Assembly (NCBI RefSeq): GCF_014897585.1 | Contig: NZ_JABUXW010000003.1 | Location: 1 to 64,000 of the forward strand | Direction: 5' to 3' | DNA length: 64,000 nucleotides | Source: Brachybacterium tyrofermentans | GTDB lineage: Bacteria > Actinomycetota > Actinomycetes > Actinomycetales > Dermabacteraceae | Part shown: one piece after another, positions 1 through 64,000 of the stretch | Layout: every line of letters begins with the position of its first letter | Position numbering within the stretch: the stretch's first letter is position 1 | Program-made: the position numbers and the translations under genes | Notes under the pieces: generated by a model | What the model was told of the DNA's origin: nothing | Database searches by the model: none | Seen by the model: only the letters and a program-made list of their open reading frames with translations

Positions 1-398
1 CACCTTCACCCATCACGACCCACCCCTCGGACACCTCAACGATGAAAGCCCGAGGCGAGTGGGACCTCGGCGACGGGAACACGATCACCACGGACAACCC
101 CGGCAAGCCGTACCCCTCCGAGGTCGTCTCGGGCACGTACAGCACCGAGGGCTGGTTCGACATCACCCTCACCACCACCTTCACCGGTCAGTTCGCCGTC
201 GATGGCGGACCCTGGCAGGACATCGCCGGCAGCATCGAGGTCGCCTCCGAGCCCGTGCCGGTCTACTCCAAGTCCCTCGAATCGCGCCTGGTCGATGGTG
301 ACGTCCCGGTCAACAACGGCGAGGACCCCTGGATCCCCGAGCGCACTGCCGACACCGAAGGCATCCAGGACCCTCACGCGACGCACCGCACCATCTGA
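1..398 (+). CDS. C-terminal fragment of a secreted PKD-like protein (5' end outside window)
   Basis: The frame is open from the window edge (first whole codon at base 3) to a TGA at 396-398, so about 131 C-terminal residues of a longer protein are visible; the ATG at 42 is probably internal. The segment WDLGDG...NPGKPY, then a beta-rich stretch (GTYSTEGWFDITLTTT, FTGQFAVDGGPW) and a VPV tail, resembles the C-terminal part of actinobacterial secreted proteins of unknown function that contain a PKD-like GDG motif. No membrane segment or cell-wall anchor is seen at the C terminus. It reads towards the prp operon but is separated from it by a promoter region. Identification rests on pattern only. 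Confidence 0.6.
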   Translation, partial: PSPITTHPSDTSTMKARGEWDLGDGNTITTDNPGKPYPSEVVSGTYSTEGWFDITLTTTFTGQFAVDGGPWQDIAGSIEVASEPVPVYSKSLESRLVDGDVPVNNGEDPWIPERTADTEGIQDPHATHRTI

Positions 399-443
399 CC
401 CGGCACCGTCACGCGGCAGCGCCACCGGGCACAGCGCCTCGTC

Positions 444-451
444 TGTATACA
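444..451. promoter_or_regulatory. Distal GntR operator half of a pair
   Basis: A perfect 8-bp palindrome TGTATACA, identical to the one at 508-515 and 64 bp upstream of it. The GT...AC symmetry is typical of GntR-family (FCD) binding sites. Two identical copies in a 125-bp intergenic region suggest cooperative or looping control by the adjacent regulator. Confidence 0.6.
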
Positions 452-486
452 TATATCCGGTCACCTGCAGCCAGCAAGGCTGAGAG

Positions 487-515
487 TGAACACGATAATC
501 ACCCGTGTGTATACA
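487..515 (+). promoter_or_regulatory. Promoter of gntR-prpDBC with overlapping TGTATACA operator
   Basis: A -35-like TGAACA (487-492), a 17-bp spacer and a -10-like TATACA (510-515) predict a start at about 522-524, that is, at the ATG itself (leaderless mRNA). The palindrome TGTATACA at 508-515 covers the -10 box, so a bound repressor would block transcription. Autoregulation by the GntR product is inferred. Confidence 0.6.
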
Positions 516-523
516 GTGATCCT

Positions 524-1246
524 ATGCGAGCAAGCGACCGGGCCTACCGCACCCTCCGTGAGGACATCCTCCAAGGCACCCTCGAGCCCGGGACCGTGCT
601 GGGCGAGATCGAGCAATCCGCCCGCCTCGGAATCTCCCGCACACCCCTGCGCGAGGCCCTGGGCCGGCTGGTCGCCGATGGCCTGGCCGCCCCCTCCGCA
701 GGGCGCGGAATGGTGGTCACCGCAGCCTCCCTCGCCGACGCGGGAAAGCTGTTCGATCTGCGGATCGCCCTCGAAGTGCTGGCCGTACGCCGTGCCGCCG
801 AGACCGCGGCGGACGACCCTGCGGCGCACGACCGGTTCGCAGACCTCGCAGGCACCTTCGACCGCGCGATCTCCCCCTTGTCACAGGGCGCCGATCCCAC
901 CGACTACTACGCGCTGACCCAGGAACTGGATCTCGCCGTGGACTCCAGCTGCGGCAACGCCTATCTCGCGGACTCGCTGCGCGGGGTGCGGGTCCACCTG
1001 GCGCGACTCCGCCGGCTCTCCCGTCACTCCCCCGCGCGCCTCGCGGAGACCGCCCGTGAGCACGCCGCGATCGCCCGCGCCATCGCCGACGGCAACCCGG
1101 AGCTCGCCGCGGCCGCAACCGTCGTGCACCTGCAGCAGGCGCTCGCCCATCTCCGCACCGACCCCGACAGCACGACACCCCCACCAGACGCCGTCACCGA
1201 CCCAGGCCGGAGCTATACCGCGCCGTTGAAGGAGACCACCGCATGA
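524..1246 (+). CDS. GntR family (FCD subfamily) regulator of the prp operon
   Basis: A 240-residue protein with an N-terminal winged helix-turn-helix (about residues 5-70: [10 protein letters not shown], then [18 protein letters not shown]) and an all-helical FCD ligand-binding domain (about 80-215). It is the first gene of a unit with prpD, prpB and prpC; its TGA overlaps the prpD ATG (ATGA at 1243-1246), so it is translationally coupled to them. The ATG is placed about 9 bp after the -10 box with no Shine-Dalgarno, as expected for a leaderless start. The likely ligand is a 2-methylcitrate-cycle intermediate (inference). Many actinobacteria use other regulator families for prp genes, so a GntR protein in this position is worth noting. 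Confidence 0.85.
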
Positions 1247-2760
1247 GGAACCACGACGTCCGCACCCACCGCTCCGACGAGAACCTGGCCCGACCGGACC
1301 AGCTGGCCTGGGCCATGGCCGAGGTCGCCACGGACCCGGTCGAGGTCGAGACCGAGGTGCAGGAGATGATCATCAACCGCGTCATCGACAACGCCTCAGT
1401 CGCCGTCGCCTCCCTGAACCGAGCACCCATCGTCTCGGCCCGTTCGCAGGCTCTCAGCCATCCGGTCGCTACCGGCGGCAGCGGCGCGAGCATCGTCGGG
1501 ATCGCCGAGAAGAGCTCCCCCGAATGGGCGGCGTGGGCCAACGGCGTGGCCGTGCGCGAGCTCGACTACCACGACACCTTCCTGGCCGCGGAGTACTCCC
1601 ATCCCGGGGACAACATCCCGCCGATCCTCGCCGTCGGCGAGCACGCGGGCGGCTCCGGACATGACCTCGTACGGGCCGTCGCCACCGGCTACGAGCTGCA
1701 GGTCGATCTGGTGCGGGCCATCAGCCTGCACGCCCACAAGATCGACCACGTCGCGCACCTGGGCCCGTCGGCCGCCGCCGGGATCGGGACCCTGCTGGGA
1801 CTGGACACCGAGACGGTGTTCCAGGCCATCGGGCAGGCACTGCATACCACCACTGCCACTCGGCAGTCGCGCAAGGGCGAGATCTCGACCTGGAAGGCCC
1901 ATGCCCCCGCGTTCGCCGGGAAGATGGCCGTCGAGTCCGTCGACCGCGCGATGCGCGGGCAGACCTCCCCGGTCCCGATCTACGAGGGCGAGGACGGCGT
2001 CATCGCGTGGCTGCTGGACGGCCCGGACGCCCGCTACACGGTCCCGCTGCCGGCGCCCGGCGAGGCCAAGCGCGCGATCCTGGACACGTACACCAAGGAG
2101 CACTCGGCGGAGTACCAGGCCCAGGCGTGGATCGACCTCGCCCGCCGCCTGCACACCGAGCACCCGGAGGCCGGCGATCCGGAGAAGGTCGACTCGATCC
2201 TGATCCGCACCTCCCATCACACGCACTTCGTGATCGGCTCCGGGGCCAACGACCCGCAGAAGTACGAGCCCACCGCCTCCCGCGAGACGCTGGACCATTC
2301 GATCCCGTACATCGTCGCCGTCGCCCTGCAGGACGGGACCTGGCATCACGAGCGCTCCTACGCGCCGGAGCGCGCCGGTCGCCGCGACACCGTCGCGCTG
2401 TGGCACAAGGTCACCACGCAGGAGGATGCGGAGTGGACCCGGCGCTACCACTCCCTGGACCTGCAGGAGAAGGCCTTCGGCGGCGACGTGCGCATCACTC
2501 TCACCGACGGCACCGTCATCGAGGACAGCATCGCTGTGGCGGACGCCCATCCGCTCGGCGCCCGGCCCTTCGCCCGGGCGCAGTACATCGAGAAGTTCCG
2601 CTCGCTGGCCGACGGGCTCGTGGACGACGCGGAGATCGACCGCTTCCTGGAGACCGCGGCGAACCTGCCGGACCTCGCCGCCGGAGAGCTCGGACAGCTC
2701 AACGTCCGCGCCGCTGCCGGCATCGTCGACCTCGCCACCGGACCCAAGGGACTCTTCTGA
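1243..2760 (+). CDS. prpD: 2-methylcitrate dehydratase
   Basis: A 505-residue member of the MmgE/PrpD family. It dehydrates 2-methylcitrate to 2-methyl-cis-aconitate in propionyl-CoA oxidation. Family features include the N-terminal block on variable-substrate cleft residues ([19 protein letters not shown], about 106-124), the helix-rich block [20 protein letters not shown] and the C-terminal swivel domain with [12 protein letters not shown] and [15 protein letters not shown]. Length matches the family. The start overlaps the regulator stop (ATGA) and the stop overlaps the prpB start (TGATG), a tightly coupled prpD-prpB-prpC unit. Confidence 0.93.
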
Positions 2761-3668
2761 TGCTGAACTCCACCAGGACCCCCGCACAGAAGCGCCAGGA
2801 CCTGCGCGCCCTGCTCGAACCGGGAGCGGCCCAGCCCTTCCCCGGGGCCTTCACGCCGCTCTCCGCGAAGCTGATCCAGGAGAAGGGCTTCCCCGGTGCG
2901 TACATCTCCGGGGCGGTGATCGCCAACGAGCTCGCCCTGCCCGATATCGGACTGACCACGCTCAGCGAAGTGGCCACCCGCGGCCGACAGATCGCCGCCG
3001 CCACCGACCTGCCATGCCTGATCGACGCCGACACCGGCTTCGGCGAACCGATGAACGTGGCCCGCACCATCCAGGAGCTCGAGGATGCGGGCCTGGCCGG
3101 CTGCCACATCGAGGACCAGGTCAACCCCAAGCGCTGCGGTCATCTCGACGGCAAGTCCATGGTGGATCTGGAGACTGCGACCCAGCGGATCCGGGCCGCG
3201 GCCGACGGACGCCGGGACGACGGATTCCTGGTGATGGCCCGCACCGACCTGCGCGCCACCTCCGGGCTGGACGCCGCGATCGAACGGATGAAGGCCCTGG
3301 TCGATGCCGGGGCCGACGCGGTCTTCCCTGAGGCCCTCGCGGACCTCTCGGAGTTCGAGCAGGTCTGCGCCGCCCTGGACGTGCCCGTGCTGGCGAACAT
3401 GACGGAGTTCGGCAAGTCCGACCTCTTCACACGCGACCAGCTGGCCGAGACGGGCGTGGCGATGGTGATCTACCCGGTCACGCTGCTGCGCGCCGCGATG
3501 GGCGCCGCAGAGCGGGTGCTGGAGACGCTCCTTTCGGAGGGTACCCAGGCCTCGCAGGTGGATGAGATGCTCACTCGCGCCAGGCTCTACGAGCTGGTGG
3601 ACTACGAGGGCTACAACCGCTTCGACGCCTCGGTCTTCGATGTCGAGGTGCCCACCTCCCACCCCTGA
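2760..3668 (+). CDS. prpB: Methylisocitrate lyase
   Basis: A 302-residue protein of the isocitrate lyase/PEP mutase superfamily. It cleaves 2-methylisocitrate to pyruvate and succinate. Visible family signatures are DADTGFG (about 89-95, metal and substrate binding) and KRCGH (124-128, with the catalytic Cys). The ATG at 2760 overlaps the prpD TGA by one base, so translation is probably by termination-reinitiation. Length and context (prpD upstream, prpC downstream) support PrpB over PEP mutase or isocitrate lyase. Confidence 0.94.
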   Translation: MLNSTRTPAQKRQDLRALLEPGAAQPFPGAFTPLSAKLIQEKGFPGAYISGAVIANELALPDIGLTTLSEVATRGRQIAAATDLPCLIDADTGFGEPMNVARTIQELEDAGLAGCHIEDQVNPKRCGHLDGKSMVDLETATQRIRAAADGRRDDGFLVMARTDLRATSGLDAAIERMKALVDAGADAVFPEALADLSEFEQVCAALDVPVLANMTEFGKSDLFTRDQLAETGVAMVIYPVTLLRAAMGAAERVLETLLSEGTQASQVDEMLTRARLYELVDYEGYNRFDASVFDVEVPTSHP

Positions 3669-3720
3669 GCACGTCCCACCAGTACGCGCCCGACACCGAC
3701 GTCGACCCCAGGAGCGAGAC

Positions 3721-4878
3721 ATGAACGAGACCACCGAGATCCGCAAGGGACTGAACGGAGTCGTCGCCGACGTCACCGCCGTCTCCAAGGTCAACCCGGA
3801 GACCAATTCCCTCCTCTACCGGGGATACCCCGTCCCCGAGCTGGCCGCCACACAGTCCTTCGAGGCCGTGGCGCATCTGCTGTGGACCGGGGAGCTCCCC
3901 GCCGCCGAGGAGGTCGCCGCAGCGACCCGCCACGAGCGCTCCCATCGCGCCCTGGACCCCGAGGTGAAGGCGGCGATGGACTCGCTGCCCACCACGTGCC
4001 ATCCGATGGACGCGGTGCGCACCGCGGTCTCCGTGCTCGGGGCGCTGGATCCCACCGCGCAGGACTCCTCGCCGGAGGCCGAGCTGGAGAAGGCGAAGGT
4101 GCTGTTCGCGAAGCTGCCGGCGGTGGTCGCTTATGAACAGCGTCGTCGTCGGGCCGGCGGCCCCACGGAGCCGATCCCGCCGCGGGAGGACCTGGACTAC
4201 TCCCGGAACTTCCTGTGGATGACCTTCGGCGAGGAGCCGGCCGACGAGGTGGCCGACGCCTTCCGGGTCTCGATGGTGCTGTACGCCGAGCACTCCTTCA
4301 ACGCCTCGACCTTCACCGCCCGGGTGATCACCTCGACCCTGGCCGATCTGCACTCCGCGGTGACCGGCGCGATCGGTGCGCTCAAGGGCCCCCTGCACGG
4401 CGGAGCGAACGAGGCCGTGATGCACACCTTCGACGAGATCGGCATCCGGCCCGAGGAGTCCCAGGAAGAGGCCCGCGCCCGGGCGAAGGCCTGGATGGAC
4501 GATGCCCTCGCGCAGAAGAAGAAGATCATGGGCTTCGGGCACCGCGTCTACAAGCACGGCGACTCACGGGTACCGACCATGAAGGCGTCGATGGATGCGA
4601 TGATCGCCTACGCCGGGCGTTCCGAGATCCTGGGGCTGTACGACGGGCTGGAGCAGTCCATGGACGAGGCGAAGGCCATCAAGCCGAACCTGGACTATCC
4701 GGCCGGCCCCACCTATCACCTGATGGGCTTCGACACGGAGATGTTCACGCCGCTGTTCATCGCCGCCCGCGTGACCGGGTGGACCGCGCACATCATGGAG
4801 CAGCGCGCCGCGAACTCCCTGATCCGTCCGCTGTCTGCCTACGACGGACCGGACGAGCGTCAGGTCCCCAGGGTCTGA
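3721..4878 (+). CDS. prpC: 2-methylcitrate synthase
   Basis: A 385-residue citrate synthase family protein that condenses propionyl-CoA with oxaloacetate. Catalytic blocks are present: PLHGGANE (active-site His), GFGHRVYKHGDSR (second His) and LDYPAGPTYHLMGF (catalytic Asp). A Shine-Dalgarno (AGGAG, about 3709-3713) precedes the ATG. The 52-bp gap after prpB contains no obvious terminator, so it belongs to the same operon. Sequence alone does not separate methylcitrate synthase from citrate synthase; the assignment relies on the prpDB context. Confidence 0.9.
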   Translation: MNETTEIRKGLNGVVADVTAVSKVNPETNSLLYRGYPVPELAATQSFEAVAHLLWTGELPAAEEVAAATRHERSHRALDPEVKAAMDSLPTTCHPMDAVRTAVSVLGALDPTAQDSSPEAELEKAKVLFAKLPAVVAYEQRRRRAGGPTEPIPPREDLDYSRNFLWMTFGEEPADEVADAFRVSMVLYAEHSFNASTFTARVITSTLADLHSAVTGAIGALKGPLHGGANEAVMHTFDEIGIRPEESQEEARARAKAWMDDALAQKKKIMGFGHRVYKHGDSRVPTMKASMDAMIAYAGRSEILGLYDGLEQSMDEAKAIKPNLDYPAGPTYHLMGFDTEMFTPLFIAARVTGWTAHIMEQRAANSLIRPLSAYDGPDERQVPRV

Positions 4879-4962
4879 GCGCGCTGTCCGGTGCCCCGCC
4901 CGGCCGCCCGGCGCCTCGTCGTCCGGTCGGGGCGCCGTCGCGTTCGCGGGACGGGCCGGCCG

Positions 4963-5064
4963 GTGGGCAGCCAGTCGGTGGGCAGCCAGTCAGTCGGCAG
5001 CCGGTCAGTGGGCAGCCAGTCGGTGCACAGCCAGTCGATGGACGGTCAGTCGGTGGACAGGTCC
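4963..5064. repeat. 15-bp tandem array between prpC and lldR
   Basis: About 6.8 copies of a 15-bp unit (consensus GTGGGCAGCCAGTCG) run from 4963 to 5064. The last units cover the final codons and stop of the minus-strand lldR gene, so copy-number change would affect its C terminus. Read on the plus strand the array gives a Val-Gly-Ser-Gln-Ser pentapeptide repeat, but no convincing gene holds it. The rest of the 4879-4962 gap shows nothing clear. Confidence 0.85.
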
Positions 5065-5831
5065 GGCAGCATGTCCGAGGCGGCGCGGATGTGGGTGGCG
5101 GTCAGCTCCGCCGCCTCGTCGGCCCGGCCGTCCGCGATCGCCCGGAAGATCCCATGATGCTGCTCGCGGAGGGTGCCCGCGATGTCCTCCCACGTCGCGA
5201 CCTTGGTGAACGCCTCCAGGATCGGGGCGCGCAGGGAGGCGCGGATCGCCCCGGTCATATCGGAGAACAGCGCGTTGCCCCCGGCCCGGGCGATCGCGAC
5301 GTGGAAGGCGGTGTCGGCGTCGTTGAAGGCCTCCCGGCTCACGTCGGGTGCGTCCATCACCGCCAGCAGCCGCTCGAGCTCGGCCAGGGCGGCTGCGTCG
5401 ACGCGCTCCGCGGCGAGCGAGGCGCTGGTCCGCTCCAGCAGGATCCTCGCCTCGATGACCTCCTCGAGACGGAAGTTCGACAGGGCGACATGAAGCCGGA
5501 GGAACTGCTCCAGGGCCGCGCTGGGCAGCGCGGAGACGAACGTTCCGGCCCCTCGACCGGATCCGACCTCGGAGCGCAGCACCCCGTAGGCCTCGAGCAC
5601 CCGGATCGCCTCGCGCACCCCCGCCCGGCTCACCCGGAGCCGGGAGGCGAGCTCACGTTCCGGCGGCAGCAGGTCCCCGACCACGAGCGCGCCGGTCATG
5701 ATCTGGTCCTCGATCGCGTCGATCACCAGCTCGTAGGTGCTGCTGCGGGTGACCGGGGCCCACGCGGCATCCGCGCCGGTGGCACGCCCTCTGTGCGGTC
5801 GGACCTCATCGTTGTTCGCCATGTCGACCAT
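5046..5831 (-). CDS. lldR: GntR family (FadR/LldR-type) lactate regulator
   Basis: A 261-residue regulator with a winged helix (about residues 30-100: STYELVIDAIEDQIMTGAL, PPERELASRLRVSRAGVREA) and an FCD domain (about 115-250). It is divergent from lldP-lldD, and an LldR-like operator lies in the shared intergenic region, so it probably represses lactate use and is relieved by L-lactate. The start at 5831 is favoured because a -10-like TAGAAC (complement of 5838-5843) sits 6 nt before it with no Shine-Dalgarno; an ATG three codons inside (5822) is the alternative. The last codons lie inside the 15-bp tandem array. Confidence 0.85.
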   Translation of the reverse strand: MVDMANNDEVRPHRGRATGADAAWAPVTRSSTYELVIDAIEDQIMTGALVVGDLLPPERELASRLRVSRAGVREAIRVLEAYGVLRSEVGSGRGAGTFVSALPSAALEQFLRLHVALSNFRLEEVIEARILLERTSASLAAERVDAAALAELERLLAVMDAPDVSREAFNDADTAFHVAIARAGGNALFSDMTGAIRASLRAPILEAFTKVATWEDIAGTLREQHHGIFRAIADGRADEAAELTATHIRAASDMLPDLSTD

Positions 5832-5874
5832 TGACCCGTTCTAGCACAGGTGAGGCCGGCAAGCTCTCGGGATC

Positions 5875-5903
5875 TTGCTCCGCGACGCTCCAGCGCCTAA
5901 CAT
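5875..5903 (+). promoter_or_regulatory. Predicted lldP promoter
   Basis: TTGCTC (5875-5880), a 17-bp spacer and TAACAT (5898-5903) form a plausible housekeeping promoter with a start near 5910. The LldR-like palindrome lies just downstream of the predicted start, a position consistent with repression. Confidence 0.5.
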
Positions 5904-5918
5904 TCAACCCATCCATCA

Positions 5919-5933
5919 TGTGGTCAGACCACA
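5919..5933. promoter_or_regulatory. LldR operator
   Basis: TGTGGTCAGACCACA is a perfect 7+1+7 inverted repeat. Its core TGGTCAGACCA (5921-5931) matches the TNGTNNNACNA consensus described for corynebacterial LldR. It sits between the divergent lldR and lldP genes. Confidence 0.75.
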
Positions 5934-5951
5934 GCGCGGTCTGCCACCCCT

Positions 5952-6047
5952 GTTCCCACCGACGCACGTTCCCATCGCTTCGCGTCCCCGCCGATGCACG
6001 CTCCCATAGGCTCGCGTCCCCACCGATCCCCGTTCCCACCGACTCAC
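5952..6047. repeat. Six-copy 16-bp tandem array in the lldP leader
   Basis: Six contiguous 16-bp units (for example GTTCCCACCGACGCAC at 5952-5967) lie between the lldP promoter and start codon, so they are within the predicted 5' untranslated region. The first four units alternate between a CCGA type and an A-T/G-C variant type, which suggests duplication of a 32-bp pair. The period is not a multiple of three, so the array is not coding. Confidence 0.85.
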
Positions 6048-6108
6048 AAGGCACGACATCGACGGCGATGCTGTGCAGCACCGCGGCTGATGTGTGTCGG
6101 AGGTTCCC

Positions 6109-7794
6109 ATGTACACCCCTGACCTCGCACCCCTGGCAGGCAGCTTGACGCTGTCCTCGCTCGTCGCGCTGCTTCCGCTGCTGACCATCTTCCTCACGCT
6201 CGGCGTGCTGCGCTGGAAGGCCCACTGGGCCGGCCTGGCCGCGCTCGTCGTCGCGATGCTGGTCGCCGCCGTCGCCTACGGCATGCCGGTGGACCTCGTG
6301 GCCCTCTCCGCCACCGAGGGCCTCGCCTTCGGCCTGTTCCCGATCATGTGGATCGTCCTGAACGCGATCTGGCTGTACGAGCTGACCGTGCGCAGCGGTC
6401 GCTTCGAGGATCTGCGCCTGGTCATCGACGCGATCTCCGACGATCCGCGCGTGCAGGCGATCATCATCGCGTTCTGCTTCGGCGGCCTGCTCGAGGCGCT
6501 CGCGGGCTTCGGCGCCCCCGTCGCGATCACCGGCGTGATGCTGATGGCCGTCGGCTTCACCGCGATGCGCGCCGCGACCGTGGTGCTCCTGGCCAACACG
6601 GCCCCGGTGGCCTTCGGCGCGATCGCCATCCCGATCATCACCGCCGGCAACCTCACCGGGATCCCCTACCAGCACATCGGCGCGATCATCGGGCACCAGG
6701 CCCCGTTCTTCGCCGCGGTCGTCCCGCTGTTCCTGGTCTTCCTCGTGGATGGGAAGCGCGGCGTGAAGCAGCTGTGGCCGCTCGCCCTCGTGGTCGGGCT
6801 CACCTTCGCCATCAGCCAGTTCGTCTCCTCGAACTTCATCTCCGTCGAGCTGACCGACATCATCGCGTCGCTCGCCGGCCTCGCCGCCGCCGTGATCATG
6901 CTCCAGTTCTGGACGCCCGAGGGAGGCAAGGACGCCCTGGAGAAGATGCGCGGCGAGCGCGAGACCGAGCAGGCCGGACCGGTGGACACCGGCTCCGCGG
7001 GAGGCGCCGTGGCCACCACGGCGCGCACCGACGTCCGTCTCACCCCGGGCCGCGTGCTCATGGCGCTGTTCCCCTACCTGCTGGTGATCGCGATCTTCTC
7101 GGCCTCGAAGCTGATCCCGGTGCTGAGCTCCGCCCTCGCGGCCACCGACATCAAGATCCCCTGGCCGGGCCTGGACGGCCAGGTGCTCACCGCCGATGGC
7201 GAGCTCGCCGGCAGCACGGTCTACGCCTTCCAGTGGCTCTCCTCCCCCGGCACGCTGCTGCTGATCACCGGCATCATCGTCGCGATCGTCTACCGCCTGT
7301 CCCTCCGCGACGCCGCGGACGTCTACCTCACCAACCTCGTCAAGCTCCGCTACTCGATCCTCACGGTCGCCTCGGTCCTCGCCCTGGCCTACGTGATGAA
7401 CCTGTCCGGGCAGACGATCACCATCGGCACCTGGATCGCCGGCACCGGCGCCGCCTTCGCCTTCCTCTCCCCGATCCTCGGCTGGCTGGGCACCGCGGTC
7501 ACCGGATCCGACACCAGCGCCAACGCCCTGTTCGCCACGCTGCAGCAGACCGCCGCCGAGAAGGCCGGCCTGGATCCGGCGCTCCTCGTCGCGGCCAACA
7601 CCTCCGGTGGTGTGGTGGGCAAGATGATCAGCCCCCAGAACCTCACGATCGCGGCCACCGCCGTCGGGCTGCTCGGGCAGGAGTCCGCCATCTTCCGCAA
7701 GGTCATCTGGTGGAGCCTTGGGATGCTCGCCGGCCTGTGCCTCCTGGTCGGCCTGCAGTCCACCGTGCTCTCATGGATGATCCCCACGCTCTGA
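6109..7794 (+). CDS. lldP: L-lactate permease
   Basis: A 561-residue, very hydrophobic protein of the lactate permease (LctP) family, with about 12-14 membrane segments. It probably imports L-lactate with protons. The family stretch [21 protein letters not shown] (about 128-148) is visible, as is a second conserved block, [16 protein letters not shown], near residue 505. The ATG at 6109 is chosen because CGGAGG (6098-6103) is a good Shine-Dalgarno at proper spacing; a GTG at 6094 is possible but lacks one. It is followed after 104 bp by lldD, likely the same operon, under LldR control. Confidence 0.92.
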
Positions 7795-7898
7795 CCCGCC
7801 ACCACCCACTGCCCCGCACTGCCAGCCCCTGCCGGCCCGCTGACAACCCCCTGACATCCACTGCCACCCATCGACCGTCTCTCGTGAAGGAGCACCCC

Positions 7899-9149
7899 TT
7901 GGTCAAGCGCCAGGTCCCCCGTCCCGCCGAGCTCCTCGAGCTCATGAAGTTCAAGAAGCTCGACCTCGATCCGAAGCATCGCCGACTCTCCTCGGCACTG
8001 ACCATCGACGATCTGCGAAAGGTCGCGAAGCGCCGCACGCCGGCTGCTGCCTTCGACTACACCGACGGTGCCGCCGAGGGCGAGATCTCGATGCAGCGTT
8101 CCGTCGAGGCCTTCCAGGACATCGAGTTCCATCCCGCGATCCTCAACGACGTCTCCCACGTGGACACCACCACCCAGATCCTCGGAGGCAGCTCCTCCCA
8201 GCCGTTCGGCATCGCCCCGACGGGCTTCACCCGCCTGATGCAGACCGAGGGCGAGACCGCCGGCGCGGGCGCGGCCGGCGCTGCCGGGATCCCGTTCACC
8301 CTCTCCACGCTCGGGACCACCTCAATCGAGGACGTCAAGGCCGCGAACCCGATGGGCCGCAACTGGTTCCAGCTCTACGTGATGAGGCAGCGAGAGGTCT
8401 CCTACGGGCTCGTCGAGCGTGCAGCCGCCGCCGGCTTCGACACCCTGTTCTTCACGGTCGACACCCCTGTGGGCGGGGCGCGCCTGCGCGACACCCGCAA
8501 CGGCTTCTCGATCCCGCCGCAGCTGAGCGTCGGCACGGTGCTCGACGCGCTCCCGAGGCCCTGGTGGTGGTGGGACTTCCTCACCACGGCGAAGCTCGAG
8601 TTCGCGTCCCTCTCGTCCACCGGCGGCACGGTCGGCGAGCTGATCGACTCCGCGATGGACCCGACGATCAGCTTCGACGATCTCGCGGAGATCCGCGCGA
8701 TGTGGCCGGGCAAGCTGGCCGTCAAGGGCGTCCAGACCCTCGAGGACGCGAAGCGGCTCGCCGACCTCGGGGTCGATGCGATCGTGCTGTCCAACCACGG
8801 CGGTCGCCAGCTGGACCGCGCTCCGGTGCCCTTCCATCTGCTGCCCCAGGTGGCCCGCGAGGTGGGCAGCGACCTCGAGATCATCCTGGACACGGGTATC
8901 CGCAGCGGCGCCGACATCGTCGCCGCGATCGCACTGGGAGCCGACTTCACCCTGATCGGCCGCGCCTATCTCTACGGCCTGATGGCCGGAGGCCGCGAGG
9001 GCGTGGACCGCACCATCGAGATCCTCTCCGACGAGGTGGAGCGGACGATGAAGCTGCTGCAGGTCCCGACCCTGAAGGACCTCACGCCGGAGCACGTCAC
9101 CCAGCTGAGCCGCTACACGCGGATCGGGGAGGGCGCGCGGATCCGCTGA
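7899..9149 (+). CDS. lldD: L-lactate dehydrogenase, FMN-dependent (quinone)
   Basis: A 416-residue FMN-dependent alpha-hydroxy acid dehydrogenase that oxidises L-lactate to pyruvate with electrons passed to the respiratory chain. It has the family blocks [39 protein letters not shown] and the active-site block SNHGGRQLD (catalytic His and Arg), followed by [24 protein letters not shown] start at 7899 is preferred because AAGGAG (7887-7892) lies 6 nt upstream; a GTG at 7884 would add five residues. The frame stays open far upstream through lldP, but that extension is a shadow. Length fits actinobacterial LldD enzymes. Confidence 0.9.
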
Positions 9150-9203
9150 ACCGGCGCCCGCCCCGGGCATTCCCCGGTCCGGGCCTGCACCTGCAGGATC
9201 GCC

Positions 9204-9235
9204 CTGCCCCTCGGCCCATGCCCGCCGAGGGGCAG
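9204..9235 (+). terminator. Terminator hairpin after lldD
   Basis: CTGCCCCTCGG (9204-9214) pairs perfectly with CCGAGGGGCAG (9225-9235) around a 10-nt loop. It sits 55 bp after lldD and before the ilvD promoter. There is no long T-run, as is common in high-GC genomes. Confidence 0.65.
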
Positions 9236-9274
9236 CCCCTTCCCCGCCACGAGGACCCGGCATAGAGTCGGGCC

Positions 9275-11032
9275 ATGAACGCCGACGACGCCCTCAGCAC
9301 CGCAGAGACCCCTCTCCCCGACGCCGACGCCACGTTCTCCGCCCCGGACATCAAACCCCGCAGCCGCACCGTCACCGACGGGCTCGGCGCCACGGTGTCC
9401 CGCGGGATGCTCCGCGCGGTGGGGATGGGCGATGCGGACTGGGACAAGCCCCAGATCGGGATCGCGAGCTCGTGGAACGAGATCACCCCCTGCAACCTGT
9501 CGCTGGACCGGCTGGCCCAGGCGGCGAAGGACGGTGTGCACTCCGGCGGCGGCTATCCCCTGCAGTTCGGCACCATCTCCGTCTCCGACGGCATCTCCAT
9601 GGGGCACGACGGGATGCACTACTCGTTGGTGTCCCGCGATCTCATCGCCGACAGCGTCGAGACGGTGATGAGCGCCGAGCGCCTCGACGGCTCCGTGCTG
9701 CTGGCCGGATGCGACAAGTCCCTGCCCGGCATGCTGATGGCCGCCGCGCGCTTGGACCTGGCCAGCGTGTTCGTCTATGCGGGCACGATCATGCCCGGCC
9801 GCGTCACCTTCGAGAGCGGCGAGGAGAAGGACGTCACCATCATCGACGGCTTCGAGGCGGTCGGCGCGTGTGCCCGCGGGTTGATGAGCCGCGAGGACGT
9901 GGGCCGCATCGAGCGCTCGATCTGCCCGGGCGAGGGTGCCTGCGGTGGTTTCTACACGGCCAACACCATGTCCACGGCCGCCGAGGCGATCGGGATGTCG
10001 ATCCCTGGCTCCGCGACTCCCCCGTCGGCCGATCGCCGCCGCGATGCCGACTCCCGCCGCGCGGGCGAGGCCGTGGTGGAGATGCTCCGGCAGGGCATCA
10101 CCAGCCACGACATCATGACCAAGCCCGCGTTCGAGAACGCGATCGCGGTGGTCCAGGCCTTCGGCGGCTCCACCAACGCGGTGCTGCACCTGCTGGCGAT
10201 CGCCCATGAGGCGGATGTGGATCTCACCCTCGCGGACTTCGCCCGCATCGGCGCGAAGGTCCCCCATCTCGCCGATCTGAAGCCCTACGGCCGCTACGTG
10301 ATGAGCGATGTCGACCATGTGGGCGGGATCCAGGTGGTCATGAAGACTCTGCTGGACGAGGGCCTGCTGGACGGCGACTGCCTCACCGTCACCGGTCGGA
10401 CGATCGCGGAGAACCTCGAGGTCCTCGCCCCCCGCCCGGCCGATGGGAAGGTGCTGCGGCCGGCCTCGGCGCCGATCGCACCCACCGGCGGGATCACGAT
10501 CCTGCACGGCTCGCTCGCCCCCGAGGGGGCGGTCGTGAAGTCCGCCGGCTTCGAGGAGGACGTCTTCGAGGGCACCGCCCGCGTGTTCGAGCGCGAGCAG
10601 CATGCGCTGGACGCCCTGAACGACGGGACCATCACCCACGGTGACGTGGTGGTGATCCGTTACGAGGGCCCCAAGGGCGGGCCGGGCATGCGCGAGATGC
10701 TCGCGATCACCGGGGCGATCAAGGGGGCGGGCCTGGGGAAGGACGTGCTGCTGATGACCGACGGCCGCTTCTCCGGCGGCACCACCGGGCTGTGCGTGGG
10801 CCACATCGCCCCCGAGGCCGTGGATGCCGGCCCGATCGCTTTCGTGCGCGACGGCGACCGCATCCGGCTCGACGTGAGCTCCGGCGCGCTGGACCTGCTG
10901 GTCGACGAGGCCGAGCTCGAGACCCGTCGCGAGGGCTGGGAGCTCCTGCCCCCGAAGTTCACCAAGGGCGTGCTGGGCAAGTACGTGAAGCTCGTGCAGT
11001 CCGCCTCCACCGGCGCGATCCTCGGCGACTGA
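9275..11032 (+). CDS. ilvD: Dihydroxy-acid dehydratase
   Basis: A 585-residue IlvD/Edd family enzyme that converts 2,3-dihydroxy-isovalerate to 2-ketoisovalerate in valine, leucine and isoleucine synthesis. Conserved blocks include [30 protein letters not shown] and [16 protein letters not shown], which carry the cysteines of the iron-sulfur cluster. The C-terminal block [19 protein letters not shown] is also intact. The match is to true IlvD rather than sugar-acid dehydratases. A -10-like TAGAGT (9263-9268) ends 6 nt before the ATG, implying a leaderless transcript. It stands alone, apart from other branched-chain genes. Confidence 0.93.
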
Positions 11033-11042
11033 GGGCTCCACG

Positions 11043-11080
11043 ATGAGGACTCCGACATGAGGACTCCGACATGAGCCGAC
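11043..11080. repeat. 14-bp tandem duplication between ilvD and the hydrolase gene
   Basis: ATGAGGACTCCGAC occurs at 11043-11056 and 11057-11070, followed by a partial third copy. It occupies most of the 52-bp gap before the hydrolase start. Confidence 0.8.
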
Positions 11081-11084
11081 GGCC

Positions 11085-11822
11085 ATGACCGCGAGCACCA
11101 CCACATCCACATTCGTGCTGATCCACGGGGCGGCCGACGTCGGCTGGTCCTGGCACCTCGTGGCCGAGGAGCTGCGCGCGCACGGCCACGAGGTCATCAC
11201 GCCGGACCTGCCCTGCGACGATGAGAGCGCCGGGCTGCCGGAGTTCGCCGATGCCGTGGAGAAGGCTGTCGGCGCGTCGACCGGCGATGTGCTGGCCCGC
11301 GATGTGTCGCCCGGCGCCCGCCGCGACCTCGTCGTCGTGGGGCACTCCTTCGGAGGCTTCACCGCACCGCTGATCGCGGACCGACTGCCGGTCACCGAAC
11401 TCATCTACGTGGCCGCGATGATCCCGTCCCCCGGCGAGCGCCCCGCCGGCTGGTGGGCGCACACGGGCTACGAGGCCGCCGTCGCGGAGCAGGCCGCCCT
11501 CGACGGCGGACTGACCGGGAACGAAGACCCTTATGTCAGCTTCCTGGGCGGGGTGCCCGAGGAGCTCGCGCAGGAGGCGATGCGCCGGTCCCGCGGGCAG
11601 GCCGACGCATCCTCCGCCGCGCCCTGGCCGCTCGCCGCGCATCCGCAGGTGCCGACCCGCGCCCTCGTGGCCCGGGACGACCGCTTCTTCCCTGCCGACT
11701 TCCTGCGCCGCGTGACCCGCGAGCGGCTGGGGATCGAGGCCGAGGAGATCCCGGGCTGCCATTGCGCCATGCTCAGCCATCCCCGGCAGCTGGCCGCTGC
11801 GCTGGAGCTCAGCCTGCGCTGA
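11085..11822 (+). CDS. Alpha/beta hydrolase
   Basis: A 245-residue alpha/beta hydrolase. The N-terminal LIHGAADVGWSW is the oxyanion-hole region, GHSFGG (about 86-91) is the nucleophile elbow with the catalytic Ser, and CAMLSHP near the C terminus provides the catalytic His. It resembles the esterase/salicylate-esterase-like group of small cytoplasmic hydrolases; the substrate is unknown. It follows ilvD closely but after a tandem repeat, and its last 14 bp overlap the end of the convergent kinase gene. Confidence 0.8.
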   Translation: MTASTTTSTFVLIHGAADVGWSWHLVAEELRAHGHEVITPDLPCDDESAGLPEFADAVEKAVGASTGDVLARDVSPGARRDLVVVGHSFGGFTAPLIADRLPVTELIYVAAMIPSPGERPAGWWAHTGYEAAVAEQAALDGGLTGNEDPYVSFLGGVPEELAQEAMRRSRGQADASSAAPWPLAAHPQVPTRALVARDDRFFPADFLRRVTRERLGIEAEEIPGCHCAMLSHPRQLAAALELSLR

Positions 11823-12402
11823 GCAGGGCGATAAGAGCCGCGAGCACGTCGTCGCGACTCCGCCGCCCGTCGATGCGTCGCGTCGCGGGACGTTGAGCGA
11901 GCACCACCTCGATGGACCGCACGAGTTCCGGGGCGTCGGCCGGCCCGACGAAGCGGTCGTTCGCCGCCTGCTCGGGACGGTCCGGCGCCGCCCGTCGGCC
12001 CGCGAGCCGCTGCGCGAGGGTCTCCTCGTCGACCACGAGCGCCGCCTCCACGAACCGCGCACCACAGTCCGTGGCGAGCTGCTCGAGCTCCTCGAGGAAC
12101 GTAGTGCGCGCGAGGTACTGCCCGATGATCACGTCATGCCTGTCGGCGAGGTGCTGCCGGATCAGTGCGACCGCGAGCCGTCGGGCCTGCAACCCGGAGG
12201 CCTGGAGATCCTGGTCCCACGCGCCGAGGGAATGCTTGAGCGTGTCGATGTCCAGGGCGAGGGCCAGCGGGCGCTGGGCCGCGAGCAGCGCGGCGAGGGT
12301 CGACTTCCCGCTGCCGGGGGCACCGTTGAGCAGCACCAGGGCCGGTGCCGGTGCCGGTGCCGGTGCCGGTGCCGGTGCCGGTGCCGGAGAATCCTGAGTC
12401 AC
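11809..12402 (-). CDS. P-loop AAA-type small-molecule kinase-like protein
   Basis: A 197-residue protein with a Walker A motif GAPGSGKST (about residues 25-33), an LDIDTLK block and an AALVVDEETLAQRL segment, resembling the AAA_33/zeta-toxin-like kinase group. A run of about eight Ala-Pro pairs before the P-loop is encoded by a hexanucleotide repeat. A GTG start at 12402 is preferred because GGAGG lies 6 nt upstream; one base separates it from the methyltransferase stop, so the two form an operon. Its stop overlaps the convergent hydrolase gene by 14 bp. Substrate unknown. Confidence 0.75.
   Translation of the reverse strand: MTQDSPAPAPAPAPAPAPAPALVLLNGAPGSGKSTLAALLAAQRPLALALDIDTLKHSLGAWDQDLQASGLQARRLAVALIRQHLADRHDVIIGQYLARTTFLEELEQLATDCGARFVEAALVVDEETLAQRLAGRRAAPDRPEQAANDRFVGPADAPELVRSIEVVLAQRPATRRIDGRRSRDDVLAALIALLSAG
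12341..12387. repeat. Hexanucleotide (GGTGCC)n repeat
   Basis: About seven and a half copies of GGTGCC lie in the 5' coding region of the minus-strand kinase gene and encode an Ala-Pro linker. A period of six keeps the frame whatever the copy number, so only linker length should vary. Confidence 0.9.
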
Positions 12403-12403
12403 C

Positions 12404-13180
12404 TCACGCCTCCGAGACCACGAGCACGAGCGACCCCTCGTACTGCGGAAGGGTGCGCAGCTCGCCGTGCTTCGCATCCCAGGTGCCCTCGAGGAGGTCC
12501 ACGGTGAGCTGCTGAGTGAAGCGGGCGATGACCGCAGGCTCCACGAAGCTCCACGCCGAGCAGGCGAGCTGCGCCTCCACGTCGAGCAGACGCTCCGGGC
12601 GGCCGTAGTAGGCCTCGGTGAACCCGTCGGTGCAGGCCTGAGGGATCGCCATCACATTGCTCGAGACCTTTCCGCCGAGCCCCTCGGCGAGTGCCTCCAG
12701 CGAAGGATAGCGACGCGCCTCGACAGCGAGCACCTCGGGGGCGTACTCGCGCACCCAGAACGTCTCGACCAGGGTCGGATCGCAGGTCAGGATCACGACG
12801 GGGCCACGGGTCACGCGACGCATCTCGCGCAGTCCCGCGCTGACGTCCGGCCATTGGTGGACGCTGAACGTGGCCATCGAGGCATCGAAGGAGTCGTCGG
12901 CGAAGGGCAGCTGTTCGGCGGTGGCGTCCACTGCGGAGGGCAGGTCTGCGGGGCGCTGCGCGCGCATCGCCGCCGAGGGCTCCACCGCGGTCACCTCACG
13001 GCCAACCGGCTCATAGGACCCCGCTCCCGCGCCGACGTTGAGCACCGTGCGCGCCTCCCCGAGCGCCTCTGTGATCACCGCGCCGATCCGCGGGTCGGGC
13101 CGACGGTACCTGGAGTACGAGGAGCCGATCTCCCCGTAGTCCGCGTCGCCTGCGCTGCCGTCCCCCGCTCGTGTGTCCAT
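12404..13180 (-). CDS. Class I SAM-dependent methyltransferase
   Basis: A 258-residue methyltransferase. The SAM-binding motif I is LNVGAGAGSYEP (about 47-58), acidic loop AVEPSAAM follows, and motif FADDSFDASMATFSVHQW matches the methyltransferase_11 pattern. The ATG at 13180 is chosen because a -10-like TACTGT (complement of 13188-13193) lies 7 nt upstream with no Shine-Dalgarno; an in-frame ATG at 13198 is less likely. It is one base upstream of the P-loop kinase gene. Substrate cannot be inferred. Confidence 0.8.
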   Translation of the reverse strand: MDTRAGDGSAGDADYGEIGSSYSRYRRPDPRIGAVITEALGEARTVLNVGAGAGSYEPVGREVTAVEPSAAMRAQRPADLPSAVDATAEQLPFADDSFDASMATFSVHQWPDVSAGLREMRRVTRGPVVILTCDPTLVETFWVREYAPEVLAVEARRYPSLEALAEGLGGKVSSNVMAIPQACTDGFTEAYYGRPERLLDVEAQLACSAWSFVEPAVIARFTQQLTVDLLEGTWDAKHGELRTLPQYEGSLVLVVSEA

Positions 13181-13212
13181 ACCGCTCACAGTAGCCATCG
13201 GGACCCGCGCAG

Positions 13213-13821
13213 TCAGCGGCGCTCGGCGATGAGCGCGGCGTGGGGGCGGGCGCCGGGGTCCTCGCGGCGCTCGCGGGAGACGACGTCGAAGCCTGCGTCC
13301 TCGAGCAGCTGCGCCATCGTCTCCGCCGGCCAGAACCACGCCGGGGCCACCGCATGCGCGAACGATTCCTGACGGCGGCCGTCGAAGAAGCCCAGCAGCA
13401 GCGATCCCGCAGGCTGCAGCGCTGCGCGGAGCTGCGCGAGGACGTCCGGGAGCTCTCTCGGCTCGAGATGGATCAGCGAGTACCAGGCGAGGATCCCGCC
13501 CCACGATCCTGCGTGCGCGGTGCGCAGGGACCCGCCCGCCAGCTCCGCGAAGGACCCGACGTCGTACCCGACCCCAGGATGGTTGCGGCGTGCGATCTCG
13601 ACGAACTCCGGGACCGGATCGATCCCCCGGGCCTCGTGACCGAGGGCGGCCAGGTGCGCGGTCCAGTGCCCGGGCCCGCAACCGGCATCGAGGATCGGCC
13701 CCTCGACGGCCAACGCCCAGGACTCGATGCACTGCCTGTCCTGCGGTGCCATCGCGTCGATCGTGCCGAGCAGGTCGGCGTACTCCTGGGCGCGGGCACC
13801 GTAGGCCTCGGTCGTGGTCAC
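13213..13821 (-). CDS. Class I SAM-dependent methyltransferase
   Basis: A 202-residue methyltransferase with motif I LDAGCGPGHWTAHLAALG (about 46-63), motif II GIDPVPEFVEIAR and the WYSLIHL motif typical of small-molecule methyltransferases. A GTG start at 13821 is supported by a -10-like TACTCT (complement of 13828-13833) six nt upstream. It is divergent from the phosphotransferase gene and upstream, on the same strand, of another methyltransferase. Not closely similar to that neighbour, so not a recent duplication. Confidence 0.78.
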   Translation of the reverse strand: MTTTEAYGARAQEYADLLGTIDAMAPQDRQCIESWALAVEGPILDAGCGPGHWTAHLAALGHEARGIDPVPEFVEIARRNHPGVGYDVGSFAELAGGSLRTAHAGSWGGILAWYSLIHLEPRELPDVLAQLRAALQPAGSLLLGFFDGRRQESFAHAVAPAWFWPAETMAQLLEDAGFDVVSRERREDPGARPHAALIAERR

Positions 13822-13854
13822 CCCGGAAGAGTACGGGGCAGATACCGTAGCGAG

Positions 13855-14616
13855 GTGACCAGCGACGAGGAGCTCCCGCTCGACGGCGGCAATGCGACCG
13901 AGGGCGTGGTGCGCGTCGGCGACACCGTGCGCAAGCCCTGGGAGCCGACCACTCCCGCCGTCCACGAGCTGATGCGCACCGTCGCGGCGGCGGGGATCGA
14001 CGTGCCCGAGCCGCGGGGTCGCGACGATCGCGGGCGACAGATCCAGGAGTTCGTGCCCGGATCTCTCGCCCTGCACTCCCCTCCGCTCACGCTCGCCGGG
14101 CTGGCCCGCGTCGGCGCACTGATCCGCGCGATCCACGATGCCTGCGAGGGGTTCGCGCCGTCGGCCCCCGCCCCCTGGGAGCCGCTGCTCCCCGTGCGCG
14201 GTGGAGCGACGGATCTGGTGTGCCACGGGGACCTCACCCCGTGGAACCTGATCCTCGGCGAGCGCTGGGTGTTCATCGACTGGGACGGGGCGGCGCCGAG
14301 CACTCGACTCTGGGATCTCGCGTACTCGGCACAGGCCTTCACCCTCAACGACGCCTCCGCCGATCCCGAGGATTCTGCCGTGCGCCTCGCGGCCCTCGTG
14401 GACGGCTATGGAGCGGGCGAGGAGCTGCGTGCCGCCCTCCCCCGCGCGATGGCGGGGCGCACCGAGGCGATGTTCGAGCTGCTGCGGAGCTCGAACATCG
14501 CCGGTCGCGAGCCTTGGGGATCGATGTTCACCGAGGGCCACGGCGAGCACTGGCGCCGGGCCGCGGACCATGTCGCCGAGCATCAGGACCGCTGGGCTCG
14601 CGCCCTGAACGGCTGA
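13855..14616 (+). CDS. Phosphotransferase of the APH/choline kinase family
   Basis: A 253-residue protein with the Brenner motif HGDLTPWNL (catalytic Asp and metal-binding Asn) and IDWDGAAPS (metal-binding Asp), the signature of the aminoglycoside/choline phosphotransferase fold. N-terminal VRVGDTVRKPWEP is the ATP-contacting strand with the Lys. A GTG start at 13855 is favoured by a -10-like TACCGT (13843-13848) 6 nt upstream. The substrate is unknown; chromosomal members of this group are often not resistance genes. It ends at a strong bidirectional terminator. Confidence 0.8.
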   Translation: MTSDEELPLDGGNATEGVVRVGDTVRKPWEPTTPAVHELMRTVAAAGIDVPEPRGRDDRGRQIQEFVPGSLALHSPPLTLAGLARVGALIRAIHDACEGFAPSAPAPWEPLLPVRGGATDLVCHGDLTPWNLILGERWVFIDWDGAAPSTRLWDLAYSAQAFTLNDASADPEDSAVRLAALVDGYGAGEELRAALPRAMAGRTEAMFELLRSSNIAGREPWGSMFTEGHGEHWRRAADHVAEHQDRWARALNG

Positions 14617-14618
14617 GA

Positions 14619-14659
14619 CCGACGGGCCCTGCGGCGCTCAGCACCGCAGGGCCCGTCGG
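14619..14659. terminator. Strong bidirectional terminator
   Basis: A perfect 16-bp stem, CCGACGGGCCCTGCGG (14619-14634) with CCGCAGGGCCCGTCGG (14644-14659), around a 9-nt loop, lies between two convergent genes (phosphotransferase and formamidase). Confidence 0.85.
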
Positions 14660-14662
14660 CCC

Positions 14663-15919
14663 TCAGCCCACGCTCGCCCGCGGCGCCCCGATCCCCGGAT
14701 CGATCTGCGGCACCTCGCCCGCTCCGGGCCGGATGTCGATGTCGAAGATGTCCAGCGGCAGGTACACCGTGGCGCACGCGTTGGGGATGTCGACGACCCC
14801 GGAGAACCGGCCCTCGATGGGTGCGGCGCCCAGCAGCAGATAGGCCTGCTCCTTCGACCAGCCGAACATGGACAGGTAGTCGATCGCGTGCAGGCAGGCC
14901 CGCTGGTAGGCGAGGTGCGAGTCGAGGTAGCGCTGCTCACCGTCGAGTGTGACCGAGGTGCCCGAGAAGGAGAGCCACTGGCTGTGCTGCGGTGCCGTGT
15001 TGCCGGGCATGAAGATCGCGTTCTCGGAGACGTTGTACTTCTCCATGCCTCCCTTGATGACGTCGACATGGAGGTCGAGGAAGCCGCCCATCTCGATGCC
15101 GCCGCAGAAGGTGATCTCGCCGTCGCCCTGGCTGAAGTGCAGGTCGCCCACGGAGAAGTTCGCGCCGTCCACGAACACCGGGTAGAAGATCCTGGTGCCC
15201 TTGGTGAGGTTCTTGATGTCCTGGTTGCCGCCGTTCTCGCGCGGCGGGGCGGTGCGGGCGCCCTCCCCGGCGACCCGGTCGTGGTCCCCCTCGCTCACGC
15301 CGCCGAGGATCGCGCCGTTCGGCTCGGGCGGCAGGGCGAGAGCGGGGACGCGGTCCGGCTCGGTGGCGATCAGTGCGCCCTCGCGCGTGTTCCAGGTCTT
15401 CAGCAGCTCCGGGGAGGGCGCGGTGCCCATGAGCCCGGGATGGATCATGCCGGTGAACTCGACCCCGGGGACGTGGCGGGAGGTCGTGCGGTCGCCGCGG
15501 AAGTCCCACACCGCCTTGTACGCATCGGGGAACTCGTCGGTGAGGAAGCTGCCGCCGTTGCGCTTGGCGAAGATGCCCGTGTAGCCCCAGCCCTGACCGG
15601 CCAGAAGCCCGGAGTCCTCCTGCGGGATCGGGCCGACGTCGAGGATGTCCACCACGAGCAGGTCGCCGGGCTTGGCGCCCTCGATGCGGAACGGGCCGGA
15701 GAGGGTGTGGACCGTGTGCAGCGGGGCCGAGGCGATGTCCTCGGCGGAGTCGTCGTTCTTGATGTAGCCGTCGAACCATTCGCGGCAGTCCACGCGGAAG
15801 GTGTCCCCGGGGCGCACGCTCACCGCGGGTGGGATGTCGGGGTGCCAGCGGTTGTGTCCCAGGATCTTCTGGTCGGTGAAGGGCTTGGTGGAATCCAGCG
15901 GGAAGACGTTCTCGGGCAT
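14663..15919 (-). CDS. fmdA: Formamidase/acetamidase
   Basis: A 418-residue FmdA/AmdA family amidase that hydrolyses formamide (and possibly acetamide) to the acid and ammonia. Family blocks seen include HNRWHPDIPP at the N terminus, DGYIKNDDSAEDI, GPFRIEGAKPGDLLVVDILD, HPGLMGTAPS and FSVGDLHFSQGDGE. The ATG at 15919 has a good Shine-Dalgarno (GGAGAG, rev. strand). It follows fmdB with a 57-bp gap, so the two are probably co-transcribed; FmdB-type zinc ribbons are commonly linked to formamidases. Likely role: nitrogen release from formamide. Confidence 0.92.
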   Translation of the reverse strand: MPENVFPLDSTKPFTDQKILGHNRWHPDIPPAVSVRPGDTFRVDCREWFDGYIKNDDSAEDIASAPLHTVHTLSGPFRIEGAKPGDLLVVDILDVGPIPQEDSGLLAGQGWGYTGIFAKRNGGSFLTDEFPDAYKAVWDFRGDRTTSRHVPGVEFTGMIHPGLMGTAPSPELLKTWNTREGALIATEPDRVPALALPPEPNGAILGGVSEGDHDRVAGEGARTAPPRENGGNQDIKNLTKGTRIFYPVFVDGANFSVGDLHFSQGDGEITFCGGIEMGGFLDLHVDVIKGGMEKYNVSENAIFMPGNTAPQHSQWLSFSGTSVTLDGEQRYLDSHLAYQRACLHAIDYLSMFGWSKEQAYLLLGAAPIEGRFSGVVDIPNACATVYLPLDIFDIDIRPGAGEVPQIDPGIGAPRASVG

Positions 15920-15976
15920 GATCTCTCCTTCCACAGCGATGGGCCGCGGGCCGGCGCCATCAGGTCCAGGGGCGCC

Positions 15977-16264
15977 TCAGGGGCGCGGCAGCCGCGCGTG
16001 GCGCGGATCGTGCGTGGTGCGGGCGGGGCGCGGGGCTCCGCGGCCGGGCACCTGGTCGACGACCGTGGGCGCGTGCGCACTCGACTCGGTGCGGTCGATG
16101 AGCTGGGCTCGCGCGGAGCCGAGGTGGCCGAGCGCCGGTGAGCTGATCAGGCGGGTCGCCGCGCCGCCGCACTCGGGACATGGTGCGCTGCGGTCCGCCG
16201 CTGTCATCGAGAGCAGGAGTTCATGCAGGTGGGAGTTCTCGCAGCGGAATTCGTAGAGGGGCAC
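15977..16264 (-). CDS. fmdB: FmdB family zinc ribbon protein
   Basis: A 95-residue protein starting MPLYEFRC, the usual FmdB N terminus, if the GTG at 16264 is used; GGAGG 6-7 nt upstream supports this over ATG codons further upstream. The second knuckle CPECGG (about 34-39) is intact, but the first is C-E-N-S-H, so the usual second Cys of that knuckle is missing and His may substitute. The C terminus is a basic, low-complexity tail. It is probably a regulator or assembly partner of the formamidase encoded just downstream. Confidence 0.8.
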   Translation of the reverse strand: MPLYEFRCENSHLHELLLSMTAADRSAPCPECGGAATRLISSPALGHLGSARAQLIDRTESSAHAPTVVDQVPGRGAPRPARTTHDPRHARLPRP

Positions 16265-16344
16265 GACGACCTCCATGTGATGCAGTTCATAGATGATGCC
16301 CACCGTAGCCCGTCCGGGTCAGCGCCGGGCGAGAATCACCCACC

Positions 16345-16393
16345 AGCAGGATCCCGGCACGAGCAGGATCCGGTCACGAGCAGGATCCGGACG
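16345..16393. repeat. 17-bp tandem array
   Basis: AGCAGGATCCCGGCACG at 16345-16361, a near copy at 16362-16378 and a shorter third copy to 16393. It lies between fmdB and the divergent small gene at 16436, just upstream of that gene's predicted -10 box. Confidence 0.8.
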
Positions 16394-16435
16394 CCGGCCC
16401 GGTCATCTGTCGGACCCCCTGCGTAGGTTCGCACC

Positions 16436-16768
16436 ATGACCATCACAGGACCGGTCCTCGCACACCCCTCGACGGGCGGCACCGCTCGGCACGAGCGGGA
16501 GCAGATCCGTGCTCTTCTGCTGGAGCGACGCCCGGAGCTCACCCAGTACCTGCAGGTCGGCCCGAGCGGCGCTCTGCTCCTGCCGATGGCGGCTGGCCGC
16601 GGGATCGAGATCGGTCGGATGCGCCGACGCGGGCGGGCCCGCTGGGTGGTCGTGGTGCCGGAGGCCGACGGGGCACGGCTGCGCGAGCCCGCATCCGTGG
16701 TGGCCGCGGCGCGCATCGCCCTGGCTGCGTGGGATCAGGAACGGGGAGGGCGACTCAGCGACCGGTGA
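16436..16768 (+). CDS. Small hypothetical protein
   Basis: A 110-residue protein I do not recognise. It is Arg-rich and Ala-rich, with a central strand RARWVVVVPEADGARL and a C-terminal helix; no membrane segment or Cys motif. The ATG at 16436 is preceded by a -10-like TAGGTT (16424-16429) at 6 nt, which supports expression as a leaderless mRNA. Its end overlaps the convergent tetR-type gene by 14 bp. Third-position GC bias is in line with real genes nearby. Confidence 0.6.
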   Translation: MTITGPVLAHPSTGGTARHEREQIRALLLERRPELTQYLQVGPSGALLLPMAAGRGIEIGRMRRRGRARWVVVVPEADGARLREPASVVAAARIALAAWDQERGGRLSDR

Positions 16769-17540
16769 CGAGGTCCGCCAGCAGCTCCACCTGGCTCGCG
16801 AGGAGCTGCTCCCCCACGGCGGCGGCATCGGCCCCCAGCTGGCGGAACACATGGGCGCTGATGATCCCGACCAGGCCGCTCCACGCGGTCACGGCCCGCA
16901 CGCCGACCTCGGCGTCGGCCTGGACCCCGAACTCGACGAGGTGGGCCTCCAGCAGAGTCTGCACCTCGGGATCGACGTGCATCTCATGGCGCTCGCCCGC
17001 GGCGGGCGCTCCTCCCGCATCGGCTGCGATCGCGAGCATGCGCGCCATGACCCGGGTGCCATCGGCGTTGGTGCTCTCCGCCGGGGCGTCGTATCCGCTC
17101 ACCGGCGTGCCGTACAGCAGGGTCCAGCGCTCGGGGTGCACGACCGCCCAGCGGACCATCGCGGTGGCCAGCGCCCGGAAGCGTGCCCGCGGGTCTGCGC
17201 CGGCTCCCGTCCCGGAACCTGCGTCCACCTCGGAACCTGCATCCACCTCGGCGAGCGCGTCATCGACGGCGTCGGCGAGATCTGCGTAGGCGTCGACGAT
17301 CAGCAGCGTGAGCAGCTCGTCGCGGCTGCACACGTAGCGATACACCGCGGAGGAGACCATGCCGAGGCCGCGCGCGATCTCGCGCACGCTGAGCTCCCCC
17401 GCCCCGCACTCGGCGAGCTGGGCGTTCCCGAGCTCGACGATGCGCGCCATCGTGCGCTCCCGCGCCAGGGCTCGTGGTGTGGCCGGCGTGCTCGAGAGAG
17501 TCCCGTCAGCAGTCGCGTCAGCAATCCCGTCAGCAGTCAT
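16755..17540 (-). CDS. TetR family regulator
   Basis: A 261-residue TetR/AcrR regulator. The HTH is near residues 27-70 (ARIVELGNAQLAECGAGELS, then VREIARGLGMVSSAVYRYV). The C-terminal domain block VVHPERWTLLYGTPVSGYDAP matches the WHG/TetR_C_25-type domain. An 18-bp in-frame duplication gives SEVDAGSEVDAGS near residue 105. The ATG at 17540 follows a CAGGAT -10-like box at 6 nt. It is divergent from the NAD-binding oxidoreductase gene and very likely represses it through the palindromes at 17563-17632. Confidence 0.88.
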   Translation of the reverse strand: MTADGIADATADGTLSSTPATPRALARERTMARIVELGNAQLAECGAGELSVREIARGLGMVSSAVYRYVCSRDELLTLLIVDAYADLADAVDDALAEVDAGSEVDAGSGTGAGADPRARFRALATAMVRWAVVHPERWTLLYGTPVSGYDAPAESTNADGTRVMARMLAIAADAGGAPAAGERHEMHVDPEVQTLLEAHLVEFGVQADAEVGVRAVTAWSGLVGIISAHVFRQLGADAAAVGEQLLASQVELLADLVTGR

Positions 17541-17562
17541 GGCGACATCCTGCCACACTCCG

Positions 17563-17632
17563 AGAGCACTGCTCTTGACTCGCAACCGAGAGCGGTGTTC
17601 ACTGTTCTCGACAGCACCGAGAGCAGTGCTCA
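17563..17632. promoter_or_regulatory. TetR operator cluster and promoter of the oxidoreductase gene
   Basis: AGAGCACTGCTCT (17563-17575, perfect 6+1+6) and GAGCAGTGCTC (17621-17631) are strong palindromes of the same type; a weaker related GAGAGCGGTGTTC lies between them. A -35-like TTGACT (17575-17580) overlaps the first copy and a TTCACT (17598-17603) could be the -10. The arrangement fits repression of both divergent genes. Confidence 0.7.
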
Positions 17633-17648
17633 CATTTGAGGAGTTACC

Positions 17649-18635
17649 ATGCATCACCTCGTCATCGGAGAAGGACAGATCGGCCGCGCGATCATCGAGC
17701 AGGCCCTGACGGACGGCGACAGCGTCACCGTGCTGCGACGCAGCGAGATCGCCCCCACCCCCGGCATCGATCGGGTCGCGGGCGATGTCCTCGATCGCAC
17801 CGCCCTCACCACAGCCCTCGCCGGGGCCGACGCCGTCCACGCCAGCTTCCACGCCGCCTACGACGCCCGCGTCTGGCGCCGTGACCTGCCGCCGCGCGAG
17901 CTCGCCGTGCTCGATGCCGCCGCCGACCGCGGCATCCCCGTGGTCTTCCCGGAATCGATGTATGCGTTCCAGGGCGGGGCCTCGGATCTCGCCGAAGGGG
18001 CGGAGCACACACCGCTGGATGCGAAGGGCGAGGTGCGCGTCGCGCTGCTCGAGCAGCGCCGTCTCCACACCGCGCGCACCCTGAGCCTCGTCGCGTCGGA
18101 CCTCGTGGGCCCGACCGCTGTGGGCACCGGCGCCGCCGTGGCCAGTGCGATGGTCATCGAGCGCATCGCCGCCGGGCACCGACCGATCGTGGCGGGCGCT
18201 CCCGACGCCCCGCACACGCTCACCCACATCCCTGACCTCGCCCGCGCGATGCTCCACGCGGCACGGCACGCCGAGCGCCTCGCCCCGACCGGGGACGCGG
18301 TTCTCCACGCTCCGTCGGCCGCAGCACGCTCCCAGCGGGAGCTCATCGCCCTCGCCTCGGACCTGCTGGGCCAGCCGGTCCGTCGGCCGCTGCGGATCCC
18401 GCTCGTCGCCCTGCGCGCGCTGTCCGGGGTGGTCACCTTCGCCCGGGAGCTGTCCGGCATCTCGAAGCTCTGGTACGAGCCCTCGGTGCTGCAGCCCGGC
18501 ATCCTCACCACCCAGGAGGGCCTCGAGCCGACGCCGTGGCCCGAGGCCGTGCGGGTCACGGCAGAGCGTGCCGTGGCGGTGACGTCCGGGACCGCCACAG
18601 CGCAGACCTCCTCCAGCGCTCCTCTGGCCTCCTGA
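17649..18635 (+). CDS. NAD(P)-binding epimerase/oxidoreductase
   Basis: A 328-residue protein of the extended/atypical short-chain dehydrogenase (NAD-dependent epimerase) group. The N-terminal Rossmann motif is VIGEGQIGRAIIE (about 5-17), followed by a DVLDRTAL acidic loop and VVFPESMYAFQG in the expected active-site region (Tyr in the position of the catalytic residue). It has a good Shine-Dalgarno (GAGGAG, about 17638-17643). It is divergent from the TetR gene and likely its main target, so it may be a detoxification enzyme induced by the TetR ligand. Substrate unknown. Confidence 0.78.
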   Translation: MHHLVIGEGQIGRAIIEQALTDGDSVTVLRRSEIAPTPGIDRVAGDVLDRTALTTALAGADAVHASFHAAYDARVWRRDLPPRELAVLDAAADRGIPVVFPESMYAFQGGASDLAEGAEHTPLDAKGEVRVALLEQRRLHTARTLSLVASDLVGPTAVGTGAAVASAMVIERIAAGHRPIVAGAPDAPHTLTHIPDLARAMLHAARHAERLAPTGDAVLHAPSAAARSQRELIALASDLLGQPVRRPLRIPLVALRALSGVVTFARELSGISKLWYEPSVLQPGILTTQEGLEPTPWPEAVRVTAERAVAVTSGTATAQTSSSAPLAS

Positions 18636-18674
18636 AGCGGCCGCCCGAGGGAGGCGACTGCTAGCGTCGCGGCC

Positions 18675-19175
18675 ATGAACGAACACACCGGGACCCCAGC
18701 GGACGCAGTGACCACGGAGGACTCCGTGGCTGAAGAGGACTCCGTGGCTGCAGAGAACACTGCGACCCCCTCGGGCGGCAGCGACTCGCGCCACCTCGAC
18801 GTCGTCATCGAGCGCCCCTGGCGGGCCGTCTACGAGTACGCGAGCGATCCGCGGAACCTCCCCCGCTGGGCCGCCGGCCTCGCCGGCAGCGAGGTGCAGC
18901 GCGAGGTCTCCCAGTGGTCGATGAACTCCCCGATGGGGCGGGTGCTGGTCAGCTTCGTACCGGAGAACGAGTACGGGGTCCTCGACCACACCGTCACTCT
19001 CCCCACCGGCGAATCCGTGCTGAACCCGGTGCGGGTGCTGCCGCTGGACGACGAGCGCTGCGAAGTCGTCTTCACCCTGCGCCGAGGAGCGATGTCCGAC
19101 GCGGAGTTCGCCGACGACGCCGCGGCCGTCGCGGAGGACCTCGCACGGCTGAAGAGCATTCTCGAGACGAGCTGA
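18675..19175 (+). CDS. SRPBCC family protein
   Basis: A 166-residue protein with a polyketide cyclase/START-like (SRPBCC) domain from about residue 40: VVIERPWRAVYEYASDPRNL, then WAAGL and the C-terminal helix DAAAVAEDLARLKSILE. The first 38 residues are a low-complexity acidic tail with an 18-bp tandem duplication (EDSVAEEDSVAAEN). The start follows a -10-like TAGCGT (18662-18667) by 7 nt, so a leaderless mRNA is likely. The ligand is unknown. Confidence 0.75.
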   Translation: MNEHTGTPADAVTTEDSVAEEDSVAAENTATPSGGSDSRHLDVVIERPWRAVYEYASDPRNLPRWAAGLAGSEVQREVSQWSMNSPMGRVLVSFVPENEYGVLDHTVTLPTGESVLNPVRVLPLDDERCEVVFTLRRGAMSDAEFADDAAAVAEDLARLKSILETS

Positions 19176-19309
19176 AGGCAGCTTGGATCTCCGGCGCGGC
19201 CCAGCCATGCGCACGACGCGACCCTGGCGGCGCGCTCCGTACGGGACTACCGTGACGAGCGAGCTACCGAGACGTACAAGGACAAGCCGCCCCGATGGAG
19301 GAAGTCGCC

Positions 19310-20062
19310 ATGTCCGACCGTGCCAGCACTGACGCCGCGCAGCCCACATCCTCGACGCCGACAGAGCCGATCGACCAGCTCGCGAGCCCCAAGGCCCACC
19401 AGCCCGCCGCCGCACCACCCGTCGTCGGCCGCGAGGAGTTCGAGAAGGCCCTCGAGACCCAGGTGATCGCGGAGAAAGAGGTGACCCGAGCGAATGACCG
19501 CGCCGCCGCCGCGCGGCGCCGCCTGCCGATGGTCGAGGTCCCTGACTACGAGTTCACCGGCGAGGACGGCCCTGTACGGCTGTCGGAGCTGTTCGCCGGG
19601 CGCTACCTCCTCCTGGTCCAGAACGTCATGTACGGCTCCGACTGGGACGAGGGCTGCCCGAGCTGCACCTGGGCGGTGGACAACCTGCCGGCGAACATGG
19701 GCCGCATGGACGAGGAGGAGATCTCCTTCGCGATGATCTCCGAGGGCCCCATCGACAAGCTCCGCGCCTGGCGCGCGAAGCAGGGCTGGCCGCACACCTG
19801 GGTCTCGTCGGCCGGAACCGGCTACCACGAGGACTGGGGATGGACCCTGACCAGCGAGGACGGCAGCTATTCGGGCCCTGTCCCCGGCTATTCGTACTTC
19901 CTGCTGCGTGACGGGAAGGTCTATCTCACGTATGCGACCTATGCCCGCGGCACGGAGGCGATCCTGCCCGTCGCGCACATCATGGACCGCACCGTCTACG
20001 GCCGCCAGCAGGACTGGGAGGACTCCCCCGCCGGATGGCCCCAGTACCCCACCTATGGGTGA
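19310..20062 (+). CDS. DUF899 thioredoxin-like protein
   Basis: A 250-residue protein of the DUF899 family. It has the thioredoxin-like fold with GCPSCTWAVDNL (a CxxC-like motif, about residues 117-128), the conserved N-terminal block VVGREEFEKALE, ANDRAAAARRRLPMVEV and the C-terminal PVPGYSYFLLRDGKVYLTY. The ATG at 19310 has GGAGG about 8 nt upstream and is preferred over the ATG at 19295. The function of the family is unknown; a redox role is often suggested from the CxxC motif. Confidence 0.85.
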   Translation: MSDRASTDAAQPTSSTPTEPIDQLASPKAHQPAAAPPVVGREEFEKALETQVIAEKEVTRANDRAAAARRRLPMVEVPDYEFTGEDGPVRLSELFAGRYLLLVQNVMYGSDWDEGCPSCTWAVDNLPANMGRMDEEEISFAMISEGPIDKLRAWRAKQGWPHTWVSSAGTGYHEDWGWTLTSEDGSYSGPVPGYSYFLLRDGKVYLTYATYARGTEAILPVAHIMDRTVYGRQQDWEDSPAGWPQYPTYG

Positions 20063-20089
20063 GCCGACCCGTTCTGCACAGCGAGCAGA

Positions 20090-20107
20090 TGTCGGGCCAG
20101 CCCGACA
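20090..20107. promoter_or_regulatory. Inverted repeat before the two-component operon
   Basis: TGTCGGGCCAGCCCGACA is a perfect 8-bp inverted repeat around a 2-nt centre, 28 bp after the DUF899 stop and 57 bp before the histidine kinase ATG. The very short loop argues for a protein-binding site (perhaps of the response regulator) at least as much as for a terminator. The rest of 20063-20163 has no clear feature. Confidence 0.5.
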
Positions 20108-20163
20108 ATTCCTGACCGGGTGACAGGATGGGGCCGACGACGGTCCGACGACAGAGTTGAGAC

Positions 20164-21483
20164 ATGAACACCATGACCATGACCCCACCTGTCGAGGTCC
20201 CTCCCGCCCAGCGCTGGTCCATCGGCCGCTGGGCGGCACGGATCGGCCGCGTCCTGCTCTACGTCGTCATCTCCTTCGTGCTCGGGACCCTCGGGTTCAG
20301 CGTGGTCCTCACCCTGCTGGCCGCCGGAGCGGGCACGGCCGTGATCTGGATCGGGCTGCCGATCCTCGTCGGCGCCGTGCTGACGGCCCGCGGCTTCGCC
20401 GCCGTCGGCCGCGCCCTCGGCTCCAGCCTGCTCGGCGTGGACCTCCCGACCCCGACACCCAAGCAGGCACCGGAAGGTGCCGGATGGGGTCGCCGCCTGG
20501 TCACCCCGCTCACCGATCCCCAGTCCTGGCTCGATGCGCTGTGGATCCTGGCGAACTTCCTGCTGTCCCTGATCACCTTCCCACTCGCGCTGCTGTGGAC
20601 CCTCGGGTCGATCGCCGTCGTCGGCGGCCCCGTCTCAGCACTGGTCCTGGATCGCACACTGCCGGACGCGGACAACAGCGGTCTCGGCGAGTTGTTGGGG
20701 TTCACCGGCCAGTCCGCCCTCGGCGTCGACATCGGCCTGCAGTTCGCGGCCGGCCTGTTCTTCCTGCTCACCGTAGGCCTGGTGATGCGGGGACTCGGCG
20801 CCGCCCACGGCGGGCTCGCCCGCGGCCTGCTCAGCTCTCGCCATGAGACGCAGCAGCGACTGGTGCGCACGCAGGAGTCCCGCGCCGCCGGGCGCACCGC
20901 AGAGTCCACCGCGCTGCGCCGCCTCGAGCGCGACCTGCACGACGGCCCACAGCAGCGCCTGGTCCGGGCCACGATGGACCTGGCCCGAGCCGAGTCCCTC
21001 GCCGCCGAGAATCCGGAGAAGGCCGGTGAGGTGATGCGCGAGGCCCGCGAGCAGCTGGGCCTCACGCTCGATGACCTGCGTCGGCTCTCGCGCGGCATCG
21101 CCCCGCCGATCCTCGTGGACCGAGGCCTCGCCGCCGCGCTCACCGAGCTCGCCGCCATCTCGCCGCTGCGCACCACCATCGAGTCCCCGGACCTGAAGCT
21201 GCCCGAGCATGTCGAGATCGGTATCTACTACGTGGTCTCGGAGTCGCTCACGAACGCCGCGAAGCACTCCGGGGCGCAGGAGATCCACGTCGAGGTGACC
21301 CGGATCGGAGATGATGCCCGAGTGAGAATCGAAGATGACGGACACGGAGGCGCCGAGCTGCGCACCGGCGGCGGACTGGCCGGGCTGGCCGGCCGGGTCG
21401 CCTCTCTCGAGGGCACGTTCCGCGTGACCTCCCCCCAGGGCCACGGCACCCGGGTGGAGGCGGTGATCCCATGCGCATCGTGA
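20164..21483 (+). CDS. Two-component sensor histidine kinase (NarL/LiaS type)
   Basis: A 439-residue membrane kinase. The N-terminal half has about four to five membrane segments in the arrangement of the actinobacterial 'sensor domain' kinases. The HisKA_3 box RRLERDLHDGPQQRL has the phosphoaccepting His at about 259. The HATPase region shows the N box SESLTNAAKHSGA and a G box (GGGLAGLAGRV). Its last 13 bp overlap the response regulator gene (ATG at 21471), so the pair is translationally coupled. The signal is unknown; LiaS-like members usually sense envelope stress. Confidence 0.9.
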   Translation: MNTMTMTPPVEVPPAQRWSIGRWAARIGRVLLYVVISFVLGTLGFSVVLTLLAAGAGTAVIWIGLPILVGAVLTARGFAAVGRALGSSLLGVDLPTPTPKQAPEGAGWGRRLVTPLTDPQSWLDALWILANFLLSLITFPLALLWTLGSIAVVGGPVSALVLDRTLPDADNSGLGELLGFTGQSALGVDIGLQFAAGLFFLLTVGLVMRGLGAAHGGLARGLLSSRHETQQRLVRTQESRAAGRTAESTALRRLERDLHDGPQQRLVRATMDLARAESLAAENPEKAGEVMREAREQLGLTLDDLRRLSRGIAPPILVDRGLAAALTELAAISPLRTTIESPDLKLPEHVEIGIYYVVSESLTNAAKHSGAQEIHVEVTRIGDDARVRIEDDGHGGAELRTGGGLAGLAGRVASLEGTFRVTSPQGHGTRVEAVIPCAS

Positions 21484-22112
21484 TCGCCGACGATTCCGCG
21501 CTGCTGCGCGAAGGCCTGAGACTGCTGCTCGAGGACGCCGGGCACGAGGTGGTGGGAACCGCCGCCACCGGCACCGAGCTGGTGGTGCGCGCCCTGGAGA
21601 TCCGACCGGACCTGGTGATCTCGGACATCCGGATGCCACCGAGCCATACCGACGAGGGACTGCGCGCCGCGCAGGAGATCCGCCGATCCTGGCCCGAGGC
21701 CCCGATCGTGCTGCTCAGCCAGTACGTGGTGGTCAGCTATGCGACCGAGCTGATCGAGACTGGCGAGAGCGCCACGGGATACCTGCTCAAGGATCGCGTG
21801 TTCGACATCCGCTCGTTCCTGGAGTCGATCGAGCGCGTCGCCGCCGGCGGGGTGGCGATCGACCCGGACGTGGTGGGGCAGGTGATCACCTCGCGCCGGC
21901 GCACGCCGCTGGACGACCTCACCCCTCGCGAGCGCGAGGTGCTCGAGCTCATGGGCGAAGGCCTCACCAACGCCGGGATCTCCGAGCGGCTGTTCATCAG
22001 CGGTGGCGCGGTGGAGAAGCACACCCAGCGGCTGTTCGCGAAGCTGGGCCTGAGCGAGGGCTCGAGCGTGCACCGACGGGTCACGGCCGTGCTGACGCTG
22101 CTGGGGCAGTGA
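21471..22112 (+). CDS. NarL/LuxR family response regulator
   Basis: A 213-residue regulator: receiver domain with the phosphorylation site Asp52 (LVISDIRMP) and conserved ADDSALLREGL at the N terminus, then a C-terminal LuxR-type HTH (LTPREREVLELMGEGLTNAG...VEKHTQRLFAKLGL). It is coupled to the kinase gene by a 13-bp overlap. Possible targets include its own operon through the inverted repeat at 20090. A strong terminator follows. Confidence 0.92.
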   Translation: MRIVIADDSALLREGLRLLLEDAGHEVVGTAATGTELVVRALEIRPDLVISDIRMPPSHTDEGLRAAQEIRRSWPEAPIVLLSQYVVVSYATELIETGESATGYLLKDRVFDIRSFLESIERVAAGGVAIDPDVVGQVITSRRRTPLDDLTPREREVLELMGEGLTNAGISERLFISGGAVEKHTQRLFAKLGLSEGSSVHRRVTAVLTLLGQ

Positions 22113-22164
22113 CCCCAGCGTCCGCGACGCCCTCCGATCGGGTCGCTGCTTAGCGTGCCCGGGG

Positions 22165-22194
22165 TGACCCGCGGTTCGGCCGCGGGTCATTCTT
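22165..22194 (+). terminator. Rho-independent terminator
   Basis: TGACCCGCGG (22165-22174) pairs with CCGCGGGTCA (22180-22189) around a TTCGG loop, followed by TTCTT. It closes the two-component operon. Confidence 0.85.
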
Positions 22195-22551
22195 GAGGAC
22201 GACTCGTGGACTGTTCCCGGGACCTACTCGGGTCATTCTTTCCTCCCCACCCGAGGTTATCCACAATTCCCTGAAAACCCGTGTCGAGAAAAGTACCAAC
22301 TTCTCCGGTCGGCACAATCGGCGCCTGAAACACACAGATGCATACACGAGTCGCAGACGTCACATTGGTGCAGGCAGATGCCGAAATTGTCGACCCTGGC
22401 ACCGTCGAACACCTATCGGGACACTCCGTGCGACGCGTCGACCTTTCCTCCACACACCTCCTTTATCCACCACGTCATCCACATCTCTCGCGTCATCCAC
22501 ATTTTCACTCGAGCACTTCACTCTCGAGGCGGGAACATCTACGCTCGAGAA
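22190..22551 (+). promoter_or_regulatory. AT-richer leader of the HNH gene with DnaA-box-like motifs
   Basis: A gene-free stretch noticeably richer in A/T than its surroundings. It contains TTATCCACA (22257-22265), identical to the E. coli DnaA-box consensus, and three near matches: TTATCCACC (22463-22471) and TCATCCACA at 22475-22483 and 22493-22501. A promoter for the HNH gene is plausible: TTCACT (22517-22522), 17-bp spacer, TACGCT (22540-22545), then ATG at 22552. Confidence 0.55.
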
Positions 22552-25332
22552 ATGGATGAGCGACCCGCAGGAGACCAGCACGACGAAGAGCCCGGATCGG
22601 GCGATGCTGCGTCGTCCGGCGATCTCCTGTGCGACATCGCCGCCCATGTCACCGCCCTCGACGCGAGTCCCGGAGCCCGGACCCTTCTCGCCGAGATCCT
22701 CGCGGCCACGCTGCAGGCCTTCACCCGGACCACCTCCGTCCGGGACCCCCTGCCCGCCACGGCGCCGCACTCTGCGGAGGAGTCGCTCGCGATCCTCGGC
22801 GGACTCGATCATCTGCGATCGTCGCTGGCCGCCATCGAGGCCACCTGGCAGGTCCGCGCCGAGCAGAAGATCCGTGAGGCAGACCGCCGTGAAGGAGCCC
22901 CGGCCTCCGTCCAGGGGAAGGGTGCCGCCTCCGAGGTCGGGATCGCCGGCCGGGTCTCCCCGGCGTCGGCGTCCTTCTCCCTCGCGTCTGCTCGCAGATT
23001 GGTGCAGCACCTGCCGGGCACCTTCGGCCGGCTCTGGGACGGGCGGCTTCCGGTCCGTCAGGCTGTCACCGTGGCGAGCACGCTCGCCACCGCGGATCCG
23101 GAGACCTGCGCAGCCATCGACAAGATGATCAGCGAGGACCCGCTGTTCTTGGCCGGGAAGGGTGACCGTCAGCTGCGGTCTGACCTCCAACGCATGATCC
23201 AGCAGCTGGAGCCGGAGAGATCCCGCGATCGTGCCGAGCGCGCGGCCCGCGCCCGGCACGTCACGATGACGCCCCTGGCCGACGGTATGGCCCGTGTGAA
23301 CGCGGTGCTGCGGGGTGTCGACGCGGCCGGTCTGATGAAGTCCTTGCAGCGAAGCGCGGAGTCCTTGCGCGCCGCAGGGGTGAAGCACTCCGTTCCCGCA
23401 CTCGAGGCGGACCTCCTCGTGGGCGCCGTGCTCGAACGCTCCGACCCGCCGTCCCCCGACGCGGGGCGCGCTCACAGATCACCGGGTCTCGAGCTCGGCA
23501 TCGTCATCACGGACACTGCGCTGCTGGGTCGCGACAACGAGGCCGAATGCGCTCAGCTCGAGGGCTACGGCACGATCCCGGCCCACATCATCACCGACAC
23601 CCTGCGCGGCACCCCGCCGGGCTTCCTGCGCAGCTCCGGCGACGATCATCCCGACGAGGAGGTCAGTGTCTTCTACCGCCGCCTCTACACCTCCCCGAGC
23701 ACGGGCGATCTGGTGGGGATGGAGTCTCGGGCCCGAGCGTTCCCGGCAGGGCTCGCGCGGATGATCCGGTGGCGCGACGTCACCTGTCGCACTCCCTGGT
23801 GCAATGCGATAATCCGCCAGATCGACCATGCCCAGCCGCATCATCGCGGCGGCCCGACCAGCTATGCCAACGGGCAGGGGCTGTGCACACGATGCAACCT
23901 CGCCAAGGAGCTCGGGCTCTGGACGCTGACCCCCTGCGGCCCGTCCCTGGCTCCGGCCTCCCCTGCAACCGGCTGGTCCTGGAACAGCCCCCACGGCGCG
24001 CACGGCCTCTCCCCGGGGTACCGTCTGGTCGACCGGCGGGAACCAGCCAACGCCCCGCCACCGGCGGACCCGTCGGCCATGATTCCTCCGACCGAGAACC
24101 CCGACCCGCCGAATCCCACAGTAGGGTCAGGACCCTCTGAGCCGCCGGAGAGCCCCCCGGCTCCCGTCGCCGCCTTCTACCGAAGGGAATCCCATGTGTC
24201 GGCCACAATCGATCCGGATCCTGGGCGCCGGAGTGGCAGGGCTCGCAGCCGCGATCGCTCTCGCCGAGGACGGCCATCACATCGAGCTGATCGACGAGCG
24301 ATTCGAGATCCCCTCCGTAGGGACCTCCTTGGGGATGTTCGCCTCCGCGCAGAGCGCGATGGCCCGGCTCGGGGTGCTGGACGACGTCCGGAACGCCTCG
24401 ATCGCACCGCGCCGAGGGGTCATCTACGGCCAGGACGGCCAGGCGATCGCCACCCTCCCTGCCGGGGACGCCCTCCTCCTCGCGCGGTCCGACCTCGTGC
24501 AGATCCTGCGGGACGCCGTGCCGGAGTCCGTCCAGCAGGTCCGGCGGCGGATCGAGGACGTGCGTCCGCTGCGCGCGGGCGTCGACCTGCTCATCGGCGC
24601 CGACGGCGTGCATTCCCTGGTGAGGCGCTCAGGCTGGCCGGGCCGCCAGTCCGCGCGCACTCACGGCATGACTGTGCTGCGGGGCACGGCAGACATCGCC
24701 CCGCCGGAGATCTCCGAGACGTGGGGCGGCGGATGGCTGTTCGGCATCACCCCGCTCGCTGGCGCGACGTTCGCGGACACGACCGCGACCGCGACCACAA
24801 GCACGAGCACGAGCACGAGCACGAGCACCAGCACGACAGGTACGAATTGGTTCGCCTGCCTCCCGGAGCATCGCGCCCCGTCGGTCCATGCGGACCTGGC
24901 CCATCTGCGCTCGGTGGTCGGAGGTCGACGTCCGGCGATCGATGCCGTCCTCGCTGCAGCACGCCCCGAGTCGACCCTGGTCCACGGGCTCCACACCACG
25001 CCGCCGGTGCATCCGGTACGGGAGAACGTCGTGCTGCTGGGCGACGCCGCCCTCGCGATGGCTCCGAACCTCGGCCATGGTGCGAACACGGCGCTGCAGG
25101 ACGCGGTCGCCCTCGCCACAGCTCTGCGGAACGCGTCGGCCGGCCGTGCAGGATCGAACTCGGCCACCCTGAGCGCTGCCCTCCGCGCCTATGCCCGCAA
25201 TCGCGCTCTGCCGGGCCACGCCTGGAGGATCGGCTCCGCCCTCATGCTTCGCACGGCGATGATGGACGAGCACGCCGGACTCCGCGACCGGGCGGTGCAG
25301 GCCGCAGGGTCCCTGGCGCGCAGGCGCGCTGA
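22552..25332 (+). CDS. DUF222 and HNH endonuclease domain protein with run-on frame
   Basis: The ATG at 22552 follows a -10-like TACGCT at 6 nt (leaderless). About residues 20-330 form the DUF222 domain; the HNH nuclease lies near 405-455 (RDVTCRTPWCNAIIRQIDHA, then HHRGGPTSYANGQGLCTRC), in the usual layout of the actinobacterial '13E12-repeat' family. The recognisable protein ends at about base 24180 (about 540 residues). No stop follows in frame until 25330-25332; the last ~380 codons are Arg-rich nonsense that overlaps the FAD monooxygenase gene in another frame. Either the natural stop has been lost, or a frameshift (real or sequencing) lies near 24120-24190, where both other frames have early stops. 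Function: possible HNH nuclease of selfish or repeat-element type. Confidence 0.72.
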   Translation: MDERPAGDQHDEEPGSGDAASSGDLLCDIAAHVTALDASPGARTLLAEILAATLQAFTRTTSVRDPLPATAPHSAEESLAILGGLDHLRSSLAAIEATWQVRAEQKIREADRREGAPASVQGKGAASEVGIAGRVSPASASFSLASARRLVQHLPGTFGRLWDGRLPVRQAVTVASTLATADPETCAAIDKMISEDPLFLAGKGDRQLRSDLQRMIQQLEPERSRDRAERAARARHVTMTPLADGMARVNAVLRGVDAAGLMKSLQRSAESLRAAGVKHSVPALEADLLVGAVLERSDPPSPDAGRAHRSPGLELGIVITDTALLGRDNEAECAQLEGYGTIPAHIITDTLRGTPPGFLRSSGDDHPDEEVSVFYRRLYTSPSTGDLVGMESRARAFPAGLARMIRWRDVTCRTPWCNAIIRQIDHAQPHHRGGPTSYANGQGLCTRCNLAKELGLWTLTPCGPSLAPASPATGWSWNSPHGAHGLSPGYRLVDRREPANAPPPADPSAMIPPTENPDPPNPTVGSGPSEPPESPPAPVAAFYRRESHVSATIDPDPGRRSGRARSRDRSRRGRPSHRADRRAIRDPLRRDLLGDVRLRAERDGPARGAGRRPERLDRTAPRGHLRPGRPGDRHPPCRGRPPPRAVRPRADPAGRRAGVRPAGPAADRGRASAARGRRPAHRRRRRAFPGEALRLAGPPVRAHSRHDCAAGHGRHRPAGDLRDVGRRMAVRHHPARWRDVRGHDRDRDHKHEHEHEHEHQHDRYELVRLPPGASRPVGPCGPGPSALGGRRSTSGDRCRPRCSTPRVDPGPRAPHHAAGASGTGERRAAGRRRPRDGSEPRPWCEHGAAGRGRPRHSSAERVGRPCRIELGHPERCPPRLCPQSRSAGPRLEDRLRPHASHGDDGRARRTPRPGGAGRRVPGAQAR

Positions 25333-25348
25333 GGCGCTGAGGCGCTGA
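24194..25348 (+). CDS. FAD-dependent monooxygenase/oxidoreductase
   Basis: A 384-residue flavoprotein. The Rossmann motif LGAGVAGLAAAIALAEDG (about 10-27), the DG motif IGADGVHSLVRR and the GD motif VLLGDAALAMAPNLGHGA show the aromatic-ring hydroxylase (class A monooxygenase) fold. GAAGGGA before the ATG is a good Shine-Dalgarno. A Thr-Ser repeat (about 203-215) comes from a hexanucleotide array, and the C terminus lies inside an 8-bp repeat. It overlaps the run-on frame of the HNH gene by over 1.1 kb; of the two frames, this one has the conserved motifs here. Substrate unknown. Confidence 0.8.
   Translation: MCRPQSIRILGAGVAGLAAAIALAEDGHHIELIDERFEIPSVGTSLGMFASAQSAMARLGVLDDVRNASIAPRRGVIYGQDGQAIATLPAGDALLLARSDLVQILRDAVPESVQQVRRRIEDVRPLRAGVDLLIGADGVHSLVRRSGWPGRQSARTHGMTVLRGTADIAPPEISETWGGGWLFGITPLAGATFADTTATATTSTSTSTSTSTSTTGTNWFACLPEHRAPSVHADLAHLRSVVGGRRPAIDAVLAAARPESTLVHGLHTTPPVHPVRENVVLLGDAALAMAPNLGHGANTALQDAVALATALRNASAGRAGSNSATLSAALRAYARNRALPGHAWRIGSALMLRTAMMDEHAGLRDRAVQAAGSLARRRAEALRR
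24800..24835. repeat. Hexanucleotide (AGCACG)6 repeat
   Basis: Six units of AGCACG, one with a single change, inside the FAD monooxygenase gene. They encode the Thr-Ser run between the DG and GD motifs. Copy-number change would alter loop length without shifting frame. Confidence 0.9.
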
Positions 25349-25358
25349 GGCGCTGAGG
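25327..25358. repeat. 8-bp tandem array (CGCTGAGG)4 spanning stop codons
   Basis: Four copies of CGCTGAGG. Each contains TGA, and because 8 is not a multiple of 3 the successive TGAs (25330, 25338, 25346, 25354) fall in different plus-strand frames. The first closes the HNH run-on frame, the third closes the FAD gene, and the minus-strand methyltransferase stop follows at 25360. Confidence 0.9.
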
Positions 25359-25359
25359 G

Positions 25360-25959
25360 TCAGCCCAGCTTCCGGGCGAGGGTCGTGATGACGTGCCAGT
25401 GCTTCTTGTCCGCCAGGAAACGGCCGTCCTCATCGCGCACCGTGCGGTCGATGATCTGGAACCCGCGGAACATCGCGTCGATCTCGTGCAGCGGGAGGGT
25501 CGCGATATCGGGACGGTCTGCCCAGGTGTCGTTGGTGCCGAACAAGTCCACGGCCATCACGCCGCCGCGAGGGAGCGCCGCGACCAGCTTCGTCCAGGTG
25601 CTCGCCAGGGCGTCGCGTCCCAGCAGGCCGAGGGTGTAGGTCGAGTAGACGATCTGCGCGGTCGGGAATTCGTCGACGTCGCCGATATCGACATGGTGGA
25701 AATCCACCGAGCCGCTCATCCGGTCGTTCTCGACGAGGCGACCGGCGATGGTGTCATCGGTGTCATAGGCGTGCACGGTCCAGCCGCGTCGCGCGAACTG
25801 CAGGGAATCCGCTCCGGCACCGGTACCGAGGTCGAGGACTGTGCCGGGTTGTCGATCGCCACCAGCCGCAGCGATGGCTTTCGCCACGAGACGGCGAGCA
25901 GGACGGCCCGCCGCGTGGACGTTCAATGCAGCCCAATCCACTTTCTCCGCCGTATCCAT
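25360..25959 (-). CDS. Class I SAM-dependent methyltransferase
   Basis: A 199-residue methyltransferase. Motif I is LDLGTGAGADSLQFARRG (about 42-59), followed by the acidic YDTDD and FHHVDIGDV. The pattern resembles tellurite-resistance/TehB-like methyltransferases. The start is preceded by GAGGAG very close to the ATG. It converges on the FAD monooxygenase gene with only 11 bp between stops. Substrate unknown. Confidence 0.78.
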   Translation of the reverse strand: MDTAEKVDWAALNVHAAGRPARRLVAKAIAAAGGDRQPGTVLDLGTGAGADSLQFARRGWTVHAYDTDDTIAGRLVENDRMSGSVDFHHVDIGDVDEFPTAQIVYSTYTLGLLGRDALASTWTKLVAALPRGGVMAVDLFGTNDTWADRPDIATLPLHEIDAMFRGFQIIDRTVRDEDGRFLADKKHWHVITTLARKLG

Positions 25960-26095
25960 GCTCCTCAGGCTGGACGACCATTAGCCCGGTTTCAACTTGC
26001 CGTGACGCAGGACGCCCTGTGTTTCGTCACGGGCGAACATCAGGCGCTCCCAGGTCACTCCCTCAGCACCCCAGCGCGCCGCCTAGGATGCTCCC

Positions 26096-27352
26096 ATGCC
26101 TGTCGTCCCCTTGCGCATCGCCGCGATCTCCCTGCACACCTCGCCCCTCGAGGAGCCCGGTGGCGCCGACGCCGGCGGGATGAACGTCGTGGTCCTCGAG
26201 CAGACCCGAGCGCTCGCTCGGCTCGGTCATCAGATCGACCTGTTCACCCGTCGTCGGGATCCCGACGCTCCCGCCGTGGTCGAGGTCGAGCCCGGCATCC
26301 GCCTGCACCATCTCGACGCCGGCCCGGCGCGGCCGATCGCCAAGAGCGCGATGGAGCAGGCGATCGGCCCCTTCCGCGATGCCCTCGGCTCGGTGCTCGC
26401 CGAGAGGCACTACGACCTGGTCCACTCCCATCACTGGTTCAGCGGTGTCGCGGCGCTGCCGGTCGCCCGCGAGCTCGGGCTCCCCCACCTGCAGTCCTTC
26501 CATTCCGTCGCCGCCCCGGACGGTGCTGAGGGGCTCGACGCCGGTGAGCCGGCGGAATCCGTCGGCCGCATCCCCGGCGAGCGCTTCGTGGCCCAGGGTT
26601 CCGACCTCGTGGTCGCCGTCTCCGAGGCGGAGGCGCGCACCGTCGCCGAACGCTACGGCGTTCCCGGTGATCGCCTCACCGTGGTCCGGCCCGGCGTGGA
26701 TGTGGATCGCTTCCGTCCCTGCGAGGACGTCGACGCCCGCCGTGAGCGCCCCACCCTGCTGTTCACCGCTCGGCTGCAGCCGCTCAAGGCCCCTGACCTC
26801 GCCCTCGAGGTGCTCGCCCATCTCGACCCCGAGATCGGGGCACGTCTGGTGCTCGCCGGCGGCGTCTCCCAGGACTTCGAGGACTACCTCGCAGAGCTCC
26901 AGGACCGGGCCCGCGAACTGGGCCTGGAGGACCGCGTCGAGTTCGTCGGCTCGCTGGGGCGCGACGAGCTCGCCGAGGCGATGCGCTGCGCCGGCGCCCT
27001 GCTGCTGACGAGCTGGTCGGAGACCTTCGGCCTGGTCGCCCTCGAAGCACAGGCCAGCGGAACCCCGGTCATCGCCTGGCGCTGCGCCGGCGGGGTGCAG
27101 GAGGCTGTCGGCCCGGAAGGGATCGTGCTGGGCAGCCGTGACCCCGATGTCTGGGCCGAAGCGGTCCAGAATCTGCTGGCCGACGCCGAGACCTATGGCA
27201 GCGCCGTGCGCTCCGCCCGCGAGTTCGCCGCCTCCCGCACCTGGGACGCCGCCGCCGAGACCCTCTCCGCGCTGTACACCAGCGTGCTCGACTCCAGCGC
27301 GATCACCACGTCTGCGGTCGATTCCGACCCCGCCGCTGGAGGCACCGCATGA
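26096..27352 (+). CDS. mshA: D-inositol-3-phosphate glycosyltransferase (mycothiol step 1)
   Basis: A 418-residue GT4-family retaining glycosyltransferase. The N-terminal HTSPLEEPGGADAGGMNV is close to the MshA signature, HSHHWFSG lies in the acceptor domain, and ETFGLVALEAQASGTPVIA is the donor-binding E-x7-E motif. MshA joins GlcNAc to inositol 3-phosphate, the first step of mycothiol synthesis. A -10-like TAGGAT (26084-26089) six nt before the ATG indicates a leaderless mRNA. The stop overlaps the deacetylase start (ATGA), which supports the mycothiol assignment. A related GT4 enzyme of other function cannot be fully excluded. Confidence 0.8.
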   Translation: MPVVPLRIAAISLHTSPLEEPGGADAGGMNVVVLEQTRALARLGHQIDLFTRRRDPDAPAVVEVEPGIRLHHLDAGPARPIAKSAMEQAIGPFRDALGSVLAERHYDLVHSHHWFSGVAALPVARELGLPHLQSFHSVAAPDGAEGLDAGEPAESVGRIPGERFVAQGSDLVVAVSEAEARTVAERYGVPGDRLTVVRPGVDVDRFRPCEDVDARRERPTLLFTARLQPLKAPDLALEVLAHLDPEIGARLVLAGGVSQDFEDYLAELQDRARELGLEDRVEFVGSLGRDELAEAMRCAGALLLTSWSETFGLVALEAQASGTPVIAWRCAGGVQEAVGPEGIVLGSRDPDVWAEAVQNLLADAETYGSAVRSAREFAASRTWDAAAETLSALYTSVLDSSAITTSAVDSDPAAGGTA

Positions 27353-28131
27353 CCACCGAACCCTGGACGCTCCTCGAGGCCGCCACCACGGTTCTCGCCG
27401 TGCACGCCCATCCGGACGACGAGTCCCTCTCCACCGGCGCCCTGCTGACCTCGCTCGTCGGCGCCGGCACCCGGGTGGAGCTCCTCACCGCGACCCGCGG
27501 CGAGGAGGGGGAGGTCGTCCCCGGCTCCGTGCCGCCCGAGGACACCCGTCCGCTCGAGCTGGTCCGCGAGGCGGAGATCGACGCCGCCACCTCGATCCTC
27601 GGGATCTCGGCCCGCTTCATGCTCGGCACCGCGCCAGCCCTCGCCGCCGACGCCGCTCCGCGCACCTATCGCGACTCCGGCATGCAGTGGATCCGCGAGG
27701 GGCTCGCCGGCCCCTCCGAGACCGCCGGCGCCGACAGCTTCACCCATCGGCCCCTCGAGGAGGCCATCGATGACCTCGCCGCCCTGATCCAGGAGCGTCG
27801 GCCCGATGCCGTCATCGGATATGACGACGAGGGCACCTACGGGCATCCCGACCATGTGCGCGCCCACCACGTCACCGCCGCGGCCTGCGCGCGCACCGCG
27901 ACGCCGATGGTCGAGGTCTCCAGCGCACCGGACCCCGCGCCGGACGCCGGATTCGTCTGGCGCGACCACCAGGGCGTGGCCGACGTGGTCCGTCGCGCCG
28001 TGGACTCGTACCGCACCCAGCTCACCGTCGTCGACTGGGCCGACGCGGAGAAGACGGGCATCTCGATCCGTCACGTCGGTGGTCAGGACGACGTCGTGCT
28101 GCTGCGGACGGGGCTACGTGTGCGGGGGTGA
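27349..28131 (+). CDS. mshB: PIG-L family deacetylase, probably MshB
   Basis: A 260-residue zinc-dependent LmbE/PIG-L deacetylase. AHPDDE (about 20-25, zinc ligands and catalytic Asp), TRGEEGEV and YGHPDH (third ligand region) are all intact and match MshB, which removes the acetyl group from GlcNAc-inositol in mycothiol synthesis. Coupling to mshA (4-bp overlap) favours MshB over Mca (mycothiol conjugate amidase), which has the same fold. The downstream EEP gene is convergent, 25 bp away. Confidence 0.78.
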   Translation: MTTEPWTLLEAATTVLAVHAHPDDESLSTGALLTSLVGAGTRVELLTATRGEEGEVVPGSVPPEDTRPLELVREAEIDAATSILGISARFMLGTAPALAADAAPRTYRDSGMQWIREGLAGPSETAGADSFTHRPLEEAIDDLAALIQERRPDAVIGYDDEGTYGHPDHVRAHHVTAAACARTATPMVEVSSAPDPAPDAGFVWRDHQGVADVVRRAVDSYRTQLTVVDWADAEKTGISIRHVGGQDDVVLLRTGLRVRG

Positions 28132-28156
28132 GCTCAGCGTGCGGGAGTGAGCGCTC

Positions 28157-28879
28157 TCAGAGAGTGATGTCCAGCAGCGTCGGCCGGTGATCCGACGCCC
28201 CGGACAGCCGCTCCTCGTCGACCCGCCGAGTCGAGGTCACCGCCCGCGCCTCGCGCACCCTCACCCCCGGCGTCGTGAGGATGGCGTCGATGCGTCGCAC
28301 CGGCTCGCGGGCCGGGAAGGTGTGCTCGCTCTGCGGGGCCGGATCGGTCAGCAGCGGCTCGAGCGAGGTGCGGGCAGGCCCGTCGGCCGTCTCGTTGAGA
28401 TCCCCGCCCACGATCGCCGGCGCCCCCGCCCCGCGCACGAGCTCCGCCAGGTGCGCGGCATGGCGCAGGCGGTTGTCCTGCTGGAGTGCCAGATGCGTCG
28501 AAGAGACCATCACCGAACCACCGCCGGGCACCGAGAGCCGCACCGCAGCCACCCCGCGCGGGTAGGTCGAGTTGAGGTCCGTCACCGTCTGCTGGACCGC
28601 GTGGGCCCCCCGACGGATGACCTGCGCGGCCACCTCATCGGTGGCGAGGATCGCGAGGCCGCGGCCCCCGAACCCTCCCAGCAGGATCCTGCGGTCGATC
28701 TGCCGCGCGAACCAGGACAGGCGCGTGGTGGGCAGCACGAATCGAGGCGCCTCCTGGACCAGCAGCACGTCGGGCTCGAGGTCCTGCACCGTCTCGATCA
28801 GAGCCGGCAGATCCCCGCGCAGCTCCCAGAGATTCCACGAGACGATCCGCAGATCCCACGGGCCCGATGTGCTCAGCAT
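28157..28879 (-). CDS. Endonuclease/exonuclease/phosphatase (EEP) family hydrolase
   Basis: A 240-residue protein with all the EEP catalytic blocks: VSWNLWE (metal Asn), LLVQEA (Glu), SSTHLA (His), GGDLNE (Asp/Asn), RIDAI and SGASDHRPTL (final Asp-His). Members hydrolyse phosphodiesters in DNA, RNA or phospholipids; no signal peptide is seen, so it is probably cytoplasmic. Two bases separate it from the upstream ADP-ribosylglycohydrolase gene, so the two are one operon. Confidence 0.82.
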   Translation of the reverse strand: MLSTSGPWDLRIVSWNLWELRGDLPALIETVQDLEPDVLLVQEAPRFVLPTTRLSWFARQIDRRILLGGFGGRGLAILATDEVAAQVIRRGAHAVQQTVTDLNSTYPRGVAAVRLSVPGGGSVMVSSTHLALQQDNRLRHAAHLAELVRGAGAPAIVGGDLNETADGPARTSLEPLLTDPAPQSEHTFPAREPVRRIDAILTTPGVRVREARAVTSTRRVDEERLSGASDHRPTLLDITL

Positions 28880-28881
28880 GC

Positions 28882-29937
28882 TCAGTCCTCGTCATCCGCC
28901 GGCGCGGTCAGCGATCCGAGCAGCCGGTCGATCAGGCCCCTGAGCTCGTCGGTCTCGTAGCCGGGCCAGCCGAACAGCACGCGGCGCCATTCCGGCGGCA
29001 CGGCCTTCGGGCCCAGGGCAGCACCGATCAGGGCCCCGGTGATGCATGCGACCGTGTCGGTGTCGTAGCCGGCGCGGGCCGCGGATTCGAGCGCCGCGAC
29101 CAGCGTGTCCCGCTGGGCGAACTTGTCCTCGGGAAGCGGCATCACCCCGGCGATGGCCGCCCAGGACGCCTGGAACGCCCCCACCACCCAGCCGTTGCGA
29201 CGGAAGAACGCCGGCGTGCCCCGCTCGGCCTCCTCGATCCGCGAGGTCCACAGATCCCGGCGCTCCGGGCTCAGTCGCTCCAGGCCCCGACGGACATCGA
29301 TCTCGCCGGTGAGGACCGCGTGACGCACCGCGAAACCCCACAGCATGCAGGCCTCGGTCGCGTCGGGATGGACGTGTGTCAGACGACACACCGCGTCGAT
29401 GCCCGCGGCCGCGTCGTCATCCGAGGCCAGCAGATAGGGCATCACCGCGGCGTGGGTGCGCATGAGCGAGCCGTTGCCCGCCGAGGCCTCCAGATCCTCG
29501 TACGCCGAGATCGCCGCGGCGCGGAAGTCGCGGGCCCGCGGGGCGTAGTGGTCCTCGATGCGGGCGCGATCGGCAGCCCGACGGATGACCTGCGAGGTGA
29601 GCGCCCCGATATCGGGAGTGCCCAGCGACCAGGAGTACCACTCGCGGGCGATCTGGTCCTGCGCGGACTCGACCCGCAGGTCATGGCGATCCGACGCCGA
29701 GACAGCAGCCTCCAGCACCACGATCGCCATCGACGTGTCGTCCGTCCACTCCCCCGGTTGCCACTCGAGGATGCCGCCGCCGATCATGTCGATGTCCTCG
29801 GACTCGACGACCGGGGCCTGGAACTCATAGGGCGCGCCCAGGGCATCCCCGGTGGCCGCGGCGATCACGGAACCGGCGGCGCGCCGGCGCTGCTCAGGGG
29901 TCAGGCCCGTCTCCGTGTGCGGTGCGGCATTGATCAT
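28882..29937 (-). CDS. ADP-ribosylglycohydrolase family protein
   Basis: A 351-residue DraG-like hydrolase. The N-terminal GDALGAPYEF, the metal motif WTDDTSMA and the C-terminal GYDTDTVACITGALIGA carry the acidic residues that bind two Mg2+. These enzymes remove ADP-ribose from proteins or small molecules. The ATG at 29937 is chosen; a GTG at 29958 would add seven residues and neither has a strong Shine-Dalgarno. It is the first gene of a two-gene operon with the EEP hydrolase, which suggests a joint role in nucleotide or ADP-ribose metabolism (inference). Confidence 0.85.
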   Translation of the reverse strand: MINAAPHTETGLTPEQRRRAAGSVIAAATGDALGAPYEFQAPVVESEDIDMIGGGILEWQPGEWTDDTSMAIVVLEAAVSASDRHDLRVESAQDQIAREWYSWSLGTPDIGALTSQVIRRAADRARIEDHYAPRARDFRAAAISAYEDLEASAGNGSLMRTHAAVMPYLLASDDDAAAGIDAVCRLTHVHPDATEACMLWGFAVRHAVLTGEIDVRRGLERLSPERRDLWTSRIEEAERGTPAFFRRNGWVVGAFQASWAAIAGVMPLPEDKFAQRDTLVAALESAARAGYDTDTVACITGALIGAALGPKAVPPEWRRVLFGWPGYETDELRGLIDRLLGSLTAPADDED

Positions 29938-30011
29938 CACCTGATCATCGTTCCACACCGCGCTGGGGCTCCCTGACCCCAGTACCCTGGTGAGGACTTC
30001 GAAGGAGCTCC

Positions 30012-30827
30012 ATGACCGACACCCCCGGCACCCCCGGATCCACCGATCCGCACTGCGCCGATACCCATGCCGATCCGCATGATCACACCGGGCACGACCA
30101 CCCGCCCACCGGGGCAGACCTCGTGCGGGACCTCGTCAAGGGTCTGTCGGTGCTCGCCCTGGTGATTCCCGTGATCGGGGTGCTCCTGCTGATCGCGATC
30201 CTCCCGTTCGCGCCCACCAGCCCGGTGGTGCTCCTGCTCGGCATCGCGCTGGGCGCCGCCCACCTCGCCTCCCTCGTCGCGACCAGCCTGTTCGTGGCCC
30301 GCACCCGCAAGCAGCTGGCCGTGAACCCCGGCCTGCTCGCCGTGCGCAGCGGGGTCGAGGAGGCTCTGCGCCTCGCGGCCGTGCTGCTGGCGCTGCTGCT
30401 CTGGCCCGGCGACATCCGCGCCGAGCTCGGCGTGTGGATCGGCGCCGGCGCGGCCCTGGTCTGGGTCGCCCTCGCAACCGCCCAGACCGTCTCCACCAGG
30501 CGACGCATCGCCCGGCCCTCGGACTGGTCCAAGGAGGCCGTGTCCACGCTGCTCAGCGAGCGCGTGGGCGCTCGCTCGACCGTGGTGATGCGCCTGCTGG
30601 ACGTCGTCGGCACCGTCGCCTTCCAGGTCGGGGCGACGGTTCTGGTGATCCTCTCCCCCGTGCTGGTGATCGGCACCGCGGTGCTCTCGATCGCCTCGGG
30701 CCTGTCCACCCTGGTGCTCCAGCGGCGGTCCCCGGCGGAGCGCGCCCGCACCCCGTGGGCGTACGCCCCGCTCGCGATCGGGCTGCTCACCCTGGCGCTG
30801 GGATCGCTGGGCCTGATCACCCTCTGA
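30012..30827 (+). CDS. Membrane protein with His-rich N terminus
   Basis: A 271-residue protein I do not recognise. The first ~35 residues are rich in His, Asp and Thr (HADPHDHTGHDH), which could bind metal. About six membrane segments follow (near 48-70, 76-97, 115-135, 140-160, 198-225 and 250-270). A good Shine-Dalgarno (AAGGAG) precedes the ATG. It is followed by a 15-bp tandem array and the M13 peptidase gene. Confidence 0.65.
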   Translation: MTDTPGTPGSTDPHCADTHADPHDHTGHDHPPTGADLVRDLVKGLSVLALVIPVIGVLLLIAILPFAPTSPVVLLLGIALGAAHLASLVATSLFVARTRKQLAVNPGLLAVRSGVEEALRLAAVLLALLLWPGDIRAELGVWIGAGAALVWVALATAQTVSTRRRIARPSDWSKEAVSTLLSERVGARSTVVMRLLDVVGTVAFQVGATVLVILSPVLVIGTAVLSIASGLSTLVLQRRSPAERARTPWAYAPLAIGLLTLALGSLGLITL

Positions 30828-30833
30828 TCCCTC

Positions 30834-30878
30834 TCTGACCCGAAGTTCTCTGACCCGTAGTTCTCAGACCTGTACTTC
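30834..30878. repeat. 15-bp tandem array
   Basis: Three 15-bp units (first TCTGACCCGAAGTTC, 30834-30848) start 7 bp after the membrane-protein stop and end 30 bp before the M13 peptidase start. The gap is otherwise featureless. Confidence 0.85.
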
Positions 30879-30908
30879 TTCCACCCCTCGACCACGCAGG
30901 AGCCGATG

Positions 30909-32963
30909 ATGACCGCTGCCCCCACCGATCCGACCCGCTCGGGACTCGCCCTCACCGAGGTCGACGCCGACATCCGCCTTCAGGACGACCTCTTCGGCCA
31001 TGTCAACGGCCGCTGGCTGGCCACCCACGAGATGCCCGCCGATCGCTCGAGCGACGGCGCCTTCCACCAGCTGCGGGACCTCTCCGAGAAGCGGGTGCGC
31101 GAGATCATCGAGGAGGCCGCCGCCGACCTGGGCGGCGACTCGAGCAGCGATGCGGGCAGTGAGGAGGGCAGCGACGAGAGCAGCGACGGAGTGCCGCGCA
31201 CCGACCATGCCCGCGTCGGCGCCCTGTACCGCATGTTCATGGACACCGAGGCGATCGAGAGCGCCGGCATCGCCCCGCTCGAGGAGCTGCTGGCGACGAT
31301 CGGCGCGAGCTCGGACCTCGCGGCCATCACCCGCACCATGGCCGCCCCGGATTCCGGTGCCAGCGCCCTGCTCGCGTACGTCTGGACCGACGACCACGAC
31401 TCCACCAGCTATCAGGTGAAGCTCCACCAGGGCGGTCTGGGCCTGCCGGACGAGTCCTACTACCGCGAGGAGCACTACGCCGAGATCCGGGAGGCCTACA
31501 TCGCCCATCTCGCGAACCTCGCCGCTCTCGGCGGTCTGCCGGGACGCGAGGGTCTGCTCGCCGGGGACGCCGCCGCCCTCGCCGCCGCGGTGATGGACTT
31601 CGAGACCCGCCTGGCCGCCTGCCACGTCGATGTGGTGCGCCTGCGCGACAGCGAGAAGTCCTACAACCCGATGGACGCCGCCCAGCGCCGCGAGCTCGCC
31701 CCCACCTTCGAGTGGGACGCCTTCGTGGAGGGCACCGGCGCCCCGGAGTCGGCCTTCGAGATCGTCTCCGTGGGCCAGCCGGAGTTCGTCTCCGCCGCCT
31801 CCGAGCTGCTCGCCGGCGAGGACCTCGACGTGCTGCGCACCTGGCTCGCCGTCCACACGGTCTCCGGCTACGCGCCCTACCTGCCCACCGCCCTCGTCGA
31901 GGAGGACTTCGCCTTCGCCGGCCGGGTGCTCTCCGGCGCCGAGGAGCTGCGCGAGCGCTGGAAGCGCGGCGTCTCCTTCGTGGAGGGCGCCGTCGGCTTC
32001 GCCGTGGGCAAGGAATACGTGAGCCGCCATTTCCCGCCCGCCCACAAGGAGCGCATGAGCACGCTGGTCGACGCCCTCATGGACGCCTACCGCAGCTCGA
32101 TCCAGCAGCTGGAGTGGATGACCCCGGCGACCCGCGAGAAGGCGCTCGCGAAGCTCGAGAAGTTCACCCCGAAGATCGGCTACCCCGACTCCTGGCGCAG
32201 CTACGACGGCTTCGAGATCGTGCCCGGCGACCTGGTCGCCACGGTGCGCGCCTCGCGCCGCTTCGACGCCGAGTTCGAGTACGCCAAGGTGGGCGGCCCG
32301 ATCGACGAGACCGAGTGGCACATGACCCCGCAGACGGTCAACGCGTACTACAACCCCGGCCGCAACGAGATCGTGTTCCCCGCCGCGATCCTGCAGCCGC
32401 CCTTCTTCGACGCCGAGGCCGAGGACGCCGTGAACTTCGGCGGCATCGGCGCCGTGATCGGCCACGAGGTGGGCCACGGCTTCGACGATCAGGGATCGAA
32501 GTACGACGGCGACGGCAACCTCGCCTCCTGGTGGACGCCGGAGGACCGCGAGGCGTTCGACGAGCGCGCCGCGACCCTCATCGCCCAGTACTCCGAGCTC
32601 TCCCCGCGCGAGCTCGACGACTCCCATCGCGTCAACGGAGCGCTCACCATCGGCGAGAACATCGGCGACCTGGGCGGTCTGTCCATCGCCGTGAAGGCGT
32701 ACGTCGCGACCGCCGGCCCCGACGCCCCGGAGCTCGACGGCTTCACCGGCCTGCAGCGCGTGTTCCTGTCCTGGGCCACCGTGTGGCGCGGCATGAACCG
32801 CCCGCAGGAGGGCATCCGTCGCCTGGCCGTGGACCCGCATGCGCCGATGGAGTTCCGCTGCAACACGGTGGTGGGCCACCTGGCCGAGTTCCATGAGGCC
32901 TTCGACGTGCGCGAGGGCGACGGGATGTACCGCGCCCCTGAGGACCGGGTGACGATCTGGTGA
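30909..32963 (+). CDS. M13 family zinc metallopeptidase (neprilysin-like)
   Basis: A 684-residue peptidase. HEVGH (about 519-523) is the HExxH zinc site, GENIGDLGG supplies the third ligand Glu, and NAYYNPGRNEIVFPA is the substrate-binding Asn-Ala-x-Tyr block. No signal peptide is evident, so it is probably cytoplasmic, as in other bacterial PepO-type enzymes. AGGAG (30898-30902) is 6 nt from ATG 30909 and only 3 nt from ATG 30906, so the second is preferred. A Ser/Asp/Glu-rich insertion (about residues 78-96) is low complexity. Likely degrades oligopeptides. Confidence 0.92.
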   Translation: MTAAPTDPTRSGLALTEVDADIRLQDDLFGHVNGRWLATHEMPADRSSDGAFHQLRDLSEKRVREIIEEAAADLGGDSSSDAGSEEGSDESSDGVPRTDHARVGALYRMFMDTEAIESAGIAPLEELLATIGASSDLAAITRTMAAPDSGASALLAYVWTDDHDSTSYQVKLHQGGLGLPDESYYREEHYAEIREAYIAHLANLAALGGLPGREGLLAGDAAALAAAVMDFETRLAACHVDVVRLRDSEKSYNPMDAAQRRELAPTFEWDAFVEGTGAPESAFEIVSVGQPEFVSAASELLAGEDLDVLRTWLAVHTVSGYAPYLPTALVEEDFAFAGRVLSGAEELRERWKRGVSFVEGAVGFAVGKEYVSRHFPPAHKERMSTLVDALMDAYRSSIQQLEWMTPATREKALAKLEKFTPKIGYPDSWRSYDGFEIVPGDLVATVRASRRFDAEFEYAKVGGPIDETEWHMTPQTVNAYYNPGRNEIVFPAAILQPPFFDAEAEDAVNFGGIGAVIGHEVGHGFDDQGSKYDGDGNLASWWTPEDREAFDERAATLIAQYSELSPRELDDSHRVNGALTIGENIGDLGGLSIAVKAYVATAGPDAPELDGFTGLQRVFLSWATVWRGMNRPQEGIRRLAVDPHAPMEFRCNTVVGHLAEFHEAFDVREGDGMYRAPEDRVTIW

Positions 32964-32988
32964 TCATCGTCCTCCCGACGGGCGCACT

Positions 32989-33555
32989 GTGAGGCCCGAC
33001 GCCCCGTTCTACGTCGGCACCACCCGCCCCTCCCGGATCGGGTGGACCCGCATCGGGCTGACGGTGCTGGCCGGCGTGATCGCCACGCTGCTGATGTCCT
33101 CGCGCAGCAGCGTGGCGGCCGGCCTGCTGATCGCGTTCCTGTTCGCCCTGCTCACGCTGTGGACCTGGATGGGTCAGCATGCGCGGTTCGTGGTCGACGA
33201 GCGTGGTCTCACCGTGAGCCTCGGCGGCTTCCTGCCGCGCAAGCCCTGGCCGCTGGCGGACTTCCGCACCGTGCAGTACCGCACACTGGGGGCCTCCACG
33301 GTCGGAGTGACGCTCGGCGGGTACGGCTGGCGCCGGGGCCGGGCGTCCGCGTCCACGCCTGCGGAGCTCAGTCCCGTCGGCAGCCGGAAGATCTACACGA
33401 CCGGCCAGGCGCAGCAGCCGTACCGGTTGATGGTGACCCGGGCGGGCACGATGGTCGAGATCGTCGGACGCTCGGGCACGAACTACGTGATCTCCCCCGA
33501 GGACACCGAGGCGACCGCCGCCGCGATCGACCAGGCGATCCGCGCCCGCCGGTGA
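32989..33555 (+). CDS. Membrane protein with PH-like domain
   Basis: A 188-residue protein starting at GTG 32989. Two membrane helices (about 20-60) are followed by a beta-rich region (RFVVDERGLTVSLGGFLPRK, WPLADFRTVQYR) typical of bacterial PH-domain (YdbT-like) proteins. It follows the M13 peptidase by 25 bp. Function unknown. Confidence 0.65.
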   Translation: MRPDAPFYVGTTRPSRIGWTRIGLTVLAGVIATLLMSSRSSVAAGLLIAFLFALLTLWTWMGQHARFVVDERGLTVSLGGFLPRKPWPLADFRTVQYRTLGASTVGVTLGGYGWRRGRASASTPAELSPVGSRKIYTTGQAQQPYRLMVTRAGTMVEIVGRSGTNYVISPEDTEATAAAIDQAIRARR

Positions 33556-33602
33556 CACGATCCGCTCCCGCCGCCGAGACGGCTAGACTGTCGGGGTCAT
33601 CC

Positions 33603-33695
33603 ACTGACAGGGGAGCACCGCCACGGTGCTGAGAGTGCGCGAACCTGCGCAGACCCTCGAACCTGATCCGGCTCGCACCGGCGTAGGGAGTCGGG
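33603..33695 (+). ncRNA. TPP riboswitch (THI element)
   Basis: Conserved landmarks are in order: ACAGGGGAGC, then CTGAGA (33629-33634), a variable P3 arm (GTGCGC...TGCGCA), ACCC with GAACCTGAT (33659-33667) and GTAGGGA (33683-33689). The element lies upstream of ykoE, a thiamine/HMP transporter gene, so it should turn expression down when thiamine pyrophosphate is high. Confidence 0.93.
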
Positions 33696-33727
33696 ACATC
33701 CGCGCGGGGCCACCGGTCCTGTGCGCC

Positions 33728-33749
33728 CCTTCCGTGCAGATGGAAGGAG
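33728..33749 (+). promoter_or_regulatory. Shine-Dalgarno sequestering hairpin of the riboswitch
   Basis: CCTTCC (33728-33733) can pair with GGAAGG (33742-33747), which includes the start of the ykoE Shine-Dalgarno AAGGAG (33744-33749). This is a plausible expression platform that blocks translation when TPP is bound. Confidence 0.6.
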
Positions 33750-33754
33750 AAGTG

Positions 33755-34336
33755 ATGACGCGTTTCCGCACCCTCGACCTGATGGTCACCGTGCTGATCG
33801 GGGCGGCCTTCGGGGTCGCCTATCTGGGATACGGGCAGCTGTACACGCTGATCGGTCCGTTCACCGCCGCCTTCAAGCCGGCCGAGGGGCTGCTCGCCGG
33901 GATCTGGTTCCTGCCGGGCATCCTCGCCGCGCTGCTCGTGCGCAAGCCGGGCGCCGCTCTGTTCGCCGGGCTGCTGGCCGCGGTGCTCTCGATGCTGCTG
34001 GGCAGCCCGTGGGGCTGGGGCACCGCGATCTCCGGGCTGATGCAGGGCGGCGGCGTCGAGCTCGCGTTCCTGCTCACCCGCTATCGGCGCTTCACGCTCC
34101 CGGTCGCGATCCTCGGCGGGCTGCTCGCCGCCGTCCTGGAATGGGGCTGGGAGAAGGTCATCTACTACCCCGAGATGAGCTGGCCGTTCTCCCTGGCCAT
34201 GCTGGGGGCGTTCCTGGTCTCCGGGGCGCTGCTGTGCGGTGTGCTGGGCTGGGCGGCATCCCGCGCCCTGGCGGCGACCGGCGCGGTGGACTCCCTGCCC
34301 TCCGGTCGTGAGCATGCCCGCATCGCCGAGGCCTGA
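33755..34336 (+). CDS. ykoE: ECF transporter substrate-binding subunit for thiamine/HMP
   Basis: A 193-residue integral membrane protein of the YkoE family (S component), with about five to six membrane segments and the conserved YGQLYTLIGPFTAAFKPA and WGWGTAISG blocks. YkoE confers specificity for thiamine precursors such as hydroxymethylpyrimidine. A TPP riboswitch and SD hairpin lie upstream, and the ATPase/permease gene overlaps its end by 23 bp. The strong SD (AAGGAG) is part of the regulatory hairpin. Confidence 0.92.
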   Translation: MTRFRTLDLMVTVLIGAAFGVAYLGYGQLYTLIGPFTAAFKPAEGLLAGIWFLPGILAALLVRKPGAALFAGLLAAVLSMLLGSPWGWGTAISGLMQGGGVELAFLLTRYRRFTLPVAILGGLLAAVLEWGWEKVIYYPEMSWPFSLAMLGAFLVSGALLCGVLGWAASRALAATGAVDSLPSGREHARIAEA

Positions 34337-36464
34337 GACGGAGAGCTCGCCGATCTCCCCGATCACCCCGATCGCTCCGGTATCGCTGGACGGCCTCACC
34401 TGGCGCCCGCTCACCCGGCGGGAGCCGACGATCGCTGGGCTGGATCTCGTGATCCCTGCCGGCCAGCGCGTGCTGCTGGCCGGGGCGAGCGGGAGCGGCA
34501 AGTCGACGGTGCTGCGCGCCCTCGCGGGTCTGCTGGACGAGGAGACCGGCGAGGGCAGCGAGCTGGTCCCGCCCCCGCGACGGCCCGGCGAGCGCGGACT
34601 GCTGCTGCAGAACCCCACCCATGCGCTCGTGGCCGCGACCATCACGAGGGATGCCGCCTTCGGACCGGAGAACGCCGCCCTGGACCGCCCGGAGATCCAC
34701 CACCGCGCCGAGGACGCCCTCGCGTCGGCCCGGGTCGATCTGGATCCCTCCCGCGCCCCGCTGGATGTCAGCGGCGGACAGCAGCAGCGCATCGCCCTGG
34801 CCGGGTCGCTCGCGCTGGGTCCCGATCTGCTGCTGCTCGACGAGCCGACGAGCATGCTCGACCCCGCGACCGCACAGGAGGTGCGCACGGCGATCCTCGA
34901 GGCCGCCGAGGGCCGCACCCTCGTGCTCGCCGAGCACCGCATCGAGCCCTGGCTGCCCCACGTCGACCGGCTGGTGGTGCTCGGCGACCAGGCCCGGATC
35001 CTCGCCGACGGGGACCCGGAGGAGGTGCTGCGGGAGCGGCGGGAGGTGCTCGTCGAGGCGGGGGTGCTGGTCGAGACGGAGGCGCTGGAGGACGTCGCGA
35101 CGTCGGCTGCACCGCAGCACGGGGCCCCGGCAGAGGCTCCAGACGGTGCTCCGGTGGCGTCACTGCACGGGGTGACGGTGCCGCAGCACGGCCTCCGCAC
35201 GCCGGTCGATCTAGCGGTCCACGCCGGGCGGTTGACCGTGCTCACCGGTCCCAGCGGGGCGGGCAAGACGACTCTCCTGCGCACGCTGCTCGGGGCAGGT
35301 GCCCCGGAGAGCGGCACCGTGGCCCGCCCGCCGCGCGAGAAGATCGCGTCGGTCCCCCAGGACCCCGAGCACTCCTTCGTCGCCACCGCTGTGCGCGGCG
35401 AGCTGCTGGCCTCCCCCTGGGCGAACGACGAGAAGCTGGCCGACGAGCTGCTCGAACGCGCCGACCTCGCCCATCTCGCCCGGGCCCATCCCTCCCGGCT
35501 CTCCGGCGGAGAGCAGCGCCGCGTCGCGATCGCCGCAGCCCTGGCTCAGCAGCCGTCCCTGCTGGTGCTCGACGAACCGACGGTGGGGCTCGACGCCCGC
35601 CGCCGACGCGCCGTGCTGGACCTGCTGGACGAGGCGAGCCGCCGAGGCTGCGCCGTGCTGGTCGCCACCCACGACGCCGAGCTGATCGCGCGGGCCGATG
35701 ACCACCTCGAGCTGCCGGGCTCCGCGCAGGATGAGCTGCCCCCGGTCCCCCGCCGACGGATCCCGGCCGACGCCCTGAACCCGCTGACGCTGAGCCTGAT
35801 CGGGATCCTCGCCGCGATCGGCTCCTTCGCCGTGCACAGCTGGCAGGGCGGGCTGCTCTCCCTCGTGCCGATCGTGCTGCTGGCGCCGCTGGCCGTGCGC
35901 TCGGTGCGAGGCGCGGCGCTCCGGCTCACCCCGATCCTGCTCTCCGCCGCGGGCCTCGCCTGGACCACGGCCCTCCTCGGTGATGCCCCCGCGCTGTCCG
36001 GACCGGCCTGGCTGCTGGGCCTGCGGGAGGCGGCGCGGATCACGGTGTTCGTCGCCCCGGGAGTGCTGGCGCTGGGCAGCGTCGAGGCGACCGCCCTCGG
36101 GGACGCCCTCGGCGGCCGCCTGCGACTCCCCGCCCGGCCGGTCGCCGCCGCCGTGGTCGCGCTGGTCCGCGCGGGGCACCTGGGCCGGCAGTGGGAGATC
36201 ATCCTGCGCACCCGCATCCAGCGCGGGCTCGGCTCCGCGGCCTCCCCGCGGCTGCTCGCGAGCGCGACCCTCGCCCTGCTGGTGGTCACGCTGCGCGGCG
36301 CGGAGCAGCAGGCGCTCGCGATGGACGCCCGCGGCTTCGCGACGGCGACGCATCGCACCTGGGCGGAGCCCAGCCGGTTCGGCCGGGCCGACGTGCTCGG
36401 TCTGCTGCTCGCGATCGGACTTCTGGCGTGGCCGCTGCTGGCCGAGCTGCTCGTCACCCGCTGA
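34314..36464 (+). CDS. ykoDC: Fused ECF ATPase pair and permease (YkoD-YkoC)
   Basis: A 716-residue fusion. Residues ~20-245: first ATPase domain (GASGSGKST, VSGGQQQRIALAG, LLLLDEPTS). ~290-485: second ATPase domain (GPSGAGKTT, LSGGEQRRVAIAAAL, LLVLDEPT). ~500-716: EcfT permease with several membrane helices and the coupling motif DARGFATATHRTW. All three energising parts of the YkoEDC system are therefore on one chain. The ATG at 34314 (or GTG 34308) overlaps ykoE. Under TPP riboswitch control with ykoE. Confidence 0.9.
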   Translation: MPASPRPETESSPISPITPIAPVSLDGLTWRPLTRREPTIAGLDLVIPAGQRVLLAGASGSGKSTVLRALAGLLDEETGEGSELVPPPRRPGERGLLLQNPTHALVAATITRDAAFGPENAALDRPEIHHRAEDALASARVDLDPSRAPLDVSGGQQQRIALAGSLALGPDLLLLDEPTSMLDPATAQEVRTAILEAAEGRTLVLAEHRIEPWLPHVDRLVVLGDQARILADGDPEEVLRERREVLVEAGVLVETEALEDVATSAAPQHGAPAEAPDGAPVASLHGVTVPQHGLRTPVDLAVHAGRLTVLTGPSGAGKTTLLRTLLGAGAPESGTVARPPREKIASVPQDPEHSFVATAVRGELLASPWANDEKLADELLERADLAHLARAHPSRLSGGEQRRVAIAAALAQQPSLLVLDEPTVGLDARRRRAVLDLLDEASRRGCAVLVATHDAELIARADDHLELPGSAQDELPPVPRRRIPADALNPLTLSLIGILAAIGSFAVHSWQGGLLSLVPIVLLAPLAVRSVRGAALRLTPILLSAAGLAWTTALLGDAPALSGPAWLLGLREAARITVFVAPGVLALGSVEATALGDALGGRLRLPARPVAAAVVALVRAGHLGRQWEIILRTRIQRGLGSAASPRLLASATLALLVVTLRGAEQQALAMDARGFATATHRTWAEPSRFGRADVLGLLLAIGLLAWPLLAELLVTR

Positions 36465-36500
36465 GGCGACACGGCCCTTTGCTCGCCGTAACCTGGGACG

Positions 36501-36914
36501 ATGACCGAGAACTCAGAGGACGCCATGCCCGAGGACGAAGCCGTCGTGGCCCTCGCCCAGTCGATGCTCGATGCCGCCCGGAACGGGGACTCCGCGCAGC
36601 TGCTGCCGGTGATCGACCAGGGTGCCCCGGTGGATCTGCGCGACGGCGACGGCAACACCCCGCTCATGCTCGCGGCCTATCACGGGCATGCGGAGCTCGT
36701 GCGCGAGCTCGCAGCCCGCGGCGCCGACGTGGACCTGGCCAACGACCGCGGTCAGTCACCGCTGGCGGGCGTCGCCTTCAAGGGCCATACCGCCGTCGCG
36801 CAGGTGCTGCTGCAGGCCGGGGCCGACGCCGACCTCGGTGCCCCGAGCGCCCGTGAGACCGCGCAGTACTTCCAGCGCGCGGAGATCATCGCGCTGCTCG
36901 AGCAGGCCGGCTGA
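36501..36914 (+). CDS. Ankyrin repeat protein
   Basis: A 137-residue protein with about three ankyrin repeats: DGNTPLMLAAYHGHAELVRE, GADVDLANDRGQSPLAGVAF and a third with KGHTAVAQVLLQAGAD. No signal peptide or other domain. A -10-like TAACCT (36489-36494) lies 6 nt before the ATG, so it has its own leaderless promoter. It resembles small ankyrin proteins of actinobacteria with no known partner. Confidence 0.85.
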   Translation: MTENSEDAMPEDEAVVALAQSMLDAARNGDSAQLLPVIDQGAPVDLRDGDGNTPLMLAAYHGHAELVRELAARGADVDLANDRGQSPLAGVAFKGHTAVAQVLLQAGADADLGAPSARETAQYFQRAEIIALLEQAG

Positions 36915-36942
36915 CGCTCAGCCGTTCGGTGGCGGAACGCCC

Positions 36943-37458
36943 TCAGTCGTGCGGGTGGCGGAACACCATCGGCACGTGCTCGATGCCGGCCTCGAGGAAC
37001 ACGGGGCCGACGGTCTCGAAGCCCATCCCCTGGTACCAGGTCTCGAGGTAGGCCTGGCCGTCGATGTGCACAGGCTGCTCCGGGGCGAGCTGCGCGGTGA
37101 GGTCGAGGGCGGCGCGCATGATGCGGCGCCCGAATCCCGCGCGCCTCTCCTGCGCCCGCACCGCCATCCGGCCGATACGCATCGACCCATCATCCTCGCG
37201 CAGCACCCGCACGTGGGCGACCGGCTCCCCCTCCAGTCCCGCGGCGTCGGCGTCGGGGCCCGGCACCTCGATCCACAGCAGGGCGGTGGTGGGCTCCAGG
37301 TCCCGACCGTCGAGGTCCGGGTCGGTGGCCTTCTGCTCGATCGAGAAGACGTCCTGGCGCAGCTTGGCCAGGAGGTACAGGGTGCGGGGGTCGATGCCGG
37401 CGACTGCGGACTGCTGGAGCCGGAGGCGGGTATCGGGGGTGCGAGATGCTGCGGTCAT
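36943..37458 (-). CDS. GNAT family N-acetyltransferase (ElaA-like)
   Basis: A 171-residue acetyltransferase. RTLYLLAKLRQDVFSIEQ at the N terminus and the acetyl-CoA motif A region (IGRMAVRAQERRAGFGRRIM, about 94-113) are visible; C-terminal YQGMGFETVGPVF fits ElaA. A -10-like TAGCGT precedes the ATG by about 6 nt. Substrate unknown. Confidence 0.83.
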   Translation of the reverse strand: MTAASRTPDTRLRLQQSAVAGIDPRTLYLLAKLRQDVFSIEQKATDPDLDGRDLEPTTALLWIEVPGPDADAAGLEGEPVAHVRVLREDDGSMRIGRMAVRAQERRAGFGRRIMRAALDLTAQLAPEQPVHIDGQAYLETWYQGMGFETVGPVFLEAGIEHVPMVFRHPHD

Positions 37459-37559
37459 GGCGACACGCTACGGGACGGACGGTCACGGAGCGGTCTCGCA
37501 GCGGTCTCGGGAAGAAGCATCGAGATGCTCGTGACAGCAGGTGGGCACGCTGCTCCCGC

Positions 37560-38600
37560 TCAGGCGTTCTGCGCGACCAGTCGTGTCATCGCCGCGCGCC
37601 ACTCCTCCACCATGCGCGGACCCCCATGGCCCTCATCCTCGATCATCACCAGCTCGCTGCCCGGCCATGCCCGGTGCAGCTCCCAGGCGGTGAGCGCCGG
37701 GCCGGAGACGTCCCGTCGTCCGTGGATCAGCACGCCCGGGATCCCGGCCAGACGGGACATCCCGCCCAGGAGTCCGGAGCCCGGCTCCGCGCCCCAGCGC
37801 ACCGCCCAGTCGGCGACGAAGCCGTCGTGCGCCCAGTAGTGGGTGACCAGCCGGGCGAAGGCACGACGCTCGATGCGCTGCTGCTCGTCGGCAGGCGTCT
37901 GGGGGCTCGAGCGCTCGAGCGCGCCGGTGCCGATCCGGATGTGCTCGTCCTCCCAGGTCATCCAGGCCTCCGCGGCGGCGTCGACGAGTGCGGGGTCAGC
38001 GTCAGGACCGTCTGCGCAGAGCAGCTGACGATAGGCCTCGACCAGGCGCTGCTCCGTGCCCCGACGATAGGGGCCGTGCCGCTCGGCGAACGTCGCCAGG
38101 GCGTCCCAGCCCTCCGGGAAGACGGCCCCGATCCCCTCGGTGATCCAGTCCACCTCACGACGGCTGGTGCTGGTGACCGCGAACAGCACCACGCCGAGCA
38201 CCCGCTCCGGATGCGCCTGGGAGTAGGCCAGCGCCAGGGTGCTCCCCCAGGAGACGCCCTCGACGATCCAGGCGGAGATCCCGAGGTGCTCACGCAGCAG
38301 CTCGAGATCGGCGACGAGGTGCGCAGTGGTGTTCGCCCCGAGGTCCACCGCCCCCGATATCCCGGCCGACGGGGTGGAGCGCCCCGCGCTCCGCTGGGAG
38401 AGACCGATGATCCAAGAGCGGTCCGCCGGGGCGCTGCGCCGGTAGCCGGGGCTCAGGCGGCCGCCGGGGCCGCCGTGGAGGTAGAGGACGGGCACGCCGT
38501 CGCGGTTCCCGCTCTCCTCCCAGAAGATCTCGTGGCCGTCGCCGACGGCGAGCAGACCCTCTGCGAGGACGGGAAGGGGGTCGGTGCCCGAGGAGCTCAT
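37560..38600 (-). CDS. pip: Proline iminopeptidase (S33 family)
   Basis: A 346-residue alpha/beta hydrolase. HGGPGG (oxyanion-hole loop), the nucleophile elbow GVSWGST and the C-terminal GHGG identify prolyl aminopeptidase, which frees N-terminal proline from peptides. The two blocks IFWEESGN and DRSWIIGLSQRSAGRSTP are somewhat divergent from the usual DQRGAGRS. A -10-like TAGACT is about 6 nt before the ATG. Other S33 peptidases are possible. Confidence 0.78.
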   Translation of the reverse strand: MSSSGTDPLPVLAEGLLAVGDGHEIFWEESGNRDGVPVLYLHGGPGGRLSPGYRRSAPADRSWIIGLSQRSAGRSTPSAGISGAVDLGANTTAHLVADLELLREHLGISAWIVEGVSWGSTLALAYSQAHPERVLGVVLFAVTSTSRREVDWITEGIGAVFPEGWDALATFAERHGPYRRGTEQRLVEAYRQLLCADGPDADPALVDAAAEAWMTWEDEHIRIGTGALERSSPQTPADEQQRIERRAFARLVTHYWAHDGFVADWAVRWGAEPGSGLLGGMSRLAGIPGVLIHGRRDVSGPALTAWELHRAWPGSELVMIEDEGHGGPRMVEEWRAAMTRLVAQNA

Positions 38601-38609
38601 CCGAGGAGT

Positions 38610-39665
38610 CTACGGACGCGCGGGCAACGCCCAGGTCGCCGCCGGATGCTCCCGGGTCCAGGTGGCCCGGCGCGTGCGGACGCTCTGGCAGCGGGGGCAC
38701 CAGAACACGGTGCGGGCGGCCATGTCGGCGCTGCGGATCACCGTGCCGCACGCACGGCAGGGCAGGGTCTGGCGGTGGTAGACGTAGAACGACTTCTCGC
38801 GCGGGACCACGTCGGGGTCCTCGTCGCCGTTCTGGCGGGTGCCGCGGGAGCGCTCGAGGATCCGCGCCTCGATGTCGCGGTGCTCGGGCTGCGTGGTGAC
38901 GATGCGGCCGGTGCGCGCCCCGTACTCCATGAGCGGCACGAGATCCTCCCAGATCCCGTCGACCATCCCGCGGGTCAGGTCGCGGCCGGGGACCGTCGGG
39001 TCCAGCCGGGCGCGGAACAGCACCTCGGCGCGGTAGATGTTGCCGATCCCCGCGACGACGTCCTGGTTCATCAGCAGGACCCCGATCGCGGTGCGGGAGG
39101 CGAGCACCCGGTCCACGAAGCGGCGGGGGTCCGCGTCGGCCCGCAGCGGATCCGGTCCCAGCCGGTCGATCACCGCCTGCCTGCCGGCGGCGTCGACGAC
39201 CTCGCAGGCGGTGGGGCCGGTGAGATCGGCGATCCCGTGGGCGCCGGCGAGCCGCAGGCGAGTCGTCGGCCGCGGCACGATCCGGCGCCAGTCCGAATCG
39301 CCGCCAACGCCATCGCCGTCGGCCCCGCCGTCGAGCCCCTCCTCGCGCTCCCCGACCCGCACCCGCGGGGCGCCGATCGCATGCGCCGAGGAGAACCCCT
39401 CGTCGCCGGCGAAGGTCCACGAGCCGTACAGACCCAGGTGCACGCGCACATAGCGGGTCACCGGGGCGCCGGGATCGACGGAGGCGTCCGGGACGAAGGC
39501 GAGGAAGAGGTGCTTCCCCACGGCCTCGGCATCCGCGAGCACCCAGCCGTCGAGGTCCGCCGCCTCGGAGAACCTGCCCTGCGGGCTGGACGTGCGGACC
39601 CTCTGATCACCGAAACCGGCCCGCAGCGCCGCTGCGAGCCGGTGGACGGTGTGCCCCTCGGGCAT
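38610..39665 (-). CDS. nei: Endonuclease VIII-like DNA glycosylase
   Basis: A 351-residue Fpg/Nei family base-excision repair enzyme. The mature N terminus begins PEG (catalytic Pro2 and Glu3 in MPEGHTVHRLA), VGKHLF supplies the conserved Lys, NQDVVAGIGNIYRAE is the H2TH motif, and the zinc finger CRAC...CPRCQ is intact. The PEGHTVHR start marks the actinobacterial Nei group rather than MutM. It overlaps rpiB by one base, so the two are co-transcribed. A Gly/Asp-rich insertion near residue 110 is a low-complexity loop. Confidence 0.9.
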   Translation of the reverse strand: MPEGHTVHRLAAALRAGFGDQRVRTSSPQGRFSEAADLDGWVLADAEAVGKHLFLAFVPDASVDPGAPVTRYVRVHLGLYGSWTFAGDEGFSSAHAIGAPRVRVGEREEGLDGGADGDGVGGDSDWRRIVPRPTTRLRLAGAHGIADLTGPTACEVVDAAGRQAVIDRLGPDPLRADADPRRFVDRVLASRTAIGVLLMNQDVVAGIGNIYRAEVLFRARLDPTVPGRDLTRGMVDGIWEDLVPLMEYGARTGRIVTTQPEHRDIEARILERSRGTRQNGDEDPDVVPREKSFYVYHRQTLPCRACGTVIRSADMAARTVFWCPRCQSVRTRRATWTREHPAATWALPARP

Positions 39666-40153
39666 CAGGCGCCGGTGGGCGCGGCTGCGGAGTCGGACCC
39701 GTAGCCGCCGGTCTCCTCGTAGCGGGCCATGAGGTCGATGCGGCGCTGATGGCGCTCCTCGCCGGTGAACGGCTCGGCGAGGAAGAGGTCGATGAGCGAC
39801 TCCAGCTCGTCCTCGGAGTGCTGGCGGGCGCCCACGGAGATCACGTTGGCGTCGTTGTGCTGACGGGCCAGGCGGGCGGTGTCCTCGTTCCAGACCAGGG
39901 CGGCGCGCACCCCGGTCACCTTGTTCGCAGCGATCTGCTCGCCGTTGCCGGAGCCGCCGATGACGACCCCCAGGGAGCCGGCATCCGCCACGACCGCCTC
40001 GCCCACATCGGTGCAGAACGGCGGGTAGTCGTCGAGGGCGTCATAGGCGTGGGCACCGTGGTCGGTGACCTCGTGGCCCTTGTTCTGCAGGGCTGCGACC
40101 AGGCGGTTCTTCAGCTCAAAGCCGGCGTGGTCGGTACCGATGTGCACATGCAT
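39665..40153 (-). CDS. rpiB: Ribose-5-phosphate isomerase B
   Basis: A 162-residue RpiB/LacAB family enzyme that interconverts ribose 5-phosphate and ribulose 5-phosphate in the pentose phosphate pathway. TDHAGFELKN (start), GGSGNGEQIAANK (about 67-79) and the C-terminal VISVGARQHSE match actinobacterial RpiB; the Cys of the canonical RpiB active site is replaced by Ser (GGSGNG), as in many actinobacterial members. The final base overlaps nei. Confidence 0.93.
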   Translation of the reverse strand: MHVHIGTDHAGFELKNRLVAALQNKGHEVTDHGAHAYDALDDYPPFCTDVGEAVVADAGSLGVVIGGSGNGEQIAANKVTGVRAALVWNEDTARLARQHNDANVISVGARQHSEDELESLIDLFLAEPFTGEERHQRRIDLMARYEETGGYGSDSAAAPTGA

Positions 40154-40189
40154 CAGGAGAGGTCTCTTTCTCTGGGGAGGATTCGGGCG

Positions 40190-40237
40190 GGATCAGCAGG
40201 CGGCGGGATCAGCCGGCGATGGGATCAGCAGGTTCAG
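40190..40237. repeat. 16-bp tandem array at the end of the DsbA-like gene
   Basis: Units start at 40190, 40206 and 40222 (first GGATCAGCAGGCGGCG); the third is partial and runs up to the minus-strand stop codon at 40234-40236. The array fills much of the gap between rpiB and this gene. Confidence 0.75.
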
Positions 40238-40857
40238 CTGAAGTCGACGCCGCCGGTGCGGGAACGCTTGAGCTCGTAGAAGCCCTCGAGGGACGACAGG
40301 GTCTCCAGGGCGTCGAGGAGGCGGCCGGCGTCCTCTCCCTTGGGCGCCGGGGACACGACGGGGCCGAAATAAGCTGTTCCCGCATCGCCGAAGGAGATCA
40401 CCGGGGTGCCGACCTCGTCGCCGACGCGGGAGATCGCGCCGTCGTGCGAGGCGCGCAGGGCCACATCGGTCGCGTCGCCGGCGACCGGCTCGTAGGCGCC
40501 GATGAGCTCGGCGGGGAGCTCCGCGGCCTCGAGGGCGGCGACGGCGACCGCGCGGCGGTCGTCCTGCTGACCGCCGACGTGATACCGCTCACCCCAGGCG
40601 GTGTACCAGCGCGCGAAGGCGTCGGAGCCCTGGGTGCTCACGATCTCGACCGCGAGCCGTGCCGGACCCCAGGAATCATCGAGCATCCGGCGATAGCCCG
40701 CGTCCAGGTCGCGGCCCTCGTTGAGCACCGAGAGCGACATGACCGAGTAGGTCGGAGCGATATCGCGCACCGTCGCGGCCTCGAGCAGCCACCGGCTGGT
40801 CATCCAGGCGAAGGGGCAGACGGGATCGACGAACAGCTCGACAGCACGTGCACTCAC
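40234..40857 (-). CDS. DsbA-like mycothiol-dependent nitroreductase homologue
   Basis: A 207-residue thioredoxin-fold protein of the DsbA/FrnE group. FVDPVCPFAWMTSRW (about 9-23), YSVMSLSVLNEGRDL and GTPVISFGDAGTAYFGPV closely match the mycothiol-dependent reductase Rv2466c, which uses a CPWC pair. Here the motif is CPFA, so the resolving Cys is absent and a monothiol mechanism is implied. A GTG at 40857 with GGAAGGA upstream is the favoured start; a longer reading to 40902 has a non-homologous extension. mshA/mshB in the same window supply the cofactor. Confidence 0.8.
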   Translation of the reverse strand: MSARAVELFVDPVCPFAWMTSRWLLEAATVRDIAPTYSVMSLSVLNEGRDLDAGYRRMLDDSWGPARLAVEIVSTQGSDAFARWYTAWGERYHVGGQQDDRRAVAVAALEAAELPAELIGAYEPVAGDATDVALRASHDGAISRVGDEVGTPVISFGDAGTAYFGPVVSPAPKGEDAGRLLDALETLSSLEGFYELKRSRTGGVDFS

Positions 40858-40957
40858 GGCAGGTTTCCTTCCCTCGGGGCAATGACGGGACCATTCTCTC
40901 ACCGCCCTCGGAGAAATGCTGTTGCGCCTTCCGCCCCGTGGCTGTTGGATTCATCAG

Positions 40958-42760
40958 GTGCTCCTCGCGTCGTCCCCCACCCCCTCCACCACCCCCGTTC
41001 CCTCGCGCGGGGTGATGCGCTCGATCGTCCGCAACCACCGCCGCTCGATCCCCTGGATCATGGCGCTCTCCTTCGTCGTCGAGGGCGTGGACATGCTCGT
41101 CCCGGTCCTCATGGGCCTGATCATCGACGCCGGCATCGTGCAGGGCAGCCTGCTGGTCACGGTGGGCGGGGCGATCGGCATCTTCGCGCTGCGCCTGCTG
41201 AGCACCTGGGCCTGGACCGTCATGTTCGAGGCCAGCCAGCGCGCCCGGATGTTCGAGCGTCACCGGCTGCGCGTCGCCGTGACCGCGGCGGTGCTGGATC
41301 CCCGTTCCCGCCAGGTCGAGCGGCCCGCCGGCGAGGTGCTCTCCATCGCCACCTCCGATGCTGACAAGGCCTCGGACATCATGGACATGCTGCCCTGGGC
41401 CTTCCCCGCCTCGGCCGTGGTCGTGGCCGCCGGTGTGTGGCTCGCGATCCTCGACCTGTGGCTGGGCCTTGCGACGCTCGTGGGCATCATCGTGATGGTG
41501 ATCGTGGTGCGCGTGATCAGCCCGGTGCTGTCCGCCCGCTACGACGCCCAGCAGTCCAAATCGGCCGACGCCGCCGCCACCGCCACCGACCTGGTCCATG
41601 GCCTGCGCGTGCTCCAGGGCCTTGGGGTGCAGAGCAGGGCGCGCGCGCACTACCGTCGCCGCTCCCGCACGGCGCTCGACGCCGCCCTGGTCAACGCCCG
41701 CTTCTCCGGGGTCTCCAGCGGCCTGACCACCCTGGTCACCGCGGCCATGATGGCGGCCGTCGTGATCATCGCGTCGCAGCGGACCGTCGCCGGGGAGATG
41801 AGCATCGGCACCCTCATCGCCGTGGTCGGTGTGGCCCGGTCCAACATGAGCATGCTGCAGGGCCTCTCGGGCCTGCCGGTGTGGTGGGCGAGCATGTCCA
41901 CCTCCGCCCGGCGCGTCCGCGATCTGCTGGCCGATCTGGGCCGCGAGATCGACGACCCCGAGCTCGCCGTGGAGCGCCTGGCCCTGGCGCGCGACGAGCG
42001 CGGGGAGCGCAGCCCCGGCGAGCGCCGCCCGGGAACCGGCGGCCTGCAGCTGCGCGGTCCGGACAGCGGGTCGCTGCGAGGCCTCGATCTCGCCGTGCCC
42101 GATGGCAAGGTCGTCGCTGTCGCCTGCGCGGATGCCCGCGACGCCGAGGCCCTGATCGAGGCGATCGCCGGCCGCGCCGAGCAGCCCGCGGTGCTCCTGG
42201 GCGGCGACGAGGTCACCGCCGGGAACCGTTTCACCGCCCGGGCGGACCTGCTCGTCGAGCCCCACGTCGTGGACCTCTTCGACGGCACTCTGCGGGAGCA
42301 GCTCGCCACCCGGGCCCCCGATTCCGTGCTCGCCGCGCCCACGGACGGCTCCGACCCCGATGCTTGGGCCGACGCCGCCCTGCATGCCGCCGGCGCCGAT
42401 GACCTGCTGCGGATCCTGCCCGAGGGCTACGACACCCGCATCCTGGACCGCGGCGCGAACCTCTCCGGCGGGCAGCGCCAGCGGATCGCCCTGGCCCGGG
42501 CGGTCGCCGCCGATGCCCCCGTGCTCGTGCTGCACGACCCGACCACCGCGGTCGACGCCGTCACGGAGCAGGCGATCGCCGAGGCCCTGGTGGCCGCGCG
42601 GCGCGCCCCCGATCGCGCGACGCTGCTGGTGACCAGGTCTCCCGCCCTGCTGCGCGCGGCCGATCACGTCTCCTTCGTGAGCGACGGCGCCGTGGCCGGC
42701 CACGGCACCCATGACGACCTGATGGACCACGACGACTACCGGAAGATGGTGCAGCGATGA
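40958..42760 (+). CDS. ABC exporter half-transporter with degenerate nucleotide site (subunit 1)
   Basis: About 600 residues: a six-helix exporter domain (about 25-300) and a C-terminal nucleotide-binding domain. The Walker A region has lost its consensus (VAVACADARDAEALIEAIAG, no GxGKST), and the Walker B catalytic Glu is replaced (VLVLHDP). The signature motif LSGGQRQRIALARA is intact. It overlaps the next gene by ATGA. The start is uncertain: GTG 40958, ATG 40916 or ATG 41015 are all possible and none has a good Shine-Dalgarno. Pairs with subunit 2. Confidence 0.85.
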   Translation: MLLASSPTPSTTPVPSRGVMRSIVRNHRRSIPWIMALSFVVEGVDMLVPVLMGLIIDAGIVQGSLLVTVGGAIGIFALRLLSTWAWTVMFEASQRARMFERHRLRVAVTAAVLDPRSRQVERPAGEVLSIATSDADKASDIMDMLPWAFPASAVVVAAGVWLAILDLWLGLATLVGIIVMVIVVRVISPVLSARYDAQQSKSADAAATATDLVHGLRVLQGLGVQSRARAHYRRRSRTALDAALVNARFSGVSSGLTTLVTAAMMAAVVIIASQRTVAGEMSIGTLIAVVGVARSNMSMLQGLSGLPVWWASMSTSARRVRDLLADLGREIDDPELAVERLALARDERGERSPGERRPGTGGLQLRGPDSGSLRGLDLAVPDGKVVAVACADARDAEALIEAIAGRAEQPAVLLGGDEVTAGNRFTARADLLVEPHVVDLFDGTLREQLATRAPDSVLAAPTDGSDPDAWADAALHAAGADDLLRILPEGYDTRILDRGANLSGGQRQRIALARAVAADAPVLVLHDPTTAVDAVTEQAIAEALVAARRAPDRATLLVTRSPALLRAADHVSFVSDGAVAGHGTHDDLMDHDDYRKMVQR

Positions 42761-44601
42761 CCGCCGACCTCAGCATCGTCGACTGGGATGCCGACCCCGA
42801 GGAGCTGCTCGAGAGCGACGCCACCGCGCGCCGCCAGCTCGACGAGCACGCCCAGATCCTCCCCATCGCCAGTGTCGGCGTCTCGGTGCGTCATCTCGGT
42901 GGGAGGCTGCGTCGCTTCTGGCTGATGACCACCGTGACCCTGCTGGTCGTGACCGCCGGCGCGGTCGCCGCGGCGTGGATGCCACGACTGATCGGCACCA
43001 CCGTCGACCTGGTCCAGAACGATGCGGGCTCCGACGCGATCTGGCGCCAGGGCGGCCTGATCATGCTCGCGGGCGTGCTGCAGGCCGCGTTCTCGGCGCT
43101 CGGCTGGGCGCTGGTGAGCGGTCTCGGGCAGCGGGTGCTCGCCGGGATGCGCGAGGACGTGATCGACCGTGCCCTCGACCTCCCCGCCCAGAGCATGGAG
43201 GTCACCGGGATCGGCGACGCGCTCTCCCGGGTCGCCGACGACGTCGACGTCACCGCCCGCGCGGTCAACAACGTGGTCCCGAACCTGATCCAGATGGGCT
43301 TCTACGTCGCGGTGACCCTGGTCGGCATGGTGTCGCTCTCCCCCTGGCTGCTGCTCCTGGTGGTGCTCGTGGTGCCGATGTACCTGATCAGCGCCCTGTG
43401 GTACCTGAAGCGGACCGCCCCCATCTACCGGCGCGAGCGCGTCGCGATGGGTGCCCGCGCCCAGGGCCTGCTCTCGGCCATCCACGGCATCCCCACCGTC
43501 CACGCCTACGGGATCGAACGTCGCGAGACCCGTCACGTCGCCGTCCTCTCGGAGACGGCCGTCGTGCTCGGCATGCGCGTGATGACCCTCGTGACCCGCC
43601 TGGTGAAGATCGTGGTGTGGCCGGAGAACCTCTCGATCGCCCTGGTGCTCGTGCTGGGCTACGTCATGGTCCACGTGGGCGGCGCACCGATCGGCCTGGT
43701 CACCGCGGCCGCGCTGTATCTGATCAGCCTGCTGTGGCCGATGATGAACCTCATCTTCTCGCTGGACGATGTGCAGTCCGCGGCGGCGAGCCTGACCCGG
43801 ATGGTGGGGGTCATCGAGTCGATCGACCTGGCCTCCTCCCCAGGTGACGAGAAGCCCGTGGACGCCTCGATCCGTCTCGAGGGCGTCTCCCACGCGTACG
43901 GCACCGACCAGGACGGCGAGGAGCGGATCGTGCTGCGGCCGATCGATCTCGACATCGCCCCGGGCGAGGTGGTGTCCCTGGTGGGTGCTTCCGGCGCGGG
44001 CAAGTCGACGCTCGCGGCGATCATCGCGGGAACCCTCGAGCCCCGTCACGGACGGGTGCTGCACGGCGGCGCGGACCTCACCCGCGCCGACATCGAGGCG
44101 GGCCGCGCCCATTCCTCGATCGTCAGCCAGGATGTCCACGTGTTCCGCGGGACGCTGCGCGAGGATCTCCGCCTGGCGAACCCGACGGCGAGCGACGAGG
44201 AGCTGTGGGCGGCGCTGGTGCGGGTGGATGCCACCGTCTGGGCCGAACGCCTCCCGCGCGGTCTGGACACCGAGGTGGGCGAGAAGGGCGAGCGGCTCAC
44301 GGCCGAGCAGTCCCAGCAGCTGGCCCTGGCCCGTATCGCGCTCCAGGATCCGGCGGTGCTGGTGCTCGACGAGGCCACAGCCGACGAGGGCTCCTCGGGC
44401 GCCCGGGTGCTCGAGCGCGCCGCCCTCGAGGTGGCCCGGGGCCGCACCACGATCATCGTCGCCCACCGGCTGTCGCAGGCGATGGTCGCCGACCGCATCC
44501 TGGTGATGGCCGACGGCAGCGTCGTGGAGCAGGGCTCCCATGACGAGCTCGTCGGTCGCGGCGGGGTCTACGCGCGGCTGTGGGAGGCCTGGGCGGGCTG
44601 A
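42757..44601 (+). CDS. ABC exporter half-transporter with degenerate signature (subunit 2)
   Basis: A 614-residue fusion of a six-helix membrane domain (about 55-340) and an ATPase domain (about 370-610). Walker A (GASGAGKST) and Walker B with catalytic Glu (VLVLDEAT) are intact, as is the H loop (IVAHRLSQ), but the signature is LTAEQSQQLALARI instead of LSGGQ. Because subunit 1 keeps the signature and lost Walker A and the catalytic Glu, the heterodimer should have one competent ATP site and one dead site. Substrate unknown. Confidence 0.88.
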   Translation: MTADLSIVDWDADPEELLESDATARRQLDEHAQILPIASVGVSVRHLGGRLRRFWLMTTVTLLVVTAGAVAAAWMPRLIGTTVDLVQNDAGSDAIWRQGGLIMLAGVLQAAFSALGWALVSGLGQRVLAGMREDVIDRALDLPAQSMEVTGIGDALSRVADDVDVTARAVNNVVPNLIQMGFYVAVTLVGMVSLSPWLLLLVVLVVPMYLISALWYLKRTAPIYRRERVAMGARAQGLLSAIHGIPTVHAYGIERRETRHVAVLSETAVVLGMRVMTLVTRLVKIVVWPENLSIALVLVLGYVMVHVGGAPIGLVTAAALYLISLLWPMMNLIFSLDDVQSAAASLTRMVGVIESIDLASSPGDEKPVDASIRLEGVSHAYGTDQDGEERIVLRPIDLDIAPGEVVSLVGASGAGKSTLAAIIAGTLEPRHGRVLHGGADLTRADIEAGRAHSSIVSQDVHVFRGTLREDLRLANPTASDEELWAALVRVDATVWAERLPRGLDTEVGEKGERLTAEQSQQLALARIALQDPAVLVLDEATADEGSSGARVLERAALEVARGRTTIIVAHRLSQAMVADRILVMADGSVVEQGSHDELVGRGGVYARLWEAWAG

Positions 44602-44605
44602 GACG

Positions 44606-44641
44606 GGTGCCGGTGGCGAGCCCGGTGCCGGTGGCGAGCCC
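44606..44641. repeat. 18-bp perfect tandem duplication
   Basis: GGTGCCGGTGGCGAGCCC at 44606-44623 and again at 44624-44641, immediately after the ABC subunit 2 stop and before the end of the convergent secreted-protein gene. Confidence 0.9.
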
Positions 44642-44662
44642 GGCGGCAGGCTGGAGAGGCTC

Positions 44663-45967
44663 TCAGCGGCGTCGCAGGCGCAGCACCAGGATGCCGGCCG
44701 CTCCGGTCACCAGCGCGATCAGCGCGAGCAGGCCGGCGCCGACGAACAGGGCGATGCGCCCCAGGCCGTCGCCGAGTCCGAGGAACCCGCCCGGGGACGA
44801 ACCCGAGGTGGTGTCCCCGAGCTCGAGCACGGTCCCGTCGGCGGCATCGGCTGCGATCTCCCCGTCGACCTCGAGGGTGAGGACGAGGGTGACCGGGTCG
44901 TCCCCGGCGGGTTCGGCGTCAGCCGCCCGCTGCAGGCGGTGGAGCTGGATCGTCTGCGTGCCGGGCAGCCAGGCCGACTCCACCCCGGAGAGCTCCGAGC
45001 TGCGGTTGCCGCGGTCCACCGGCGCGGCCATGCCGCCGCCGGCGATCGGATCGTAGTCCGACATCTGCCAGGTGCCGCCGCCGACCGCGACGGGCTCTCG
45101 AGCGGCGTTGAAGGCGAACAGCGAGATCTCCCCCGCGCCCTCCGGCTGGGAGGTGACCTCGGTGCGCCATCGCAGGCGCTGTCCCTCCTGCACCGGGATC
45201 CGGACCAGCCCGCTCTCCCCCGGCACCAGCTCGACGACATAGGAGCCGGGCTCGAGCGGGGTCGCCGATGAGAACGAGCGGCCCAGCTCGATCGGCTCAT
45301 CCGTGGCCGGCGCGACCGGGGAGGCGCCGTCATCCTCGATCTCCTCGTCGACCGACGGCGATCCGCCGCCGATGCCCGAGGGCTGGATCGCGACCTGGAT
45401 CTCCACCGGCAGGGGCTCGTCCGCCGCCCGCAGTCCGGTGCGGGTGACCTGGATGAACAGCTCCGTCCCGGCGCAGCCGTCCGGTCCGACCACGCCGGAG
45501 ACGGCGCTCGAGGTGATCGGGCCGTCGCCGGTCATCGTCGCGCCGGTGGAGGACGAGCTGCTGTCGTCGCAGGTGTCGCCCCCAGCGGTCAGATAGGAGA
45601 TCTGCAGGTCCAGGCCCTCGTACCCCTCGGGGAGCCCGCCGGGATAGGGCGGGGCGGCGATCGTCGCCGAGCTGCGCACACGCTGCCCGTCCTCGACCGC
45701 GACCCGGTAGTACTTCGTGGTGCCGCTCCCGAACTCCTCCGACGCCCCCTGCGCGTAGCTGTCGAGGTGGATCCCGGGCTCGACGACGGCCGCCTGGGCG
45801 AGGGAGCCCCCGCCCTCGACCTGCTCCCCGTCGGCCGCATAGGCGTAGGCAGGCAGCTCGCCCTCGGCGGGGGGATCCGCGAGCGCCGCGGGCATGCCGC
45901 TGACCAGCACGAGGGACGCCGCGAGCAGAGCGGGCAACAGCCCAGGGCGGTGTGCTCGGCGGGTCAT
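44663..45967 (-). CDS. Secreted, membrane-anchored hypothetical protein
   Basis: A 434-residue protein: signal peptide (MTRRAHRPGLLPALLAASLV..., cleavage likely after AALA), a long extracellular region of beta-rich repeats of the form SYAQGASEEFGSGTTKYY and EPGSYVVELVPGESGLVRIP, and a C-terminal membrane helix (about 403-428) with a short RLRRR tail. No LPXTG motif. GAGGAGC precedes the ATG. It is divergent from a membrane Ser/Thr kinase gene, which may be linked in function. I do not recognise the family. Confidence 0.75.
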   Translation of the reverse strand: MTRRAHRPGLLPALLAASLVLVSGMPAALADPPAEGELPAYAYAADGEQVEGGGSLAQAAVVEPGIHLDSYAQGASEEFGSGTTKYYRVAVEDGQRVRSSATIAAPPYPGGLPEGYEGLDLQISYLTAGGDTCDDSSSSSTGATMTGDGPITSSAVSGVVGPDGCAGTELFIQVTRTGLRAADEPLPVEIQVAIQPSGIGGGSPSVDEEIEDDGASPVAPATDEPIELGRSFSSATPLEPGSYVVELVPGESGLVRIPVQEGQRLRWRTEVTSQPEGAGEISLFAFNAAREPVAVGGGTWQMSDYDPIAGGGMAAPVDRGNRSSELSGVESAWLPGTQTIQLHRLQRAADAEPAGDDPVTLVLTLEVDGEIAADAADGTVLELGDTTSGSSPGGFLGLGDGLGRIALFVGAGLLALIALVTGAAGILVLRLRRR

Positions 45968-46036
45968 GCGCGCTCCTCGCGGTCGATCGGGTCCTCGGGC
46001 ACCGGAGGGATGGCGCCTGTGGTCTGGAAGGTCTGG

Positions 46037-46064
46037 GCGGTCAGGGTCTGGCGGTCAGGGTCTG
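46037..46064. repeat. 14-bp tandem duplication
   Basis: GCGGTCAGGGTCTG occurs at 46037-46050 and 46051-46064 in the region between the divergent secreted-protein and kinase genes. Related GGTCTGG fragments lie just upstream. Confidence 0.8.
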
Positions 46065-46149
46065 GGCGGGCACGACGATCAGTCGGTCCGGCCGACATTC
46101 TATTTGCCTTCGCGAACGCTGCCGTCACCTCGGGACGCCGTGCCCTAGC

Positions 46150-47466
46150 ATGACCACCATCATGTCCGATGTCATCGCCGGCCGCATCGAGCTGCTCGAT
46201 CCCCTCGCCCGAGGCGCCTCCGGGTCCCTCTGGCGCGCGGTCGACCGGCGGTACGGCGCGATCTGCGCGGCCAAGGTCATGCGCCAGCGCGACGGGGCCG
46301 AGGTGCTGCGCTTCGTGCGCGAGCAGACGGTCGGCACCGCCCAGGGCCTGGGCGCTCACCCGCATCTCCTGCCCCCGTACACCTGGGTCGCGGAGGACGA
46401 CACGGTCGTGCTGGTGATGCCCCTCGTGCACGGAGGCACCCTGGCCGGAGCCCTCGACGACCACGGAGCCCTGTCCCCCTCGCTCGTCGCCCAGCTGCTG
46501 CGACAGCTCCTGGACGCCCTCGCGGCGATGCACACCTCCCAGTGGGTGCACCGTGATGTGAAGCCCGCGAACCTGCTGCTCGATGCCACCGGGACCGGGG
46601 CCCCGCACCTGCTGCTCGCCGACTTCGGCATCGCCCTGCATGTGAGCGACGTGCGCCTGACCGAGACGGGCTTCGTGCACGGCACACCCGGTTTCATGGC
46701 CCCGGAGATCCTCGCGGGCGGAGGGACCTCTGCCGCGCAGGACGTGTGGGCGGCGGCGGCCTGTGCGCTCGAGGCTCTCGACCCGCTGCCTCCGCGTGCG
46801 CGTCCCGAGCCGTCGGCCGCGCCGAAGCGGGTCACCGACGCGCTGGCCGGGAGCGCGGATCCGGCGGCGGCGCCCCTCGGGGAGCTGCTGCGCGCGATGC
46901 TCGCGACGGATCCGGCCCGGCGGCCGTCGGCCGCACGGGCCCGCGACACGATCCCCCGCCTGGGAGAACCCCTCTCCGCGTGGTCCCGCACCGCCGAGGG
47001 CGAGCCCTTCGAGGTCTTCGACCAGATCGAGGCGGGCGGCGAGCTGCGCGAGGTGCCGCTGGACGGTCCCGCGACGCTCGCCGGCCTCGCACCCGGCCTC
47101 CATGAACGTCTCCAGGCCCGATCGGTGGTGACCGGCGCCGCCGTCGGGGGATCCACCGCCGGTGGGTCCGCAGCGGCGGGCAGTTCTGTCTCGGCCGACG
47201 GGCGGAGCGCGCCGAGCCCGGATCAGCGCCCCAGCCCGGATCCAGAGCGGACCGCCAAGCGCCCGCAGGGCGCCACGGAGCTGTTCGTGCAGGAGCCGAC
47301 CCCGCAGTATCCCCACGCCCACAACCCCGCACCGAACGATCTCCAGCCCGCGCCGGCGCAGGCTCCCCGCCCGCGGCGCGGTGCCTGGGTCGGGGTGCTC
47401 CTGCTGGTGATCTCGTTGCTGTGCCTGATCGGCGCGGGCGCGCTGGTGTGGACGGCGCTGGGATGA
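46150..47466 (+). CDS. Membrane-anchored Ser/Thr protein kinase
   Basis: A 438-residue Hanks-type kinase. Gly-rich loop LARGASGSLWRA, ATP-binding Lys42 (CAAKVM), catalytic loop HRDVKPANLL (Asp136), DFG (Asp158) and APE (MAPEI) are all present. A Pro-Ala-rich linker (about 300-410) leads to a C-terminal membrane helix (about 415-435), and there are no PASTA domains. The start could be ATG 46150 or 46162; neither has a Shine-Dalgarno. It overlaps the HTH gene by ATGA, so the kinase and a DNA-binding protein are made together. Confidence 0.87.
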   Translation: MTTIMSDVIAGRIELLDPLARGASGSLWRAVDRRYGAICAAKVMRQRDGAEVLRFVREQTVGTAQGLGAHPHLLPPYTWVAEDDTVVLVMPLVHGGTLAGALDDHGALSPSLVAQLLRQLLDALAAMHTSQWVHRDVKPANLLLDATGTGAPHLLLADFGIALHVSDVRLTETGFVHGTPGFMAPEILAGGGTSAAQDVWAAAACALEALDPLPPRARPEPSAAPKRVTDALAGSADPAAAPLGELLRAMLATDPARRPSAARARDTIPRLGEPLSAWSRTAEGEPFEVFDQIEAGGELREVPLDGPATLAGLAPGLHERLQARSVVTGAAVGGSTAGGSAAAGSSVSADGRSAPSPDQRPSPDPERTAKRPQGATELFVQEPTPQYPHAHNPAPNDLQPAPAQAPRPRRGAWVGVLLLVISLLCLIGAGALVWTALG

Positions 47467-47969
47467 CCGCCGACGCGGAGAAGGACGCCGCCACGCTCGA
47501 GGAGAACCGGCGGCGCCAGCGCGAGCTCTACGGCCGGCCGCTGCGGGACCGGCTGCGAGCGCTCATGACGCTCTACGGCATCTCGCAGCGGCGCCTGGCC
47601 GAGGTGCTCGGCGTGAGCGCCCCGATGCTCAGCCAGCTGATGTCCGCCCGCCGGGTGAAGATGGGCAACCCCCGCTCGCACGAACGGATGATCGCCCTCG
47701 AGCAGCGCGCCGCGGCCCAGGGGCCCGCCCCGCTGTCGCCGGAGACCGCGGCCGCGATCACGGCGGAGATCGCCGTCGAGGAGCTCTCGGACACCACCGG
47801 TCTGCGGGTCCTGCACGGGGCCGACGCCACGTCGCTCACCACCGAGGACCTCGTGCAGGCGCTGCGCGCCCATGTGGGAGCCGGCGAGCTGCGCGCCGCG
47901 AGGGATGCTCTGCGCTCGGCGGAGCTGTCCCCGGCGCTGCGCGCCGTCCTGGAGCAGGCGCTCGACTGA
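47463..47969 (+). CDS. XRE-type HTH regulator coupled to the kinase
   Basis: A 168-residue protein. Residues ~27-75 form an HTH_XRE domain (LRALMTLYGISQRRLAEVLG, then VSAPMLSQLMSARRVKMGNP). The C-terminal part (LSPETAAAITAEIAVEEL..., AALEQALD) is helical and unrecognised. Its ATG overlaps the kinase stop (ATGA at 47463-47466), making it a translationally coupled kinase-regulator pair. It may be a substrate of the kinase (inference). It converges on the response regulator gene. Confidence 0.82.
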   Translation: MTADAEKDAATLEENRRRQRELYGRPLRDRLRALMTLYGISQRRLAEVLGVSAPMLSQLMSARRVKMGNPRSHERMIALEQRAAAQGPAPLSPETAAAITAEIAVEELSDTTGLRVLHGADATSLTTEDLVQALRAHVGAGELRAARDALRSAELSPALRAVLEQALD

Positions 47970-47986
47970 CTCCGCCAGGGAGTCAG
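47966..47986. terminator. Bidirectional hairpin containing both stop codons
   Basis: CTGACTCC (47966-47973) pairs with GGAGTCAG (47979-47986) around a 5-nt loop. The HTH gene TGA (47967-47969) and the response regulator stop (complement of 47983-47985) both lie in the stem. Confidence 0.65.
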
Positions 47987-48663
47987 CGCCCTGCCCGCAC
48001 CAGCCCGGACTCGTAGGCGGCGACCACGAGCTGGGTGCGATCGCGGAGCATCAGCTTGGAGAGCATGCGGGAGACATGGGACTTCACCGTCTGCTCGGCC
48101 ATCACCAGCTCCTTGGCGATCTCCCGGTTCGCGAGCCCGCGCGCCACCAGCAGCAGCACGTCGATCTCGCGCTCCGTGAGCGCCGCCAGGCTCGCATCGT
48201 CCCGGGCGCTGCGCTCGGGGCGCGCCACGAAATCGGCGATCAGGGCGCGGGTGACGCGGGGCGCGAGCAGCGAATCGCCGCCCGCGACGACACGCACCGC
48301 CTGGACGAGCTCATCGGGTGTGGAATCCTTGAGCAGGAACCCGCTCGCCCCGGCCCGCAGGGCGGCGAACACATACTCATCGGCATCGAAGGTGGTCAGC
48401 ATGATGATCTTCGGAGGCGTCCCCGGCATCGCGAGCACCGAGCGGGTCGCGTCCAGGCCTCCGACGTGCGGCATGCGGATATCCATCAGCACCACATCGG
48501 GGCGGAGACGACGCACCACCTCGACGATCCCGGCGCCGTCGCCCGCGGTGCCCACCACCTCGATCCCGTCCTGCGCATTCAGCAGCGCCTCGAAGCCGCC
48601 GCGGATCATCGACTGGTCGTCGACGATCAGCACACGGATGACTGCCTGCTCAGGGGGAACCAT
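47983..48663 (-). CDS. NarL/LuxR family response regulator (DesR-like context)
   Basis: A 226-residue regulator. Receiver Asp61 (VVLMDIRMP), TTFDADEYVF and the KDS lysine block are intact, and the C-terminal LuxR HTH reads LTEREIDVLLLVARGLANRE...VKSHVSRMLSKL. A -10-like TACTGT is 6 nt before the ATG (leaderless). It is divergent from the histidine kinase gene at a 38-bp distance, and the desaturase gene lies after the kinase. By comparison with Bacillus DesK-DesR, it may activate the desaturase under membrane stress (inference). Confidence 0.88.
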   Translation of the reverse strand: MVPPEQAVIRVLIVDDQSMIRGGFEALLNAQDGIEVVGTAGDGAGIVEVVRRLRPDVVLMDIRMPHVGGLDATRSVLAMPGTPPKIIMLTTFDADEYVFAALRAGASGFLLKDSTPDELVQAVRVVAGGDSLLAPRVTRALIADFVARPERSARDDASLAALTEREIDVLLLVARGLANREIAKELVMAEQTVKSHVSRMLSKLMLRDRTQLVVAAYESGLVRAGR

Positions 48664-48701
48664 GGCGCCACAGTATCCCCGCTTCCCGAGAGGACCCCTG
48701 A

Positions 48702-50525
48702 GTGTTCCTCGTCCCTGACCGACACAGCCTGCGCCGGCTGGGCCACGACCTCGCCCTCATCCTGCCGGGCCTCGCCCTGACCCTGCTCGCGATCGTGGTG
48801 CTGCTGCCGCTGGCGGCGGTCTCCGCCGCGCTCGCCATCGTCTGGATCGGGGTGCTGCTGTTCCCGCTCACCCTGGCCCTGGCCTCGGTGTACGCGCAGC
48901 TGGACCGTGCCCGCCTGAGGCGCTGGGGCGTCGAGGTCAACCCACCGAGCTATCGACCGCGAGGGCGCGGCCCGCGCGGGCTGCTGCGTCTGGTCACCGA
49001 TCCGCGCCGCTGGCTCGACCTGGCCTTCGAGGCCCTCATCGCCCTTCCGGTGCGCGCGCTGACCGTCGGGGTCACGGTCGCCTGGGCCGTGCTCGCCCTG
49101 GCCGGCCTCAGCTACTGGCTGTGGGGGCGGACGCTGCCACCGGGCGGGACCCCGGTCCCCGGCCAGTGGTCGCTCGCCCTGGTCCTCGGCCTCGCCCTGG
49201 CCCTCTCCTTCCCGGCGATGGTGCGTGCGCTGGCGCTCCTGGACGCGGTGGTCTCCGTGCCGCTGCTCGGCGGGGCGGTCCCGGGATCCCGCCGCCGCGG
49301 CTCCCCCGCTCCGCCGACGGTGCTCACCGTGGACGCCCGGCTGCGCGAGGGCGCCTGGACCTGGATGACGGTCGCCTTCATCAGCTTCGTGCTGGTGGTG
49401 GTGAGCTGGCCGGTCACGGCCGGCCTGTACTCCGTGCACCCGGCTGTGGCGATGCTGGTCTCGATCGCCTCAGCCCTCGCCGGGGTGCTGGCCGTGCGCT
49501 GGCCATGGGCCGGGCTCTCCCTGAGCATCGTCGGAGCCATGGCGACCATCCTGGCGACGGCCTCGGCCCCCGATACCCTCCCCTGGCCATGGCCGGTGAC
49601 CGCCCTGCTGGCCCACTGCCTGACCCTCACCGTGCTGGCGGTCTTCCACCGCTGGTTCTGGGCGGTCTCGGCCTGGTCCGGCGGCGCTCTGCTCACCCTC
49701 ATCTCCCTGCTGATCACGGAACCTGCCATCCGTGCGGACGACTCGCTGCGGGCAGTGACCACCAACGGCGTGGTGCTGGTGGCGATCAGCGGCGGCGTGG
49801 TGCTGCTGGGCCTGACCGTGCGGCAGTGGCTGCTGATCAGCTCGCAGGTCGAGCAGGCCCAGTCCCTGGGTGCCGACCAGATGCGCCGGCGCTACGAGCT
49901 CGAGGAGCGCAGTCGCATCGCGCGCGAGCTGCATGATGTGGTGGCCCACTCGATGTCGGTCATCACCGTGCAGGCGGGCACCGCGAAGTTCCGGCTCTCG
50001 GGCCTCGACGCCCAGACCGAGCAGGAGTTCGAGGACATCGCCGCCTCCTCCCGGCAGGCCCTCGGGGAGATGCGGTCGCTGCTGGCCACCCTGCGCACCG
50101 ACGACGACCTCGACGACATGCCGATGCCCGGCCTGGCCGACGTCACCGACCTGGTCGAGACCAGCCGCGCCACGGGAGCCTCGATCAGCGCCGACCTCGA
50201 GCCGGTGGAGGTCCCCCCGACGGTGGGGCTGACCGCCTACCGGGTGGTGCAGGAAGCCCTGAGCAACGCGCTGCGCCATGCGCACGGCGCGGCGATCGCG
50301 GTCTCGGTCTCCGTCTCGTCGACCCCGGAGAGGACCCTGCAGGTGAACGTCTCCAACGTCGCACCCGAGTCCGAGCATGACCCCATCCCCGGCTCCGGGT
50401 TGGGCCTGTCGGGAATCCACGAACGGGTCTCCGCCCTCGGAGGCTCCGTCCAGGCAGGGCCCTCGCCCGACGGCGGCTATGCGATCTCCGCGCAGATCCC
50501 GATCGCGCACCCCCTACCCCGGTAG
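48702..50525 (+). CDS. Sensor histidine kinase (DesK-like context)
   Basis: A 607-residue kinase with about ten predicted membrane segments over the first ~390 residues, then a HisKA_3 domain (SRIARELHDVVAHSMSVIT, His ~411) and a HATPase with the N box QEALSNALRHAHG and G box GSGLGLSGIHER. A GTG start at 48702 follows GAGAGGA by 8 nt. Divergent from the response regulator. The large membrane part is consistent with sensing the membrane itself. The gene's 3' end lies inside a 12-bp inverted repeat in front of the desaturase. Confidence 0.88.
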   Translation: MFLVPDRHSLRRLGHDLALILPGLALTLLAIVVLLPLAAVSAALAIVWIGVLLFPLTLALASVYAQLDRARLRRWGVEVNPPSYRPRGRGPRGLLRLVTDPRRWLDLAFEALIALPVRALTVGVTVAWAVLALAGLSYWLWGRTLPPGGTPVPGQWSLALVLGLALALSFPAMVRALALLDAVVSVPLLGGAVPGSRRRGSPAPPTVLTVDARLREGAWTWMTVAFISFVLVVVSWPVTAGLYSVHPAVAMLVSIASALAGVLAVRWPWAGLSLSIVGAMATILATASAPDTLPWPWPVTALLAHCLTLTVLAVFHRWFWAVSAWSGGALLTLISLLITEPAIRADDSLRAVTTNGVVLVAISGGVVLLGLTVRQWLLISSQVEQAQSLGADQMRRRYELEERSRIARELHDVVAHSMSVITVQAGTAKFRLSGLDAQTEQEFEDIAASSRQALGEMRSLLATLRTDDDLDDMPMPGLADVTDLVETSRATGASISADLEPVEVPPTVGLTAYRVVQEALSNALRHAHGAAIAVSVSVSSTPERTLQVNVSNVAPESEHDPIPGSGLGLSGIHERVSALGGSVQAGPSPDGGYAISAQIPIAHPLPR

Positions 50526-50532
50526 GGGGTGC
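50507..50532. promoter_or_regulatory. Long inverted repeat upstream of the desaturase gene
   Basis: GCACCCCCTACC (50507-50518) is mirrored by GGTAGGGGGTGC (50521-50532) with a 2-nt centre. It spans the histidine kinase stop (TAG at 50523-50525) and ends about 57 bp before the desaturase start, a typical activator position. It could be the response regulator binding site; a terminator is the alternative, but the tiny loop and lack of T-run argue against it. Confidence 0.6.
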
Positions 50533-50588
50533 AGGTTCGCTCCGAGGAGGGACGCCAGGAGGCTCGTCCCAGCACTAGCGTCATCGAC

Positions 50589-51695
50589 ATGACGACCACT
50601 GCACAGCGGCCTCCGGCCCAGTCTCGACCTCCGGTCCAGTCCCGGGCCGCCGCCCAGACCAAGGACTACTTCGAGCTCTCGCAGCGCGTGAAGGATGCCG
50701 GCCTGATGGGTCGCAACGTCCGCTCCTACGTTCTGCGCACCGTGCTCCTCGGCCTCGCCTTCGTCGGCGCCTTCGTGCTGCTGCTGACGCTGGGCAGCAC
50801 CTGGTGGCAGCTCGCCGTCGCCGTCCTCTTCGGGATCCTGTTCACGCAGGCGGCGTTCATCGGCCACGACGCCGCGCACCAGCAGGTCTTCTCCTCCGGC
50901 AAGCGCAACGCCTGGTTCGCGCGCATCATCGGAAATCTCGTGGTGGGCCTGGCCATCGCCTGGTGGACCCGCAAGCACAACAAGCACCACGCGAACCCCA
51001 ACACCGTGGGCCGCGACGGGGACATCGCCGGCGGAGTGCTGGTGTTCATCCCTGAGGAGCAGGCCACCCGCACCGGCTTCATGGCCTGGTTCGCGAAGCG
51101 TCAGGGCTGGGCCTTCTTCCCGATCCTCACGCTGTTCGGCTTCGTGCTGCACTACGAGGGCATCACGGCTCTGCTGAAGACCGAGAAGGTCAAGCACCGC
51201 AAGGTGGAGCTGGCGCTGGTGCTGGTGCGTCTCATCGGGTTCCCCGCGATCGTGCTCTCGACTCTGGGCCTCGGCATGGGCCTGGCCTTCCTCGGCGTGC
51301 AGATGGCGGTCTTCGGGGTCTACATGGGCTCCTCCTTCGCCCCGAACCACAAGGGCATGCCGCTGATCCCCAAGGGCCTCGAGGTCGACTTCCTGCGCCG
51401 CCAGGTCCTCACCAGCCGCAACATCAGGGGCGGCCTGCTGATGAACTGGGCGATGGGCGGGCTGGACCTGCAGATCGAGCACCACCTGTTCCCCCGCATG
51501 CCCTCGGCGAACCTGCGCAAGGCGAAGCCGATCGTCAAGCAGTTCTGCGCCGAGCGCGGGATCACCTACACCGAGACGAACCTGATCACCTCCTACGGGA
51601 TCATCATCCAGTACCTCAACCGGGTGGGCCTCGGCCACGCCGATCCGATGGACTGCCCGCTGGCAGCCCAGCTGCGCGGCGCCTCCGTCGCCTGA
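50589..51695 (+). CDS. Fatty acid desaturase
   Basis: A 368-residue membrane desaturase. The three His boxes are HDAAH (93-97), HNKHH (about 130-134) and QIEHH (about 298-302), which bind the di-iron centre. Four or so membrane segments lie near 50-90 and 180-260. It resembles actinobacterial acyl-CoA desaturases such as DesA3. The N terminus has an 18-bp-period repeat (RPPAQSRPPVQS). A -10-like TAGCGT (50576-50581) is 7 nt before the ATG (leaderless). Likely controlled by the adjacent two-component system through the inverted repeat. Confidence 0.9.
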   Translation: MTTTAQRPPAQSRPPVQSRAAAQTKDYFELSQRVKDAGLMGRNVRSYVLRTVLLGLAFVGAFVLLLTLGSTWWQLAVAVLFGILFTQAAFIGHDAAHQQVFSSGKRNAWFARIIGNLVVGLAIAWWTRKHNKHHANPNTVGRDGDIAGGVLVFIPEEQATRTGFMAWFAKRQGWAFFPILTLFGFVLHYEGITALLKTEKVKHRKVELALVLVRLIGFPAIVLSTLGLGMGLAFLGVQMAVFGVYMGSSFAPNHKGMPLIPKGLEVDFLRRQVLTSRNIRGGLLMNWAMGGLDLQIEHHLFPRMPSANLRKAKPIVKQFCAERGITYTETNLITSYGIIIQYLNRVGLGHADPMDCPLAAQLRGASVA

Positions 51696-51716
51696 TCAGC
51701 ATCGCCTGACCCGCTC

Positions 51717-51746
51717 GCGGGGCCGTCACCTCGGTGGCGGCCCCGC
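51717..51746 (+). terminator. Terminator after the desaturase gene
   Basis: GCGGGGCCG (51717-51725) pairs with CGGCCCCGC (51738-51746); CACC and GGTG inside extend the stem imperfectly. It is 21 bp after the desaturase stop. Confidence 0.7.
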
Positions 51747-51920
51747 AGTCGTCTCCCAGTCCGGGCACTGTCGCCCGGAACCGGCGCGCCGCCCGCACGG
51801 TCCAGGGGCAGGCGGTATGGTCGCCCCATACGCCTACCCCTTCACGGGCAGAGCAGCCCCGGCCCGATGGCCGGTCGGTACGGGGCGTCCGTGGAGGCCG
51901 ATCCGGCCGGGATCACCACC

Positions 51921-52574
51921 ATGTCTTCCTCCCCACGCTGGTCGCCTGGCGACCAGGTGACCTGGACCTACTACACCTCCCAGCACTCCACCCGCACCGT
52001 CCGTCCTGGCACTGTCGTGCTGGACGACGATCGCGGCATGGCGGTCTGGATCGCGCCCGGCACCGAGGTGCTGCTGCCCGTCCTCGAGTCCGGTGCGGCG
52101 CTGCGCCGCGCCGGTGACGAGGGCATGTTCACCGCGCCCCGGCTGCAGTCCAAGCAGCTGTGGACCGGGAACGGCATCCTCATGATCGCCCTGCCGGACA
52201 AGCCGTACTCCGTGTGGCTGTTCTACAAGGACGACGGCTCGCTGGGTTGCTACTACATCAATCTCGAGACCCCGTACGAGCGCACCGACGAAGGGGTGCG
52301 CACCCGGGACCTCGTGCTCGACCTGGTCGTGCTGCCGCGCCGCGACTGGCACTACAAGGACGAGGACGAGCTGGAGGGTGCCGAGCGCACCGAGTACTTC
52401 TCCCCCGAGGAGATCGAGTCCATCCGAGCTGCCGGTCGCGAGGCCGAGCAGCACATCGCCGCCTGGTCCTACCCCTTCTCCGCCGGATACGAATACTTCT
52501 TCCCGGATCCGAAGTGGCCGGTGCCGTCCCTGCCCGAGCACTACACCTGGGATCTCGACCTCACGCGACGCTGA
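51921..52574 (+). CDS. DUF402 family protein
   Basis: A 217-residue protein of the DUF402/FomD-like family, which includes nucleotide diphosphate/triphosphate phosphohydrolases. Blocks W-LFYKDDGSLGCYYINLE and DLVLDLVVLPRRDWHYKDEDEL (acidic metal-binding positions) are typical. The start is uncertain: ATG 51921 is used here, while ATG 51867 would add 18 residues; neither has a Shine-Dalgarno. It converges on the ABC exporter gene 14 bp away. Confidence 0.75.
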   Translation: MSSSPRWSPGDQVTWTYYTSQHSTRTVRPGTVVLDDDRGMAVWIAPGTEVLLPVLESGAALRRAGDEGMFTAPRLQSKQLWTGNGILMIALPDKPYSVWLFYKDDGSLGCYYINLETPYERTDEGVRTRDLVLDLVVLPRRDWHYKDEDELEGAERTEYFSPEEIESIRAAGREAEQHIAAWSYPFSAGYEYFFPDPKWPVPSLPEHYTWDLDLTRR

Positions 52575-52588
52575 TCGGGCCGGGCTGA

Positions 52589-54364
52589 TCAGGTCAGCTG
52601 CTGCGCGAAGATCTCCGCGAACCGGGTCCCGGGTGCCAGGAGCTCCTCGTAGGTGCCGGTCTCCACGATCCGGCCCTCCTCCAGCACGTGGATGCGGTCC
52701 ATGCCGCGCAGCGTCCACGCCCGGTGCGAGACGACGATCGTGATGTGCCCGGCCGCCGTCTCCCGCAGCTGCGCGAAGACCTCCTGTTCCGCCTCGGCGT
52801 CGATCGCCGAGGTGGGCTCGTCGAGCACACGGATGCCCGCGCCGCGCAGGTGGATGCGCGCCAGGGCGATCCGCTGCCATTGCCCGCCGGAGAGCCCGAC
52901 GCCGCCGAACTGTGGGCCGAGCATCATGTCCAGGCCCTCCGGGAGGCGACGCACGAGATCCCCTGCGCGGGCGGCGTCCAGGGCCTGCCAGATCTCCTCG
53001 TCGGCCAGGTCCTCGCGCGGGGTGCCCAGGGCGACCGCGTCGCGCACCGTCATCTCATAGCGGCCGAACTCCTGGGTGACCAGACCGAAGCTGGCGAAGC
53101 GCTCGGCGGTGCCCATCGTGCTCGCATCGACTCCGTCGATCTCGATCGTGCCGGAATCCGGCGCTATGCCGCCCAGCAGGGCGGAGACCAGGGTCGTCTT
53201 GCCGGCGCCGTTCACGCCGACCAGCGCGATGATCTCCCCGGCCTCGGCGCGGACGCTCGCTCCCTGCACGGCAGGACCTTCAGCGCCGGGATAGGTCACG
53301 GTGATCCCCCGGGCCTCGATCGAACGGACGTCGCTGACCACGTCGTGCGGTTCCATGGCACCCCCGAGCGCTCCGAGCTCCTCGAGCTCGCGGAAGCGGA
53401 TGACCATCGGCGCCACGGAGATCACGTCGCCCATCGAGTAGCCGGCACTGCGCGTGGCCTGCAGCCCCGCGATCACCCCGAGCACGCCGGCGCTGAGACC
53501 CGCGGCCCCTGCACCGTCGACGAGCACCGCGAGCAGCGCCGCTCCGAGCAGGGCCGCGGTGACCGCCCCGCCGAGGAGGTCGCCGCGCAGCAGCGCCGCA
53601 TAGATTCCGTCGTTGACCCGCGCGAAGCGCCCGTGCGCGGAGCCGGCGTCCCGAGCCACCTTGGCCGCGGTCCCCAGCGTGGCCAGCTCCGCGCCGGTCC
53701 GGCCGTCGACGAGCTGGTCGAGCAGGTACCGGAAGCGGGCACCGTGCTTCGCCCCCTCGGCGAAACGCGCGTCCTGCATCCCTGCTGACCAGGCGAAGTT
53801 GACCAGGTTGGGGACCAGCGCGAGCACCACGAGTCCTGCGGCGAGAGGCGAGAACGGCCAGATCGCAGCACCTAGGGCGACTGCTGCGAGCAGGGCGGAG
53901 AGCGCAGAGATCACGGAACCGGGGGCACGGGACAGGGCGAAGGTGCTCTCCCGAGTCCCCTCCAGGAGGGCGTGGGTGCCAGGCGAGGCGAGCTGCTTCG
54001 GCTCGAGCATCGCCGCGATACCGGCCAGGCGCTCGTTCAGCCCCGACATCAGGCGCAGGCCGGCTCGCTGGCCCACGAGGTTCTCCGCGCTGCCGATGAC
54101 CTGCCCAGCCCCGACCAGCAGCGTGAGGACGAGCAGCGGCAGCATCGCCGACCGCACCCCGTCGTCGGCGACCTCCACCATCCAGGCCACCGCCCGTACC
54201 TGCGCCGCCGGGATCAGAGCCAGGACGAGCGAGGTGATCACAGTGAGCACGACCCAGCGGGGACTCGTGCGCACTGCCTGCCCGAGACTCCACCTCGCCC
54301 CGGCGACGATGCTGCCGAGACCGAGGGCACGCTGGGCGGGGGCGTCGTCCTCCTCGGTGAGCAT
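52589..54364 (-). CDS. ABC exporter half-transporter
   Basis: A 591-residue fusion of a six-helix exporter domain (about 30-330) and an ATPase domain (about 350-590). Walker A GVNGAGKTT, signature LSGGQWQRIALARI and Walker B RVLDEPTS are all intact, so a homodimer could hydrolyse ATP at both sites. A -10-like TAGGGT is about 6 nt before the ATG. Substrate unknown. Independent of the heterodimer at 41-44.6 kb. Confidence 0.88.
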   Translation of the reverse strand: MLTEEDDAPAQRALGLGSIVAGARWSLGQAVRTSPRWVVLTVITSLVLALIPAAQVRAVAWMVEVADDGVRSAMLPLLVLTLLVGAGQVIGSAENLVGQRAGLRLMSGLNERLAGIAAMLEPKQLASPGTHALLEGTRESTFALSRAPGSVISALSALLAAVALGAAIWPFSPLAAGLVVLALVPNLVNFAWSAGMQDARFAEGAKHGARFRYLLDQLVDGRTGAELATLGTAAKVARDAGSAHGRFARVNDGIYAALLRGDLLGGAVTAALLGAALLAVLVDGAGAAGLSAGVLGVIAGLQATRSAGYSMGDVISVAPMVIRFRELEELGALGGAMEPHDVVSDVRSIEARGITVTYPGAEGPAVQGASVRAEAGEIIALVGVNGAGKTTLVSALLGGIAPDSGTIEIDGVDASTMGTAERFASFGLVTQEFGRYEMTVRDAVALGTPREDLADEEIWQALDAARAGDLVRRLPEGLDMMLGPQFGGVGLSGGQWQRIALARIHLRGAGIRVLDEPTSAIDAEAEQEVFAQLRETAAGHITIVVSHRAWTLRGMDRIHVLEEGRIVETGTYEELLAPGTRFAEIFAQQLT

Positions 54365-54453
54365 GGTCGGACCCTACCGGCGACAGGCCAGCGTGTCGTG
54401 CGGTTTCCGCAACGGCACTCAGCCGCGAGATACGTGGGCGTCTGGTCCCGCCG

Positions 54454-54954
54454 TCACGCCTCGTCGGCGATTTCGGTGAGGGTCCCGTCGGTGACGGAGT
54501 AGACGAAGCCGCGCACCTGATCCCGGTGTGGGATGGAGGTCGTCGCGGCGATCCGTCGGAGGGACTGACGGACGTCCGCCGCCGGATCGGCGAAGGCTTC
54601 GGCGGCCCAGGAGGGGCGGATCCCGGTATCCGCCTCGATCTGCGCCTTGAAGTCGTCGTCGGTGAACGTGAGCATGCCGCAGTCGCTGTGATGGATCAGC
54701 ACGATCTCCCGGGTCCCGAGCAGCCTCTGGCTGATCGCGAGGGAGCGGATCGCATCCTCGGAGACGACGCCGCCGGCATTGCGGATCACGTGCGCCTCAC
54801 CCTCGGACAGACCGAGCAGGCCGTAGACGTTCACGCGGGCGTCCATGCAGGCGAGAACTGCGATCTGACGTCCAGGGGGCATGGGCAGATCACCGTGGGA
54901 GAAGGAGGCGGCGTAGTCCTGCGCGCTGGAGAGCAGCTCATCGGTGATGGACAT
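54454..54954 (-). CDS. Beta-carbonic anhydrase (small type)
   Basis: A 166-residue enzyme that interconverts CO2 and bicarbonate. Zinc ligands Cys36, His89 and Cys92 and the Asp38-Arg40 dyad (CMDAR, HHSDCG) are all present. The size and layout match the mycobacterial Rv1284-type beta enzyme. The ATG at 54954 has an AGGAG 6 nt upstream; a longer reading to 54999 lacks one. It is divergent from pepN. Confidence 0.9.
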   Translation of the reverse strand: MSITDELLSSAQDYAASFSHGDLPMPPGRQIAVLACMDARVNVYGLLGLSEGEAHVIRNAGGVVSEDAIRSLAISQRLLGTREIVLIHHSDCGMLTFTDDDFKAQIEADTGIRPSWAAEAFADPAADVRQSLRRIAATTSIPHRDQVRGFVYSVTDGTLTEIADEA

Positions 54955-55105
54955 GGGGGTCTCCTCGAGGTCGGGATCGACAGGTATCCAATAGCTCACC
55001 TTATGTCACTCCCAACCACTACGACAGGCCTGCGCTCGAGAGTCGAGACGTGCTCGAGATCAGATCGCACAGAATCACCCCACCAGCGGTGGCAGGATGG
55101 ATGGC

Positions 55106-57667
<2,562 letters not shown>

Positions 57668-57713
57668 TCTCCTCGCGGGTCCGCTGAGACGCCTCACCTG
57701 ACCCCGCCTCGAC

Positions 57714-57758
57714 GCCGATGGGCGCCGTGCACCTCAGCGGTGCGCGGCGCCCATCGGC
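57714..57758. terminator. Strong bidirectional terminator
   Basis: A 20-bp stem with one G-T wobble between 57714-57733 and 57739-57758 (ends GCCGATGGGC and GCCCATCGGC) around TCAGC. It separates pepN and the convergent binding-protein gene. Confidence 0.85.
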
Positions 57759-57774
57759 TGCGAGAGCCCGGTGT

Positions 57775-58776
57775 TCAGGCGTCGAGCGTCTTCTCGATCA
57801 GCGGGACCATCTTCTCGACGGCGTACTTGGTGGAGAGCACCGAACCCAGCGAGTAGGCGGAGGACAGGTCACCCTCGAGGACGATGGCGCGGCCGTCGGC
57901 GACCGCCGGGATGGCCTGCCACTGCGGATCCTCGGTGATCTCGGTGGTCTCGATGTAGATCGGGAACGCAACGATGAGGTCGGCGTCGAACAGGTCGAGC
58001 TGCTCGGCCGAGACGTCCACGCTGAAACCGGTCTCGGTGGCCGGGAGCTCGGCGATCGCCGGGGACTGGACGAATCCGAGACGCTTGAGGAACTCCACCC
58101 GCTCGGTGCCGTCGACGTACGCGCCCCAGCCCTCGGAGGTCCGCGTGGCGGCGGCGACGCTCAGGCCGTCCCACTGCTCGTGGTGCGAGGCGGCCTCCGC
58201 GAAGAGGCTGTCGATCTCCCGCTGGAGGGCGTCAGCCGCTTCCGGGACCCCGAGCGCCGTCGCGATCATCGTCAGCTGCTGCTCGGGGGTGGTGAGGTAG
58301 TTCTCCCCGCCGGAGGGGACCCCCACCGTGGTGGCGATCTGGGAGAGACGGTCGTAGCGGTCCTGGTCCCCGGAACTCTTCACATCGAGGATGAGATCGG
58401 GCTCGAGCGCGGCGATCGCCTCGTAGGAGGGCTCGAGCGTCTCGATGATCGTCGGCGCCGTGTCGTACAGGCCCTCGGCCCAGGGCCCGACGCCCTCGCC
58501 GCCGAACGCCAGCCAGTCGGAGGCTCCGACGGGCTGGACACCCAGGGACAGCGCGGTCTCCGCATCGCCCCAGCCCAGTGCGACGATGCGCTGGGGAGTG
58601 GCCTCGAGGGTGATCTCGCCGAAGGCCGTGTCGAGCGTCGCCGGGAACGCCCCGCCCTCGGATCCCGCGCGGGTCGGCCCGTCGGCGGAGTTCTCCGCCT
58701 GCGAGTCGCTGCACGCGGCGAGCACGAGGCCGGAGCCGGCGGCGAGGACGACGGCGAGCGAACGACGAGTGATCAT
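57775..58776 (-). CDS. Iron-siderophore ABC transporter substrate-binding lipoprotein
   Basis: A 333-residue FecB/FepB-type periplasmic-binding protein. The signal peptide ends in the lipobox LAAC, so it is anchored to the membrane. The domain contains QRIVALGWGDAETALSLGV, IIETLEPSYEAIAALEPDLIL and DADLIVAFPIY, typical of this family. It is divergent from the two permease genes with a DtxR/IdeR-type box in between, so iron regulation is likely. Confidence 0.88.
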   Translation of the reverse strand: MITRRSLAVVLAAGSGLVLAACSDSQAENSADGPTRAGSEGGAFPATLDTAFGEITLEATPQRIVALGWGDAETALSLGVQPVGASDWLAFGGEGVGPWAEGLYDTAPTIIETLEPSYEAIAALEPDLILDVKSSGDQDRYDRLSQIATTVGVPSGGENYLTTPEQQLTMIATALGVPEAADALQREIDSLFAEAASHHEQWDGLSVAAATRTSEGWGAYVDGTERVEFLKRLGFVQSPAIAELPATETGFSVDVSAEQLDLFDADLIVAFPIYIETTEITEDPQWQAIPAVADGRAIVLEGDLSSAYSLGSVLSTKYAVEKMVPLIEKTLDA

Positions 58777-58822
58777 GGTGGGTGCTCCGTGGGATGAGTG
58801 ATGGTCCCGTGTGAACCGTAGG

Positions 58823-58841
58823 CGAGGTTACCCTTACCCTC
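58823..58841. promoter_or_regulatory. DtxR/IdeR-type iron box
   Basis: The core AGGTTACCCTTACCC (58825-58839) matches the AGGTWAGSCTWACCT consensus at all but two positions. It lies between the divergent siderophore-binding protein and permease genes. It also argues that the permease starts downstream at 58883, since an upstream start at 58811 would place the box in coding sequence. Confidence 0.75.
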
Positions 58842-58882
58842 TAGGAGGCCAACAGGCCCCTCACCCCCTCGGGAAGCAGATT

Positions 58883-59989
58883 GTGACCGGACGCTCACCC
58901 CTCACGGCCCCGCGCCGGCCCCGCATCAGGAGAGCCGGACCGCGCCCGCGGCGCCTGGTCGCGACAGGCCTCGCGCTGGTCGCGCTGGTTCTGCTCTGCG
59001 CTGCGAGCCTCTACGTCGGCTCCCGCCTTGTGCCCCCGACGACGGTGAGCCGGATCCTCATCGATTCGCTCACACATCTGGGGTCCGGCCAGTCCTCGCC
59101 CGAGCGCGCCCGGGCGCTCGGCGTCATCGCCCAGGACTATTCGGCCGTGGTCGACCTCCGCCTGCCCCGCACCGTGATCGCCCTGAGCGCGGGCGCCGCC
59201 CTCGGGGTCGCCGGCGCCCTGATGCAGGTGCTGACCCGCAACCCGCTGGCCGAGCCGGGGATCCTCGGGGTGAACGCCGGCGCGGCCTTCGCGATCGTGC
59301 TCGTGATCGTGCTCCTGGGGGTCTCCTCCCCCGTCGCCTTCGTCGCCGCCTCCCTCGCAGGTGCCTTCGTGGCGACCCTCGCCGTGTTCCTGATCGGCAC
59401 CCTGGGTGCCGGGGTGATCACGCCCGAGCGGCTCACCCTCGCCGGCGTCGCGATCGGGGCCGTGCTCGCCGGGATCACCTCCGCGTTCCGGCTGTCGAAC
59501 CCGCGGGAGTACTCGATCCTGCTGAGCTGGGAGAGCGGGGACCTCTCGCAGCGCGGTTGGGAGACGGCGCTGCCTGCGCTGCCGGTGGTGCTGGCCGGTC
59601 TCGTGCTCGCCCTCGCGCTCGCCGGGCCGATGAACGCACTCCTCCTCGGGGAGGACATGGCCGCCTCGCTCGGGGCGAACGTGCGCAGGACCCGCTTCCT
59701 GCTGGTCCTGGCGATCACCCTCCTGGCCGGGTCGGCGACCGCCCTGGCCGGACCGATCGTGTTCCTCGGCCTAATGGCCCCGCACGTGGCGCGCTGGATC
59801 GTGGGCCCGGACCAGACCCGGCTGCTGCCCCTGGCCGCGCTGCTGTCCGCGGTGATCATGGTGCTCGCCGACGTCATCGCCCGCGTGGTGATGTGGCCCG
59901 GCGAGGTGCCCGTGGGCATCGTCAGCGCCCTGCTCGGCGCCCCGGTGCTGATCGTGCTTGTCCGACGACGACGGGCGAGCGGGCTGTGA
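58883..59989 (+). CDS. Iron-siderophore ABC permease (FecCD family) 1
   Basis: A 368-residue permease with about ten membrane segments. LPRTVIALSAGAALGVAGAL and TRNPLAEPGILGVNAGA are the FecCD signatures. GTG 58883 is preferred because GGGAAG precedes it and an iron box lies upstream, inside the longer reading from 58811. The stop overlaps permease 2 (GTGA at 59986-59989). Imports Fe-siderophore with the divergent binding protein. No ATPase gene is present in the cluster. Confidence 0.88.
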   Translation: MTGRSPLTAPRRPRIRRAGPRPRRLVATGLALVALVLLCAASLYVGSRLVPPTTVSRILIDSLTHLGSGQSSPERARALGVIAQDYSAVVDLRLPRTVIALSAGAALGVAGALMQVLTRNPLAEPGILGVNAGAAFAIVLVIVLLGVSSPVAFVAASLAGAFVATLAVFLIGTLGAGVITPERLTLAGVAIGAVLAGITSAFRLSNPREYSILLSWESGDLSQRGWETALPALPVVLAGLVLALALAGPMNALLLGEDMAASLGANVRRTRFLLVLAITLLAGSATALAGPIVFLGLMAPHVARWIVGPDQTRLLPLAALLSAVIMVLADVIARVVMWPGEVPVGIVSALLGAPVLIVLVRRRRASGL

Positions 59990-61047
59990 GCGCCGCGAGG
60001 ACCGCGGTCACCGCGCGACGCACCCGCTCCGTCGTCGTCTGCACCGTGCTGGGGCTGATCACCCTCGTGCTGACCTTGATCGCCCTGTCCCGCGGCGACT
60101 TCCCGCTGACCCTGCCCGAGCTGCTCGAGGCCCTCACCGGCCGCGGCGGCTTCGCGAGCACCATCGTGCTGGAGTGGCGACTGCCACGCGCCCTGGCTGC
60201 GGTCGTGTTCGGGGCCGCGCTGGCCCTGTCCGGGGCGATCTTCCAGACCCTCACCCGCAACCCGCTGGGCTCCCCCGACGTGCTGGGCTTCTCCACCGGC
60301 GCCTACACCGGCGTGCTGCTGCTGACCCTCGTCGCACCCCCTGCGGCGGCCGGCCTGCTCGGAGGCGCCGCCACGACCGTCGGCGCCCTCGTGGGCGGGA
60401 TCGGCTCCGCCCTGATCGTGTACCTGCTGGCGCGGCGCGACGGCGTGCAGGGATTCCGGCTGATCGTGGTCGGCATCGCGATGTCCGCCATGCTCAACGC
60501 GGTCAACGTGTGGATCCTGCTGCAGGCCCAGGACGAGGTCGCCATGGCCGCGAGCATGTGGGGCGCGGGCACGCTGTCCCTCCTCGACTGGGCAGGGCTG
60601 GTCCCCGTGCTGATCCTGCTGGTCGTCGTGGTTCCCCTGCTGATCCTGTGCGTGCCCCTCCTGCGCCAGCTCGAGCTGGGCGACGACGTCGCCGCCGTGC
60701 ACGGTGTCGCCGTCGAGCGCACCCGGCGCCGGATCCTGCTGCTGGCGGTCGTGCTGGTGGCCGCGGTCACGGCGCTGTCCGGGCCGATCGCCTTCGTGGC
60801 GCTGTCCGCCCCGCAGCTCGCCAAGCGCCTGGTACGCGGCACCGGCATCCCGCTCGCGGCGAGCGCCGCGATGGGGGCGGTGCTGCTCAGCGGCGCCGAC
60901 CTCGTGACCCAGCACGTGCTGCCCACCGCCCTGCCCGTCGGCGTGGTGACCATCGTGCTCGGTGGTCTCTATCTCGTGGGTCTCCTGCTCGCCCCCGCTC
61001 TCCAGGCTCTGCGCACCGGTGGGCGTTATGGTCAGGACCATGCCTGA
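59986..61047 (+). CDS. Iron-siderophore ABC permease (FecCD family) 2
   Basis: A 353-residue permease with about nine to ten membrane segments. LPRALAAVVFGAALALSGAI and TRNPLGSPDVLGFSTGA are the FecCD blocks. GTG 59986 overlaps the stop of permease 1. It pairs with permease 1 as the transmembrane heterodimer. Its end overlaps the MscS gene start by 8 bp. Confidence 0.9.
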   Translation: MSAARTAVTARRTRSVVVCTVLGLITLVLTLIALSRGDFPLTLPELLEALTGRGGFASTIVLEWRLPRALAAVVFGAALALSGAIFQTLTRNPLGSPDVLGFSTGAYTGVLLLTLVAPPAAAGLLGGAATTVGALVGGIGSALIVYLLARRDGVQGFRLIVVGIAMSAMLNAVNVWILLQAQDEVAMAASMWGAGTLSLLDWAGLVPVLILLVVVVPLLILCVPLLRQLELGDDVAAVHGVAVERTRRRILLLAVVLVAAVTALSGPIAFVALSAPQLAKRLVRGTGIPLAASAAMGAVLLSGADLVTQHVLPTALPVGVVTIVLGGLYLVGLLLAPALQALRTGGRYGQDHA

Positions 61048-61990
61048 CGAACCCTTCGACCTCGGAACCCTGCTCTCCAGCCCCGGCACCGACGAGGCGC
61101 TGTCCGTGATGGATCAGCTCGTGAGGTGGCTGACCAGCAGCGGTCTGCTGATCGTGGTGATCCTCGTCGCCGCGACCTTCGCCACCATGGTGGCCAGCTG
61201 GCTGCTGCGACGCTTCTTCCGCACGATGGCCGATTCCGGCACGAAGCTCTCGAGCGTGGCCGGCTCGGTCGTCAAGCGCGACGCGCGCGCCCAGAAGGCG
61301 GCGCAGGCACGACGGGAGCAGCGGGCCGAGACGCTCTCCAGCGTGGCCCGCAATGTCGCGCACCTCATGATCTGGGCCGTGGCCCTGGTCATGATCCTGG
61401 ACAAGATCGGGGTGAACATCGCCCCGGTCATCGCCTCGCTCGGCGTGATCGGCCTGGCCGCCGGCATCGGCGCGCAGACGATCATCAAGGACGTCGTCGC
61501 CGGCATCGTCATGCTGTTCGAGGACATCGTCGCCGTGGGCGACTACGTGGACCTCGAGTACGCCGAGGGCACCGTGGTGGGGATCAACCTGCGCGTGACC
61601 CAGGTGCGCGGGATCGACGGCGTGCTGTGGACCGTGCGCAACGGCGAGATCATCCGGGTCGGCAACTACTCCCGCGGCTACTCCAACGCCGTGGTGGTGC
61701 TGGATATCGATGCGGACGCCGACGACGACATCGTCACCCAGGTGCTCACCTCCGTCACCGACGAGCTGGCACAGGACACGGACTGGGCACAGCTGGTCCA
61801 GTCCGGGGCGAACATCAGCGGCATGCTCGACGTGGACGGCAACCGCTACCAGCGCCGCGTGATCATCCAGACCTCGCCCGGGGAGCAGTGGGGTGTGGAG
61901 CGCGAGCTGCGTGGCCGCATCCGGGCCGCCTTCGCCGCGGCCGACGTCTCCTTCGCCCAGCCCCGCTTCACCGACATCGCCCAGCCGTGA
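61040..61990 (+). CDS. MscS family mechanosensitive channel
   Basis: A 316-residue channel. A helix near 30-60 and two more near 110-150 include the pore-lining TM3-like segment [23 protein letters not shown], followed by the beta-domain [14 protein letters not shown] and [22 protein letters not shown]. It should release solutes on hypo-osmotic shock. The start overlaps permease 2; a TATGGT -10-like box (61026-61031) suggests an internal leaderless promoter. Confidence 0.88.
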
Positions 61991-62030
61991 TCTGCTCAGC
62001 CGTGATCAATCCCGACCTCCAGGAGCTCCC

Positions 62031-62471
62031 ATGACCACCCCGCCTGCTCAGATCAGCTTCTACGAGGCCGTCGGCGGCCACCCCACGTTCGAGGCGCTCA
62101 TCGACCGCTTCTACGAGGGCGTCGCCGAGGATCCGGTGCTGCGCCCGATGTATCCCGAGGAGGACCTCACCGGGGCGAAGGACCGCTTCCGCACCTTCCT
62201 CGAGCAGTACTGGGGCGGGCCCAAGACCTATGGCGAGCAGCGCGGCCACCCGCGGCTGCGGATGCGCCATGCCCCGTTCCCGGTCTCGCCGTCGGCCCGC
62301 GACGCCTGGCTGCGGCACATGCGCACGGCGATCGACTCCCTCGACCTGCCGCCGCTGCACGCCGACACCCTGTGGGACTACATGGACCGGGCCGCGCAGT
62401 CGATGGTGAACACGGTCGACGGCGGCGAGGCCCCGGCTGCCGGGCGGACCATCCCGGACCATCTGACCTGA
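62031..62471 (+). CDS. glbO: Truncated haemoglobin (group II)
   Basis: A 146-residue 2/2 globin. [19 protein letters not shown] opens the fold, [24 protein letters not shown] is split across the E-helix to F-helix region with the proximal His (RMRHAPF), and Trp at the G8-like position (DAWLRHM) matches trHbO. An AGGAG is 5 nt before the ATG. It is probably involved in oxygen or NO chemistry. It follows MscS by 40 bp. Confidence 0.9.
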
Positions 62472-62498
62472 GGGCGTCCGGCGCCCGGGGCGAGCCCG

Positions 62499-63080
62499 TC
62501 AGTCGCGGAAGGTGAGCCCCTCGCCCTGGAACCGCTCGAGCTGCGCGCGTGTCGCGGCGTCCAGCCGCATCGGGGTGCCGGCCTCGGCATCGATCATCAC
62601 CACCACGGTGCGGGCACGGGCGTAGGGCGCCGCGCCGTCGGGATCATCGCGCGTGAGCACGAGGTAGTCCACGCTCAGGCTCGCCCCGCCCAGGCGGGAG
62701 ATCCACAGGCGCACCACGGCCCCGTCGCGGCGGTGACCCATGGATCGCACGTACTCGATGCGCTGCGAGGCGATCACGGTGCTGATCGTCGAACCGACCC
62801 CGCCTCCGGGCAGCGCGGCGGCCGGCGCCGGAGCACCGAGCGCGATCTGCTCCTCGGGCGCCGGCCAGAAGGCCCCGATGCGGGCCTCCTCCAGCAGCCG
62901 CACCATCGCGGCGTTGTTCACGTGCCCGTAGGCGTCCAGGTCGGTCCAGCGGACGGGGACCGCGATGTCGACGTGCGCCGCGCCCCGGATCTGCTCGACC
63001 TGCTCTGCCTGCTCGACCCGGGGAGCCGGTTCTGGATGCCCACGATGGTCACTGCGGTTCGTTGATGTGGTGTCGGCCAT
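62499..63080 (-). CDS. 4HBT-family acyl-CoA thioesterase
   Basis: A 193-residue hotdog-fold protein. VRWTDLDAYGHVNNAAMVRLLEEAR carries the catalytic Asp motif (D-x-Y-G-H-V-N-N) of the YbgC-like 4HBT group. The ATG at 63080 follows a -10-like TACGAT (complement of 63088-63093) by about 7 nt; ATG 63089 is less likely. Divergent from the TesB gene 70 bp away. Probably hydrolyses acyl-CoA in the cytoplasm. Confidence 0.85.
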   Translation of the reverse strand: MADTTSTNRSDHRGHPEPAPRVEQAEQVEQIRGAAHVDIAVPVRWTDLDAYGHVNNAAMVRLLEEARIGAFWPAPEEQIALGAPAPAAALPGGGVGSTISTVIASQRIEYVRSMGHRRDGAVVRLWISRLGGASLSVDYLVLTRDDPDGAAPYARARTVVVMIDAEAGTPMRLDAATRAQLERFQGEGLTFRD

Positions 63081-63085
63081 GGTCA

Positions 63086-63142
63086 GCATCGTATTGCCTG
63101 TGTCGGTCCGTGCCGTCCCCCGTCGAGATGGACCAGTACGAT
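63086..63142. promoter_or_regulatory. Divergent promoters of the two thioesterase genes
   Basis: TACGAT boxes occur on both strands (complement of 63088-63093, and 63137-63142), each 7 nt before the A of an ATG. They predict divergent leaderless transcripts. No good -35 boxes are seen. Confidence 0.5.
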
Positions 63143-63149
63143 CAGTCCT

Positions 63150-64000
63150 ATGAGCGCACCCCTCCATGACCCGGCGGCTGTCGCAGCGGGCCTGATCGAG
63201 CTGCTGGACCCGCGCGCGATCGAGATCGCCCCGGACTTCGCCACGCCCGCGACCGTGGCCGCCTTCCAGGCGGACTCCTCCCCGCAGCCCGGGGGCCATG
63301 TGTTCGGCGGGCAGGTGATGGGCCAAGCCGTGACCGCTGTGGGCCGGACCGTGCCCGAGGGGCGCCGCATCCATTCCATGTACTCGTACTTCCTGGCCCC
63401 GGGCGATCCGGCGCACCCGATCCGTTTCCAGGTCGATGCGCTGCGCGACGGGAACTCCTTCTCGGTGCGCCGCGTGCTGGCCACCCAGCCGGGCCGCACC
63501 CGGGCCGACGGGACCACCGAGGGCGAGCGCACCATCCTCGCGATGACCGCCTCGTTCCAGGAGCAGCAGGAGGGTCTCGAGCATCAGGAGCGCGCCCCCG
63601 AGGCCCCGGATCCCGAGGGGCTTCCGACCACCGCCCAGGTGCTCGAGGGGATCGACCACCCGGTGGCCCGCTACTGGGCCACCCAGCGACCGATCGACAT
63701 CCGCCACGTCACCGACCCGATCTACCTGCGCCCGGATCCCACCTCGGAGTCCCCGGAGGCCACCGAGACGCAGATGGTGTGGATGCGCATGATCGCCCCG
63801 GTCCGGGCGGAGCCGCTGCTCCACGACGCGATCCTCGCCTTCGCGAGCGACTACACGCCCTTCGAGCCGATCCTGCGCCGGCAGGGTTTGAGCTGGATGA
63901 CGCCCGGTCTGCGCATGGCCACGATCGACCACGCGATCTGGTGGCACCGGCACGTGGATACCAACGAGTGGCTGCTGTACGTGCAGCGCTCCCCCTCAGC
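63150..64000 (+). CDS. tesB: Acyl-CoA thioesterase II (TesB), 3' end outside window
   Basis: The frame is open from ATG 63150 to the window edge (283 codons visible). It has the double-hotdog TesB pattern: GGHVFGGQVMGQAV (first domain), RRIHSMYSYFLAPGDP, and in the second domain WMRMIAPV, LAFASDYTPFEP and TIDHAIWWHRH with the Asp/His active-site region. TesB hydrolyses long-chain acyl-CoA. The C terminus is cut off after about 283 residues; the family is usually about 285-300, so little is missing. Confidence 0.9.
   Translation, partial: MSAPLHDPAAVAAGLIELLDPRAIEIAPDFATPATVAAFQADSSPQPGGHVFGGQVMGQAVTAVGRTVPEGRRIHSMYSYFLAPGDPAHPIRFQVDALRDGNSFSVRRVLATQPGRTRADGTTEGERTILAMTASFQEQQEGLEHQERAPEAPDPEGLPTTAQVLEGIDHPVARYWATQRPIDIRHVTDPIYLRPDPTSESPEATETQMVWMRMIAPVRAEPLLHDAILAFASDYTPFEPILRRQGLSWMTPGLRMATIDHAIWWHRHVDTNEWLLYVQRSPS

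Follow-up and report, generated by a model that had tools for sequence, protein, structure and literature searches.

Gene content of the locus

To our knowledge, the adjustment of membrane fluidity in high-GC Gram-positive bacteria is understood in much less detail than that in Bacillus. A locus in Brachybacterium tyrofermentans raises the question of whether an actinobacterial counterpart of the Bacillus DesK-DesR-des system, with an operator of its own, is present in the window, by which we mean the whole 64,000-nucleotide stretch analyzed (contig NZ_JABUXW010000003.1, positions 1 to 64,000). The preliminary description of this DNA had named an adjacent trio of a NarL-type response regulator, a polytopic histidine kinase, and a desaturase with three His boxes, and the trio was confirmed, the domains by Pfam and the boxes by sequence. 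The NarL/LuxR-family regulator gene (47983 to 48663, minus strand; Response_reg and GerE) encodes both a receiver domain and a helix-turn-helix; the Asp, Thr, and Lys positions were located, and the recognition helix reads AEQTVKSHVSR. Divergent from it lies the sensor histidine kinase gene (48702 to 50525, plus strand; PF13796 Sensor, HisKA_3, and HATPase_c), followed in the same direction by the fatty-acid desaturase gene (50589 to 51695, plus strand; PF00487; HDAAH, HNKHH, and QIEHH). The kinase start at GTG 48702 is conserved (among 10 aligned loci of the genus, 5 read ATG here), and His411 in the HDVVAH motif (49932 to 49934, plus strand) is the predicted phospho-acceptor from aligned kinases, its role being taken from the HisKA_3 family.

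We place the likely desaturase start at the ATG at 50589 and not at the GTG at 50529 that opens the reading frame, because this ATG is conserved; the desaturase mRNA is probably leaderless. No second match to the desaturase protein was found in the genome, and the protein scored 39 bits against the NCBIfam Delta5 desaturase model (NF052548, DesA), for which the cut-off is 500 bits. Upstream of the regulator gene, TACTGT (48670 to 48675, minus strand), in a region conserved across the 10 aligned genus loci, is a putative -10 box for a leaderless regulator mRNA. An Rfam scan of the window returned one family, a TPP riboswitch, located elsewhere.

A perfect inverted repeat ahead of the desaturase gene

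The candidate operator is a perfect inverted repeat of 12 + 12 bp with a 2-bp center (50507 to 50532, no strand assigned), conserved in relatives and ending 57 bp ahead of the desaturase ATG; coordinates, arms, and distance were all as first described. Its 22-bp core, at 50509 to 50530, is ACCCCCTACC-NN-GGTAGGGGGT, and the repeat overlaps the kinase stop codon (50523 to 50525), a detail missing from the earlier account. When the 4.6-Mb genome was searched with up to 3 mismatches allowed in the 24 specified bases, the repeat occurred once and the reversed control not at all, so this is not a chance occurrence; copies upstream of other genes, which had been suggested as a place to look, were not found in this genome at that threshold. 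Shortening the query to a 16-base core, with no more than 2 mismatches allowed, gave no further site in the genome and one match for the reversed control, so degenerate single sites mean little. No operator copy was seen at the divergent regulator-kinase promoter in the 10 aligned genus loci.

Alignment revealed three further conserved elements between the repeat and the desaturase start. TTCGCTC (50536 to 50542, plus strand; often TNGGCTC in other families) is possibly a second regulator site. GGGACG (50549 to 50554, plus strand; in other families usually GTGACG or GTGATG) resembles a -35 element, and TAGCGT (50576 to 50581, plus strand; usually TANNGT) would be the -10 box; it lies 7 bp ahead of the ATG, and the spacer between the two is 20 to 21 bp. 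The Bacillus-type promoter has an inverted plus a direct repeat; here a single strong palindrome is accompanied by another conserved element, TTCGCTC.

Conservation of the repeat within the genus

The preliminary description had held that absence of the repeat near desaturase genes in relatives would speak against a regulatory role. What we found is that all 13 genus genomes with kinase and desaturase have kept it: orthologous kinase, desaturase, and operator occur together in 13 of 36 genomes, the operator being recovered at up to 3 mismatches in 12 of these and, in the remaining one (G002), by alignment, one arm there having lost 1 bp. In the other 23 genomes, four of which are only 74 to 88% complete, there was no kinase match as strong as in the 13, nor a desaturase exceeding 50% identity, nor the operator; 7 of the 23 carry a distant desaturase (44 to 50%) with no site above 13 of 20 at the locus. 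Overall, the operator was matched in 14 of 58 genomes and the reversed control in 2 of 58. In two members of the genus, the kinase reading frame is broken or shortened next to an intact-looking operator and desaturase, and in G032 the operator lies away from the kinase stop codon and keeps its distance to the desaturase ATG.

A GC-rich perfect stem at the kinase stop codon might also be a terminator or RNA hairpin marking the end of the kinase gene, and double changes that keep pairing do occur (3 at outer pair 1, 2 at outer pair 2, and 1 at inner pair 10). However, no T-run follows the stem, and among 28 distinct sites, picked by their likeness to the consensus, none of pairs 3 to 9 shows a compensatory change and TAC/GTA never varies; on these grounds we rejected the hairpin, which we regard as extremely improbable. 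Its position also speaks against it, as the constant distance is to the desaturase and not to the kinase stop (G032), and in other families the repeat follows a regulator gene or precedes a desaturase whose fetched surroundings contain no two-component gene. Coding constraint was likewise rejected as the cause of conservation: the kinase's sole CTA Leu codon falls inside the repeat (of the 468 Leu codons in 8 genes of the window, 3 are CTA), the second arm lies partly beyond the stop codon, and the G032 repeat is outside the gene.

The repeat across Actinomycetota

In a species-wide genome set, the exact 18-base core of the repeat turned up in 49 stretches, 48 of them actinobacterial by name. 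Since these stretches were chosen on the operator itself, only their neighbors are informative: a desaturase was present in 24 and a kinase and/or regulator in 35. A further 27 order-wide desaturase loci were chosen by desaturase similarity, independent of the repeat. An upstream site of at least 14 of 20 was present at all 18 loci with an adjacent kinase and/or regulator versus 1 of the 9 with no two-component gene within about 1.5 kb (Fisher p = 4e-6, uncorrected); counted by genus, the contrast is 4/4 versus 1/8 (p about 0.01 by our own arithmetic), and near-identical species inflate all counts given here. Of 30 candidate loci, three already retrieved earlier are excluded from this set, namely L002 and L037, which have both a site and two-component genes, and L045, which has neither. 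Across 109.5 kb of these loci, sites of at least 14 of 20 numbered 23 for the forward motif and 7 for the reversed control. Two HK-RR-desaturase clusters (G095 and G214) had no site of at least 15 of 20 in 7.5 to 8 kb. In a plasmid search, among the best 20 of 126 matches, two regions were examined, and both held lone desaturases.

The distance from operator center to -10 box was 54 to 56 bp, and to the ATG 66 to 69 bp, in 48 of 51 loci; -10 box and ATG were located by a fixed pattern, which found none in L094, L122, and L139, and at least 2 of the 51 share promoters with other entries, possibly the same genomes from two collections. This geometry bears on whether the regulator might be a repressor at the repeat that is released by the signal. 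Upstream sites can also repress, and the sign is unreadable from sequence; the site is, however, centered about 70 bp upstream, outside the core promoter and at near-constant spacing, and if GTGACG is the -35 element, its 20- to 21-bp spacer is that expected of a weak, activated promoter. We consider repression quite unlikely.

The same operator also lies beside genes for an acyltransferase (Acyl_transf_3; in Agromyces, for example), a hydrolase (Abhydrolase_8), and an ABC ATPase, so that the system may respond to more than fluidity.

A regulator subfamily linked to the operator

Regulators with fewer than 185 aligned query residues, more than 280 residues, fewer than 90 bits, or an identical sequence were dropped, leaving 72. 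The helix signature QTVKxHV[S/T] was present in 45 of 46 operator-linked regulators versus 0 of 26 others, where "operator-linked" means a site anywhere in the fetched stretch, of at least 14 of 20 at desaturase loci and at least 16 elsewhere. The helix was not found by pattern in L121, the sole operator-linked exception, or in 3 of the 26 others, and L155, with a 17-of-20 site without TAC/GTA, was assigned to the "no operator" class by hand. Among 11 further signature regulators from ten hand-picked genomes, 9 had no site of at least 15 of 20 within 1.5 kb; the signature alone does not suffice. The 0/26 contrast would shrink if these 11 were included.

Regulators linked to desaturases fall into two main, separate clades. 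Taken together, the comparisons support an operator-like behavior of the repeat, with ties both to regulators of this type and to desaturases across several families of Actinomycetota, and they show the gene cluster, the candidate operator, its near-fixed promoter geometry, and the link to the regulator subfamily and desaturases. More broadly, we see an even chance that this is an old membrane- or envelope-remodeling switch across Actinomycetota, built on the operator and the QTVKxHV[S/T] NarL subfamily, in which targets have been exchanged and the DNA code, at desaturases also the promoter geometry, has stayed fixed. The exchanged targets would be a desaturase (two regulator clades), a membrane acyltransferase, an alpha/beta hydrolase, and an ABC transporter. 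Because two regulator clades share one desaturase-linked operator, they offer a natural experiment on target exchange in two-component systems, and the letter-level operator code predicts targets in other actinobacteria.

The kinase and its likeness to DesK

Hydropathy gave 11 membrane segments for the kinase and the AlphaFold model about 4 + 6 helices (our reading of the helices; mean pLDDT 72.9, pTM 0.45), compared with the roughly ten first described. The first four or so belong to an accessory PF13796 "putative sensor" module (48762 to 49268, plus strand; residues 21 to 189), which a profile search of 10 further kinases from loci with the repeat detected in only 2 and not in the other 8. 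A six-helix membrane module follows (49314 to 49829, plus strand), with modeled helices at residues 218-242, 247-266, 268-286, 299-315, 318-339, and 346-431, the last running on into the phospho-acceptor helix, and with a Trp-Pro pair at 295-296 that all 20 aligned kinases retain unchanged. No sizeable extramembrane domain was seen before the catalytic part in the model or by hydropathy; as modeled, the sensor would consist of membrane helices alone, the last one continuous with the signaling helix.

In contrast to DesK, for which PMC8301901 gives five membrane helices, the kinase has about ten (10 to 11), outside the five-helix pattern of DesK/DesR systems, and several relatives have 5 to 6 (hydropathy segments in the Brevibacterium, Promicromonospora, and Nocardioides kinases). 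Against solved structures, the kinase core is closest to DesK by sequence and, only narrowly, by fold; the top 50 matches of the fold search are kinase or related cytoplasmic structures, which do not inform on the membrane module. The argument that far more helices make this an independent actinobacterial version is weakened, because relatives mostly retain a 5- to 6-helix module, and the core is nearest DesK. Of the DesK/DesR-like circuit with its own operator, then, the link of operator, regulator, and desaturase at a near-fixed, activator-like distance is supported, and the independence argued from helix count is weak.

A different stimulus is also conceivable: the regulator would control the desaturase through the repeat, and the kinase would sense envelope damage, an amphipathic compound, or a lipid-precursor pool, making desaturation an envelope-stress response as in LiaRS/VraSR-type systems. 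The solved structures best matching the regulator are VraR, NarL, DevR, and DesR, with VraR first and ahead of DesR; the acyltransferase, hydrolase, and ABC ATPase neighbors would suit such a role, and we know of no ligand for the PF13796 module. Against this, desaturase control is not a single oddity, since the linked regulators lie in two separate clades, the kinase offers no sizeable extramembrane domain, and its core is nearest DesK, if narrowly by fold. We hold envelope sensing to be unlikely, though well ahead of repression.

Proposed circuit and comparison with known systems

Our preferred reading, which we think fairly likely, is an actinobacterial DesK/DesR-like membrane-fluidity circuit in which the regulator activates the desaturase through the repeat. 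The six-helix module of the kinase would read membrane state, the PF13796 module being an addition in this branch, and the kinase would phosphorylate the divergently encoded NarL-type regulator. A phosphorylated regulator dimer would then bind the 12-2-12 repeat, centered about 70 bp before the leaderless desaturase start, and turn on a promoter that is weak, with its long spacer and poor -35 element; more double bonds in membrane fatty acids would end the signal. Here we infer the regulator-operator contact, the activating sign, the feedback, and a signal that would be either temperature or membrane order. The circuit gives a concrete candidate operator, regulator, and promoter open to test in a harmless cheese or soil bacterium; among the open-access literature matches listed, none described the operator or, for these actinobacteria, a two-component circuit governing a desaturase.

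Like the Bacillus subtilis system, the locus combines a HisKA_3 kinase with a membrane-helix sensor, whose core is best matched by DesK structures, a NarL-type regulator, and one adjoining membrane desaturase gene with a regulator site, here a candidate, upstream. The gene order in Bacillus is des-desK-desR, whereas actinobacterial loci have a divergent regulator or the order HK-RR-des; unlike in Bacillus, the desaturase mRNA appears leaderless, and the desaturase lies on a different PF00487 branch from Bacillus Des. VraSR and LiaRS share the HisKA_3 kinase, and VraR is the best solved match to the regulator, but the desaturase target and polytopic sensor set this locus apart, and the repeat appears to differ from VraR/LiaR operator sites. 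In Firmicutes too, according to PMC7726353, a similar promoter serves other genes, with ABC transporters beside DesK-like kinases.

The repeat resembles the 7-2-7 palindromes of NarL/MacR-type regulators, whose motifs are of the form TAC...GTA, in having TAC...GTA at the heart of a site with two-fold symmetry. It differs from them in its C/G-rich outer half-sites and in the 4 bp between TAC and GTA.

Architecture and conservation of the proposed circuit in Brachybacterium

The preliminary description had reported a regulator, a kinase and a desaturase at 47983-51695, with a palindrome ahead of the desaturase, and all four elements were confirmed. A NarL/LuxR regulator (47983-48663, minus strand) adjoins a kinase on the plus strand (48702-50525; PF13796, HisKA_3 and HATPase_c domains), which is followed by a PF00487-family desaturase (ATG at 50589) that has three His boxes and whose sole match in its own genome is itself. 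The repeat, at 50507-50532, is a perfect 12+12 bp palindrome with a 2-bp centre; the kinase stop codon lies within its span, and 57 bp separate its end from the desaturase ATG. Allowing up to three mismatches, it occurs once in the 4.6 Mb genome, and the reversed control pattern is not found there. The kinase has a single CTA codon, which falls inside the repeat; across eight genes of the window, 3 of the 468 Leu codons are CTA.

Of 36 genomes of the genus, 13, counting the window's own, encode an orthologue of the kinase (59-100% across the matched region), and these 13 also have a desaturase at 74% identity or above. Alignment places the repeat at the same position in all 13 (a pattern search at up to three mismatches finds 12), and the regulator adjoins in 12; the contig of the thirteenth starts within the kinase. 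Kinase, desaturase and repeat are all absent at that strength from the remaining 23 genomes, of which four are only 74-88% complete; seven of the 23 carry a distant desaturase, in every case without the repeat. Within diverged flanks, the genus alignment conserves the repeat, TTCGCTC, a GGGACG-like element, the -10 and the ATG at near-constant spacing. One genome (G032) has the repeat in an intergenic position, downstream of the kinase end, with the distance to the ATG unchanged. Within the pair formed by Brachybacterium sp. Z12 (G022, L015/L102) and G032 (L014), the kinase is broken across several frames in one genome and is only a partial match, with a TGA, in the other; this may reflect either real decay or an error in sequencing. 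In both, the desaturase, the regulator and the operator appear undamaged.

Promoter geometry and proposed mechanism

In 48 of 51 desaturase loci the operator centre is separated from the start of the -10 by 54-56 bp and from the ATG by 66-69 bp; the other three are unmatched by the -10/ATG pattern. All 51 have a GTGACG-like element 27-29 bp from the operator centre, and in 48 it precedes the -10 by 20-21 bp. We propose that the kinase would phosphorylate the regulator, a dimer of which would occupy the palindrome; a second dimer may sit on the conserved TTCGCTC-GGGACG stretch. The bound regulator would activate a weak leaderless promoter. We infer the sign of regulation, as we do the signal sensed; activation is favoured because of the operator distance, its constancy and the long promoter spacer. 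Reading the repeat as an RNA structure fails: among 28 distinct sites, compensatory changes occur in pairs 1 (three), 2 (two) and 10 (one), but pairs 3 to 9 show none, and TAC/GTA is invariant. Elsewhere in the window there is a TPP riboswitch (RF00059, 69.1 bits) at 33599-33706, plus strand.

The operator beyond the genus

We sampled desaturases independently of the operator by taking the best-matching ones in 248 genomes from the order (27 newly retrieved loci). A site of at least 14/20 was present within 260 bp upstream of the aligned start at all 18 loci with an adjacent kinase and/or regulator and at one of the nine without. Scores are as low as 14-15 for five of the 18 sites, a level that the reversed control reaches seven times across the full 109.5 kb. 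Since the 18 loci come from four genera (four families) and the nine from eight, the contrast is counted by genus, as 4/4 with a two-component gene versus 1/8 without. The preliminary description had named absence of the repeat near relatives' desaturases as part of what would refute it; the repeat is present in 13/13 genomes of the genus that have the kinase and desaturase, and in the order at 18/18 loci with an adjacent two-component gene versus 1/9 without. Its core proposal, that the desaturase belongs to a circuit acting through a dedicated operator, appears, from sequence, to be right, with membrane fluidity as the putative signal. Acyl-CoA desaturase genes also occur on large plasmids of Frondihabitans and Arthrobacter (L213 and L214), and the genes listed within 4 kb of them include none of two-component type; the one in Frondihabitans is flanked by transposase genes.

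A search for the exact 18-base core in a collection of 84,980 species returned 49 stretches, 48 of them Actinomycetota by name. The only non-actinobacterial match, in Hymenobacter (L118), is probably due to chance; its fetched 8 kb held no kinase, regulator or desaturase match. Among the 49, 24 contain a desaturase, 32 this regulator type and 35 a kinase and/or regulator; 14 have neither kinase nor regulator, and three of these are desaturase loci.

One membrane protein family is common to 11 of the 49 (L080, L082, L086, L089, L091, L099, L107, L109, L114, L119 and L123), nine of which also have a regulator; all three members tested were Acyl_transf_3. A second family, Abhydrolase_8 in the three members tested, is found in five loci and directly adjoins the operator in two (L078 and L082). 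At L097 the operator is directly followed by an ABC ATPase, and five Streptomyces loci share a family for which two tested members gave no Pfam match. The operator is common to many actinobacteria and is found beside other envelope genes as well, a larger finding than that of the preliminary description. This spread of targets beyond the desaturase is comparable to that of DesK-like systems in Firmicutes, which, according to PMC7726353, adjoin ABC transporters and have promoters resembling the des promoter. Among the open-access literature matches listed, we found no description of this operator or circuit.

Regulators tied to the operator

Across 72 distinct regulators, the recognition helix QTVKxHV[S/T] is present in 45 of 46 with the operator in the same stretch and in none of the 26 others. 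Four genomes with the operator at a desaturase (those of L122, L094 and L106, and G252) encode a signature regulator, and the complete two-component pair is absent beside the desaturase in the fetched DNA. Two results count against the association: 9 of 11 further signature regulators have no site of at least 15/20 within 1.5 kb, and neither of two kinase-regulator-desaturase clusters (L210 and L211, from G095 and G214) has such a site within its 7.5-8 kb. The regulators of these clusters do carry the signature helix; the site may have changed there, or the clusters may be controlled in a different way.

In a quick regulator tree with 25 open forks, operator-linked members group together with few exceptions. 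Desaturase-linked regulators form two main groups, one of the window type (Brachybacterium, Nesterenkonia, Yaniella and Promicromonospora; SH-aLRT 100) and one of the Brevibacterium type (support 94), with two further desaturase-linked regulators (L095 and L111) near the latter and other-target regulators branching around both. The desaturase label changes at least twice on well-supported branches, which may mean that it was gained twice, or gained once and lost once.

Kinase architecture

The many membrane helices of the kinase had been taken to indicate an origin independent of Bacillus DesK, an argument that now looks weak. PF13796 is present in the Nesterenkonia and Yaniella kinases and was not found, using stop-to-stop frames, in eight other repeat-locus kinases, including those of Brevibacterium, Promicromonospora, Pseudolysinimonas and Nocardioides. 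Hydropathy gives six segments in Brevibacterium and five each in Promicromonospora and Nocardioides; the Pseudolysinimonas frame, whose start looks wrong, has only two. By sequence, DesK is the nearest solved relative of the catalytic core; it is so by fold as well, with a narrow lead over other kinases. Because relatives without PF13796 show five or six segments and the core is nearest to DesK, helix count is not evidence of independent origin; the likeness to DesK may reflect convergence or common descent. In an AlphaFold model (14 sequences; mean pLDDT 72.9, pTM 0.45), the N-terminal helical part (PF13796) has lower confidence and is followed by predicted helices at 218-242, 247-266, 268-286, 299-315 and 318-339, with His411 on a continuous helix, 346-431. 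A Trp-Pro pair is invariant in 20 of 20 aligned kinases.
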